Shown here: one piece after another, positions 1-42,821 of the stretch
How positions within the stretch are numbered: position 1 is the first letter of the stretch
Layout: each line of letters starts with the position of its first letter
Program-made: the position numbers and the translations under genes
The notes under the pieces: model-generated
Databases searched by the model: none
The model's input: the letters and a program-made list of their open reading frames with translations, nothing else
What the model was told of the DNA's origin: nothing
From: Candidatus Rokuibacteriota bacterium
GTDB taxonomy: Bacteria; Methylomirabilota; Methylomirabilia; Rokubacteriales; CSP1-6
Reading direction: 5' to 3'
Length of the DNA stretch: 42,821 nt
Assembly: GCA_003220495.1 (NCBI GenBank)
Contig: QHSP01000060.1
Coordinates: forward strand, 1 to 42,821

Positions 1-2
1 AG

Positions 3-110
3 GCGGTTGAGACGCACTCGATGGCGGCGCCGACCCGCGAATTCCGCGACAAGCTCGCGACAATGACGGGCGCCCTCTACGACGAGCGGATGTACCGGGC
101 GATCGACTAG
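3..110 (+). CDS. C-terminal end of an unidentified protein (partial)
   Basis: An open frame enters from the left edge and ends at TAG 108-110. The 35 visible residues end in LATMTGALYDERMYRAID and look like the helical tail of a larger protein. A strong stem-loop follows directly, as expected after a real gene end. I do not recognise the family. The frame could also be fortuitous, because only 108 bases are visible. Confidence 0.4.
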   Translation, partial: AVETHSMAAPTREFRDKLATMTGALYDERMYRAID

Positions 111-117
111 CTACTGC

Positions 118-136
118 GGAGGCCTCGAGGGCCTCC
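118..136 (+). terminator. GC-rich stem-loop after the first gene end
   Basis: GGAGGCC (118-124) and GGCCTCC (130-136) form a perfect 7-bp stem with a 5-nt loop, starting 8 bases after the TAG of the partial gene. There is no T-run after it, so this is a candidate terminator rather than a textbook intrinsic one. Confidence 0.45.
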
Positions 137-145
137 TCGCTCACC

Positions 146-167
146 GAATATACCGGTCTGTATATTC
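146..167. promoter_or_regulatory. Perfect 8-bp dyad, operator-like (TetR/AcrR style)
   Basis: GAATATAC (146-153) and GTATATTC (160-167) are perfect inverted repeats around CGGTCT. AT-rich half sites around a CGGT core are typical of TetR/AcrR-family operators. No regulator gene adjoins it. I see no convincing gene between it and the first cassette gene at 366. It may control the cassette array or be left over from a lost gene. Confidence 0.4.
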
Positions 168-365
168 CGTTGCGTTGCGCCGGGTGGTCGGCGAAGTGCG
201 CATCATGGCGAAGCAAATTCATCGTTACCCGACGCCCGCCGGCCGCGCTATGCTGCGAGATATGCTGCAGCGGCGGTGATATGCAGTTCTGTGTAACTAG
301 AAGTTGGGCCGACGAAAGGCCTGGTGAATGGGGAATGCGGAGATCGTCGCCTCTATGAGGGCAAG

Positions 366-785
366 GTGAGCGACGATCCTTTGGTTGTCTTCTTCTTCGT
401 CGCCTCTTGGGGACTGCTAGGGATCGGTGGTTTTTTCCTGTTCTATGTCGGCAAAAACGCCGCGTTTAAGCGACGCTATTTTCCGTGGTTTGCTGGTCTC
501 ACTGGCCTGCTGTTTGTCGGAATCGCCGCGTCTGCGGGCGTGCCGGTTGTGATGCTCGGTATCTTGCTGCTTTTCGCCGCCTTGATCACCTATCTCAGCA
601 TCCGGGGCACGCAGTTCTGTAGCGCGTGCGGTAAGACAGTGTCACAGGAGATACCGTTTCCCGAGCAGAGTTCTGCTCGCGCTGTGGCGCGCCGCTTCGC
701 GACAAGGGGAAGGGCCTGCACGTCCCTTGAACCAGCTGAGCGGCCCAACAAAGCATTGCACCCGCCGGCCTTCGGCCGCGGGTGA
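366..785 (+). CDS. Cassette 1: small membrane protein with zinc-ribbon tail, frameshifted
   Basis: The GTG at 366 is preferred over an upstream GTG at 324 because GAGG lies 5 bases before it. The N-terminal ~80 residues contain about three hydrophobic helices (FFFVASWGLLGIGG..., FAGLTGLLFVGIAA, VVMLGILLLFAALITYL). They are followed by a zinc half-ribbon, QFCSACGK. Near 663-671 the frame slips: in the next frame the sequence reads FCSRCGAPLRDKGKG and stops at TGA 728-730, 12 bases before the attC site. One missing base therefore separates the two CxxC pairs of a normal double zinc ribbon. In the open frame the protein instead continues into the attC palindrome and ends KALHPPAFGRG, which is attC-encoded. 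This is either a recent mutation or a sequencing error. The role of the intact protein is unknown. Confidence 0.65.
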   Translation: MSDDPLVVFFFVASWGLLGIGGFFLFYVGKNAAFKRRYFPWFAGLTGLLFVGIAASAGVPVVMLGILLLFAALITYLSIRGTQFCSACGKTVSQEIPFPEQSSARAVARRFATRGRACTSLEPAERPNKALHPPAFGRG

Positions 786-800
786 ATGCGCGCGTTAGAC
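743..800 (+). other. attC recombination site 1
   Basis: The left box GCCCAAC (743-749) fits RYYYAAC and the right box GTTAGAC (794-800) fits GTTRRRY. Between them, GCATTGCACCCGC pairs with GCGGGTGAATGC, leaving one unpaired G on the left arm. The centre is CGGCCTTCGGCCG. Total length is 58 nt. The extra base on the left arm matches the extrahelical base that directs integrase to the bottom strand. Confidence 0.8.
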
Positions 801-834
801 GGCACTAGTTGCATGTGACGGCTGGGAGGCGACT

Positions 835-1263
835 GTGTCGCTGGCGATGACGAAGCAGGAACGGGAGAGGTTTCTGGCCGATCTTCACGTGGGGATCATC
901 AGTATTCCTGAAGAAGGACAAGGACCACTCACTGTGCCGATCTGGTATTCGTACGAGCCGGGCGGCGAGCTACGAGTCGTAACCGCCAGGACTTCGCGGA
1001 AGGCACAACTCCTCCAGCGTGCTGGCAGATTTAGTCTGTGCGCGCAGACGGAGACCTCGCCGTATAAGTACGTGAGCGTCGAGGGCCCAGTCGTCGCCAT
1101 CGAGCCGGCAGATCTTGAGCGCGATCGGCGCTCCCTCGCGCGCCGTTATTTCGGCGCCGAGCTGGGCGACCGGTACATCGAAAGCACGAGGGACCTCGTT
1201 GGGAACGTACTTGTTCGTATGCGGCCGGAGCGATGGCTTACGGTCGACTACGCAAAGCAATAG
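835..1263 (+). CDS. Cassette 2: pyridoxamine 5'-phosphate oxidase-family (PNPOx-fold) protein
   Basis: A 142-residue protein of the split-barrel flavin-binding family. It opens with MTKQERERFLADLHVGIISI, reads LTVPIWYSYEPGGELRVVTA, and then has the characteristic SRKAQLLQRAGRFSLC and KYVSVEGPVVAIEP segments. Proteins of this type bind FMN, F420 or haem and are usually of unknown substrate. The GTG start at 835 is chosen because GGGAGG (824-829) sits 5 bases upstream; an ATG at 847 is possible. The stop lies 22 bases before attC site 2, so the gene fills its cassette. Confidence 0.85.
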   Translation: MSLAMTKQERERFLADLHVGIISIPEEGQGPLTVPIWYSYEPGGELRVVTARTSRKAQLLQRAGRFSLCAQTETSPYKYVSVEGPVVAIEPADLERDRRSLARRYFGAELGDRYIESTRDLVGNVLVRMRPERWLTVDYAKQ

Positions 1264-1285
1264 CAGTCACGGCGAATGCGAAATC

Positions 1286-1343
1286 GTCTACCCACGCATT
1301 GCAGCCGTCGCGCTTCGCGCGCGGCTGAATGCGATCGTTAGGC
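1286..1343 (+). other. attC recombination site 2
   Basis: It has the same 58-nt layout as site 1. The right box is GTTAGGC (1337-1343). The left box, by alignment, is GTCTACC (1286-1292), one base off RYYYAAC. The arms GCATTGCAGCCG and CGGCTGAATGC pair with one extra G on the left arm, in the same place as in site 1, around a TTC centre. The shared GCATTGCA and TGAATGCG segments show that the two sites belong to one attC family. Confidence 0.75.
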
Positions 1344-1377
1344 TGCTGAATCCGCAACGAGGGAGGACTGACAAGCG

Positions 1378-2178
1378 ATGGACGCGGGCCTTCTGATCAT
1401 TTGCGCGCTTACGTTTGTCATTCATCTGATTGGGACACTTGCGTACTCTGTTCGGATCGCGGGAACGCGCACCCGGCGAATCGCTTTATCGCTGTCGTTG
1501 TTCAACGTACTGATATTGGTGTCTCGGACATCGAACTCGTTCCAGGCGCCGCTCCTCGCGAAACGGGTGGAACAGAACATCGCGGCCGGTGTGACCGGTG
1601 GAGTGGCAGACTTTCGCTGGCTCCTGGCCTTCGCCACGGCCGCGACTCTGATTGGAGCACTGCTCATCCCGACATTTCAGCGACTCTTGTCCCGCTGGGT
1701 CGAGTCTGTCGGGACGGGTCGAGCCCCCATTGCTGTACTGCGACGGGTGGCCTCTCCGGCCGTCCTCGCTCACGTTCGTGAGGCGGCGGCACTGCCACGC
1801 TGGGGCAATATTGCGACGCTTCGTTCAGGCCGCCACCTCCCCTTGAGCGTCGTTGCGCTGAATACCGCCGCTATGGCGGTCTGGTCCGTTGGAGTGTTTG
1901 CGGCGCTGTACGCCGGCTATCTGCGCCCGGAACTCCGCGTGACCGCCAGTCAGATGTCGGCGGTTGTGAACGGAATTGCGACGATTCTGATGTTCGCCTT
2001 CATCGATCCATACCTGTCGCTGATGACGGACGACGTTGCGGCTGGGAAGGTCGGGGAATCGTACTTTCGCCGGTCGGTGGTCTGGCTGACCGGAAGCAGG
2101 CTGGTGGGGACGGTTCTCGCGCAGGTGATCCTGGTCCCGGCGGCTCTTTGGATTGTCGCCCTCGCGGAGTGGTTGTAA
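1378..2178 (+). CDS. amj: Cassette 3: Amj-type lipid II flippase (DUF2837)
   Basis: A 266-residue polytopic membrane protein, close to the ~270 residues usual for Amj. The N-terminus carries the family signature: LTFVIHLIGTLAYSVRIAG, then RRIALSLSLFNVLILVSRTSN and a FQAPLL segment. The C-terminal half has DPYLSLMTDDV, a segment resembling the DPxLSLMTD region of the family, followed by LTGSRLVGTVLAQVILVPAA. Amj moves undecaprenyl-linked lipid II across the cytoplasmic membrane and can replace MurJ in Bacillus subtilis. The ATG start lies 35 bases after attC site 2. No clear Shine-Dalgarno sequence is visible beyond GAGGGAGGA 16 bases upstream. No cell-wall gene is nearby; the context is purely a cassette. 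Transport function is inferred from family. Confidence 0.78.
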   Translation: MDAGLLIICALTFVIHLIGTLAYSVRIAGTRTRRIALSLSLFNVLILVSRTSNSFQAPLLAKRVEQNIAAGVTGGVADFRWLLAFATAATLIGALLIPTFQRLLSRWVESVGTGRAPIAVLRRVASPAVLAHVREAAALPRWGNIATLRSGRHLPLSVVALNTAAMAVWSVGVFAALYAGYLRPELRVTASQMSAVVNGIATILMFAFIDPYLSLMTDDVAAGKVGESYFRRSVVWLTGSRLVGTVLAQVILVPAALWIVALAEWL

Positions 2179-2341
2179 AGTCCGCAAGGCTGGCTTCAAG
2201 CCGTACTCCGAAGCCAGAAAGTTTAACCTTTACGACCTCGAAGTGGTGCTAGAGACATCTGACAGTCCAGTACGGAGCCGCGCAACCTGGCGTGTCCTTG
2301 GTCGCGAAGAAGCGAAAGAATTCGCGGGCTGCAAGCCGTGA
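2153..2341 (+). CDS. Possible small second ORF in cassette 3
   Basis: A 62-codon frame (TTG start) overlaps the end of the Amj gene and stops at TGA 2339-2341, 10 bases before attC site 3. The part beyond the Amj stop reads KPYSEARKFNLYDLEVV and ends EEAKEFAGCKP, which looks protein-like but matches no family I know. It may be the remains of an earlier cassette gene or simply untranslated cassette sequence. It is the only thing I see between 2179 and 2351. Confidence 0.22.
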   Translation: MSPSRSGCKVRKAGFKPYSEARKFNLYDLEVVLETSDSPVRSRATWRVLGREEAKEFAGCKP

Positions 2342-2351
2342 TACTGAGCCA

Positions 2352-2411
2352 GCCGAACAACAGGATGAGCCTGACGGCGATTCACGCCGCACGTTATCCT
2401 GGGCGTTAGGT
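2352..2411 (+). other. attC recombination site 3
   Basis: The left box GCCGAAC (2352-2358) is one base off RYYYAAC. The right box GTTAGGT (2405-2411) fits GTTRRRY. CAGGAT pairs with ATCCTG next to the boxes and GGCG with CGCC at the apex (ATTCA loop), with a mismatched middle. Length is 60 nt. The arm sequence differs from sites 1 and 2, as is common in mixed arrays. Confidence 0.68.
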
Positions 2412-2430
2412 CTCTTCAGCGACCACGCAT

Positions 2431-2859
2431 ATGGAAGACCGGGGCTACGCGCATCCAGATCCCGCGACCAGGCGCCGGGTCATGGCGGTGGCGATCTTTA
2501 GCGGGATCGGTGTGGTTGCGGTAGGCGTCTTGCTGCACAGTGTTGTGCGACCGTGGCTCGACCATTACTTCAGCGCACTCGAGGAATTGGCCAGGCACGA
2601 TCCGATGGCCGCACAGCGAAGTCTGCTCAACGTCATTGCTGTGATGGTCGCGCTGAACGGCAGTGTCGCGTTCGGCGTCGGCACTTGGATCTTCTACAGG
2701 GGCTGGCAGATGGCGCGGGCGGAGCAATGGCCACTCCCCGGAGCGAAGGTGTGCCCGCCCTGGGGTGGAAGACGTATCGCGCCAGCGGCACGTTTTTCGA
2801 TGCACCGAGACCGAGCAATAGGCAGCCGACGGCGCCGGGCGCCGCGGCTGAGAACTTAG
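2431..2859 (+). CDS. Cassette 4: small two-helix membrane protein, unknown function
   Basis: A 142-residue frame starting 19 bases after attC site 3; no Shine-Dalgarno sequence is evident. Residues ~17-40 (VMAVAIFSGIGVVAVGVLL) and ~65-88 (LLNVIAVMVALNGSVAFGVG) are membrane segments. They are followed by WIFYRGWQMARAEQWPLPGA, a cytoplasmic stretch of a type I have seen in small conserved membrane proteins. The last ~40 residues are Arg-rich and run into the attC palindrome, so the true end may have been lost or shifted. Function is unknown. Confidence 0.6.
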   Translation: MEDRGYAHPDPATRRRVMAVAIFSGIGVVAVGVLLHSVVRPWLDHYFSALEELARHDPMAAQRSLLNVIAVMVALNGSVAFGVGTWIFYRGWQMARAEQWPLPGAKVCPPWGGRRIAPAARFSMHRDRAIGSRRRRAPRLRT

Positions 2860-2868
2860 CCGTTAGCC
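2823..2868 (+). other. attC-like site 4 (degenerate)
   Basis: CAGCCGACGGCGCC (2823-2836) pairs with GGCGCCGCGGCTG (2838-2850), with one extra A on the left arm. The right box GTTAGCC (2862-2868) is one base off GTTRRRY. No left RYYYAAC box is clear. The next gene starts 16 bases later, as at the other sites. It is probably a worn attC. Confidence 0.42.
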
Positions 2869-2884
2869 TCCGGAGCGCAGACGC

Positions 2885-3511
2885 ATGACAGTCGAGACAG
2901 GACTTGCCGTGCCAGATGAGGGCCCGCTCAGGCGGCTACTCGAAGCCCTGGAGCACTTCCTGTCCGAAATCCCCGAGACTGACGAATCCGAAGGCCAGAG
3001 TCCCGAAGAGAGGGCACGCGAGATAGCTCGCAGCGCCGCAGTGAAGGCTGCTCTCTTATCGGGCGGCTTGGCCTTGCCGCCGGGACCGCTCGGGTACGCG
3101 ACAATTATTCCGGACCTGGTGGCAATCTGGAAAATTCAGACGCAGATGGTGGCGGACATGGCAGGCACCTTCGGCAAAAAGGCCTTTCTCAGCAGAGAGC
3201 AGATGTTGTACTGCCTGTTCCGCCATGCCGCGGCTCAGGCGATGCGGGACATCGTGATCCGCGTCGGCGAGCGTGTTCTAATTCGCCAGCCCGCGCTCCG
3301 GATCGTTCAGCAAGTCCTGCGACGGATCGGGGTTCGAATCACCCAGCGTCTCGCCGGCGGCGCTATCGCTCGGTGGCTGCCTATCGTAGGCGCCCTCGGC
3401 GTCGGTGCCTATGCGTACTACGACACCGGTCAAGTGGCCGACACTGCGATCGATCTGTTCAGGCGCGAGATCGCCTTCGAGGAGCCTCCGGACGAAGGAG
3501 TGACCGCGTGA
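2885..3511 (+). CDS. Cassette 5: EcsC-like protein
   Basis: A 208-residue protein. After a variable acidic N-terminus (residues 1-45) comes VKAALLSGGLALPPGPLGY, then TIIPDLVAIWKIQTQMVADM and REQMLYCLFRHAAAQ. This pattern of a hydrophobic hairpin followed by a Pro-Asp helix is typical of EcsC-family proteins, which associate with membranes and have no assigned activity. A second hydrophobic segment lies near residues 165-185 (WLPIVGALGVGAYAYY). GGAG upstream is a weak ribosome site. The stop overlaps a possible GTG start (GTGA) of the next small frame. Confidence 0.7.
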   Translation: MTVETGLAVPDEGPLRRLLEALEHFLSEIPETDESEGQSPEERAREIARSAAVKAALLSGGLALPPGPLGYATIIPDLVAIWKIQTQMVADMAGTFGKKAFLSREQMLYCLFRHAAAQAMRDIVIRVGERVLIRQPALRIVQQVLRRIGVRITQRLAGGAIARWLPIVGALGVGAYAYYDTGQVADTAIDLFRREIAFEEPPDEGVTA

Positions 3512-3633
3512 GGAGTAGGCGCTTCTTTGCGACAGTCTGGCGCATCAAGGGCGTTGAAGAAGTTAACGGTACGAGCCTGACAACAGAGGGCCGCACGGGA
3601 CTCTTCGCTACAGACGGCGGCGCCAGGCGGTAA
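3508..3633 (+). CDS. Possible 41-codon ORF coupled to the EcsC-like gene
   Basis: The GTG at 3508 overlaps the TGA of the preceding gene by four bases (GTGA), the usual form of translational coupling, and the frame ends at TAA 3631-3633. The product begins MRSRRFFATVWRIKGVEEV. This resembles the start of a membrane protein whose hydrophobic part is missing, so it could be a truncated gene. It ends 15 bases before the half attC site at 3649. It was too short for a routine ORF cut-off. Confidence 0.3.
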   Translation: MRSRRFFATVWRIKGVEEVNGTSLTTEGRTGLFATDGGARR

Positions 3634-3639
3634 GAGGTA

Positions 3640-4248
3640 GTGCGAGCGGCCCAACAACGGTATCGTGCGCGCCCCCTTCGCGTGCACGCACTTCTACATG
3701 ATGTTGCGCTGGAGGACGTGTGGGCGATTCCGCTTTCGGGCGGCGGCGCCGGTCGCACTGTCCAGGATTTGCGGGCCGTGATGGTCGCGGGGCTCGAGGC
3801 GGCGCCCGCGGTGGTCCAAGGGCTCTTCCGGCTGCGCGGCCGCATCGGCACCCTGTTCGGATGGGATCACCAGCGTCCGGCTTGGAGCGCTGAATCCTAC
3901 GCGGATCGTCTCAGCCCGGCGGATCGCGCCCGGTCCCTGGTCGCTCCGGGGACCCCGGACGGACGCTTCCGCATCCTCTATCGGTTCGAGGACGAGCAGT
4001 TGAGTGAGCTGCGCAACGCGACGGTACACGCCTTCGTATCGCTCTCGATTCGGCCAACACCGGGTGGGTACCTGGCCTACCTGGGCGTCTTCGTGCAGCC
4101 GGTGCATCGGTTCACCAGGCTCTACATGAGAGCGATCGCGCCCTTCCGCCGTCTGGTCGTCTATCCGGCCGTCATTCGAAAAATGCAGAGTGCGTGGGCC
4201 GAACGCTATGGCGGCGAGAACGCGGTCGAGAGTCGGGCGACAGGATAG
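3640..4248 (+). CDS. DUF2867 family protein, N-terminus probably truncated
   Basis: A 202-residue frame. The family features are clear: HDVALEDVWAIPLSGGGAGR, LFRLRGRIGTLFGWD, SYADRLSPADRARSLVAPGT, a FRILYRFEDEQLSELRNAT stretch and the C-terminal YMRAIAPFRRLVVYPAVIR. Family members usually have residues before the first motif, whereas here the GTG start at 3640 gives only ~18 residues encoded by the attC-like DNA. The 5' end was therefore probably replaced where the cassette array joins the chromosome. Function is unknown; some relatives are annotated as SRPBCC-like. It is convergent with the GH31 gene 28 bases away. Confidence 0.7.
   Translation: MRAAQQRYRARPLRVHALLHDVALEDVWAIPLSGGGAGRTVQDLRAVMVAGLEAAPAVVQGLFRLRGRIGTLFGWDHQRPAWSAESYADRLSPADRARSLVAPGTPDGRFRILYRFEDEQLSELRNATVHAFVSLSIRPTPGGYLAYLGVFVQPVHRFTRLYMRAIAPFRRLVVYPAVIRKMQSAWAERYGGENAVESRATG
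3649..3709 (+). other. attC-like site 5 / right boundary of the cassette array
   Basis: GAGCGGCCCAACAA (3645-3658) is identical over 14 bases to the left end of attC site 1 (739-752). The left box GCCCAAC is 3649-3655. GTGCGCGC and GCGTGCAC give a weak stem, and GTTGCGC (3703-3709) is one base off GTTRRRY at the expected 61-nt distance. The right half overlaps sequence coding for the DUF2867 protein. The left half therefore looks genuine, while the right half may be chance or a recombination scar. Confidence 0.42.
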
Positions 4249-4276
4249 CTGCGTCACCGCCGCGCCGGCGTCGCGG

Positions 4277-6625
4277 TCAGCGAATCTCGATCCGTTGCGC
4301 CCGCGCCTTGACGACCACGACGCGGTCGTCGACCGTCCACCCCGCCGCGCTCCGCTCGAGCGCGGCGACGTCGAGCCGGGGAATCGGCAAACCGTCAGCC
4401 GAGATGGATCGGACCGTGAGCCCCTGACGGAGCCTCAGCACGAACGTCGCCGGCGTCGCGCCCGCCTCGAACGTCACCTCGTTGGCCCGACGTCGGCAGC
4501 GCAACGCGACGGTGCCTGCATCGCCGCGTAGCGTGAACGCCCCCTCGTTGGTGACGAACACCTCCACCGTCAATGGATCCGCTGGTCGCTCGCCCACGTG
4601 GCTCCGCTCGGGCCCGAGAACGACGAGGCTCTCGTCCCTGACGTAGAGCGGTAGCTCCTCCAGCGGCACCTGGCGCCGGAGCGTCGTCGGCCCCTCGTGA
4701 ACCGCGCCGTTCCACCAATCCGTCCACTTCCCGCGCGGCAGGTACGTCGTGACCACGCCATCCTCGCGCACGACCGGCGAGACGAGCAGCTCGCGCCCAA
4801 GGCAATACTGCAGATCGAACGCGTACCCGGCCGGGTCGTCGGGAAACTCCATCACCATCGGCCGCATGAGCGGCACGCCGTCCCCGGACGCCTGCCACCC
4901 GTAGCTCACCAGATAGGGCACGAGGCGGCTGCGCAGCCGCGCGTACAAACGAAAAATCCGCAGCGCGTCGTCGCCGTAGCGCCACGGCTCACGCGGCGTC
5001 GCGCCATGGAAGCGGCTCAGCGCCGACAGAAAGCCGAGCTGCGACCAGCGCACGAAGAGCTCGGGGGACGGATCGCCCCAGAAGCCGCCCATATCGTGGC
5101 TCCAGTACGCGAGACCGCTCATCGACGCGGCGAGGCCGCCGCGCAACGTGTTCGCGAGATCGATGAAGGTGCACTCCGGGTCGCCCGACCAGTGGCCGGG
5201 GTAACGCTGGACACCCGGGGCGGCGCTCCGCGACCAGGCCACCACGCGATCGGCGCGGGCGCGCGTAGCCTCGAAGACCTCCTTCTGGAAGAGGAGCGGA
5301 TAGGGATTGTGCAGCTCGGCGCCAGTGAGCCCGTTGGCGAAGACCGCGTCGGTGGGAATCTCCTCGGCGAAATCAGGCTTGAACGAATCGGCGCCGAGGT
5401 CGAGCTGCTCGGTGAGCTTGCCGCGATACCATCTGGCCGCCGCGGGATTCGTGAAGTCGATGATCGCGCAGAGCCCCATGCCCCGCTCGGTCCGCTGGCT
5501 CCAGACGATCGGGTGATACACGCTGCCATCCGGCCGTCGAAGGAAATAGCCGTGGGTCGCGCCTTCGCGATAGAGATCGCTCTGGAGCGACACGTAGGGG
5601 TTGATCCACAGGCAGTTGTGGAACCCTTCCTTGTGAAGCTCGGCCAGGAGCCGCTTCGGATCCGGGATACGGGCCGAGTCCCACTCGAAGTCGCACCACA
5701 TGTAGGCGCGCTGCCAGAACGAATCCAGGTGGAAGACGTCGCAGGGGATGCCCTCGGCGCGCAACCGCCGCGCGACCTCGAGGACCGACGCCTCCGTGAA
5801 CTGGACGAAGCAGGTCGACGCCCACAGACCGAACGCCCACTCCGGAGGCACCGCGGGGCGACCCGTCAGCTCGGTGTAGGTGGTCACGATCTCTTTCGGC
5901 GTGCCGGCGATCAGGTAGTAGTCGAGCTCTTCGCCCTCGGCCTCCACGGTGTACGCGCGGTTCGATCGGCTGCCCAGGTGAAAGCCGACGGCGGTCGGCA
6001 CGTCCACGAAGAGTCCGTAGCCGCGGCTGCCGACGATGACCGGCAGGTTCTTGTAGGCGAGCTCCGACCGCGCGCCGTACGGGTTCCGGTTCCAGATCCG
6101 AACCGTACGGCCGACCAGGTCGAGCCGGCCGAACCGCTCGCCGCTCCCGTAGAAATGGTCGTCGGGATCGAGCAGCAAGGTCTCGACGACACCGCGAACG
6201 CGCCGGGCCGGATCGTGGGAAAGGCTCTCGACCTCGAGCCCGGGGCGCGGCCCGAATCGCTGGCCGGCGAAGTTGGCGTCGTCGTGGACTTGATGAGTCA
6301 AGAGGCGGCCGTCCGGCGTCCGGAAGACGAGCTGCCAGGGGTCGAGGCTCGCCTCGACGACGACGTGGGCGGTGCGCAGCGTGACGCGGTTCGCGCCCTC
6401 GTCGACCGACCACGAACCCGGGTCCGGCCGGCCGACGACGTAGCTGAAGCGCTTGGCGGCCGCCACCGGCCCCGGCGTCGTCCGCACGCGAACGGCGCGC
6501 GGCGCGACCGCGCTCAGCGCCACGCGCGCGGCGGCGAGCGTTTCGGTCACGCACTGAAATTCGATGCCCGTGGCAGTTCGTTCCCAGCCGAGCGCCCTGA
6601 CGATGCCGAGATTGCGCGTCTCCAC
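4277..6625 (-). CDS. GH31 glycoside hydrolase, alpha-xylosidase type
   Basis: A 782-residue retaining alpha-glycosidase. The catalytic barrel runs from about residue 255 (GRPAVPPEWAFGLWAST). The nucleophile is Asp418 in DSFKPDFAEEIP, matching the KTDFGE motif of YicI-type alpha-xylosidases. The acid/base is Asp482 in WSGDPE. An N-terminal beta domain (residues ~1-250) and C-terminal beta domains complete the usual architecture. There is no signal peptide, so it should act in the cytoplasm on imported xyloglucan- or isoprimeverose-type oligosaccharides. The GTG start lies 6 bases after the stop of the upstream sugar permease, so it is the last gene of that operon. Alpha-glucosidase activity cannot be excluded. 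Confidence 0.88.
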   Translation of the reverse strand: METRNLGIVRALGWERTATGIEFQCVTETLAAARVALSAVAPRAVRVRTTPGPVAAAKRFSYVVGRPDPGSWSVDEGANRVTLRTAHVVVEASLDPWQLVFRTPDGRLLTHQVHDDANFAGQRFGPRPGLEVESLSHDPARRVRGVVETLLLDPDDHFYGSGERFGRLDLVGRTVRIWNRNPYGARSELAYKNLPVIVGSRGYGLFVDVPTAVGFHLGSRSNRAYTVEAEGEELDYYLIAGTPKEIVTTYTELTGRPAVPPEWAFGLWASTCFVQFTEASVLEVARRLRAEGIPCDVFHLDSFWQRAYMWCDFEWDSARIPDPKRLLAELHKEGFHNCLWINPYVSLQSDLYREGATHGYFLRRPDGSVYHPIVWSQRTERGMGLCAIIDFTNPAAARWYRGKLTEQLDLGADSFKPDFAEEIPTDAVFANGLTGAELHNPYPLLFQKEVFEATRARADRVVAWSRSAAPGVQRYPGHWSGDPECTFIDLANTLRGGLAASMSGLAYWSHDMGGFWGDPSPELFVRWSQLGFLSALSRFHGATPREPWRYGDDALRIFRLYARLRSRLVPYLVSYGWQASGDGVPLMRPMVMEFPDDPAGYAFDLQYCLGRELLVSPVVREDGVVTTYLPRGKWTDWWNGAVHEGPTTLRRQVPLEELPLYVRDESLVVLGPERSHVGERPADPLTVEVFVTNEGAFTLRGDAGTVALRCRRRANEVTFEAGATPATFVLRLRQGLTVRSISADGLPIPRLDVAALERSAAGWTVDDRVVVVKARAQRIEIR

Positions 6626-6631
6626 GTCGAT

Positions 6632-7456
6632 CTACCCCTTGACTGCCCCGAGCGTCAGACCCTTGACCAGGTAGCGCTGCAGGGCGAGCGTCATGACGAT
6701 GTTGGGCAGCATCACCATCACCGCGGCCGCGCTCATCTCGCCATAGAGCGGTCCGGCGTCGGTGTTGAGTCCGGCGATGACCACCGGCAAGGTCTTGGCC
6801 TCGACGCCGCTCAGGATCAGCGCGAACAGAAACTCGTTCCATGAGACGAGAAACGCGAAGATGGCGGCCACGACGAGCCCGGGCGCGGCGATCGGGATCA
6901 CGATGCGGATCAGCACGCCCAGGCGCGAGCAGCCGTCGATCATCGCCGCCTCTTCCACGTCGAGCGGCACCTCCACGAAGAAGCCGATCAGGAGCCAGAT
7001 CGAGAACGGCAGCGCGAACGAGACGTAGGCCACCAGCAGGCCGGTGTAGGTGTCCAGCAGGCCGAGCCGCTGCATCATCAAGTAGTACGGCACCACGAGC
7101 ACCATGCGCGGCGCCATCCGCGTCACGAGCACCAGGAACCGCACGGCCTCCGAGGCGCGGAAGTGGAAGCGCGCGAAGCCGTAGCCGGCGAGCGTGCCGA
7201 GCACGAGACTGCCGAGCGTGGTCCCGATCGCGATGACCAGGCTATTTTTCAAGTACTGGAAGAACGGAATGTTGGTCAGCACGCGCGCGTAGTTGTCGAG
7301 GATCGGCGTGAAGAGCCACTGCGGCGGCCTGGCGTAGAGCGCGAGCTCGGTCTTGAAGGACGCGGCGGTGATCCAGTAGATCGGGAAGAGCGTCCACACC
7401 AGGACGGGCACGAGCGCCACGCCGGTCAGGGTCGCCCGCAGACGGGTCGGCTTCAA
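6632..7456 (-). CDS. Sugar ABC importer permease (MalG/CUT1 type)
   Basis: A 274-residue inner-membrane permease with six predicted helices. The EAA loop, EEAAMIDGCSRLGVLIRIV, contacts the ATPase and lies in the C-terminal third. The N-terminus (PVLVWTLFPIYWITAASFKT) is typical of the MalG half. The TTG start overlaps the stop of the upstream permease by four bases (TTGA), which decides the start. It pairs with the permease at 7453-8322 and the binding protein at 8337-9587. No ATP-binding subunit is encoded here. Confidence 0.88.
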   Translation of the reverse strand: MKPTRLRATLTGVALVPVLVWTLFPIYWITAASFKTELALYARPPQWLFTPILDNYARVLTNIPFFQYLKNSLVIAIGTTLGSLVLGTLAGYGFARFHFRASEAVRFLVLVTRMAPRMVLVVPYYLMMQRLGLLDTYTGLLVAYVSFALPFSIWLLIGFFVEVPLDVEEAAMIDGCSRLGVLIRIVIPIAAPGLVVAAIFAFLVSWNEFLFALILSGVEAKTLPVVIAGLNTDAGPLYGEMSAAAVMVMLPNIVMTLALQRYLVKGLTLGAVKG

Positions 7457-8322
7457 CTGGGCGCTGCCTGCGGCCGCAACACCGCGCGCATCAGCACGTA
7501 GCACATCACCGCCACGATGATCAGGGTCACGATGCCGATCGCGTTGGCCTCGCCCATGTGACCCAGGCCGAACGCGCGGTAGTTCAAGATCTGGATCGTC
7601 TGGGTCGCGGTGCCCGGCCCGCCGCCGGTGAGCACGAAGATGATGTCGAACTCGCGGAAGGCGTCCATCCCCCGGATCAGGACCGCGAGCAGCATGATGT
7701 AGGTGAGCAGCGGCACCGTGATGTGCCTGAAGCTCTGCCACGCCGAGGCGCCATCGACCGCGGCGGCCTCGAAGAGCTCCGCGGGGAGCACCTCCAGGCC
7801 GGCATACATCACCAGAAACATGAACGGGATCGTGCGCCAGGCGTCGACGAGCGTGATCGACACCAGGGCCAGCCGAGGATCGCTGAGCCAGGGCAGGGGA
7901 CCGAGCCCGGTGGCGGCGAGGTAGTAGTTCAGAACGCCAAGCTCGGGATGGAAGATCACACGCCACATCGTGGCGCCGACGACCGGGACGACGAAGAGCG
8001 GCAGGAGCAGCAGGACGCGGATCGGACGGAGAAACTTGAACGGCTGGGCGAAGAGCAGCGCCAGGGCCAGGCCGGCCAGGAATTCGACCAGCACGGCGCC
8101 CACGGTGAACAGGGTCGTGACGACAACGGCGCGCGTGAACTCGGGATCGTCGGCGAAGCGCGTGTAGTTGGCGAGCCCGACGAATCGGATGTCGCGCGGC
8201 CGGATGAGCCACCAGTTGTAGAAGCTCACCCAGCACGAATAGGCGAGGGGAACGAGATCGATCGCGAACAGGAACACCAGGCCCGGAAGCAGGAACCAGC
8301 GTCCTGCCCGGCCGGCCGCCAT
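7453..8322 (-). CDS. Sugar ABC importer permease (MalF/CUT1 type)
   Basis: A 289-residue permease beginning MAAGRAGRWFLLPGLVFLF. Six membrane helices are visible, with the EAA motif in LFEAAAVDGASAWQSFRHI. FDIIFVLTGGGPGTATQTI is the conserved C-terminal stretch of sugar permeases. The ATG at 8322 is 14 bases after the stop of the binding-protein gene, and the gene ends in a four-base overlap with the second permease. It imports a sugar or oligosaccharide that is presumably cleaved by the adjacent GH31 enzyme. Confidence 0.9.
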   Translation of the reverse strand: MAAGRAGRWFLLPGLVFLFAIDLVPLAYSCWVSFYNWWLIRPRDIRFVGLANYTRFADDPEFTRAVVVTTLFTVGAVLVEFLAGLALALLFAQPFKFLRPIRVLLLLPLFVVPVVGATMWRVIFHPELGVLNYYLAATGLGPLPWLSDPRLALVSITLVDAWRTIPFMFLVMYAGLEVLPAELFEAAAVDGASAWQSFRHITVPLLTYIMLLAVLIRGMDAFREFDIIFVLTGGGPGTATQTIQILNYRAFGLGHMGEANAIGIVTLIIVAVMCYVLMRAVLRPQAAPS

Positions 8323-8336
8323 GACCTGGTGAGCCG

Positions 8337-9587
8337 CTACTTTCCGAGGATCCGGTTCGTCCCCGCGTCGATCTCCTTCAGCGCCGCCTCGAGCGTCAGC
8401 TCGCCAGCGGTCAGCTTGCCGGCCGTGACCCGGAGATTCTCCTGGATGTCCGCGTACTCCCTGAGCCGCGGCCGCTCCTTCGTGATCTGCAGGCTCACGA
8501 GCAGCGCGTCGGCGTACGGCAGGGCCGCCTTCGTGGCGGGATCCTTGAGCACGGAGAAGCGCGGGCTGTGAATCGCGGAGGTTGCGCTCGGGAACGTGAC
8601 GGCCGCCTGCCCGAACTCGCGACCGGAGAGCCACGTGGCGAACTGCCAGGCCGCGTCCTGGTTCGCGCTGTTCTTGGCGATGCCGACCGTCCACACGCCC
8701 CGCATCGGTGTCTGCCGAACCGCTTTCGGCACCTGCGCGTAGCCGAGCTTGCCGGCCACGCTCGAGCGCTGCTTGTCCTCCATCGGCTTGGCGCCCGACG
8801 CCCACTGAATCGCCATGGCGGCCTGGCCGAGCTGGATCGCCTTGTTCACGTCGGCGAAGTTGTAGCTCTTCACGTTGGGTGGGGTGTACTTCAAGAGCTC
8901 CAGAAAAACCTCGCCGCCCTTCTTTCCGGCCGCGCTGTTCAGGCTGCCTTTTCCGCCGTCGACCAGCTCGGCGCCGTACGACCACATCGCGAGCAGCATG
9001 TAGAGCGCGGTCTGGATATCGCTGCTGGCCGTGATCGCGATCCCGTACTGCTGCTTGGCGGGATCGTGCAAAGCCTTGGCGTCGGCCAGGAGCTCGTCCC
9101 AGGTTGTTGGCGGCTTCAGCCCTTTCTGCTCGAAGAGGTCCTTGCGGTAGACGAGGAGCTGAACGTTCGGATCCACCGGCACCGCGTACTGCGTGCCCTG
9201 GAACGCGCCCGACGCCACGGTCGTGGGAATGAAATCGGCCGTGTCGAGCGTCTTCATGCGCTCGTTGAGCGGCAGGAGAAACTCCGACAGCGGTGGAATC
9301 CACGGCTCGTCCATGAACAGGACGTCGTACCGGCCGCCCGTGCTCAGGGAGAGGAGCTGCTTCTTGTACAGGTCACCGAACGGCGCGGCGTCGACGACGA
9401 CCTTGATGCCCGTCTTCTTCTCGAACTCCGGCAGGTTCGCGCGCAGCACGTCTTCCTTGTAGCCGGCGAGCATCGAGAGCGTGATCGTCTTGGCCTGCGC
9501 CGAGGCCGGCGCATCGGAGCCTGACGCGATCGCGAGCACCACGAGCACCGCGACAGCCAGATATCTGACGTTCCGCGAGATCCTCAT
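8337..9587 (-). CDS. Sugar ABC importer solute-binding protein (family 1)
   Basis: A 416-residue periplasmic protein. The signal peptide runs through residues ~1-30, ending ...SDAPASAQA. The mature part starts KTITLSMLAGYKEDVLRANL and carries the family features DVLFMDEPWIPPLSEFLLPL, YAVPVDPNVQLLVYRKDLFE and GLKPPTTWDELLADAKAL. The ATG at 9587 is chosen over a longer frame because GAGG lies 10 bases before it and a signal peptide follows. It is the first gene of the operon with two permeases and GH31. A TTGACA promoter lies at 9684-9712. Confidence 0.9.
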   Translation of the reverse strand: MRISRNVRYLAVAVLVVLAIASGSDAPASAQAKTITLSMLAGYKEDVLRANLPEFEKKTGIKVVVDAAPFGDLYKKQLLSLSTGGRYDVLFMDEPWIPPLSEFLLPLNERMKTLDTADFIPTTVASGAFQGTQYAVPVDPNVQLLVYRKDLFEQKGLKPPTTWDELLADAKALHDPAKQQYGIAITASSDIQTALYMLLAMWSYGAELVDGGKGSLNSAAGKKGGEVFLELLKYTPPNVKSYNFADVNKAIQLGQAAMAIQWASGAKPMEDKQRSSVAGKLGYAQVPKAVRQTPMRGVWTVGIAKNSANQDAAWQFATWLSGREFGQAAVTFPSATSAIHSPRFSVLKDPATKAALPYADALLVSLQITKERPRLREYADIQENLRVTAGKLTAGELTLEAALKEIDAGTNRILGK

Positions 9588-9603
9588 TGATCGATCCTCA
9601 CTT

Positions 9604-9660
9604 TTGTAGCCGCGCCTTGTAGCCGCGCCTGGGCTGGCGAGGCCGAGCCTCGAGCACACG
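9604..9660. repeat. 13-bp tandem repeat and a diverged copy (C) of a dispersed palindromic repeat
   Basis: TTGTAGCCGCGCC occurs twice in tandem (9604-9616, 9617-9629). It runs into a palindromic segment, CGCGCCTGGGCTGGCGAGGC, followed by CGAGCCTCG, where GCGAGGC faces GCCTCG. This matches the core of the repeats at 29723 and 30806. It lies in the 177-base gap between the divergent binding-protein and LLM genes, within the leader of the sugar operon. Confidence 0.5.
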
Positions 9661-9683
9661 CGACCGCCGTCGTGAATGGCGCG

Positions 9684-9712
9684 ACGCTACGCCACGCTCT
9701 CGAGGCTGTCAA
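9684..9712 (-). promoter_or_regulatory. Sigma-70-type promoter for the sugar importer operon
   Basis: On the minus strand TTGACA (9712-9707) is followed by a 17-base spacer and TAGCGT (9689-9684). The start codon of the binding protein is about 97 bases downstream, with the repeat block in the leader. On the other side a dyad AATCCT-GT-AGGATT (9729-9742) precedes the LLM gene. Confidence 0.5.
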
Positions 9713-9764
9713 GCCGCCGAGGCCCAGAAATCCTGTAGGATTACGGTGACGGGGAGGGGGCGCC

Positions 9765-10922
9765 ATGTCACTGCGATTCGGAGTGTTCGACCACATCGAG
9801 CCGGTGCCCGGGCAGCGACTCGATCAGATCTACCGCGAGCGGCTGGTCCAGATCGAGCGGCTCGACCGCGCGGGCTTCTACGCCTATCACCTGGCCGAGC
9901 ACCACACGCCCGCCGTCCACAGCCTGGCGCCGTCGCAGAACGTGTTCCTCGGCAGCGTGGCCCAGCGCACGACGCGTATGCGATTCGGCCCCTGCGTCTA
10001 CGTCTTGCCGCTGCATCATCCGCTTCGGCTGATCGAAGAGATCAGCATGCTCGACAACCTGAGCGGCGGCCGCCTCGAGCTCGGTGTCGGGCGCGGCGGC
10101 GTCATGGAAGCCTTCTTCTGGGGCCAGGAGGCCGACCCCGAGACCAACTACGCACGCTATCGGGAGACCCTCGCGATCATCCGCGAAGGGCTCAGCCACG
10201 AGCAGCTCACCTACGCCGGCCACTTCCACCGCTTCGAGAATCTTCCGATGTACCTGCGGCCGCTGCAGAAGCCGTATCCGCCGCTCTGGTACATGCGTAA
10301 TCCGGTGACGGCGGCGATGGAAGGGATGCACACGATCATCGTCGGCTCGATCGACGGGCTCACCGTGGCGGTCCCGCGGTACCGGGCGGCGTGGGAGGAG
10401 CATCAGGGCTCGGGCACGCTCACGGTGCAGGGCCACGAGCCGATGATCGGCCTGGTGGTGCACCTGGTCGTGGCCGAGACGGACGCCGACGCGATGCGGA
10501 TCGCCGCGCCGGCGTGGGAGAAGTATCGCTGGAACCTCGCCGCGCCGCGCCGCCTCGAAGCGGAGAAGCGCGGGCTCACCCAGTTCATGCAGACCAAGGA
10601 CGGCTCGTTCGGCTTCGTCGGCGAGCGCCCCAAGGGGTTGCCGACGCGCGAGATGCGCCGGGACATCGACGCCGAGCTCGAGCGCTTCGACCAGGTGAAG
10701 CAGGGCTCGCATCCCAACCGCATCGGCGGCGTGGCGCTGGCCGGGACGCCACGCGCGGTGCTCGAATACATGGACGAGTACGTCGCGACCGGCGCCAACT
10801 ACTTCGTCTGCTCGTTCCAGTGGGGTGACATCGCCCACGCCGACGCGATGCGCTCGATCGAGCTCTTCGCGACCGAGGTGATGCCGCGCCACGCGGCGGC
10901 GGGGTCGCCGGCCCGCGCGTAG
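9765..10922 (+). CDS. LLM class flavin-dependent oxidoreductase (luciferase-like)
   Basis: A 385-residue bacterial luciferase-fold monooxygenase. It begins MSLRFGVFDHIEPVPGQ and shows FYAYHLAEHHTPAVHSLAPS, then TTRMRFGPCVYVLPLHHPLR and EISMLDNLSGGRLELGVGRG, the canonical flavin-site segment of the family. Such enzymes use FMNH2 or F420 to oxidise small substrates. GGGGAGGGGG lies just before the ATG. It is divergent from the sugar importer operon and convergent with GH127. The substrate is unknown. Confidence 0.88.
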   Translation: MSLRFGVFDHIEPVPGQRLDQIYRERLVQIERLDRAGFYAYHLAEHHTPAVHSLAPSQNVFLGSVAQRTTRMRFGPCVYVLPLHHPLRLIEEISMLDNLSGGRLELGVGRGGVMEAFFWGQEADPETNYARYRETLAIIREGLSHEQLTYAGHFHRFENLPMYLRPLQKPYPPLWYMRNPVTAAMEGMHTIIVGSIDGLTVAVPRYRAAWEEHQGSGTLTVQGHEPMIGLVVHLVVAETDADAMRIAAPAWEKYRWNLAAPRRLEAEKRGLTQFMQTKDGSFGFVGERPKGLPTREMRRDIDAELERFDQVKQGSHPNRIGGVALAGTPRAVLEYMDEYVATGANYFVCSFQWGDIAHADAMRSIELFATEVMPRHAAAGSPARA

Positions 10923-10956
10923 CCGCGCGTCGTCGCGACGTCGCCTCCCGGTGCTG

Positions 10957-12888
10957 CTATGCGGTGCCCCGGGCGCCTCGCGGGATCCAGACGCGCATCG
11001 CTGCCGGCCCGCGGTTCGCCCACGCATAGTACGGGATGGCCGTGAGCGCCGTGCGCCGGCGAGCCGCCGACGCTCCGCGTCTCACGGGACGATAGAGGCG
11101 ATCTTTCCACGGCGCCGTGTCGACCGTCCACCCGGAGCCGCGCACGACGGTCACCCCTTCGAGACGACCGGATACCCACGACGACTCGAGCGGCGCCTCG
11201 GTGTCGATCTCGAGGTCGGCGATGCTCGCGTCCGGATGATCGGCTTGCTCGAGGCAGTAGACGAGCGGGCCGCGCTCGATCGCTACGCAGCCGCGCGTCG
11301 ACTCGATCCACGGATGCGCTTCGATGAGCCGCGCCTCCATCGGGAAATCGAGCTCGACGACGTCGCCGCTCTGCCAGGCTCGATCGATTCGCAGATAGCC
11401 CCTGGATCCCGGCGCCGCCGGCTTTCCGTTGACGCGCGCGGTCGCGGCCGTGCACCAGCCGGGCACGCGGAAGCTCAGTGTCCGCGACGTGGTCGGCGCT
11501 TGCTCGATGGCGATTCGTATCCGTCCGTCCCACGGATAGGCCGTCTCCATGCGGAGCACCAGGGCGGGCCCGGACCCGAGATCGGCGGCGAGGCGCGCGG
11601 GCGCGTACTGATGGATCTGCAGGCCCGACGGGTCGCGCGTGGCGACGTAGTGACCGACCGTCGCGAGCTGGCGCATGACGTTCGGCGGACAGCACGCAAC
11701 GAGGTGCCATTCTTTGCGTAGGCACCCGCCACGGCTCAGGTGCTCGGCCTCGCCATTGCTGGCGAGGGGGTTCACGTAAAAGTAGCGGTCGCCGGTGAGC
11801 GAGACGCCGGCCAGGATGGCGTTGTAGAGCGTGCGCTCGACGAGATCGCCGAAGCGCGATTCGCCCGTCGCCAGCAGCATGCGCCAGCTCCACATCACGC
11901 TGGCGATCGCGCCGCACGTCTCGCAGTAGGCGAGATCGTTCGGCAGCTCGTACGGCTGCCCGAACGCCTCGCTGAGGTGGCGGCCGCCGACGCCGCCGGT
12001 GATGTAGAGCTTGCCGCTGACGAGGTCGTGCCACTGGCGGTTCAGCGCGGTGAGCAGCGCCGCTTCGCCGGTCTCGAGATAGACGTCGGTGGCGCCGGCG
12101 GTCAGGTAGAGCGCGCGGACGGCGTGGCCCTCGATGGTGGTCGCGTCGCGCACGGGCACACGATCCTGGAAGGACGCCGAGCTATTGTAGCGACCCGGTC
12201 CCAGCCAGCCACGGCCACGGTGCTCGAGAAAGAACGCCGCCAGGTCGAGGTGGCGCCGCTCGCCCGTCTCGCGATAGAGCTCGACGAGCGCCATCTCGAT
12301 CTCCGGGTGGCCCGGCGTCGCAACGCGCCGGCCCGGTCCGAAGAGTGAGTGGAGGTAGTCCGCGAAGCGCTGGGCGATCGCCAGGAGCCGGTCGTCGCCG
12401 GTGGCGCGCCTGAACGCGACAGCCGCCTGAATCAGGTGGCCGGCGCAATAGAGCTCGTGTCCGTGAGCGAAGTCGGTCCAGCGCTTACCCGGCTCGGCGA
12501 CCGTGTAGTACGAGTTGATGTAGCCGTCCGCGCCCTGAGCCGCGGCCACCAGATCGATCGTCGCCTCGCTGGTCGATCGGAGCCACTCGCTCGGCGCGCG
12601 ACCCATCTCCCACGCCGCGGCCTCGAGCCATTTGTACACGTCGGAGTCCATGAACACCGGCCCGCGGTAGCGGGCGCTCGAGCGGCCGGCGGCGATGCGG
12701 AGATTCTCGAGATTGCCCGCCGCTTCGAGCATGCGGAAGCCGTGCGGCAGCGCCGCGTCGTGGTTGACCGCCTGACGGCGGGCCCACACGCCGTCCGCGA
12801 TCGTCACCGCCTGCGCGTCGAGCGTCGTCAAGGTCGCCGCGGGGCTCTTCGCTCCATCGACCGGTCCTGCCGTTCGTCGCGTCGTCAT
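10957..12888 (-). CDS. GH127 beta-L-arabinofuranosidase-type glycoside hydrolase
   Basis: A 643-residue protein of the DUF1680/GH127 family. The zinc site matches HypBA1: Glu323 and Cys325 in AYCETCGA, and the adjacent Cys399-Cys400 in VACCPPNV. The first cysteine of that pair is the nucleophile in HypBA1. The alpha/alpha-barrel (residues ~20-420) includes GYINSYYTVAEPGKRW and HELYCAGHLIQAAVA; C-terminal beta domains follow. The ATG at 12888 is preferred because the longer frame to 12933 runs towards the palindrome at 12939. There is no signal peptide, so it is cytoplasmic. It removes L-arabinofuranose from plant-derived oligosaccharides, by family inference. Confidence 0.86.
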   Translation of the reverse strand: MTTRRTAGPVDGAKSPAATLTTLDAQAVTIADGVWARRQAVNHDAALPHGFRMLEAAGNLENLRIAAGRSSARYRGPVFMDSDVYKWLEAAAWEMGRAPSEWLRSTSEATIDLVAAAQGADGYINSYYTVAEPGKRWTDFAHGHELYCAGHLIQAAVAFRRATGDDRLLAIAQRFADYLHSLFGPGRRVATPGHPEIEMALVELYRETGERRHLDLAAFFLEHRGRGWLGPGRYNSSASFQDRVPVRDATTIEGHAVRALYLTAGATDVYLETGEAALLTALNRQWHDLVSGKLYITGGVGGRHLSEAFGQPYELPNDLAYCETCGAIASVMWSWRMLLATGESRFGDLVERTLYNAILAGVSLTGDRYFYVNPLASNGEAEHLSRGGCLRKEWHLVACCPPNVMRQLATVGHYVATRDPSGLQIHQYAPARLAADLGSGPALVLRMETAYPWDGRIRIAIEQAPTTSRTLSFRVPGWCTAATARVNGKPAAPGSRGYLRIDRAWQSGDVVELDFPMEARLIEAHPWIESTRGCVAIERGPLVYCLEQADHPDASIADLEIDTEAPLESSWVSGRLEGVTVVRGSGWTVDTAPWKDRLYRPVRRGASAARRRTALTAIPYYAWANRGPAAMRVWIPRGARGTA

Positions 12889-12910
12889 GACCGGGAAGTC
12901 TACCCCGACA

Positions 12911-12940
12911 TTGACAACGTTTGCGCGGATCATCTAGCTT
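12911..12940 (+). promoter_or_regulatory. Promoter for the amino-acid-type ABC importer
   Basis: TTGACA (12911-12916), an 18-base spacer and TAGCTT (12935-12940) lie upstream of the binding-protein gene at 12991. The palindrome at 12939-12954 covers the end of the -10 box and the expected start point, a repressing position. Confidence 0.42.
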
Positions 12941-12954
12941 GTGACCGGTCACAA
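12939..12954. promoter_or_regulatory. Perfect 16-bp palindrome, LacI-family-type operator
   Basis: TTGTGACCGGTCACAA is a perfect palindrome with the CCGG centre typical of LacI-family operators (compare the GntR/IdnR-type consensus TTACCGGTAA). It lies between the divergent GH127 gene (start 12888) and the binding-protein gene (12991), so one repressor could control both. No LacI-family gene lies in the window, and no second copy of the palindrome was found here. Confidence 0.6.
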
Positions 12955-12990
12955 ACCAGAGCTCACCGAGCTGCGTGGGAGGTCATGCAA

Positions 12991-13800
12991 ATGCGTGCAC
13001 GCCGACGGACGGTGGTTCTCGTCGCGTTGTTGGGTCTCCTCGGGCTCGCGGCGTCGTCCCTCGCGCCCTCGGTGGAGGCGCAGAACGTCGACGAGATCAT
13101 CAAGCGTGGCAAGGTCATCGTCGGCGTCAACACAACCACGCCCATCTTCGGGCTCGTCGGTACCGACGGCCAGCCCGAGGGCTACGATCCGGACGTCGCG
13201 CGGCTCGTCGGAAAGTATCTTGGCGTGCAGGTGGAGTTCGTCCCGGTCACGGGCGCGAATCGGCTTCCGTTCCTCCTGACCAATCGCGTCGACATGGTGA
13301 TCGCGCTGTTCGGGATCACGCCCGAGCGCGCGCAGCAGATCTGGTTCTCGATGCCGTACGCGACCGAAGCGGCGACCCTGGTGGCCCCGGCGGGCCGCGC
13401 GGTCAAGACCGTCGACGATCTGGCCGGCCTGCGCGTCGGCGTCCCGCGAGGCGCGATGCAAGACCTCATCCTGACGCCGCAGGCGGCGGCGAAGAAGATC
13501 AATCTCATGCGGTTCGACGACGAGGCGACGGCGCTGCAGGCCATGATCTCCGGCCAGATCGATGTCGTCGGCACGGGGCTCCTGGTCAATCGCACGCTGA
13601 ATCGCAACGATCCCGGCAAGAACTACGAGGTCAAGATCGTGCTCCGCCCGCTCCACTTCGGCATCGGCATTCGCCGGGGACAGATCGACCTCCTGCAGTG
13701 GCTGAACACGTTCGTCTACACGATCAAGAACAACGGCGAGCTCGATGCCATCAGCCGCAAGTGGCGCCAGTTGCCGCTGGAGGTCTTGCCGGTCTTCTGA
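12991..13800 (+). CDS. Amino-acid-type ABC importer solute-binding protein (family 3)
   Basis: A 269-residue periplasmic binding protein. The signal peptide ends ...APSVEAQN. The mature region has the family-3 pattern: IIKRGKVIVGVNTTTPIFGL, GYDPDVARLVGKYLGVQVEF, DMVIALFGITPERAQQIWFS and the hinge region DDLAGLRVGVPRGAMQD. GGGAGG (12977-12982) is 8 bases from the ATG at 12991 but only 2 from the ATG at 12985, so the former is taken. It is followed by two permeases of the HisMQ type. The ligand could be an amino acid or another polar compound; next to sugar genes it cannot be predicted. Confidence 0.88.
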   Translation: MRARRRTVVLVALLGLLGLAASSLAPSVEAQNVDEIIKRGKVIVGVNTTTPIFGLVGTDGQPEGYDPDVARLVGKYLGVQVEFVPVTGANRLPFLLTNRVDMVIALFGITPERAQQIWFSMPYATEAATLVAPAGRAVKTVDDLAGLRVGVPRGAMQDLILTPQAAAKKINLMRFDDEATALQAMISGQIDVVGTGLLVNRTLNRNDPGKNYEVKIVLRPLHFGIGIRRGQIDLLQWLNTFVYTIKNNGELDAISRKWRQLPLEVLPVF

Positions 13801-13818
13801 GCCGCGGGCCGAGAACCC

Positions 13819-14487
13819 GTGGACTACGTCTTCCAGTTCGGCGTCGTCTGGCGAGAGATCGACGCGCTCCTGCTCGGCGGCTGGCTGACCTTGCGGCTGT
13901 CCGCGCTGGCCATGGTGTTCGGACTGGTCGTCGGCGTCGCGGGCGCGCTGGCCAAGGCATCCCGCCATCAGACGCTGCGCGCGCTGGCCCGAGCCTATGT
14001 CGAGGCCATTCGCAACACGCCGTTCCTGGTGCAAGTGCTCCTGGTGTACCTCGGGCTTCCGTCGATCGGCATCCGCCTGAAGCCCGATCAGGCGGCACTG
14101 CTGGCGATGGTGATCAACCTCGGCGCCTACACGACCGAGATCGTGCGAGCGGGCATCAAGGCCGTGCCGCCGGGTCAGATCCAGGCCGGCACCGCGCTCG
14201 GGCTCTCGCGGTGGCAGCTCTTCCGCTTCGTGGTCTGCTTACCGGCCCTCCGCGCCGTGTTCCCGGCGCTCGGGAGCCAGTTCATCCTCGTCATGCTCGC
14301 GTCGAGCGTCGTCTCGGTCATCTCGGCCGAGGAGCTGACGGCCGTCGCCGACACGATCGTCGCGCGCAATTTCCGCTCGTTCGAGGTCTACTTGATCGTC
14401 ACGGGCCTCTACCTCGCCATGTGCCTGGCCTTTCAGGCCGCCTTCGCCGCCATCCATCGCGCGCTCTTCGCGCGCTGGAGCGGCTGA
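13819..14487 (+). CDS. Amino-acid-type ABC importer permease 1 (HisMQ type)
   Basis: A 222-residue permease with five or so helices. AYVEAIRNTPFLVQVLLVYL is the signature start of the polar amino acid permease domain, and TALGLSRWQLFRFVVCLPAL is the ATPase-contact loop. The start is GTG 13819 (MDYVFQFGVVW). The gene lies 18 bases after the binding-protein gene and 4 bases before permease 2. The ATPase usually found in such operons is missing. Confidence 0.88.
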   Translation: MDYVFQFGVVWREIDALLLGGWLTLRLSALAMVFGLVVGVAGALAKASRHQTLRALARAYVEAIRNTPFLVQVLLVYLGLPSIGIRLKPDQAALLAMVINLGAYTTEIVRAGIKAVPPGQIQAGTALGLSRWQLFRFVVCLPALRAVFPALGSQFILVMLASSVVSVISAEELTAVADTIVARNFRSFEVYLIVTGLYLAMCLAFQAAFAAIHRALFARWSG

Positions 14488-14491
14488 GCGC

Positions 14492-15166
14492 ATGGTTCGC
14501 GAGTTCACCGCTCACGAGCTGTGGTTTCTCGTGCTCGCCGTCCGCTGGACCATCGCGCTGTCGGCCATCGCGTTCGTGGCCGGCGGCGCCGGCGGCCTCG
14601 TCGTCGCACTGTCGCGCGTCTCCCGATCCGGTGTCCTCGCCGGGATGGCGACCGCCTACATCAAGGTCGTCCAGGGCACGCCCCTGCTCATGCAGCTCTA
14701 CCTCGTCTATTTCGGCTCCACACTCTTACGGCTGGGCAGCGACGCGTGGACGGCCGCGGCGCTGGGGCTTGCGCTCTACGCGAGCGCGTTCCTCGGCGAG
14801 ATCTGGCGGGGCTGCATCCAGGCCGTCCCACGTGCTCAGTGGGAGGCGGCGCGGGCCCTGGGCCTCGGCTATCCATCGCAGCTCCGCTTCATCATCTTGC
14901 CCCAGGCCTCTCGGATCGCGCTGCCGCCGACGGTGGGCTTCCTGGTCCAGCTCGTGAAGGGGACCTCGCTCGCTTCCATCATCGGCTTCACCGAGCTCAC
15001 GCGGGCCGCGGCCGTCGTGAACAACGCCACGTTTCGCCCGCTGATGGTCTATACCGCGGTCGCCGGCCTCTACTTCATCCTCTGCTGGCCGCTGTCCTTG
15101 CTGAGCGAGCATCTCGAGCGGCGGCTCGAGCGGGCCGGCGCGAGCCCGGTCAGCTTCCAGATCTGA
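14492..15166 (+). CDS. Amino-acid-type ABC importer permease 2 (HisMQ type)
   Basis: A 224-residue permease paralogous to its neighbour. YIKVVQGTPLLMQLYLVYFG is the signature motif, EIWRGCIQAVPRAQWEAARA precedes the ATPase-contact loop GLGYPSQLRFIILPQA, and FLVQLVKGTSLASIIGFTEL follows. The stop is followed closely by the convergent SDR gene (13 bases), so the operon ends here without an ATP-binding subunit. Confidence 0.88.
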   Translation: MVREFTAHELWFLVLAVRWTIALSAIAFVAGGAGGLVVALSRVSRSGVLAGMATAYIKVVQGTPLLMQLYLVYFGSTLLRLGSDAWTAAALGLALYASAFLGEIWRGCIQAVPRAQWEAARALGLGYPSQLRFIILPQASRIALPPTVGFLVQLVKGTSLASIIGFTELTRAAAVVNNATFRPLMVYTAVAGLYFILCWPLSLLSEHLERRLERAGASPVSFQI

Positions 15167-15179
15167 TGCGGCGCTCGGT

Positions 15180-15947
15180 TCACACCCAGCCGCCGTCGAC
15201 GATGTAGCTCTGGCTCGTGCACGCCGAGCTGTCGTCGGCGGCGAAGAAGAGCACGACTCGAGCGACGTCCTCGGGAACGAGCTTTCGCTTCAGGCACTGA
15301 CGCCGGAGCAGCTCCTGCTCTCCCTCGGGAGTCAGCCAGAGCGTGATCTGGCGCTCGGTCATGATCCATCCGGGCACGATCGAGTTGACGCGAATGTTCA
15401 TGGGTCCGAGGTCGCGGGCCAGCGCGCGGGTCAGCCCGGCGACGGCGGCCTTGGCGCTGAGGTACGCCGGCATCCCGCCCTGGCCGACGAGCCACGACGT
15501 CGAGCCGAAGTTGATGATCGAGCCGCCACCGGCCGTGGCCATCTCGGGAGCCACCGCCTGTGCCGCGAAGAACTGGTGGCGCAGGTTCACCGCGAAGCGA
15601 TCGTCCCAGTACTCGGGGGTCACGCGCTCGATCGTGTGGCGCTCGTCGTGGGCCGCGTTGTTGACCAGCACGCGAATCGGTCCGAGCCGGCTCCGAACCT
15701 CGGCGATCGCCGACTGGAGCGCCGGGATCTCCCGCAGATCGCACGGGATGAATATCGGCGCCGGGAGACCGCGATCCGCGACGGTCTTGACCAGAGTCTC
15801 GGATGCCGAGCGATTGATGTCCACGAACGCGACCCGGGCGTGCTGCGCACAGAGGTGCTCGACGATCGAGGCGCCGATGCCGCTGCCGCCGCCGGTGACG
15901 AAAGCCACCCGAGCGTCGAGGCTGGGATACGAGGCGGTTCGGATCAT
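15180..15947 (-). CDS. Short-chain dehydrogenase/reductase (sugar dehydrogenase-like)
   Basis: A 255-residue classical SDR. The NAD(P)-binding motif TGGGSGIG is at residues 18-25, NNAA at 96-99, and the catalytic set is Ser149 (FGSTSW), Tyr162 and Lys166 (YLSAK). The end, SQSYIVDGGWV, is typical. The ATG at 15947 has a perfect AAGGAGG upstream; a longer frame to 15980 would overlap the divergent epimerase. Divergence from an aldose epimerase at a 19-base gap suggests oxidation of an aldose such as arabinose, xylose or galactose. The substrate is inferred. Confidence 0.87.
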   Translation of the reverse strand: MIRTASYPSLDARVAFVTGGGSGIGASIVEHLCAQHARVAFVDINRSASETLVKTVADRGLPAPIFIPCDLREIPALQSAIAEVRSRLGPIRVLVNNAAHDERHTIERVTPEYWDDRFAVNLRHQFFAAQAVAPEMATAGGGSIINFGSTSWLVGQGGMPAYLSAKAAVAGLTRALARDLGPMNIRVNSIVPGWIMTERQITLWLTPEGEQELLRRQCLKRKLVPEDVARVVLFFAADDSSACTSQSYIVDGGWV

Positions 15948-15966
15948 GCGATCCTCCTTATCGGTC

Positions 15967-16857
15967 ATGGACCTTATCACCCTGCGCGCCGGCCGCGCTG
16001 GTCTCGTGCTGGCGCCCGCCGCCGGCGGCTCCGTCGTGCGCTACTGGATCGACCGCGGCGCAGCGTCGTGGGATGTGCTGCGCCCGTGGTCGGCGCCACG
16101 ATTCGACGACGACGTGTTCGAGTCCGCCGCCGCCTTCGCGCTCGTGCCGTATTCGAACCGGATCCGCGCGGGTCGCTTCTCGTTCCAGGGGCGTGACGTA
16201 GTCTTGCCGCTGAATCGTCCGCCCGAGCGCCACAGCATCCACGGCCTCGGATGGCAGACGGCCTGGCGGCCGCGCGACGTGCGTGAGCACGAAGCGATCC
16301 TGGAATTGGAGCACGCCGCCGGCCCATGGCCATGGGCCTTCCGCGCCACGCAGCATGTGACGCTCGCGCCGGCGAGCCTGTCAGTCGTGTTGAGCGTGCG
16401 CAACGAGAGCGACACTCCGATGCCGGCGGGGCTCGGCTGGCATCCGTACTTTCCGCGCACGGCGCGGGCGACGATCACCGCCGACGTTCAGGCGATCTGG
16501 CTGACCGACGACGAGGTGATGCCGACAACGTTGGCGCCCCCGCGACCCGGGACCGACCCTTCGCGCACCATCAGGGTCGACGCGATCGCTCTGGACAACT
16601 GCTTCGTCGGCTGGCGCCGGCGTGCCGTGATCGGCTGGCCCGAGTCCGGCACGCGTCTCGTGATGACGGCGGAGGAACCGCTCGACTTCCTCGTCGTCTA
16701 CACCCCGCCCGGCCGGCCGTTCTTCTGCGTCGAGCCGGTGAGCCACGCGACCGATGCGTTCAACCTCGCGGCGGCGGGCCGGTCGGACACCGGCGCCCGA
16801 GCTCTGGCGCCGGGCGAGACGCTACACGCCGTCGCGACCTTGAGCCTGGAGCACTGA
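15967..16857 (+). CDS. Aldose 1-epimerase-like protein
   Basis: A 296-residue galactose mutarotase-fold protein. The substrate-site residues are visible: Asn64-Arg65 (VPYSNRIRAG), His92 (SIHGLGW), His159 (GWHPYF) and the catalytic Glu256 (CVEPVSHATDAFN). The ATG at 15967 is 19 bases from the divergent SDR start, so the two genes share a very short control region. It would speed the conversion between alpha and beta anomers before oxidation by the SDR enzyme. It stops 28 bases before the convergent XRE regulator gene. Confidence 0.85.
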   Translation: MDLITLRAGRAGLVLAPAAGGSVVRYWIDRGAASWDVLRPWSAPRFDDDVFESAAAFALVPYSNRIRAGRFSFQGRDVVLPLNRPPERHSIHGLGWQTAWRPRDVREHEAILELEHAAGPWPWAFRATQHVTLAPASLSVVLSVRNESDTPMPAGLGWHPYFPRTARATITADVQAIWLTDDEVMPTTLAPPRPGTDPSRTIRVDAIALDNCFVGWRRRAVIGWPESGTRLVMTAEEPLDFLVVYTPPGRPFFCVEPVSHATDAFNLAAAGRSDTGARALAPGETLHAVATLSLEH

Positions 16858-16885
16858 GCCGGCGTCATCGCCGCCGCGCGGAGTG

Positions 16886-17716
16886 CTACAGCCGGCGAAG
16901 CGCGTGTTCGGTCGCCGCGTCGGCGGCGAAGAAGCATTCGATCCGGAGCTCGTGCAAGGTGATGTCGTAGGGCGTGCCGAGGCTCGCGAGCAAGGTGAAG
17001 AAGCTGAAGCGCACGTCGCCTTTCTCGAGCGCGATGGCCAGAAACGGCGCCGTCGACGCGTCGAGATCGAGCAGCTGCCACTGCTGGGGCACGTCGGGGT
17101 AGGACAGGAGCTCGTCGAGGAGCCGGCGCGTCTCGGCGTCGCCCGTCCGCAGCAGGTCGCGGTGAAGCCACTGGATGAAGGCCGCCGCGGTCGCCTCCCA
17201 GTTGACGATATAGGGCCGCAGCGCCTGCGGATGATAGGACAGGCGCATCGCGTTCGGCGCGCCCAGCGTGGCGGTGGCCGCGGGATCCAGGAAGAGCCCC
17301 ATCACCTTGCCCATCGCCTCGTTGGTCAGCAGGATGTTCCAGTGCCGGTCGAGCACCATCGCGGGAAACGGCTCCTGCTGGCGAAGCATGAAGCCGAGGG
17401 CCTGCTTCACCTGCGCCATCTCGGGCGCGTCCAGCCCGGTCTCGCGGTAGACCGGCGCATAGCCGGCCGCGGTGAGGAGATCGTTGCGGCTACGCAGGGG
17501 CACCTCGAGTACGCGGGACAGCAGCAGGACCATCTCGCGGCTTGGCTGCGTGCGGCCGGTCTCGAGAAAGCTCAGGTGCCGCGTGGAGATCTCAGCGTCG
17601 AGGGCAAGGCCGAGCTGGCTCATGCGCCGTCGCTCACGCCACTGCTTGATCAGCCGGCCGACGGTATTGGGTCTCGCGTTGCGGAGATGGCGCCGCGCGC
17701 TCTTGCCGTCGCTCAC
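16886..17716 (-). CDS. XRE-family regulator with MmyB-type ligand-binding domain
   Basis: A 276-residue protein. The N-terminal helix-turn-helix (residues ~16-75) includes LIKQWRERRRMSQLGLALDA and STRHLSFLETGRTQPSREMV. The C-terminal domain (~95-270) has the MmyB-like pattern ALGFMLRQQEPFPAMVLDRH, WNILLTNEAMGKVMGLF, DLLRTGDAETRRLLDELLSY and TPYDITLHELRIECFFAAD. In structures of this family that domain binds a fatty-acid-like ligand. GTG 17716 is taken as the start: it falls at the expected transcription start of the promoter at 17724-17752. The dyad at 17753-17767 is a likely autoregulatory site. Confidence 0.87.
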   Translation of the reverse strand: MSDGKSARRHLRNARPNTVGRLIKQWRERRRMSQLGLALDAEISTRHLSFLETGRTQPSREMVLLLSRVLEVPLRSRNDLLTAAGYAPVYRETGLDAPEMAQVKQALGFMLRQQEPFPAMVLDRHWNILLTNEAMGKVMGLFLDPAATATLGAPNAMRLSYHPQALRPYIVNWEATAAAFIQWLHRDLLRTGDAETRRLLDELLSYPDVPQQWQLLDLDASTAPFLAIALEKGDVRFSFFTLLASLGTPYDITLHELRIECFFAADAATEHALRRL

Positions 17717-17723
17717 GCCCGCC

Positions 17724-17752
17724 AATATACGTGGGCCGCGGTGGGAGGCCAA
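17724..17752 (-). promoter_or_regulatory. Promoter of the XRE/MmyB regulator, probably leaderless
   Basis: On the minus strand TTGGCC (17752-17747), a 17-base spacer and TATATT (17729-17724) form a good promoter. The GTG at 17716 is 8 bases after the -10 box, so the transcript should begin at or next to the start codon. No Shine-Dalgarno sequence is present. Confidence 0.55.
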
Positions 17753-17767
17753 TTACCTCCCAGGTAA
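17753..17767. promoter_or_regulatory. 15-bp dyad TTACCTCCCAGGTAA, candidate operator copy 1
   Basis: TTACC and GGTAA are inverted repeats around TCCCA. The motif abuts the -35 box of the regulator promoter (reading GGTAATTGGCC on the minus strand). The same 15-bp motif with one change occurs at 25550-25564, also abutting a TTG -35-like box. Binding by the XRE/MmyB protein is inferred from position. Confidence 0.6.
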
Positions 17768-17974
17768 GGGCCACGCTCAAGCCTGACGCAACCTTAGCGC
17801 GCACCACGGGGTCTGAGGCTCCCCGGCGCTCCCGTCGGTTTAGGCCTCCTCCTAGCCTCGGTAAAGTGCTACTATCTCCATCGCCTCCCATTGGAGCCGC
17901 CGGGTAGACGCGGGCAGGCGTCCAGCAACAATGGCATCTGGCTTGGGCAGGTCCGCCGTAGCGGGAAGGCTCCA

Positions 17975-18454
17975 ATGCGGCAGGTCCAGTGCTCGACATG
18001 TTCTCACGCGATCTCGCTCGGTGACACCATCGTGTCTTCTGGCGGTCGTCTGTCGCATCTGGACTGCCGGAGCCCTCAGACGCTGACCCCCGACGAGCGC
18101 GCCCTCCTCTTCTCGTACTGCTCGGCGCACGCTGTCGCCGAGTGCGCCCCGTGTCACCAGAGCTTTCGGCACGAGGAGCTTGGCGTCGACCTCTTTACTC
18201 ACCGCACGAATCTGTGCCCGCGCTGCCGTGTCGACCTGACTCTGACCATTCGAAAACATCTCAACTCTTGCTCAATGCTGCCGATCGAAATACGAAGCAA
18301 GGCGCAGGCATTGCGCGAGGCGTCGCGGCATTTGGTGAAGGAGAGCCAACAACTGCGTGAGGCCTCGGCCGTGCTAATACTGGAGGCCGAAGCCGCACTC
18401 AAATGGAGGCTGGATGCCCTCCGGGAGGCACTGAACAAGACGCTTCCTCTTTAA
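17975..18454 (+). CDS. Cys-rich zinc-ribbon-like protein with helical C-terminus, unknown function
   Basis: A 159-residue protein. Metal-ligand pairs are Cys6/Cys9 (CSTC), His28/Cys31 (HLDC), Cys57/Cys60 (CAPC) and Cys81/Cys84 (CPRC), so two or more zinc ribbons are likely. Residues ~105-155 are rich in Ala, Glu, Arg and Leu and should form a coiled coil (RSKAQALREASRHLVKESQQ). The ATG at 17975 is chosen because conserved sequence starts there; GGGAAGG is weakly placed upstream. The 258 bases before it hold the XRE promoter and operator and nothing else I recognise. I recall similar unnamed proteins in uncultured soil bacteria, but no function is known to me. Confidence 0.75.
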   Translation: MRQVQCSTCSHAISLGDTIVSSGGRLSHLDCRSPQTLTPDERALLFSYCSAHAVAECAPCHQSFRHEELGVDLFTHRTNLCPRCRVDLTLTIRKHLNSCSMLPIEIRSKAQALREASRHLVKESQQLREASAVLILEAEAALKWRLDALREALNKTLPL

Positions 18455-18558
18455 CCGCCTACTACGCAAATCTGCCTTGTGACCCGACCCATCCCACACT
18501 GGAGTACCGGGGATTGCGCGGTTCATTTCGAGGTAATCACACGCCCGGGCGACGTCGT

Positions 18559-19494
18559 CTAGCGGCTCCGCAGCCGAGGATCCAGAAGGTCGCGCAAGGC
18601 GTCGCCCAGCATGTTGAACGCCAGCACCACGAGGCTGATCGCCACACCCGGAAAGATCGCGAGATACGGCGCCGTCTCGAGGTTCCTTCGCCCCTCGCCG
18701 CTCAGCATCGCGCCCCAGGTCGGCGTCGGCGGCGGAGTTCCCAGCCCTAAAAAGCTCAACGCCGCCTCGATGACGATGGCGTTCCCCAGCCACACGGTGG
18801 CGATGACGAGGATCGGCGCGAACACGTTCGGCAGCACGTGGCGCGCCACGATCCGCCCGGGCGAAGCCCCCAGAGCCTGTGCCGCATCGATGAACGTGTG
18901 CTGCTTGACCGTGAGCACGGTGCCCCGTACGACCCGCGAGGCCCCGGGCGCGATCACCAGCGCGATGACGAGAATGATATTGGTGAGGCTCTGTCCCAGG
19001 ACCGACATGACCGCCAGAGCCAGCACGATCCCCGGAATCGCCATGGTCGTATCGACGCCTCGCTGAATTATCTGGTCGAGCGTCCCCTCCCAATATCCGG
19101 ACACCAGCCCGAGCACGGTGCCGAGCAGCGTCCCGATGATCACCGAGGCAAGCCCCACGATCAGCGAGATCCGCGCCCCGTAGATGATCCGACTCAGCAC
19201 GTCCCGCCCGAGCGGATCTGTCCCCAACGGAAACGCGGGGGTGGGCGCCTGCATCCGAATTGGTAGCCCACGCTCGTTCAGATTGAACAGAAAGGGGTCG
19301 CGCGGCGCCAGAACCGGCGCCAGCAAGGCGACGACGACCAGCCCGAGGATGATCATCGCGCTCACCGCGCCGAGGGGCTTTCGCCGCACGAGGCGCCACA
19401 CTGCGGGCCACGTATCCCGCAGGGCGAAGGGCGTCCCCGGCCCTCCACGCGAGACGGCGGGCGCGGCGTCAGCGGTAACGGATTCGCGGATCAA
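18559..19494 (-). CDS. Peptide-type ABC importer permease (DppC type)
   Basis: A 311-residue permease. The N-terminal OppC segment (WRLVRRKPLGAVSAMIILGL) precedes the APRDPF element and FPLGTDPLGRDVLSRIIYGA. The ATPase-contact loop is AAQALGASPGRIVARHVLPN, and FLGLGTPPPTPTWGAMLSGE is the conserved C-terminal stretch. No ATG is available; a TTG at 19494 overlaps the DppB gene by 26 bases and is the best start. The importer would take up peptides or other large polar solutes. Confidence 0.88.
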   Translation of the reverse strand: MIRESVTADAAPAVSRGGPGTPFALRDTWPAVWRLVRRKPLGAVSAMIILGLVVVALLAPVLAPRDPFLFNLNERGLPIRMQAPTPAFPLGTDPLGRDVLSRIIYGARISLIVGLASVIIGTLLGTVLGLVSGYWEGTLDQIIQRGVDTTMAIPGIVLALAVMSVLGQSLTNIILVIALVIAPGASRVVRGTVLTVKQHTFIDAAQALGASPGRIVARHVLPNVFAPILVIATVWLGNAIVIEAALSFLGLGTPPPTPTWGAMLSGEGRRNLETAPYLAIFPGVAISLVVLAFNMLGDALRDLLDPRLRSR

Positions 19495-20419
19495 GCCAGG
19501 CGTAGCTCAGGTCGACGAGCAAGTTCGTCACCACGATCACCGTGGCGAAGAACAGCACGGCGCCCTGGATCAGGGTGTAGTCGCGGAGCAGCACGGCGTC
19601 GAGCATCAGGCTGCCGACGCCCGGCTGCAGGAAGATGAACTCGACGATCACCGTGCCCCCGAGCAGGACCGAGAACTGCTGGCCGATGACCGTCACGACC
19701 GGGATGAAGGCGTTCTTCAGCGCGTGCCGCACGATCACCGCGCGCTCGCGCGCGCCCTTGGCGCGCGCGGTGCGGATGTAATCCTGGTGCAGCACCTCGA
19801 GCAGCGAGGAGCGTGTCATCCGCATCGAGACCGCCGCCAGCCGCGCCCCGATGATGAGCGCCGGAATGAGGAGCTGGCCGAGGCAGCGCGCGGGATCCTC
19901 CCAGAGCGGCGCGAAGCCGATGGGCGGGATCCACTGGACCCAGATCGCGAGGAAGGTGATGACCACGGTGGCCAGCCAGAAGTCCGGGAGCGACAGGCCC
20001 AGGACGGCGAAGAAGCGGGCCACGTAGTCGCTGGCGGTGTCCTGTTTCACCGCGGAGAGCACGCCGATCGGTAGCGCGATGAGCAGGGCGACGATGATCG
20101 ACATCACGGCCAGATGGGACGTCAGGTTGATGCGCTTCAGGAGCTCGTTCGTCACGGGCCGGCGCGTGATCAGCGAGCGGCCGAGGTCGCCGTGCACGGC
20201 GCCCGTGATCCACGTGCGGTACTGGGCGAGGAAGGGACGCTCGAGACCCAGCTCCTGGCGGGCGCGCGACAGGATCTCGGGGGTGGGGGCGGCGGCCTGG
20301 TCGAGCTGCATGATGACGGCGTCGCCGGGCAGGATCCGCACGAGCGAGAAGATCACGATGGACACGAGCCACAGCACCAGCAGTCCATTCAGGGCGCGGC
20401 GCACGACGTACGTCCGCAT
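19469..20419 (-). CDS. Peptide-type ABC importer permease (DppB type)
   Basis: A 316-residue permease. It starts MRTYVVRRALNGLLVLWLVS, with the family's FSLVRILPGDAV element, and contains GLERPFLAQYRTWITGAVHG, DLGRSLITRRPVTNELLKR and the ATPase-contact loop YIRTARAKGARERAVIVRHA. It ends with AWLDPRIRY, the usual DppB end. The gene is 9 bases downstream of the binding-protein gene and overlaps DppC. Confidence 0.9.
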   Translation of the reverse strand: MRTYVVRRALNGLLVLWLVSIVIFSLVRILPGDAVIMQLDQAAAPTPEILSRARQELGLERPFLAQYRTWITGAVHGDLGRSLITRRPVTNELLKRINLTSHLAVMSIIVALLIALPIGVLSAVKQDTASDYVARFFAVLGLSLPDFWLATVVITFLAIWVQWIPPIGFAPLWEDPARCLGQLLIPALIIGARLAAVSMRMTRSSLLEVLHQDYIRTARAKGARERAVIVRHALKNAFIPVVTVIGQQFSVLLGGTVIVEFIFLQPGVGSLMLDAVLLRDYTLIQGAVLFFATVIVVTNLLVDLSYAWLDPRIRYR

Positions 20420-20428
20420 CGCGTGCGC

Positions 20429-22192
20429 TTACTGAGCGAACTTCTCGAACTTCCGGCTCGGCGCCTTCTCCGTCATCCAGGCGGTCTTGGCTTCATATGA
20501 ACAGTACCCGGGGAACCAGCAATAGGGGTTCGCGCCCGCGTGGACGTACGCCTGAGCGATGCGGTAGTGCGGCGGCACGATCGTGGTGATGCGGTAGACG
20601 TTCTTGCGCAGGTGATCCCAGATGGCGCGCTGGAGGGCCGGCCGCTTCTCCCCGGGATCCAGGCGCCACGTGGTGAGCAGATCGTCCAGCTTCGGGTCGC
20701 TGATCCCTTCCCGGTTGATCGTCCGGGGGAACGACGAGTGGTAGCGCAAGTACACCCAGTCCATGAAGCTCGGCCCCGCTCCGATGGGGCTGAAGGCGGC
20801 CAGCGTGTGCGGGAAGGGCTGGACGCCGGCGGCCTTGGCGATCCAGGTCGACGTCTCCAACTGCTTCAGCTTCACGCGGACGCCCACGTCGCCGAAGAAG
20901 CGCGCGACGAGCTGAACGAATTCGTTGAAGGTCCATCCCTGGAACTCGGCCCATTCCAGCTCCATGTCGAAGCCGTTCGGATAGCCCGCCGCGGCCAGGA
21001 GCTCCTTGGCTTTTTTCGCGCTGTATTCATAGTTGGGGCCGAGATTGGCGTACGTATAGTCCGCGCGCTTGGTGTAGCCGGCGAGGGCCCACGGGAACGG
21101 ACCGTAGAGTGCGGCATCGCCCCGGTTGATCACCTCGGCCACGACCTCGCGGTTGATGGCCATCGAGAGAGCCTGGCGGACGCGGACGTCGTTGTAGGGC
21201 GTCTTGTCGAGCGCCATGCTCACGCCGTAGTCGCCCCATCCGAACGATGGCACGCGGTAGAGCTGCATGTCGGGGACGGTTTTCATCAGCGCATAGAGCA
21301 CGTCCAAGGTGGAGACCCGCATCACGTCCAGCTGCCGGGCGCGAAACAGCGCGGTGTCCGTGGCGGGATCCTTGGTGAAGAAGAGACGGACCGCGTCGAC
21401 GTACGGCAGCTGCCGCCCGTCGTGGTCCTTCAAGTAATAGCTGGGATTGCGCACGAGCAACGCGCCTTCCCCGGGCGCGAACTCCTTCAGCATGAACGCG
21501 CCGGTCCCGATCGGGTTCTCGGCCAGGCCACCGGGCGCTTCGACGGCCTCGCGGGGCACGATCACCGGCGACAACGAATCGACCACGTTGAGGTAGAACT
21601 TCGGGTCGGGCATCGACAGCTCGAACTTGACGGTGTACTTGTCGACGACCTGGATCGCTTTGACGAGCGCGGCGCGGGTGGAGTATTGCGCCTTGTCCTT
21701 CAGCAATTCGTACGAGTACTTCACGTCTTCGGCGGTCATCTCTCGCCCGTTGACGGGCGGTCGGTTGTGGAACTTCACGCCTTGCCGGAGCTTGAAGATC
21801 CACGTCGAGGGGGTGACCATCTCCCAGCTCGTGGCCAGCGTCTTCCGGATCACCGGAGTTCGCTGGACCTCGGGGAAATACCACGTGGCTTCCCACTCCG
21901 TGAGGGTGTCCCAGACCAGCGCGAGCTCCGGACGATAGCCCGCGGTCGGATCGAAGGCCCTGACCGTCGCGGGAAAGTGCAACACGCCGCCATAGCGTGG
22001 AGGCGAGGGTGGCATGGGAGGTTGGGCGGGAAACCGTGTGTCCAGCTCCTTGATGAACGCTGGCGCGGCATAGGCGAACCCTGGCGCGTCGCCTTGTGTC
22101 GCGGCTTTCTCCTGTGCCGCCGCCGCGGAGGGATGCCAGGCGAGCACGATCAGAGCGATGTGGCAGGTGAGGGACGACAGGACCGCTTTCAT
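20429..22192 (-). CDS. Peptide-type ABC importer solute-binding protein (family 5)
   Basis: A 587-residue exported binding protein. The signal peptide spans residues ~1-26 (...HPSAAAAQ). Family-5 features are TSWEMVTPSTWIFKLRQGVK, FHNRPPVNGREMTAEDVKYS, VIVPREAVEAPGGLAENPIG and DVRVRQALSMAINREVVAEV. AAGGAG lies 9 bases before the ATG at 22192. It is the first gene of a three-gene operon with the two permeases; no ATPases follow. A promoter lies at 22283-22311. The ligand is unknown. Confidence 0.9.
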   Translation of the reverse strand: MKAVLSSLTCHIALIVLAWHPSAAAAQEKAATQGDAPGFAYAAPAFIKELDTRFPAQPPMPPSPPRYGGVLHFPATVRAFDPTAGYRPELALVWDTLTEWEATWYFPEVQRTPVIRKTLATSWEMVTPSTWIFKLRQGVKFHNRPPVNGREMTAEDVKYSYELLKDKAQYSTRAALVKAIQVVDKYTVKFELSMPDPKFYLNVVDSLSPVIVPREAVEAPGGLAENPIGTGAFMLKEFAPGEGALLVRNPSYYLKDHDGRQLPYVDAVRLFFTKDPATDTALFRARQLDVMRVSTLDVLYALMKTVPDMQLYRVPSFGWGDYGVSMALDKTPYNDVRVRQALSMAINREVVAEVINRGDAALYGPFPWALAGYTKRADYTYANLGPNYEYSAKKAKELLAAAGYPNGFDMELEWAEFQGWTFNEFVQLVARFFGDVGVRVKLKQLETSTWIAKAAGVQPFPHTLAAFSPIGAGPSFMDWVYLRYHSSFPRTINREGISDPKLDDLLTTWRLDPGEKRPALQRAIWDHLRKNVYRITTIVPPHYRIAQAYVHAGANPYCWFPGYCSYEAKTAWMTEKAPSRKFEKFAQ

Positions 22193-22282
22193 CTCTCTAC
22201 TCCTTCTACGGAGTGAGGATCACGAAGGTCGCGAGCACCCCACACCGCCGCGCGAGAGCCGGACTGTCGAGAAAGCGGCCCG

Positions 22283-22311
22283 ATGCTACGTCGTCGGGCG
22301 GGAGCGGTCAA
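22283..22311 (-). promoter_or_regulatory. Promoter of the peptide importer operon
   Basis: On the minus strand TTGACC (22311-22306), a 17-base spacer and TAGCAT (22288-22283) precede the binding-protein start at 22192 by about 90 bases. The boxes resemble those at 9684, 27902 and 30866. Confidence 0.48.
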
Positions 22312-22378
22312 GCCGAGGCGCCGGGCGTGAAGTATCCCCGACTTGTGCGCCGGGTACGCGCAGCGGTACAAGGAGGTC

Positions 22379-22906
22379 ATGACGACCATGACGGACGAGC
22401 AGAAACGGATCCGAGGCTATCTCGAGGCGCAGGGCGCCAAGCTCCCCCCATCGGCGATCGTCGAGAAAGTCCGCGAGGCGATGGGACGGCTGCGCACGGC
22501 GGCAGTGGCGGTACCGCCGGCGCGGTTCGCGGAGGCGCCGGCGGTGGGGGAGTGGAGCGCCAACGAGGTGATGGCGCACGTGGTGGAGGCGGGGCGCCAT
22601 TTCGGGGAGGGGATCGTGCGCGCGCTCGCCGGCATGCCACCGGGCGAGCGGCGCCACGCCGAAGAGCGGCCAGCGGCGCCGAGCCACACCGCCGCGGAGT
22701 GGCTCGCGATGCTCGACCGCGACCGTGAGCAGCTGTTCGATCGCGCTCTGCGGGCGGACCCGACGGCTCGCCTCGAGCAGTCGATCTCCCACGGCTTCTT
22801 CGGCCTGCTCAACTGGCGCGAGACATTGCTGTTCATCCGCGTGCACGACCTCGATCACGCGGGCCAGCTCGAGAAGATCGCCGCGGCGCTGAGCGCACAC
22901 GCCTGA
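22379..22906 (+). CDS. DinB-like four-helix-bundle protein
   Basis: A 175-residue protein of the DinB/YfiT superfamily. It shows the usual pattern of a WS-A-EVMAHVVE helix (GEWSANEVMAHVVEAGRHF, with a metal-type His), a central helix with EWLAMLDRDREQLFDRAL, and a C-terminal LLFIRVHDLDHAGQLEKIAA carrying the HDxDHxxQ metal-ligand motif. AAGGAGG (22370-22376) is only two bases before the ATG at 22379; an ATG at 22388 is spaced at 11, so the exact start is uncertain. Family members include thiol-dependent metal enzymes; the activity here is unknown. Its stop overlaps the next gene (TGATG). Confidence 0.82.
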   Translation: MTTMTDEQKRIRGYLEAQGAKLPPSAIVEKVREAMGRLRTAAVAVPPARFAEAPAVGEWSANEVMAHVVEAGRHFGEGIVRALAGMPPGERRHAEERPAAPSHTAAEWLAMLDRDREQLFDRALRADPTARLEQSISHGFFGLLNWRETLLFIRVHDLDHAGQLEKIAAALSAHA

Positions 22907-23937
22907 TGCGGGTCGCGATCTCGCTCCGCCTTGCCAACGACGACTGGGCGCGGGCGAGCGCCTGGGTCACCGAGGCCGAACGGCTCGGCGTCGACTGCGT
23001 GTGGTCGGCGGAGGCGTGGGGCCACGATGCGGTGACGCCCCTGGCGTTCCTCGCCGCGAAGACGACGCGGATCAAGCTGGGCTCGGGGATCATCCAGGCC
23101 GGCACGCGGTCGCCGGCGCTGATCGCGATGACCGCGATGAGTCTCGCCTCCATGTCCGGCGGCCGATTTCGCCTCGGCCTCGGAGTGAGCGGCCCGCAGG
23201 TGATCGAAGGCTGGCACGGTATCCGGTTCGATCGGCCGGTCCAGCGCATGCGCGAGACGGCCGAGATCATCCGCCGCGCGGTCCGGGGCGAGCGGCTGGA
23301 GTACTCGGGCTCGATCTACACGCTGCCGCTACCGGGCGGCGAGGGCAAAGCGCTCCGATCCGCGGCCAAGGCGCAACCCGGGATCCCGATCTATCTCGCC
23401 ACCTTGTCGCCGAAGAGTCTGCAGATGACGGGCGAGATCGCCGACGGCTGGCTCGGCACGTCCTTCATGCCCGATCACGCGCGCGTCTTCTTCGATCACA
23501 TCGCCGCGGGCGCCGCGCGCGCCGGCCGGACGCTCGCCGCGCTCGACCTCCAGGCGGGCGGGGTGGTGGCGTTCGGGGACGATCTCGAGCGCCTCATCGC
23601 GGCGCGCAAGCCCGGGCTCGCCTTCTCGCTCGGCGCGATGGGCTCGCGGCAGCACAACTTCTACAACGACGCCTACAAGCGCGCTGGCTACGCCGAGACG
23701 GCCATCGAGGTGCAGCGGCTCTGGCTCGACGGCAAGCGCCCGGAGGCGGCGGCGCGCGTGCCCGACGAGCTGGTGCTGAAGACGAACCTCCTCGGCACCG
23801 AGAAGATGATCCGCGAGCGGCTCGTCAAGTACCGCGACGCCGGCATCACGACGTTACGGGTCGAGCCGGCCGCGGACGATCTCGAGACGCGCGTGTCGAC
23901 GCTCGGCCGTCTGATGGACCTCGTCCGCGAGATCTAG
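22906..23937 (+). CDS. LLM class (F420/FMN-dependent) oxidoreductase
   Basis: A 343-residue luciferase-like oxidoreductase starting MRVAISLRLANDDWARASAW. WVTEAERLGVDCVWSAEAWG, IKLGSGIIQAGTRSPALIAM and MSGGRFRLGLGVSGPQVIEG are hallmarks of the F420-dependent methylene-H4MPT-reductase-like subgroup. The ATG overlaps the DinB stop by one base, so the two are translationally coupled. It is convergent with the amidohydrolase 7 bases away. The substrate is unknown. Confidence 0.88.
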   Translation: MRVAISLRLANDDWARASAWVTEAERLGVDCVWSAEAWGHDAVTPLAFLAAKTTRIKLGSGIIQAGTRSPALIAMTAMSLASMSGGRFRLGLGVSGPQVIEGWHGIRFDRPVQRMRETAEIIRRAVRGERLEYSGSIYTLPLPGGEGKALRSAAKAQPGIPIYLATLSPKSLQMTGEIADGWLGTSFMPDHARVFFDHIAAGAARAGRTLAALDLQAGGVVAFGDDLERLIAARKPGLAFSLGAMGSRQHNFYNDAYKRAGYAETAIEVQRLWLDGKRPEAAARVPDELVLKTNLLGTEKMIRERLVKYRDAGITTLRVEPAADDLETRVSTLGRLMDLVREI

Positions 23938-23944
23938 CCGCGCA

Positions 23945-25420
23945 CTACCCGGCGGCCGCGGCCGCCGCCGGCGGGGCGAGCGCCCGCGCGGCGGCCTTCT
24001 CGACGACGGTGCCCTTGAAGAAGTCCGGATTCACCTCGCCCCAGAACCGGACCGCGTTCGTGAACATGAAGTCGCGGAAGTCGTCCGAGGTGATCAGCTC
24101 GTGCTCGACCAGCTCGTAGGCCTCGGGCACCACCTCGGTCATGTCCGGCACGTCGAAGTGGCCGATGTCGGAGCTGAAGAGCGCGTTGAGGCGTGCGCCC
24201 ATCGGGTTGGCCTTGCGATTGAACGCCCAGGCGTTGACCGGGTCATCGGCCTCGCAGCCGAAATAGAACCGCGGCACGAAAAGATCGCGGATGTCGCTCT
24301 TCGCGCCGATCTTGCACCGGAAGTAGTCGTCGAGATCCTCGAGCCCGCCGGTCAGCTTCGAGTTGGAGTCGCCCTCGAGGCCTTCGCCGCGGCGGACGGC
24401 TTCCACCAGGGCCTCACGCCCGTACTTCTGCGCGTAGCCGAGCAGCGCGCCGAGGTCGAGCTTATCCGGGTTCGTCGACTCGATCGCTTTCCGGTTGCGC
24501 TTGTCCCAGTGGCCGATGAGGTCGGCGTAGAGCATGCACGCCCAGCCCACGCCGCCCTCGAGGAAGGCGAAGTTCAGGTCCGGGAAGCGGCGCGTCACGC
24601 CGCCGAAGAAGAGCGCCTTCGCCACCGCGTGGCCGGCCGAGGCGAAGTGGCCGATGTGGTTGTAGCAGAAGTTCGACGGCGAGTTGCGCAGGAGGATCGA
24701 GCGCGCGCCGTTGTGGAAGCTCGGCGCCACGCGGAGCTCACGGCACTTCGCCCACACCGGGTCGTAGTCGTGGTCGCTGTCGATGCCGATCACGTCGTAC
24801 CAATCGACGACCTTCGACGCATCCGGGTTCTCCTCGGCGAGCGCCGCCACCTTCCGCCGCATGAGACCGCCGACCATCATCACCTTGTAGCCGAGCTGCT
24901 TGGCGGCGAACTCCAGCTCCTCGATCGCCTCCTCGGGCGTGTACATCGGGATGATCGCGGCGGGGATGACGCGATCCTCGAGCCCGCGGAACTGGTCGGC
25001 GGCGAACACGTTGTAGGCGCGGCAGATGGCGCGGCGCAGCCGCGTGTCCTGCGTGCGATGGAAGCCGAGCCCGGCCGTGGGATACACGACGCAGAAGTCG
25101 ATGCCGAGGTCGTCGAGCCGCTCGTACATGAGGCGCGGCAGCATCGCGGTGGCGCGGTCGAGCACGTTCTCGGACGGCGAGGACCAGAAGGCTTCCATGC
25201 CGACCCGGCGCCGGCGCCGCTCGGGCAGGGACATCCGGAGCGCGCTCGGGACGCGGTCGGTCGCCGCGGCGAGGGCTTCGACGGCCGCATCTCCGCCGAT
25301 GCGCTGGAACTCATCGCGCATGACTGGCCCGTACTCGAGCCAGTGGCCGTCCGCGTCGATGATCGGGTGAGTCAGGCGAGAGCGGAGCTTTCGGGCCTCC
25401 GTCGATCCGTTGGTTGGCAT
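23945..25420 (-). CDS. Amidohydrolase family 2 (ACMSD-like) protein
   Basis: A 491-residue metal-dependent hydrolase or decarboxylase. HPIIDADGHWLEYGP near residue 20 carries the first metal motif. YERLDDLGIDFCVVYPTAGL, NFCYNHIGHFASAGHAVAKA, LEGGVGWACMLYADL and FSSDIGHFDVPDM (acidic metal ligand) follow in order. The ATG at 25420 is chosen over longer upstream codons because the conserved domain follows within 20 residues. The Ala-rich C-terminal tail is not conserved. The gene is divergent from the 2-hydroxyacid dehydrogenase, and the shared gap of 193 bases contains the operator at 25550. The substrate, perhaps an aromatic or cyclic carboxylate, is unknown. Confidence 0.86.
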   Translation of the reverse strand: MPTNGSTEARKLRSRLTHPIIDADGHWLEYGPVMRDEFQRIGGDAAVEALAAATDRVPSALRMSLPERRRRRVGMEAFWSSPSENVLDRATAMLPRLMYERLDDLGIDFCVVYPTAGLGFHRTQDTRLRRAICRAYNVFAADQFRGLEDRVIPAAIIPMYTPEEAIEELEFAAKQLGYKVMMVGGLMRRKVAALAEENPDASKVVDWYDVIGIDSDHDYDPVWAKCRELRVAPSFHNGARSILLRNSPSNFCYNHIGHFASAGHAVAKALFFGGVTRRFPDLNFAFLEGGVGWACMLYADLIGHWDKRNRKAIESTNPDKLDLGALLGYAQKYGREALVEAVRRGEGLEGDSNSKLTGGLEDLDDYFRCKIGAKSDIRDLFVPRFYFGCEADDPVNAWAFNRKANPMGARLNALFSSDIGHFDVPDMTEVVPEAYELVEHELITSDDFRDFMFTNAVRFWGEVNPDFFKGTVVEKAAARALAPPAAAAAAG

Positions 25421-25549
25421 CGCCGCACCCCCAGGACAAGCTCGATTTGAATGGATTTGAATGAATGATACACAAGAGGCCGGCGCCGCGTCATACGCAC
25501 CCCGGAGTAGTCGACGCGCTCGGTGCCGGACAATTTGGTCCCCATCCAC

Positions 25550-25593
25550 TTACCTCCCGGGTAATTGATCTTCCAGCCGCTCCGGAGGACGAT
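25550..25593 (+). promoter_or_regulatory. 15-bp dyad TTACCTCCCGGGTAA (copy 2) and candidate promoter
   Basis: The dyad at 25550-25564 differs from the copy at 17753 in one central base. It is followed directly by TTGATC (25565-25570), and 17 bases later by GACGAT (25588-25593), a weak -10 box. The geometry, operator abutting the -35 box, is the same as at the XRE regulator promoter. It could control the dehydrogenase at 25614 and perhaps the divergent amidohydrolase. Confidence 0.52.
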
Positions 25594-25613
25594 GCCAGGC
25601 GGGAGGACGAGGC

Positions 25614-26585
25614 ATGCTGCACGTCGCCTTCGCCGGCACTTTCTCGGCCACGCTCGAGCCCTCGGTGCGCGCGCGTCTGGCGATGCCGTGCGACGTCATC
25701 CTCGGCGACGAGGTCGGGATCGTCGCCCGGCTGTCCGAGGTCGACGTGCTGGTGACCCTTGCCTTCACCCGCGAGATGGCGGCGGCCGCTAAGAGACTGA
25801 AGCTCGTCCAGGTACCGGGCGCCGGGCTCGATCGCATCGACCGGTCGGCGCTCCCGATGGGCACGGCGCTCGCGAACGCCTACGGCCACGAGGTCGGCAT
25901 CGCCGAATACGTGATCGGCGCGATGCTCGCGATGACCCGGAGCTTCTGTCGGATCGACGCGTCGCTGCGGCGCGGAGCCTGGGAGAGCCAGTGGGGCGTC
26001 GGCGGCTCGCCGCCGCCGCCGTGGCCGGAGCTCGCGGGAAAGACGCTCGGCATCCTCGGCTACGGTCGAATCGGGCAAGCCCTGGCCCGGCGCGCCCTCG
26101 TGTTCGACATGGAGGTGTGCGCGATCCGGCGCGACGTGACACGGGCCGGCGCCGATGGCCTTTCGCTCCTCGGTGGGCCGGACGCGCTCGACGAGGTCAT
26201 GCGACGAGCCGACTATCTGGCCGTCACGCTCTCGCTCAACGACCAGACGCGAGGCCTCATCGGGGCGCGCGAGCTCGCGCTGATGAAGCCGACCGCCCGG
26301 CTCATCAACGTGGCGCGCGCCGAGATCATCGACGAGGACGCGCTCTATCGTGCGCTGGCCGACGGACGCCTGGCGGGCGCCGCCCTCGATGTGTGGTATC
26401 GCTATCCGAAGGAGCCGGGACCGACCTTGCCGGCGCGGCGGCCGTTCCACGAGCTCGACAACGTCCTGATGACTCCACACGTCTCCGGCTGGACCCAGGG
26501 CATGCTGGAGGCGAGAGCCACGCTCATCGCCGAGAACATCCAGCGAACCGCACGCGGGGAGCCGCCGCTGAACCTGATTCGCTGA
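25614..26585 (+). CDS. D-isomer-specific 2-hydroxyacid dehydrogenase
   Basis: A 323-residue NAD-dependent dehydrogenase. The Rossmann motif GILGYGRIG is at residues 146-154. The catalytic residues are Arg235 (LINVARAEIIDEDAL), a Glu near 267 (YPKEPGP) and His289 (TPHVSGW). GGGAGG lies 7 bases before the ATG at 25614. It reduces a 2-keto acid to a D-2-hydroxy acid, or the reverse. The MFS carrier begins 16 bases downstream, and the operator at 25550 lies upstream, so both may be part of one regulated unit. Confidence 0.88.
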   Translation: MLHVAFAGTFSATLEPSVRARLAMPCDVILGDEVGIVARLSEVDVLVTLAFTREMAAAAKRLKLVQVPGAGLDRIDRSALPMGTALANAYGHEVGIAEYVIGAMLAMTRSFCRIDASLRRGAWESQWGVGGSPPPPWPELAGKTLGILGYGRIGQALARRALVFDMEVCAIRRDVTRAGADGLSLLGGPDALDEVMRRADYLAVTLSLNDQTRGLIGARELALMKPTARLINVARAEIIDEDALYRALADGRLAGAALDVWYRYPKEPGPTLPARRPFHELDNVLMTPHVSGWTQGMLEARATLIAENIQRTARGEPPLNLIR

Positions 26586-26601
26586 CCGGATCGTTCTGCG
26601 C

Positions 26602-27873
26602 GTGACCGTGCCCTTCTTCTACGGCTGGGTCGTCGTGGCCGCCGGATTCGTCACGATGGCGATCGGCGTCAACGCGCGGACGGCGTTCTCCCTGCTGTTT
26701 CCTCCGATCCTCGCCGAGTTCGGCTGGGAGCGCGGGCTGACCGCCGGCGCCTTTTCGTTCGGCTTTCTCGTCTCCGCCTTTCTCAGCCCGCTCGTGGGCC
26801 GCCTGATGGATCGCCGCGGACCGCGCTTCGTGATCGAGATGGGCGCGGTCGTCATGGCCATCGGCCTGCTGCTCGCGCCGTTCGTGAGCCGGCCGTGGCA
26901 TCTCTACGCGACGCTCGGCGTGCTGGTCGGCGGCGGCGGCAACTGCCTGGGGTACACGGGGCAGTCGCTCTATCTGCCGAACTGGTTCGTGCGCCGGCGC
27001 GGTCTGGCGATGAGCATCGCCTTCTCCGGCGTCGGCATCGGCTCGATCGTCCTCCTGCCGTGGCTGCAGGCGCTCATCGCGCGAGCCGGCTGGCGCGCCG
27101 CCTGCTGGGCGCTCGGCCTTCTGGTGCTGGGCGTGCTGGTCCCGCTGAATCTCGTGCTGAGACGAAGGCCCGAGGACGTCGGCCTCCTGCCCGATGGCGA
27201 CGCCGCCCCGCGCGGCGCGGCCGCTGCCAGACGCACGAACGTCGTGGACGCCGGGTGGGCGGCAGTCGACTGGACGCTCGCCCGGGCCATTCGGACGAGC
27301 CGCTTCTGGTGGATCGCCGTCGGTTATTTCTTCGGGCTCTTCGCCTGGTACGCGGTGCAGGTCCATCAGACGAAGTATCTCGTCGAGGTCGGCTTCAGCC
27401 CGACGCACGCCGGCTGGGCGCTCGGGCTCGTGAGCCTCGTCGCGGTGCCAGGCCAGATCGCGCTCGGACATCTCTCGGACCGGATCGGGCGCGAGTGGGT
27501 GTGGACGGTCGGGAGCCTGGGATTCGTGCTCTGCTTCCTGGCGCTACTGGCGCTCCGGCACGCGCCGACGGCGCCGCTGCTCTACGTCATGGTGATCTCG
27601 CAGGGCATGCTCGGCTACGGCCTCACCTCGGTGCTCGGCGCCATTCCCGCCGAGATCTTCGAGGGCCGTCACTACGGCGCCGTCTTCGGGACGCTCATGC
27701 TGGCGGCGATCGGCGGCGGTGCGGCGGGACCGTGGGTGGCGGGCGCCCTCTACGACCTCACGGGCAGCTACACCCCGGCCTTCTCGATCGCCATCGGCGG
27801 CTCCGTCCTCTCGGCGCTCGCCATCTGGCTCGCGGCGCCTCGAAAAGTCCGCGCGGTCGGCGCCGCACGCTGA
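26602..27873 (+). CDS. MFS transporter (monocarboxylate/oxalate-formate antiporter type)
   Basis: A 423-residue carrier with 12 predicted helices. FYGWVVVAAGFVTMAIGVNA and the loop GRLMDRRGPRFVIEMGAVV (motif A) are typical of the OFA/MCT branch. LVLRRRPEDVGLLPDGDAAP is the central cytoplasmic loop, and GHLSDRIGREW repeats motif A. The GTG start at 26602 lies 16 bases after the dehydrogenase stop, so a substrate shared with that enzyme, such as a small organic acid, is likely. Confidence 0.87.
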   Translation: MTVPFFYGWVVVAAGFVTMAIGVNARTAFSLLFPPILAEFGWERGLTAGAFSFGFLVSAFLSPLVGRLMDRRGPRFVIEMGAVVMAIGLLLAPFVSRPWHLYATLGVLVGGGGNCLGYTGQSLYLPNWFVRRRGLAMSIAFSGVGIGSIVLLPWLQALIARAGWRAACWALGLLVLGVLVPLNLVLRRRPEDVGLLPDGDAAPRGAAAARRTNVVDAGWAAVDWTLARAIRTSRFWWIAVGYFFGLFAWYAVQVHQTKYLVEVGFSPTHAGWALGLVSLVAVPGQIALGHLSDRIGREWVWTVGSLGFVLCFLALLALRHAPTAPLLYVMVISQGMLGYGLTSVLGAIPAEIFEGRHYGAVFGTLMLAAIGGGAAGPWVAGALYDLTGSYTPAFSIAIGGSVLSALAIWLAAPRKVRAVGAAR

Positions 27874-27901
27874 CTACGGAAGGACCACGCCGTTCCTGGG
27901 A

Positions 27902-27930
27902 TTGTACGACGACGATCGGCCCGGTAGAGT
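27902..27930 (+). promoter_or_regulatory. Promoter of the metallo-beta-lactamase-fold gene
   Basis: TTGTAC (27902-27907), a 17-base spacer and TAGAGT (27925-27930) precede GGGAGGAGC and the ATG at 27954. The short leader is about 17 bases. Confidence 0.45.
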
Positions 27931-27953
27931 CTCAGTCCGAGGGAGGAGCACTC

Positions 27954-28781
27954 ATGACCGGCAAAGGACTGGGAGCGCTCGTCGTAGCTGCGGCAGCAGC
28001 CGTGATCGGCATCGGCATCGGCGCGGCGGGTGCCGGCGTCGAGAAGCTGTACGTGCTCGACTGCGGGCAGAACATCGGCAAGGACCAGTCGCGCTGGTCG
28101 CCGGGCGTCAACGAGGGCAAGGCCATCGAGTTCTCGGACAACTGCTACCTGATCCGGCACGACAAGGGCCTGTTGCTCTGGGACACCGGAATCCCCGACT
28201 TGGTCGCGGCGATGCCGGACGGCATGGTCGTCGCCAACGGCGCCATCAGGTACCGCCGCGTCAAGACCCTGGCGTCGCAGCTCGAGCAGATCGGCGTCAA
28301 GCCGGACGACGTCACCTACCTCGCGGTGTCGCACACGCACGGTGATCACGTCGGGAACGTCGCACTCTTCCCGGCGTCGACCGTGCTGATCCAGGGGGCC
28401 GAGTACGACTGGGCGATGGCCGGGCCGGCCAAGCCCGCCTTCACCGCGACGCAAAAGATCGAGAAGCTCGCGGGCGATCGCGACGTCTTCGGCGACGGCA
28501 CCGTGAAGATCGTCTCGACGCCGGGGCACACACCCGGGCATCAGTCGCTCCTCGTGCAGCTGCCGAAGGCCGGCTGGCTCCTGCTCTCGGGCGACGCCGT
28601 GCACTTCCAGGACAACTGGACCCACAAGCGCGTGCCGTCGATGAACTTCAACCGCGACCAGACCCTGACCTCGCTCAAGCGCATCGAGACGCTGCTCGAC
28701 GAGCGCAAGGCGCAACTGTGGATCAACCACGACAAGCCGCAGAGCGCGACGCTGCGCTACGCCCCCGCCTTCTACGAGTAG
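27954..28781 (+). CDS. Exported metallo-beta-lactamase-fold hydrolase (AHL-lactonase-like)
   Basis: A 275-residue protein with an N-terminal export signal (residues ~5-27, LGALVVAAAAAVIGIGIGAA). Metal ligands are His127, His129, Asp131 and His132 (SHTHGDHVGN), His192 (STPGHTPGH), Asp214 (LLSGDAVHF) and His259 (INHDKP). This is the full dinuclear zinc set of the AttM/AiiB lactonase group. GGGAGG before the ATG fixes the start. Lactonase activity on homoserine lactones is possible, but a general lactone or ester hydrolase is equally likely. Confidence 0.85.
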   Translation: MTGKGLGALVVAAAAAVIGIGIGAAGAGVEKLYVLDCGQNIGKDQSRWSPGVNEGKAIEFSDNCYLIRHDKGLLLWDTGIPDLVAAMPDGMVVANGAIRYRRVKTLASQLEQIGVKPDDVTYLAVSHTHGDHVGNVALFPASTVLIQGAEYDWAMAGPAKPAFTATQKIEKLAGDRDVFGDGTVKIVSTPGHTPGHQSLLVQLPKAGWLLLSGDAVHFQDNWTHKRVPSMNFNRDQTLTSLKRIETLLDERKAQLWINHDKPQSATLRYAPAFYE

Positions 28782-28805
28782 GCCGAGCCGCCCGCCTTCC
28801 GCCCC

Positions 28806-29696
28806 CTACTTACCGGAGACTTTCACGGCCGACAAGCGCTCGATGACCGTCATGATCACGCTCGTGTCCTGCTCGCCCAGGCCGGCCGCCAGCGCGGCCT
28901 GCTGGTAGCGCTGCGCCACGTTCGCGAAGCTGACAGGGACGTGCAGCTCCTTGGCGATCGTGTTGAACGTGTCCAGGTCCTTGTTCATGAGCGCGACCTT
29001 GAAGCCAGGCTCGAAGTCGCGCGGGATCAGCGCCTTCGGGATGCGCTCGAGCGCCTTGCTGCCGCCGCTGCTGGCCTTGACTACTTCGTAGATCGTCATC
29101 GGGTCGAGGCCCGCCTTCACGCCGAGGGCGAGGCCTTCCATCATGGCGCACGAGTTGACGGACGCCATCATGTTGTTGATCGCCTTCACCGTGTTGCCGG
29201 CGCCGACCGGCCCCACGTGGAAGATGTTCGGGCCGATCGCGCGCAGCACGGGCGTGGCGCGCTGCAGGGGCTCGGCGTCGCCGCCGACCATGATGGCCAG
29301 CGTCGCCGCGCGCGCGCCGCTGACGCCGCCGCTGACCGGCGCCTCCAGGAAGTGCACGCCGCGGGCCTTGGCGCGCGGCTCGATCTTCCGCGGGGTGGAC
29401 GGCAGCACGCTGCTGAGGTCGATGAGGATCGTCCCGGGCTTGGCCCGATCGACGAGCCCACCCGATTCGAGGTAGATCGCCTCGACGTCCGGTGAAGCCG
29501 GCAGCGAGGTGAAGACGATCTCGGAGCTCTCGACGACCTCGCGCGCTGAGCCGGCGCGCTTGGCGCCGGCCTGGATGAGATTCTCCATCGCCTTGGGGTT
29601 GGCATCGAAGACCGTCATCGGGAACGCCTTCAGCACGTTGCCCGCCATCGGGTTACCCATGTTTCCGACACCGATGAAACCGACACTCAGGGCCAT
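28806..29696 (-). CDS. 3-hydroxyisobutyrate dehydrogenase-family NAD(P)-dependent oxidoreductase
   Basis: A 296-residue beta-hydroxyacid dehydrogenase. GFIGVGNMGNPMAGN (residues 6-20) is the cofactor motif, EAPVSGGVSGARAATLAIMV the substrate-binding stretch, and Lys171 in GNTVKAINNMM the catalytic lysine. AGGAG lies before the ATG at 29696. A TRAP solute-binding gene lies upstream on the same strand, separated by repeat copy A. The substrate may be a branched hydroxy acid, glyoxylate or tartronate semialdehyde. Confidence 0.88.
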   Translation of the reverse strand: MALSVGFIGVGNMGNPMAGNVLKAFPMTVFDANPKAMENLIQAGAKRAGSAREVVESSEIVFTSLPASPDVEAIYLESGGLVDRAKPGTILIDLSSVLPSTPRKIEPRAKARGVHFLEAPVSGGVSGARAATLAIMVGGDAEPLQRATPVLRAIGPNIFHVGPVGAGNTVKAINNMMASVNSCAMMEGLALGVKAGLDPMTIYEVVKASSGGSKALERIPKALIPRDFEPGFKVALMNKDLDTFNTIAKELHVPVSFANVAQRYQQAALAAGLGEQDTSVIMTVIERLSAVKVSGK

Positions 29697-29722
29697 TGGA
29701 CTTTCTCCTCTGTCAAAATTGG

Positions 29723-29771
29723 AGTCGCGCCTCGACCGGCGGGCCCCAGCCCCACGACGGCCTGCCGCGCG
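29723..29771. repeat. Dispersed palindromic repeat, copy A
   Basis: AGTCGCGCCTCGACCGGCGG continues to CACGACGGCCTGCCGCGCG. It matches copy B at 30806 over about 50 bases with a handful of changes. The centre CGGGCCCCAGCCCC is palindromic. It lies between two minus-strand genes. Confidence 0.65.
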
Positions 29772-29780
29772 AACTGCCGC

Positions 29781-30785
29781 TCAGCGAGTGTTCACGATCT
29801 TGTCCCACATGTCGGCGTACTGCTGCCGGTACTGAGGCCAGATCTTCTCCTCGGCGACCTTGCGGAACGAGGCCACGTCGGCCTGGTTCACCTTCATGCC
29901 CTTGGGCTCCAGGATCTCCTTTGCCTTCTGGAAGTTGTCGACCGACTCGGTCAGCTCGCGGACCCTCGTCTGGGCCTCGCGGCCCACGTCGAGGACGAGC
30001 TTCTGCTGCTCGGGCGTGAGGCTACGAAAGAGGTCCAGGTTCATCACCAGCACCGTCGGGCCGTAGTTGTGATAGGTCATCGAGGCGTACTTCGCGACCT
30101 CGTACGCCTTGAGCGCGTTGATGTTGACCACCGGCAGGTCGGCGCCGTCGATGACGCCTTGTTGCGCCGCCGGGATGACCTCGCCCCAGGGCATCGGCAC
30201 CGCGCTCGCGCCCAGACCGTTCACGGTGTCCGCGAAGACGCGGCCCTGCTGGACGCGCATCTTGAGCCCCTTGAGATCCGCGGGCGTGTTGATCGCGCGG
30301 CGATTGTTCCAGAAGTGACGGAACCCGTAGTCGTAGAAGAAGACGGCCTTCAGCTTGTACTTCTTCTGAAAGGTCTCGTCGAGATTCTTGCCGATCTCGC
30401 CGTTGAACATCGCGTAGGCGTGGTGGTAGTCGCGGACGAGAAACGGCGTGAGGAACACGCACATCTCCGGGAAGACGGTGCACGCCGCGCCGGCCGGGCT
30501 GCCCATCGCGATGTTGCCGGACTTCACGGCGTCCATGATCTCCAGCTCCTTGGTGAGGAGCGTGCCGCCGTGAAACACGGCGTTGAGGCTGCCGGCCGAG
30601 CGCTTGGTCAGCTCCTCGCACATCCACTTGAACACCACGCCGCTCGACTCCGGCGGCGGCGTGACGTGGGCCAGGTCCAGCTTCTTCACCGCCGGCTTGG
30701 CCTGACCCACGGCCGGGCTGCGGCCGCCCGCCAGCGCCACGGTCAGCAACACGACTGCCGCCACCGCAGAGAAGAGTCCGCGCAT
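29781..30785 (-). CDS. dctP: TRAP transporter solute-binding protein (DctP type)
   Basis: A 334-residue exported protein. The signal peptide ends ...GRSPAVGQA. KKLDLAHVTPPPESSGVVFK starts the mature domain, ADLKGLKMRVQQGRVFADTV contains the conserved carboxylate-binding Arg, and PAAQQGVIDGADLPVVNI matches the DctP pattern. GGGAGG precedes the ATG. The membrane subunits DctQ and DctM are encoded divergently at 30906, with repeat copy B and a promoter in between. It imports an organic acid using an ion gradient. Confidence 0.9.
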   Translation of the reverse strand: MRGLFSAVAAVVLLTVALAGGRSPAVGQAKPAVKKLDLAHVTPPPESSGVVFKWMCEELTKRSAGSLNAVFHGGTLLTKELEIMDAVKSGNIAMGSPAGAACTVFPEMCVFLTPFLVRDYHHAYAMFNGEIGKNLDETFQKKYKLKAVFFYDYGFRHFWNNRRAINTPADLKGLKMRVQQGRVFADTVNGLGASAVPMPWGEVIPAAQQGVIDGADLPVVNINALKAYEVAKYASMTYHNYGPTVLVMNLDLFRSLTPEQQKLVLDVGREAQTRVRELTESVDNFQKAKEILEPKGMKVNQADVASFRKVAEEKIWPQYRQQYADMWDKIVNTR

Positions 30786-30805
30786 GAGCCGCCCTCCCGA
30801 TTCAG

Positions 30806-30856
30806 AATCGCGCCTCGGCCGGCGGGGCCTCAGCCCCGCGACGGCCTGCAGCGCGC
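30806..30856. repeat. Dispersed palindromic repeat, copy B
   Basis: It is about 51 bases long, with a perfect inner stem GCGGGGC (30822-30828) and GCCCCGC (30833-30839) around CTCA, and an outer CGCGC...GCGCG. It matches copy A and the core of copy C at about 9621. It lies in the divergent gap between dctP and dctQ, just upstream of the dctQ promoter. Confidence 0.68.
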
Positions 30857-30865
30857 ACCGCTGGC

Positions 30866-30894
30866 TTGACTTCGAGGTCGGCCAACTTTACCAT
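30866..30894 (+). promoter_or_regulatory. Promoter of the dctQM genes
   Basis: TTGACT (30866-30871), a 17-base spacer and TACCAT (30889-30894) lie just before the ATG at 30906. The expected transcript start at about 30901 leaves almost no leader, and no Shine-Dalgarno sequence is visible. Confidence 0.5.
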
Positions 30895-30905
30895 CCGCGG
30901 GCCAC

Positions 30906-31433
30906 ATGCGCGGGCGATTGTCGTGGATCGGAGCGATACCGCACGTCGTGATCACCGTGCTGATGGTGGTCGTCATCGTCGACATGCTCGTCGGCGTGTT
31001 CCTCCGCTACGTGGTGACGAAGATCTCGGAGATCTTCGATCTGCCGACGGTCCAGTTCTTCTGGGTCGAGGAAGTCGGCGAGTGGTCGCTCGCCTGGATG
31101 AGCTTCATCGGCGCCGCGCTGGGCGTGCGTCGCGGGATCCACTTCGCCGTCCACCTCGTCATCGATCGCTTCCCGGTGGCGCTGCGGCGCGCCGTGCTGG
31201 CCGCGCAATGTTTGCTGATCGTCGCCTTCGGCGCGCTGATCGCCGTCTTCGGCTGGCAGGTCGCGGAGCTGAACGGACAGTCGTTTTCTCCCGCGCTCGT
31301 GCTGAACCTCCGCTGGCTCTATCTCTCGTCGGTCGTCGGCGGCGCGCTCATGACCGTCTACGGCGTCGTCACGCTCGGCGACGTCCTCAGCGGACGTGGG
31401 CCGTGGGGACAGCTCGTGAAGGACGCGCGCTAG
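30906..31433 (+). CDS. dctQ: TRAP transporter small permease (DctQ type)
   Basis: A 175-residue protein with four membrane helices, the usual DctQ form. Helix 1 is VVITVLMVVVIVDMLVGVFL, VEEVGEWSLAWMSFIGAALG carries the conserved EE-W region, and RRGIHFAVHLVIDRFP follows. The stop is 3 bases before dctM. It partners DctM and the binding protein at 29781. Confidence 0.88.
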   Translation: MRGRLSWIGAIPHVVITVLMVVVIVDMLVGVFLRYVVTKISEIFDLPTVQFFWVEEVGEWSLAWMSFIGAALGVRRGIHFAVHLVIDRFPVALRRAVLAAQCLLIVAFGALIAVFGWQVAELNGQSFSPALVLNLRWLYLSSVVGGALMTVYGVVTLGDVLSGRGPWGQLVKDAR

Positions 31434-31436
31434 GCG

Positions 31437-32717
31437 ATGGTCACCGCCGTCGTTGTCGCGTTCGTGCTCCTGGTCGCGCTCTCGACGCCGATCGTCTTCG
31501 CCCTCGGGCTCTCGGGCATGCTCGGCCTCTATCTCGGGAACTTCTCCTTACAGAAGATGCCGTCGGCCCTCGTGGCCGGCTCGCAGAGCTGGGTGCTCCT
31601 GGCCGTGCCGACGTTCGTCTTCGCGGGCGCGCTCATGGAGCGCTGCGGGATGTCGTACGCGCTCGTCAACCTCGCGCGCGGGCTGGTGGGCTGGGTGCGT
31701 GGGGGGCTCGGCATGTCGGTGGTCCTCGCCGAGTACTTCTTCTCGGGGATCTCCGGCTCCACGATCGCCGACGTCTCGGCCATCGGCTCGATGCTGACGC
31801 CGCCGATGCTGCGCGCCGGCTACCGGCCCGAGCACGCCGCCTCGCTGGTCGCGTCGGCGACGGCGATGGGCATCCTGGTGCCACCGGCCATCTTCATGAT
31901 CGTGCTCGGTCAGATCATGGACACGTCGGTCGTCGCCATCTTCCTCGGCGGGTTCATTCCCGCCGCCGTCACCGCCGCCTGCCTCATGGCCGTCATCTTC
32001 CTGCAGGCCCACCGGCTCGGCTGGCCCAAGGACGCGCGGCCCACGTGGGCGGGCCTGGCCGAGGCGGGTCGCGCGTCGCTGGTGCCCCTGGTCGTCCCGG
32101 TGGTGATCGTGCTCGGGTTTTTCTTCGGCGTCTTCACCGCCACCGAAGCCGGCGCGCTGGTGGCCGCGTATGCGGTGGCCGCCGCCCTCCTCTACTACCG
32201 CAACGTGAGCCTGCGGGAGATGTGGACGTTGCTCCACGAGACCGCGCTGCTCACCGCGGCCGTCATCTTTCTCCTCGCGGTGGCGAGCGTCTATCAGTTC
32301 CTGATGGGCATGCTCGGCGTGCCGGTGCTGCTCGGCGAAGTCTTGAAACCTCTCTACGGCACGCCGTGGCTCTTCCTGGTGGCCGTGTCCGTGCTCGTCA
32401 TGTTCTTCGGTATGGTGCTGGAGGGGCTACCGGCGGCGGTCGTGCTGATCCCTGTCGTGTTTCCCATCTCCAAGCAGATCGGGATCCATCCCGTCCACTT
32501 CGCCACGGTGCTCACCGCCGCCGTCGGCATCGGTCTCTTCTTGCCGCCGATCGGCGTCGGTCTGCTCATGGCCCTGCGATTCGCCGACGTCTCGGTCGGC
32601 CGCCACTTTCGGACGTACTGGCCGTATCTGGTCTCGCTGTTCATCGGGCTGCTGATCCTGATTCTCTTCCCCGAGCTGACGCTCTTCTTGCCTCGCCGCG
32701 CCGGCCTCGTTCGCTGA
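31437..32717 (+). CDS. dctM: TRAP transporter large permease (DctM type)
   Basis: A 426-residue protein with about 12 helices. Typical DctM segments are VPTFVFAGALMERCGMSYAL, FFSGISGSTIADVSAIGSML and VGIGLFLPPIGVGLLMALRF. It forms the transport channel with DctQ. The gene follows dctQ by 3 bases. Confidence 0.9.
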   Translation: MVTAVVVAFVLLVALSTPIVFALGLSGMLGLYLGNFSLQKMPSALVAGSQSWVLLAVPTFVFAGALMERCGMSYALVNLARGLVGWVRGGLGMSVVLAEYFFSGISGSTIADVSAIGSMLTPPMLRAGYRPEHAASLVASATAMGILVPPAIFMIVLGQIMDTSVVAIFLGGFIPAAVTAACLMAVIFLQAHRLGWPKDARPTWAGLAEAGRASLVPLVVPVVIVLGFFFGVFTATEAGALVAAYAVAAALLYYRNVSLREMWTLLHETALLTAAVIFLLAVASVYQFLMGMLGVPVLLGEVLKPLYGTPWLFLVAVSVLVMFFGMVLEGLPAAVVLIPVVFPISKQIGIHPVHFATVLTAAVGIGLFLPPIGVGLLMALRFADVSVGRHFRTYWPYLVSLFIGLLILILFPELTLFLPRRAGLVR

Positions 32718-32761
32718 GATCGCGGCGGGAGCTCGAGGGTGCTGCGAGAGAGAGGCGCACG

Positions 32762-33034
32762 ATGCTCTACATGATCATCGAGAGCTTCAAGAACCGCGAT
32801 CCCGTCCCCGTGTACCGGCGGTTCAGAGACAAGGGACGGCAGGCTCCCGAGGCTCTGAAATACATCTCGAGCTGGGTGACGACGGACCTGAGCCGGTGCT
32901 ATCAGCTCATGGAATGCGAAGATCGCCGGCTCCTCGACGAGTGGGTCACCCGCTGGAGCGACCTGGCGGACATGGAGGTGATGCCGGTCATCACTTCGGC
33001 TCAAGCGGTTGAGCAAATCGCCCCGCGACTCTAG
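32762..33034 (+). CDS. DUF3303 family protein
   Basis: A 90-residue protein that is complete for its family. MLYMIIESFKNRDPVPVYRR, RQAPEALKYISSWVTTDLSR, CYQLMECEDRRLLDEWV and a final EVMPVITSAQA are the conserved DUF3303 stretches. The ATG at 32762 follows dctM by 44 bases and it may be read from the same transcript. Its TAG overlaps the TAG of a decayed minus-strand gene (shared CTAG). Function is unknown; the fold is probably a ferredoxin-like dimer. Confidence 0.82.
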   Translation: MLYMIIESFKNRDPVPVYRRFRDKGRQAPEALKYISSWVTTDLSRCYQLMECEDRRLLDEWVTRWSDLADMEVMPVITSAQAVEQIAPRL

Positions 33035-33157
33035 CCGCCGATATAATCCTTCACGACGAGATACTCGGCCACCAGCACCGCGCCGGCGGCGACGCCCACG
33101 CGCGTGTTGTGGCTGACGTACGGTGTCCTCGCGGACCCGGCCGCCGGTCGTCGTCAT
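33031..33157 (-). pseudogene. Remnant of a minus-strand gene, C-terminal end with frameshift
   Basis: Reading the minus strand, one frame gives MTTTGGRVREDT and the next gives PYVSHNTRVGVAAGAVLVAE, followed by YLVVKDYIGG and TAG (33033-33031). The two join with one base missing and look like the end of one protein. The pattern GRVREDTP-YVSHNTRVGVAAG recalls the C-terminus of aspartate-semialdehyde-dehydrogenase-like oxidoreductases (GRxRxDP ... SHNTxRGAAG), but that is tentative. Nothing family-like continues upstream, so the gene is truncated. Confidence 0.45.
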
Positions 33158-33222
33158 GCCCCGACCGTTGTCCCGATCGAGGCGAGGCTGGGGGCGACGA
33201 GGAGGGAGAGGCGAGCCGAGCA

Positions 33223-33267
33223 GCGTCCGCCGCGCGCGGCGATCGATTCGCCGCACGCGGCGGACGC
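33223..33267. terminator. Very strong 20-bp stem-loop
   Basis: The arms 33223-33242 and 33248-33267 are inverted repeats with one mismatch in 20 and a 5-base loop (TCGAT). It lies 14 bases after the stop of the minus-strand microprotein gene and is the natural terminator for it, although no T-run follows. It could also be a mobile palindromic repeat or a structured RNA element. Confidence 0.55.
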
Positions 33268-33280
33268 CTACGGACGAAGG

Positions 33281-33388
33281 CTACGGAGCCTGGATGGTCT
33301 TGTCGATCGCGTAGTCAGCGCGGGCAACTGACGCCAGGGGGGCGGCGATGGCCATCAGCGCGAGCGCGATCATGAGCAACTTCTTCAT
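33281..33388 (-). CDS. 35-residue exported microprotein (or truncated exported protein)
   Basis: The ATG at 33388 is preceded by GGGAGG at a good spacing. The product starts MKKLLMIALALMAIAAP, a clean signal peptide with an ARA-D cleavage site, and ends after 11 mature residues (DYAIDKTIQAP) at TAG 33283-33281. The stem-loop at 33223-33267 follows. The ribosome site, signal peptide and terminator argue for expression. It could be a genuine small secreted peptide, or the start of a longer exported protein cut short by a stop codon; I see no continuation downstream. The rest of the 33035-33485 gap holds the pseudogene and the stem-loop. Confidence 0.5.
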   Translation of the reverse strand: MKKLLMIALALMAIAAPLASVARADYAIDKTIQAP

Positions 33389-33485
33389 TGCGATATCCCT
33401 CCCCTCTCACGTGTTATGACTACTCGTGCTGGCGAAAGGTTTCTGCAAGCAGGTCTTTCCCCGAGGGCCTGACAAGGAGCGCGAG

Positions 33486-34295
33486 ATGAGAGTCGCTGTC
33501 GCTCAGATGAACAGCGGAGAAGACAAGGCGCAGAACCTGTCAACGGCCGAGCGCTTGCTGATCGAGGCCGCGGAACGCGGCGCGGAGCTCGCGGTGCTGC
33601 CCGAGCTCTTCACGTATCTCGGGCGTCGCGGAAAGCATCGCGAGGTCGCCGACGCGATCCCCGGCGCGACCTCCGAGCTCCTCACGCGCATCGCGCGCCG
33701 GCACCATCTCCACATCGTCGGCGGGAGTTTTCTGGAGACCGCGCCGGGCTACGAGCGGCTCTTCAACACGTGCCTCGCCGTCGACGCCGACGGCTCGATC
33801 GCCGCGCGCTATCGGAAGCTCCACCTCTTCGACGTGGACGTCGATGGGCGCCGGTACCGCGAGTCGGACACGATGTCGCCCGGTGAGGACGTCGTGCTGA
33901 CGAAGCTCGGCGACGTGCCGATCGGGCTCACGATCTGCTACGACCTGCGTTTCCCGGAGCTCTATCGGCGTCTGGGCGCGGCCGGCGCTCGGGTCATTAC
34001 CGCGCCGTCCGCCTTCACCTTCGAGACGGGCAAGGACCACTGGGACCTGCTCGTTCGCGCCCGGGCCGTCGAGAACCAGGTGTTCATGCTGGCGGCCGCG
34101 CAGGTCGGCTCGCACCCGCCCGGGCTGGCGTGCTACGGCAACGCGATGATCGTGGATCCGTGGGGAACCGTGCTCGCCCGCGCGCCCGAAGAGGAATGCG
34201 TGGTCGTGGCCGACCTCGACTTCGACCACCAGGACCGAGTCCGCGCGAGCCTGCCGGCGTTGAACCACCGGCGGACGGAGATCCTCGGGCTGTAG
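33486..34295 (+). CDS. Nitrilase-superfamily amidase (deaminated glutathione amidase/Nit1-like)
   Basis: A 269-residue carbon-nitrogen hydrolase. The catalytic triad is Glu40 (AVLPELFTY), Lys111 (RYRKLHLFDVDV) and Cys151 (LTICYDLRFPELYR). The RKLHLFDVDV and DLRFPELYR stretches are typical of the Nit1/Nit2 branch, which hydrolyses deaminated glutathione or omega-amides. AAGGAG lies 7 bases before the ATG at 33486; a longer frame starting at 33426 lacks a ribosome site. It is cytoplasmic. A CoA ligase follows after 107 bases. Confidence 0.87.
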   Translation: MRVAVAQMNSGEDKAQNLSTAERLLIEAAERGAELAVLPELFTYLGRRGKHREVADAIPGATSELLTRIARRHHLHIVGGSFLETAPGYERLFNTCLAVDADGSIAARYRKLHLFDVDVDGRRYRESDTMSPGEDVVLTKLGDVPIGLTICYDLRFPELYRRLGAAGARVITAPSAFTFETGKDHWDLLVRARAVENQVFMLAAAQVGSHPPGLACYGNAMIVDPWGTVLARAPEEECVVVADLDFDHQDRVRASLPALNHRRTEILGL

Positions 34296-34402
34296 TCGCC
34301 TCGTCCTATCGAGGGCTTGAGCCACCCCGCCGCTCGTCTGCGATCCGCTTGCCCGACGCCGACCGCCGCGATAAGGTCTGGCCCCGGAGGAGGGGGATCG
34401 TC

Positions 34403-36040
34403 ATGGGGAGCACGGACGGCAACATCTTCCAGAGGGGGCTCGGCCGCGCCGACGCGAACTTTGCGCCGCTGTCCCCGCTCGGGTTTCTCCCGCGCTCCGC
34501 CGCGATCTATCCCGATCGTGTGGCGGTGATCCACGGTGACCGGCGCATCGTCTATCGCGACTTCGACCTGCGCGCCAGGCGCCTGGCCTCGGCTCTCACC
34601 CGGCGTGGTCTCGGGCCCGGCGACACCGTGGCGGCGGTCCTGCCGAACGTGCCGGCGATGCTCGAGGCGCACTTCGGCGTTCCGATGGCCGGCGCCGTGC
34701 TCAACACGATCAACACGCGGCTCGACGCGCGCACGATCGGCTACATCCTCGAGCACGGCGAGGCGAAGGTGCTCTTGACCGACCGGGAGTACGCGGGCAC
34801 GGTCGGCCCGGCGCTCGAGAAGCTGCGCCGGAAGCCGCTGGTCGTCGACGTGGACGACGTGCTCTACCAGGGACCGGGCGATCGGCTCGGCGAGATCGAG
34901 TACGAGGCGCTACTCGCGACGGGCTCCGAGGACGACGCGTGGACACCGCCGGCCGACGAGAGCGCGCCGATCACGCTCAACTACACCTCCGGGACCACCG
35001 GCAATCCCAAGGGCGTTGTCTATCATCACCGCGGCGCCTTCCTCGAATCGGTCGGCAACATCATGATGTGGCCGTTGCCCCCGCGCGCCGTCTACCTCTG
35101 GACCTTGCCGATGTTCCATTGCAACGGCTGGTGCTACACGTGGGCGGTGACGGCGATGAGCGGTACGCACGTCTGCCTGCGCCGCGTCGATCCGCCGCTC
35201 GTGTTCCAGCTGATCGCGCGCGAGCGCGTGACCCACATGTGCGGCGCGCCGACGGTGCTCACGATGCTGATCCAGACGCCCCCCGCCCAGCGGACCACGT
35301 TCGAGCAGGTCGTCGAGCTCGAGACCGGTGGCTCCTCGCCGCCGGCCAAGGTCATCCGCGCGATGAGCGAGATGGGCTTCAACGTCACGCACCTCTACGG
35401 CCTCACCGAGGTGCACGGGCCCTCGACGCTCTGCGCGCCCCAGGAGGCGTGGGAGAGGCTCGAGCCGGTCGAGCGCGCCGAGAAGCTGGCGCGACAGGGC
35501 GTGCGCTATCCGACGCTCGACGGCCAGATGGTCGCCGACCCCAAGACGCTCCGGCCGGTGCCCGCCGACGGGCGCACGATCGGCGAGGTCGTCCTGCGAG
35601 GCAACACCGTCATGCTCGGCTATCTAAAAGACAGGGCGGCGACGGACACGGCGTTCGAGGGCGGCTGGTTTCACACCGGCGATCTCGCGGTCCAGCACCC
35701 CGACGGCTACATGGAGATCAAGGACCGCGCCAAGGACATCATCATCTCCGGCGGCGAGAACATCTCCTCGATCGAGGTCGAGATCGCGCTCAACCGACAC
35801 CCGGCGGTGCTGATGTCGGCGGTGGTGTCGCGTCCCGACGAGAAGTGGGGCGAGACGCCCTGCGCGTTCGTGCAGCTGCGTCCCGACGCCCAGGCCACCG
35901 CCGAGGAGCTGATCGGCTTCTGCCGCGACAACCTGCCGCACTTCGCGGTCCCCAGGACGGTCGTGTTCGGCGCGCTCCCCACGACCTCGACGGGCAAAGT
36001 CCAGAAGTACACCTTGCGCGAGCGCGCGAGGACCCTGTGA
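34403..36040 (+). CDS. AMP-forming acyl-CoA synthetase (medium-chain/AlkK type)
   Basis: A 545-residue ligase. The P-loop-like motif is NYTSGTTGNPKGVVYHHRGA, the A5 motif HLYGLTEVHGPSTLC, A7 WFHTGDLAV, A8 KDRAKDIIISGGENISSIEV, and the catalytic Lys is in TSTGKVQKYTLRE. The short lid MFHCNGWCYTW and the overall form suit fatty-acid or aryl-acid activation. GGAGGAGGGGG lies before the ATG at 34403. The stop overlaps the GTG start of a second ligase (GTGA). Confidence 0.9.
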   Translation: MGSTDGNIFQRGLGRADANFAPLSPLGFLPRSAAIYPDRVAVIHGDRRIVYRDFDLRARRLASALTRRGLGPGDTVAAVLPNVPAMLEAHFGVPMAGAVLNTINTRLDARTIGYILEHGEAKVLLTDREYAGTVGPALEKLRRKPLVVDVDDVLYQGPGDRLGEIEYEALLATGSEDDAWTPPADESAPITLNYTSGTTGNPKGVVYHHRGAFLESVGNIMMWPLPPRAVYLWTLPMFHCNGWCYTWAVTAMSGTHVCLRRVDPPLVFQLIARERVTHMCGAPTVLTMLIQTPPAQRTTFEQVVELETGGSSPPAKVIRAMSEMGFNVTHLYGLTEVHGPSTLCAPQEAWERLEPVERAEKLARQGVRYPTLDGQMVADPKTLRPVPADGRTIGEVVLRGNTVMLGYLKDRAATDTAFEGGWFHTGDLAVQHPDGYMEIKDRAKDIIISGGENISSIEVEIALNRHPAVLMSAVVSRPDEKWGETPCAFVQLRPDAQATAEELIGFCRDNLPHFAVPRTVVFGALPTTSTGKVQKYTLRERARTL

Positions 36041-37617
36041 GCCCCGAATTCTTCCGGCCGCCGCTCGACTATCCGCGGATCGCGTACGACCAGATGTTGT
36101 CGCACGGCGCCGAGCGCTATCCCGAGAACGTCGCGGTCGTCTTCCGCGACGTGAGCCTGACCTATCGTGAGCTCGACGCGCTCACCAACCGCTTCGCGCG
36201 CGCGCTCGCGGCGCTCGGCGTGGCGCGAGGCGACCGCGTGTGCGTGCTGGCGCCGAACTGCCCGGAGTACATCATCGGGTTCTATGCGATCGCCCGCGTC
36301 GGCGCGGTCGCGAGCCCGATGAACCCATCCTATCGCGAGCGCGAGATCGAGTACCAGCTCAACGACACCGAGGCGGTGGCGATCGTCGTCCACACGAATC
36401 TGGTGCCGCTCGTGGACGCCGTGCGCGTCCGCACGCCGCACCTGAAACACGTCATCGCAGTCGGGCCCGGCCAGTCACCGGGGGCGTTCGTCCGGAGCTT
36501 CACCGACCTGATCGCGAGCCAGCCGGCGACGCCGCCGGCGCCGGTGGCGATCCAGGAGGACGACCTGGTGGCGCTGCCCTACTCGAGCGGGACGACGGGG
36601 CTCCCGAAGGGCGTGATGATTAGCCACAAAAACCTCGTCACCAACAACATGCAGTTCGTCGCGTGCATCCGCATGCGCGAGAGCGACCGGCTGATGCTGT
36701 TTCTGCCCTTCTATCACATCTACGGCACGATGCTGATGGGCGCCGCGGTCTACACGGGCGCCACGTGCGTGCTGATGGAGCGGTTCGAGCCGGTCGAGTG
36801 CCTCGAGCTCGTGCAGCGCCACCGCGTCACCCTGTTCTTCGTGGTGCCGCCGGTGCTGCTGCTGCTGTCGAACTGGCCCGAGCTCTCGAAGTACGATCTC
36901 TCGAGCTTGCGGACGACGATGGTGGGCGCCGCCCCGGTCGCGCCGGAGCTCGCCCGGCGCTTCCGCCAGCTGACCGGCGTGCCGGTGCTGCAGGGCTACG
37001 GCATGACCGAGGCCTCGCCGCTCACGCACGTCAACCCGGTCCACGACGAGAGCCTGAACGTGGTCGACTCGGCCGGCCTGCTCGCCCACGACACCGCGCA
37101 CCGGGTCGTCGACATCGAGACGGGCGAGCGCGAGCTCGGGCCCGGCGAGCTCGGCGAGATCTGCATCCGCGGGCCGCAGATCATGCGGGGCTACTGGCGC
37201 GCGCCCGAGGCGACCGCGGCGGCGCTGCGCGACGGCTGGTACTACAGCGGCGACATCGGCTACGTGGACGAGCGCGGGTATCTCTACATCCGCGATCGCA
37301 AGAAGGAGATGATCAAGTTCAAGGGATTCGGCATCGCGCCGGCCGAGATCGAGGCGCTCCTGGTCGAGCATCCCGCCGTCGCCGACGCCGCGGTGATCGG
37401 CAAGCCCCACCCCGAAGCGGGCGAGATCCCCAAGGCCTTCGTCGTCAAGAAGAAGGGCCAGGACCTCACGGCCGCTGACGTCGTCGCCTTCGTGAAGGGG
37501 CGGCTGGCGAACTACAAGGTCCCGGGCGAGGTGGAGTTCGTCGACGCGATTCCCAAGACGCCCTCGGGCAAGATTCTCCGCCGCGTGCTGAAGGAGCAGG
37601 AGCTCGGCAAGCGCTGA
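36037..37617 (+). CDS. AMP-forming acyl/aryl-CoA ligase (4-coumarate-CoA ligase-like)
   Basis: A 526-residue ligase. The motifs are PYSSGTTGLPKGVMISHKNL (ATP), GYGMTEASPLTHV (A5), WYYSGDIGYVDERGYLYIRD (A7), RKKEMIKFKGFGIAPAEIE (A8) and the catalytic Lys in PSGKILRRVL (A10). The GTG at 36037 overlaps the previous stop by four bases, so the two ligases are coupled. A hairpin at 37618 probably ends the operon. Likely substrates are aromatic or medium-chain acids; specificity cannot be read. Confidence 0.9.
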   Translation: MSPEFFRPPLDYPRIAYDQMLSHGAERYPENVAVVFRDVSLTYRELDALTNRFARALAALGVARGDRVCVLAPNCPEYIIGFYAIARVGAVASPMNPSYREREIEYQLNDTEAVAIVVHTNLVPLVDAVRVRTPHLKHVIAVGPGQSPGAFVRSFTDLIASQPATPPAPVAIQEDDLVALPYSSGTTGLPKGVMISHKNLVTNNMQFVACIRMRESDRLMLFLPFYHIYGTMLMGAAVYTGATCVLMERFEPVECLELVQRHRVTLFFVVPPVLLLLSNWPELSKYDLSSLRTTMVGAAPVAPELARRFRQLTGVPVLQGYGMTEASPLTHVNPVHDESLNVVDSAGLLAHDTAHRVVDIETGERELGPGELGEICIRGPQIMRGYWRAPEATAAALRDGWYYSGDIGYVDERGYLYIRDRKKEMIKFKGFGIAPAEIEALLVEHPAVADAAVIGKPHPEAGEIPKAFVVKKKGQDLTAADVVAFVKGRLANYKVPGEVEFVDAIPKTPSGKILRRVLKEQELGKR

Positions 37618-37636
37618 CCGGACCGGCTCAGTCCGG
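37618..37636 (+). terminator. Hairpin after the acyl-CoA ligase operon
   Basis: CCGGAC (37618-37623) and GTCCGG (37631-37636) form a perfect 6-bp stem with a 7-base loop directly after the TGA of the second ligase. No T-run follows. Confidence 0.42.
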
Positions 37637-37785
37637 GCGCATCATGTACGTCCAGCACACTTGATTTCTATCGCCGGTGATCACCGCGTAGAGCTCGACG
37701 TCCTTCGCGGTGACGGTCTGGGACCGCCGCGCGCGCTGCCCACCGAGAGTCCGAGAGGGCCGATACGCTCCGCGATCGTGCTCAT
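37624..37785 (-). pseudogene. Decayed N-terminal fragment of a MaoC-like hydratase
   Basis: On the minus strand an ATG at 37785 opens MSTIAERIGPLGLSVG. One frame over, the sequence continues SQTVTAKDVELYAVITGDRN, which is the start of the MaoC/enoyl-CoA hydratase hot-dog domain (T-x-D-x-x-x-F/Y-A-x-x-T/S-G-D-x-N). After GDRN the frame is lost again and the rest of the domain is absent. Two shifts plus truncation make this a true pseudogene rather than a single read error. It fills most of the 37637-37848 gap. Confidence 0.55.
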
Positions 37786-37848
37786 GACAACGCCCGAGCG
37801 GAGAGCATACTTGACTTGCCCGGTACGCGCACGGTATCGAGGCCAGAC

Positions 37849-38736
37849 ATGCAGCGCGGGCTCCTCGCGGCGACGATACTCCTGGGCGCGCTGGCTCTCG
37901 CGGGCCTGAGCTCCGCGGCCCCGCCCTGCCAAGAGCACGAGATCGGATTCAAGGTCGCGGCGCCGAGGGCGCTCGGGCCGGACGCTCCGGCGGCCGAGAT
38001 CATTGACGCCGCCGCATCGGTGATCCGCGACCAGCTCGGTCTGCCGTTCTCGCCCTCGTACAAGGCATACGTCTGCAGCGGCGAAGCGGCGTTCACCGAG
38101 GGGCTGCTGCGGCATCTGGGCGTGCGAGCGGTCGGCAGCGACTGGCGCGTCGTCCCGGCGGCGGTCGGCGTCGCCACGCCCGTCGGCGTCTTTTTCCGGG
38201 GCGACTATCTCGAGCGGTCGGCTCTGCGCCGCCGCGTGACGGTCGTCGCTCACGAGCTGGCGCACCTCTGCCAACAAGATCTGGCGAAACACCGAGAGGA
38301 CCCGCTGCCGGTGTGGATGGTCGAGGGCCACGCGGACTGGGTGGCGTTCCAGGCGCTCGACCTGCTCGGACTGCAAACGTACGATGAGTCGCGGGCCGCC
38401 ATCGCCCGCGCGGTCGCCGGCGCGGTGACGCCGGTCGAGCACTTCCCTGATCTCGACGCACTCGCCGACCACGCGGCCTGGAGTCGATCGGTGCGGAGCG
38501 TCCCGGCGACGTACGGGCAGGCGTTCCTCGCGGTCGAGTACTTGATCGAGCGCTCGAGCCGCGCGGCCCTCGTGAAGTTCATGGGCTCGGCCGTCGGAGG
38601 TCATGACCCTCGAGAGCGTTGGGTCGAGACCTTCTCGATGCCCTACCGCGAATTCGTGGACGACTTTCGCGCCCATCTGAGGCGTGTGGGGCGGGCGGTG
38701 ACCGGGCCGAAGGTCGAGCCAAAGTCGGCGCCGTGA
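37849..38736 (+). CDS. Exported HEXXH metallopeptidase-like protein (paralogue 1)
   Basis: A 295-residue protein with a signal peptide (residues ~1-24, ending LSSAAPP). HELAH at 135-139 and Glu159 in VEGHADWVA (20 residues after the last His) form a gluzincin-type zinc site. After it come LDLLGLQTYDESRAAIARAV and TYGQAFLAVEYLIERSSRAA, shared with the next gene. TTGACT (37811-37816) and TATCGA give a possible promoter just upstream. The substrate is unknown. It is probably periplasmic or cell-wall associated. Confidence 0.75.
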   Translation: MQRGLLAATILLGALALAGLSSAAPPCQEHEIGFKVAAPRALGPDAPAAEIIDAAASVIRDQLGLPFSPSYKAYVCSGEAAFTEGLLRHLGVRAVGSDWRVVPAAVGVATPVGVFFRGDYLERSALRRRVTVVAHELAHLCQQDLAKHREDPLPVWMVEGHADWVAFQALDLLGLQTYDESRAAIARAVAGAVTPVEHFPDLDALADHAAWSRSVRSVPATYGQAFLAVEYLIERSSRAALVKFMGSAVGGHDPRERWVETFSMPYREFVDDFRAHLRRVGRAVTGPKVEPKSAP

Positions 38737-39632
38737 AGCGCTCCGCACCGGCTCTGATCTCGCTGCTGGTCGGGCTGGCCGGCTGTGCCGCCCTGAGCGG
38801 GCCGTACCGCGAGTACGAGATCCGGTTCGAGGGCGATTCCCAGCCGGCGCTCGGCCCGAGCCCGAGCACCGAAGAGCTGATCAACGCCGCGGCCTGGTTG
38901 ATTCGCCACAAGCTCGACATGCCGTTTCCGCCGGTGATCAAGGCCTACGTCTACGTCAACCAGGCGACCCTGGTCGATGGGCTGGTCAAGCTCGCCGGCG
39001 ACAGCAGCGACGAGGCGTGGGACCGCGGACGGTACGCGGCCGGGGTCGCGGCGCGCGCCGGTCTCTTCCTGCGGGGCGACTACCTGGCGCACATGCACCT
39101 GGTCGGGCGCGCCGGGCTCTTCGCCCACGAGCTCGCGCACGTGAGCCAGGCCCGGCTTCGCGAGGGCGGCAAGGGTCGAGCCGCGCAGTGGATCCTCGAG
39201 GGCCACGCCGACTGGGTCAAGGTGCGTGTGCTCGACCTGCTCGGCTATCGCTCGTACGCCGAATCGCGCGATCACATCGTGCGCACGATCGTCGGATCGC
39301 CGACGCCGATCAAGATGTTTCCCGATCTGCGAGAGCTCGGCGGGAACGACGCCTGGGTCGCCTCCACGAACAAGCTGGGCTCCGCGGCGACGTATTGTCA
39401 GGCGTTCCTGGCGGTCGACTGGCTCGTCGAGCGCTACGGCAGCGCGAAGGTCACGGAGTTTCTCGGGCGGTTCTCGCTCGACAGCGCGCCGCCCGAGCAC
39501 TGGACGAAGGTCTTCCCGATCTCCTCCCGCCAGTTCCTCGACGAGTTCCGGATCCGGCTCGAGAACCTGCCCGGGCCTACGCGCGCGGCAGAAGGGGGCA
39601 ACCTGGCGGCGCTGCAGCCTTCTTGCGGTTGA
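38733..39632 (+). CDS. Lipoprotein HEXXH metallopeptidase-like protein (paralogue 2)
   Basis: A 299-residue paralogue of the previous protein. The signal ends in the lipobox LAGC (Cys18), so it should be a membrane-anchored lipoprotein. The zinc motif HELAH is at 132-136 with Glu156 in LEGHADWVK. LDLLGYRSYAESRDHIVRTI and TYCQAFLAVDWLVERYGSAK match the paralogue. The GTG at 38733 overlaps the previous stop by four bases (GTGA), so both are made together. The 3' end overlaps the convergent gene by 56 bases. Confidence 0.75.
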   Translation: MKRSAPALISLLVGLAGCAALSGPYREYEIRFEGDSQPALGPSPSTEELINAAAWLIRHKLDMPFPPVIKAYVYVNQATLVDGLVKLAGDSSDEAWDRGRYAAGVAARAGLFLRGDYLAHMHLVGRAGLFAHELAHVSQARLREGGKGRAAQWILEGHADWVKVRVLDLLGYRSYAESRDHIVRTIVGSPTPIKMFPDLRELGGNDAWVASTNKLGSAATYCQAFLAVDWLVERYGSAKVTEFLGRFSLDSAPPEHWTKVFPISSRQFLDEFRIRLENLPGPTRAAEGGNLAALQPSCG

Positions 39633-40770
39633 TGATCGAGGCCGCGTACTTCTCGAGGTAGTGCGTGATCGTCTCGACCCTGATCTTCACCGAGCCGGAG
39701 GGCTTGGTCGAGTCGAGGTCCTGGAACGAGAAGAAGAGCGTGCCCGAGCGCTCGACGATCTGCTGGACGGGCGTGTAGGTCGGCTGGTCCATGCCGCACT
39801 CGTAGGACGACATCCGGACCACGCAGGCGATCCACGGGATGCGCGCGGCGGCCTTGGCACCCCAGAGGATCTCGTTCGTATTGGAGCTGTAGGACGACGG
39901 CCACACGTCGCGGATGTCGAATGCCGATTTGATGTGGCCGGCGCGGACGTCCTCGCCGAAGGCCCAGTCCATCAGGTCGGCGTCGATCGGGAAGTACTGC
40001 ATCCAGAGGATGGGGTAGCCGTAGGCCTGCAGGTCCACCTCGATCTCGTGGCCGATGCCCGGATCCATGTGATACGGCCGGGCGATCACCATCAGGCACG
40101 CTCGGTCCTCCCGCGCGCACCATTCGAGCACCTCGCGCGATTTCTTCCGGAGCCGATCGCTGAAGTCGCGGAGCGCGCGGAAGCCGGCGTCGGCCGCCCT
40201 CGCCGTCTCCTCGTAGGTGAGCCCGGGGATCGCGTCGCGCATCCCGGAGAAGAGCTGCTTGGGCACCAGCAGGGGCTCGTCGAGCGAGACGAACGGCGAC
40301 GCGTACGTGATGCCCGCCTCGGCGAACGCGTCCTGCTCCTTGATGAAGCCGGCCTTGATGTTCTCGGGCGCGGCCATCACGCGCGGGCACGTCAGCGACT
40401 TGGCCACGTGGCCGGAGAGGAACGAGGGCAGGTTGTAGATCATCGGCGACAGCAGGACGTCGAGCTTCTGCTTCTGGCCGAACACCAGCTCGCCGTAGTG
40501 GCCGGAGATGCACTTGACCGGATAGCAGCAGTCGACGGTGCCGCGCCCCTTGCCGAACTGCCGGCCCTGCTCCTCGGAGGTGTCCGACGAGAAGACGATG
40601 TTGCGCGGGTCCACCCCGAGCGCGCCGAGGAACCCCATCCAGAACTGATGGGTGTTCCAGAGATTCAGGACGCGCGGGATACCGATCCGGAGCTTACTCC
40701 GCGACGGCGGCGGCGGTGACCCGGCGGAACGCGTCCTTGCGAACCATCTCGGCAACGTTAGGGTACTCAC
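39577..40770 (-). CDS. Acyl-CoA dehydratase activase-related protein (DUF2229 type)
   Basis: A 397-residue protein. SKLRIGIPRVLNLWNTHQFW begins the conserved domain at residue ~25. It continues with FGKGRGTVDCCYPVKCISGH (Cys ligands), DVLLSPMIYNLPSFLSGHVA, CLMVIARPYHMDPGIGHEIE and VVRMSSYECGMDQP. It belongs to the 2-hydroxyglutaryl-CoA dehydratase/benzoyl-CoA reductase superfamily that works with the activase encoded upstream. The only start is GTG 40770, inside the upstream gene (77-base overlap). In many genomes the two parts form one protein, and here the stop falls at the junction. It probably binds an iron-sulphur cluster. Confidence 0.82.
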   Translation of the reverse strand: MSTLTLPRWFARTRSAGSPPPPSRSKLRIGIPRVLNLWNTHQFWMGFLGALGVDPRNIVFSSDTSEEQGRQFGKGRGTVDCCYPVKCISGHYGELVFGQKQKLDVLLSPMIYNLPSFLSGHVAKSLTCPRVMAAPENIKAGFIKEQDAFAEAGITYASPFVSLDEPLLVPKQLFSGMRDAIPGLTYEETARAADAGFRALRDFSDRLRKKSREVLEWCAREDRACLMVIARPYHMDPGIGHEIEVDLQAYGYPILWMQYFPIDADLMDWAFGEDVRAGHIKSAFDIRDVWPSSYSSNTNEILWGAKAAARIPWIACVVRMSSYECGMDQPTYTPVQQIVERSGTLFFSFQDLDSTKPSGSVKIRVETITHYLEKYAASIINRKKAAAPPGCPLLPRA

Positions 40771-42821
40771 GCTTGACCTCCTCGAGCTTTGCCTTCACCA
40801 CGCGCATCTCGTTGACGTCCTCGACGAGCCCCTTGGGGCACGAATTGCCGCTGATGACCCGCTCCCAGCCGGGCGCCAGCGGCAGCTTGCTCCATTCGCG
40901 GCCCTTCGCGCCCGGCAGCTGCACGTCGATGAAGGTCCGCGTGCAGTTGATCGGGCACCACTTGCAGACCGTCTGCGCGGTCGTCGTGCTGGTGTAGGTC
41001 AGCGCGGCGATCGTGTCGAAGCCGCGGAAGTGCGACGCCTCGCCGCGCTTCATCCAGTCGCCGGCGCAGAGCGCGGCGCCGATGGCACCGGCTTCGCCGG
41101 AGTACGGGTGCAGGACGACCTCGGCGTCGGGCACCTTGCCCCGGATGAAGTCGACCTGCGCCTTCACCACCGCCATGTTGCGGTGGGTGCCGCCTTGCAG
41201 GATGAACTTGCGGCCGGCGGCGCGCAGATTCTGGAGCTGACCCGCGTAGATCCAGACGTTGACGGGCAGGACCGCCGCCAGCGCGGCCATGATCTCCTCG
41301 GCCGACCAGCCCTTGCGTTGCTGGTTCACGATGTCGGACTGCAAGAAGACGCCGCAGCCCATCGTGAGGCTCGGCATGGCCTTGGCCGCGAACGCGCGGT
41401 CGGCGTACGCCTCGAGCGGGATGTTGTAGCGCTCGGCCACGCCCTGGAGGAACGCGCCGTTGCCCGACGAGCACTGCGAGTTCAGCCGGAAGTCGGCGAC
41501 GGTGCCCTGCCGCAGGATCATGATCTTGACGTCGGTGCCGCCGACGTCGCAGATCACGTCCGCGTCGGGATAGAAGTGGAGCGCCGCGGTCGCGTGAGCG
41601 ACCGTCTCGACCACGCCCATGTCCGCGCCCAGCACGTCCTTCAGCAGATCTTTGCCGTAGCCGGTCAGCGCGAGCGCGCCGATGTCGGTGAACCCGGCCT
41701 CGCGCACCTGGTGGAACAGCGACTGGGCGTCCTCGATCGGGTTGCCCTTGCTGAGCGCGTAGCACGAAAACAGGAGCTCGCGGTCCTCGTTCAGCACGAC
41801 CGCCTTGGCGGTGGTGGAGCCGAAGTCGCAGCCGAGCAGCACGGACTCGACGGGCCGCGCGCCCGGCGCGGCTCCGTGACTGGTGGCCGCCGGCTTCACG
41901 TACTCGGTCACGAAGGTGGCGAGGTCGCCGGCGCCGGCGACCAGACCGCGGGCGCCTTCCTTGGCCTTCTGCTCGTGCTGTCCCGTCTCGACCCACCACG
42001 CGAGCTTCTCGCGGCCTTGATAGATCGCGACCTCGGGCTTCTCGCCCTGGCCGATCTCGACGCAGCCCAGGCACGCGTAGTAGAGCGCTTCGGCGGGCAC
42101 GAGGATCAGCGAGGCGGGCTCGCGGCCGCCCAGGTCGACCTTGCGCTGGGTCCAGAGCTTGGCGAGGTGATGGCGCCACGCTTCCTGCAGGCCCTTGAAG
42201 AAGAGGTTGGGGCCGCCGAGCAGGAGCACCTCGGGCGACGGCGTGTTGCCCTTGGTCAGGGTCGCCAGATTCTGGTAGACGACCGCCTCGAACAGGCTGG
42301 CGATGATCTCCTCGACCGGGACGCCGGTCTTCACCAGGGTGTTCGCGTCGGTCTCGGCGAAGATCCCGCACTTGCTCGAGACCTTGTGAAGGCTCATCCC
42401 CTCGTAGGGCATCGTGGCCAGCCGCTCGCCGGGCACCTGCAGCTTGCGCGCGGTCTTCTCGATGAAGGTGCCGGTGCCGCCGCTGCAGGCCGACTGCATG
42501 TAGACCTGCTTCGAGCGGCCGGTGCCGGTCGCGGTGAAGAAGATCGTCTTCATGTCCTCGCCGCCGATCTCCGACACGAACCGCACGTCCGGATGCTGCT
42601 TCTCGACGCACGCGGCGACGGCGACGACTTCCTGGATGAGCTTACCGCCGACGAGCGGCGAGATGAACCCGGCGCCGGAGCCCGTGAAGAAGACGCGGTC
42701 CGAGCCGGGGGTCAGGCCGGCTTCGGTCTCCATCCGCTGCAGGAACTCGACGACCTTCTCGGCCTGCCGCGTATTGTGTCGCTGATAGTCCTGCCAGGTA
42801 ATTTTACCGTCGTTACCGACC
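40694..42821 (-). CDS. BadF/BadG/BcrA/BcrD-type activase with duplicated ATPase domain (5' end outside window)
   Basis: At least 709 residues; the frame is open to the right edge (VGNDGKITWQDYQRHNTRQA before the first Met in the window). The end of the first ASKHA ATPase domain shows SACSGGTGTFIEKTARKLQV and SSKCGIFAETDANTL. The second starts SVLLGCDFGSTTAKAVVLNE and has DVICDVGGTDVKIMILRQG, NSQCSSGNGAFLQGVAERYN and TMGCGVFLQSDIVNQQRKG. A C-terminal Cys-rich segment (VCKWCPINCTRTF, SGNSCPKG) could carry a cluster. Such activases hydrolyse ATP to drive a low-potential electron into a 2-hydroxyacyl-CoA dehydratase or benzoyl-CoA reductase. Confidence 0.85.
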   Translation of the reverse strand, partial: VGNDGKITWQDYQRHNTRQAEKVVEFLQRMETEAGLTPGSDRVFFTGSGAGFISPLVGGKLIQEVVAVAACVEKQHPDVRFVSEIGGEDMKTIFFTATGTGRSKQVYMQSACSGGTGTFIEKTARKLQVPGERLATMPYEGMSLHKVSSKCGIFAETDANTLVKTGVPVEEIIASLFEAVVYQNLATLTKGNTPSPEVLLLGGPNLFFKGLQEAWRHHLAKLWTQRKVDLGGREPASLILVPAEALYYACLGCVEIGQGEKPEVAIYQGREKLAWWVETGQHEQKAKEGARGLVAGAGDLATFVTEYVKPAATSHGAAPGARPVESVLLGCDFGSTTAKAVVLNEDRELLFSCYALSKGNPIEDAQSLFHQVREAGFTDIGALALTGYGKDLLKDVLGADMGVVETVAHATAALHFYPDADVICDVGGTDVKIMILRQGTVADFRLNSQCSSGNGAFLQGVAERYNIPLEAYADRAFAAKAMPSLTMGCGVFLQSDIVNQQRKGWSAEEIMAALAAVLPVNVWIYAGQLQNLRAAGRKFILQGGTHRNMAVVKAQVDFIRGKVPDAEVVLHPYSGEAGAIGAALCAGDWMKRGEASHFRGFDTIAALTYTSTTTAQTVCKWCPINCTRTFIDVQLPGAKGREWSKLPLAPGWERVISGNSCPKGLVEDVNEMRVVKAKLEEVKREYPNVAEMVRKDAFRRVTAAAVAE

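Follow-up and report, generated by a model that had tools for sequence, protein, structure and literature searches.

The left end of this contig raises a question about gene capture: are the unrelated plus-strand genes found there, separated by palindromes, a true integron cassette array, and if so, how does the array come to stand without an integrase? The first-pass annotation had read positions 303-3709 of the window (the whole analysed stretch of 42,821 nucleotides) as an integrase-less gene-cassette array, or CALIN, in a Rokubacteria-like genome. Our analyses indicate that the locus is most likely a decayed chromosomal integron, in which five cassettes (304 to ~3656) and then a truncated DUF2867 gene stand behind an attI site, the integrase gene intI having been lost; such an array could have been served in trans and is now probably frozen. 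The array appears to be one of several platforms for gene capture, now worn out, that this genome contains.

The source genome (G000) is a metagenome-assembled genome (MAG) of 5.98 Mb in 159 contigs, and the window begins at base 1 of its contig C143. The host is a soil bacterium of the uncultured Rokubacteria (Candidatus Rokuibacteriota), an assignment that was borne out because the alpha-glucosidase beside the array is 92% and 91% identical to those of two Candidatus Rokuibacteriota MAGs, AR14 (G006) and AR27 (G003), both congeners. Contig names are given per genome, so that C57 denotes one contig in G000 and another in G006.

attC sites and the cassettes they bound

attC sites were sought using two covariance models of our own rather than IntegronFinder. 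The first, R1, used only the attCs of nine class 1 plasmid integron cassettes (aadA1, aadB, catB8, catB3, aac(6')-Ib, aac(6')-IIc, VIM-2, dfrA14 and IMP-1), with the canonical attC structure and its extrahelical bases written in, and was run over the entire window with filters off. The second, R2, used 37 attCs from relatives, none of them taken from G000. A box-plus-hairpin heuristic was discarded as too permissive, since it gave many weak candidates, and the covariance models were used instead. The sites are listed below with E-values that are rough, as the models are home-made and their calibration was short.

743-800, plus strand: attC1 (R1 40.2 bits, E 2.1e-8; R2 E 2.7e-13)
1286-1343, plus strand: attC2 (R1 38.0 bits, E 8.8e-8; R2 E 6e-12)
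2352-2411, plus strand: attC3, with a deviating R'' box, GCCGAAC (R1 29.1 bits, E 2.3e-5; R2 E 6e-9)
2810-2868, plus strand: attC4, with a degenerate left box and an intact R' box, GTTAGCC (R2 E 1.9e-4; R1 matches the core 2822-2850 only, E 0.0028)
3642-3656, plus strand: left half of a broken attC (R'' and spacer), GAGCGGCCCAACAAC, equal to the 5' end of attC1 (no R1 or R2 match)

The three sites for which the first-pass annotation had given coordinates were thus all matched, on the plus strand and at the positions claimed. Its count of at least three and probably five stands for the three strong sites and for a fourth, degenerate one, which could by itself be a chance resemblance; the proposed fifth, 3649-3709, is a half-site only. 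As a complete attC it was rejected: neither model matches it, and from 3664 onwards the sequence is DUF2867 coding sequence, 87% identical in the family-level relative G077 (C11). Beyond the four sites, the best remaining R1 match in the whole window had E 0.57, and R2 found nothing further below E 0.05 in 42.8 kb, its next plus-strand match being at E 0.1. A scan of the whole window against Rfam gave no match. Three strong sites and one weaker one therefore lie between 743 and 2868, where a CALIN is defined by at least two attCs found by covariance model less than 4 kb apart.

The structure of the sites agrees with this assignment. Sites 1-3 have the R'', L'', L' and R' boxes and an extrahelical base on one arm; this unpaired left-arm base, already pointed out in the first-pass annotation, is visible in the model alignments and, for sites 1 and 2, in the DNA folds as well. 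The arm motif GCATTGCA...TGAATGCG said to be common to sites 1 and 2 is indeed shared, with 78% identity between 753-803 and 1296-1346. In the relatives' attCs, whose alignment had been fitted to the model, covariation backs the structure: 13 pairs show double changes and 91% of cells are paired, versus 24-43% for slid structures. A simple dyad test, with shuffled sequence as the control, likewise supports sites 1-3; 3649-3709 passed it too. The third site recurs at 83-91% identity in four other genomes (G025, G088, G011 and G050). Elsewhere in G000, matches occur on five further contigs, for the most part on short ones or close to a contig end, where they bound other cassettes; the sites are thus not repeats scattered singly over the genome.

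The genes of the array are as follows.

324-785, plus strand: cassette 1 ORF, small membrane protein with a CxxC motif, running into attC1 (sub-threshold Zn-ribbon match only)
835-1263, plus strand: cassette 2 ORF, pyridoxamine-phosphate-oxidase-like (PF12900/PF01243); unit 795-1337
1378-2178, plus strand: cassette 3 ORF, Amj-family alternate lipid II flippase (PF10997, E 3e-87); unit 1338-2405
2431-2859, plus strand: cassette 4 ORF, small membrane protein; unit 2406-2862
2885-3511, plus strand: cassette 5 ORF, EcsC-like protein (weak match to the phage-defence candidates PDC-S30/S29)
3657-4248, plus strand: DUF2867 gene without a normal 5' end

Cassettes 1-5 have a GC content of 60-64%, compared with 68-69% for the chromosome. 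No resistance cassette was recognised in the array, and defence-system models gave no match beyond the weak EcsC-like hits. The cassette 4 region (2350-2742) is 81% identical to a stretch of G003 (C530) in which R2 detects an attC. In G002 (C118) a DUF2867 homologue lies between two attCs as a bona fide cassette; DUF2867 is thus a cassette gene in this lineage.

The most distinctive cargo is the Amj gene of cassette 3, which scores 292 bits against PF10997 (curated cut-off 27) and covers profile positions 1-252 of 253. A search of 94 further genomes of the class detected no Amj, and no relative was found among the phages of IMG/VR. Plasmid relatives, at best ~55% identical, occur in Burkholderiales; no attC was found near the gene in the two plasmid neighbourhoods checked. 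The Amj of B. subtilis is able to replace E. coli MurJ (PMC12096821) and saves E. coli from a phage lysis protein aimed at MurJ (PMC10229422). By analogy, the cassette-borne Amj may protect its Rokubacteria host against MurJ-directed agents. Among the titles listed in a literature search for a flippase in an integron, none concerned a cassette of this kind.

The attI-like site and the missing integrase

The array is bounded by the following features, of which the two flanking genes are named from sequence.

1-109, plus strand: 3' end of a resident ABM-domain gene (antibiotic biosynthesis monooxygenase-like), left flank
149-309 (approximate), plus strand: attI-like site, with core 242-307, a palindrome at ~150-170 (AATATAC CGGTCT GTATATT) and the crossover at 303/304
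303-309, plus strand: attI R box, GTTGGGC, start of the first cassette
4277-6625, minus strand: alpha-glucosidase-like gene, right flank, conserved beside an array in G006 and G003

The first-pass annotation had the array start at 303; this position is no attC but the R box of the attI-like site, which directly adjoins the first cassette. On contig C50 of G006, a spacer separates the stop codon of an intact intI from the first cassette; positions 149-305 match this spacer with 69% identity over 158 bp, rising to 87.5% in the last 64 bp. Homologous sequence follows the intact intI genes of G006 and G003 as well as the frameshifted intI of G007. Since ~149-309 matches the attI region behind intact congener integrases, 303 is read as the start at an attI crossover. 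All copies of attI are conserved up to AAGTT and divergent beyond it, as expected for such a crossover, and this point of divergence puts the probable crossover at 303/304.

Both flanks are resident. The ABM end in the window shares 97% identity with the C-terminal 35 residues of a 247-aa ABM protein of G006, and residues 1-124 of the gene lie on C57 of G000. In G006 a single contig (its own C57) holds the ABM gene, the attI-like site, two attCs and the alpha-glucosidase, and no intI. In G003, where the two flanks lie on separate contigs, the contig with the ABM gene continues with the same attI-like site and a further gene before it ends. Different genes follow the ABM gene in other congeners. 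With a resident chromosomal gene on each side and no intI in between, either here or in AR14, the array is integrase-less, as had been proposed; the intI gene of a complete integron is absent, in agreement with the CALIN definition of no nearby integrase.

The genome-wide search for intI that the first-pass annotation had suggested, using TIGR02249 and the IntI protein of G006, found only a stub on C85 (residues 1-103, 96% identity). The stub lies next to an SMP-30-like gene that also neighbours the intact intI in G006 and G003, and is followed by unrelated sequence and then by a cassette and attC. The idea that the window's array and the C85 stub are two halves of one integron was dropped when the left end of the window proved to hold the ABM gene and attI. 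At the window's locus itself IntI searches gave no match and no detectable remnant, so the loss of a local intI is deduced from a paralogous locus (see below). The history of the locus is not simple, since in G003 a different IntI with one stop codon stands before the array abutting the alpha-glucosidase.

More widely, IntI scores above the curated cut-off in 21 of the 59 relatives searched, all of the same class. Where an inspected intI locus has attCs close by, the array follows the 3' end of intI and shares its strand, which is the Treponema layout (PMC3607928), with an attI position known also from archaea (PMC9668308). The IntI of this group is ~52% identical to IntI1.

Orphan attI sites and mobile cassettes in the genus

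Copies of the attI core were located in G000, G006 and G003 by a search that is specific to one IntI subtype and that found the element only in genus g1. G000 has four, on C143 (the window), at C102:4408, at C102:712 (decayed) and at C1:187606; G006 has them on C57, C9 and C50 (with intI), and G003 on C458, C471, C217 (with intI) and C530. Neither the attI in the window nor the presence of several such platforms in the genome had been noticed in the first-pass annotation. The array on C9 of G006 lacks an upstream intI and comprises six attCs or more; the C1 site of G000 has no attC within 8 kb. Several of the orphan sites are orthologous: that of the window with G006 C57 and G003 C458, C102:4408 with G006 C9, and C102:712 with G003 C471. 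Across loci and species the cores are 84-97% identical. In orthologous comparisons the core (about 89-94%) is only slightly better conserved than the flank (79-88%).

About 140 bp upstream of the C102:4408 attI lies a C-terminal remnant of IntI, in two frames (HLLEDGRDICTV, then LGHDDVCTT; tblastn E 0.004), at the same distance as that from the end of intI to attI in intact loci. At least one orphan attI, that on C102, thus arose through the decay of a complete integron, and the window's attI probably had the same origin.

The cassettes themselves are shared between genomes. Cassette 2 with its attC (775-1347) is 96.5% identical in G002, where it lies between two attCs on C118, and 793-1343 is 96.2% identical in G005 (C294), again with attCs around it; the flanks are unrelated in both cases. 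In other genera of the family the cassette is 77-91% identical. A GNAT cassette on C80 of G000 is 98% identical in an orphan-attI array of G006 and 97% identical in an intI array of G007. Cassette 2 at 96-97% in two congeners is to be set against ~82-88% for the flanking alpha-glucosidase gene, whose DNA is 82% identical between G000 and G002. The cassettes thus move, as single units bounded by attC crossovers.

Origin of the array and its meaning

Under the preferred reading, a decayed chromosomal integron, an IntI tyrosine recombinase would have inserted circular cassettes at attI by way of the folded attC strand, as established integron biology suggests, to give an array that ends up with three good attCs, one degenerate attC and one half attC. 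The local intI would have been lost afterwards. Some species of the lineage still have an intact intI at a second locus, so that arrays like that of the window could have been served in trans; since the intI of G000 is a stub, this one is probably frozen. Two variants bear on these steps: attI could have been copied to a locus without intI, instead of a local intI being lost, and an intact intI could exist unassembled in this 159-contig MAG.

It is rather doubtful that the array is a satellite of a working system, in which one IntI at the SMP-30 locus feeds several chromosomal attI sites in trans, and not a remnant. G006 does combine an intact IntI and attI (C50) with orphan-attI arrays on C57 (two attCs) and C9, the cores have stayed similar between loci and species, and the GNAT cassette occurs in both kinds of array; a study of Xanthomonas CALINs also states that CALINs can be mobilised in trans by a functional IntI (PMC12444791). 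Against this, no full IntI was found in G000, one of its attI sites is decayed and another has no attC nearby, the core barely exceeds its flank in orthologues, and cassette sharing is no proof that IntI inserted at orphan sites. An extension of this idea, a distributed integron of the genus in which one integrase acts in trans on several attI platforms, each with its own array, and in which the Amj cassette is a portable MurJ bypass protecting from MurJ-hitting agents, is unlikely.

Two further readings would make the array an artefact or an accident. A complete integron cut by a contig break, with intI on a neighbouring contig, might be expected where a window begins at contig base 1, where attCs occur on five further contigs and where MAG assembly frequently splits integrons (PMC9024848). 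It is nevertheless very improbable, because what is broken is not an integron but the resident ABM gene, which begins on C57 of G000 and in G006 and G003 likewise stands before this attI. Hairpins are common in a GC-rich genome, as the many weak candidates of the crude box-and-fold scan illustrate, but the notion that the sites are ordinary intergenic hairpins (terminators or REP-like repeats) resembling attC by chance is barely credible: the specific models pick out just the sites that had been claimed, all on the same strand, and these bound DNA units that recur attC-flanked at 96-97% identity in other genomes. For sites 1-3 it is already refuted.

As a decayed integron, the locus can be compared with several known systems. 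It resembles a CALIN in having at least two attCs within 4 kb, no nearby intI and unrelated genes on one strand; unlike the CALIN definition, which does not include attI, it keeps a recognisable attI before the first cassette. CALINs of Xanthomonas away from ilvD are likewise integrase-less arrays at species-conserved positions, with intI placed at a single canonical locus and since lost by some lineages, whereas the separate arrays of Rokubacteria are preceded by attI copies, of which the portion of the Xanthomonas report available to us makes no mention (PMC12444791). In Treponema (PMC3607928) and archaeal integrons (PMC9668308) intI is transcribed toward attI and the array, with attI behind its 3' end, and the Rokubacteria relatives with attCs by their intI have the same layout; they differ in belonging to another phylum. 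As in class 1 plasmid integrons, a cassette is one gene with an attC of ~60 bp, and the attCs fit a model built from resistance cassettes alone; the orientation of intI is opposite in class 1, and the present array is chromosomal. Peptide deformylase cassettes (PMC12690207) similarly carry a second version of an essential-pathway function, for which Amj, which can replace MurJ, would be the counterpart here, in the lipid II flipping pathway.

Among the papers found by literature searches for integrons in Rokubacteria or Methylomirabilota, for CALINs and attC, and for attI and CALINs with a trans-acting integrase, none described an integron in this phylum, yet IntI is present in 21 of the 59 same-class relatives searched. 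An Amj cassette would add one more to the few essential-pathway functions borne on cassettes. The attI copies without an integrase provide natural before-and-after pairs for the death of integrons and for the use of orphan attI sites in trans.

Cargo of the cassettes

The gene at 1378-2178 in the third cassette of the window encodes an Amj-family lipid II flippase, and no Amj was found among 94 other genomes of the class that were searched. The protein encoded at 2885-3511 in the fifth cassette is EcsC-like and weakly matched the phage-defence candidates PDC-S30 and PDC-S29. A further cassette contig is present in the same genome (C80, L092; 7144 bp), with four or five attCs and a cargo of two GNAT acetyltransferases, two DinB-family proteins, one maleylpyruvate-isomerase-like protein and one glyoxalase-like protein.

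attI copies and their surroundings

In most attI copies the core is preceded, at a distance of approximately 70-90 bp, by a conserved palindrome, which may be an additional binding site for the integrase or a regulator. The copy in the window is:

149-171, palindrome: AATATAC CGGTCT GTATATT

Further attI copies in this genome lie on C1 (187606-187670; L174), where an intact-looking site is followed by a gene and no attC was found within 8 kb, and on C102 (4408-4470; L169), where a frameshifted remnant of the IntI C-terminus (4151-4267) immediately precedes an orphan attI. The C102 locus is an integron caught while dying. At one locus of the relative G003 (C530:12490-13507; L197), an attI copy is followed, where the first cassette would be, by the gene for a different tyrosine recombinase that is 36% identical to IntI.

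A shared break in intI

Four intI genes, those of the window's genome (L001; C85:40285), the relatives G021 and G024, and an Aeromonas plasmid (L192, L195, L037), break at the same codon, directly after LPVVLT at approximately IntI residue 103, and the sequence beyond the break differs in each. The intI of another relative, G051, is frameshifted at the same LPVVLT position. The break site may be a hot spot for recombination or deletion that contains a sequence resembling an R box (GTTGACT in G024).
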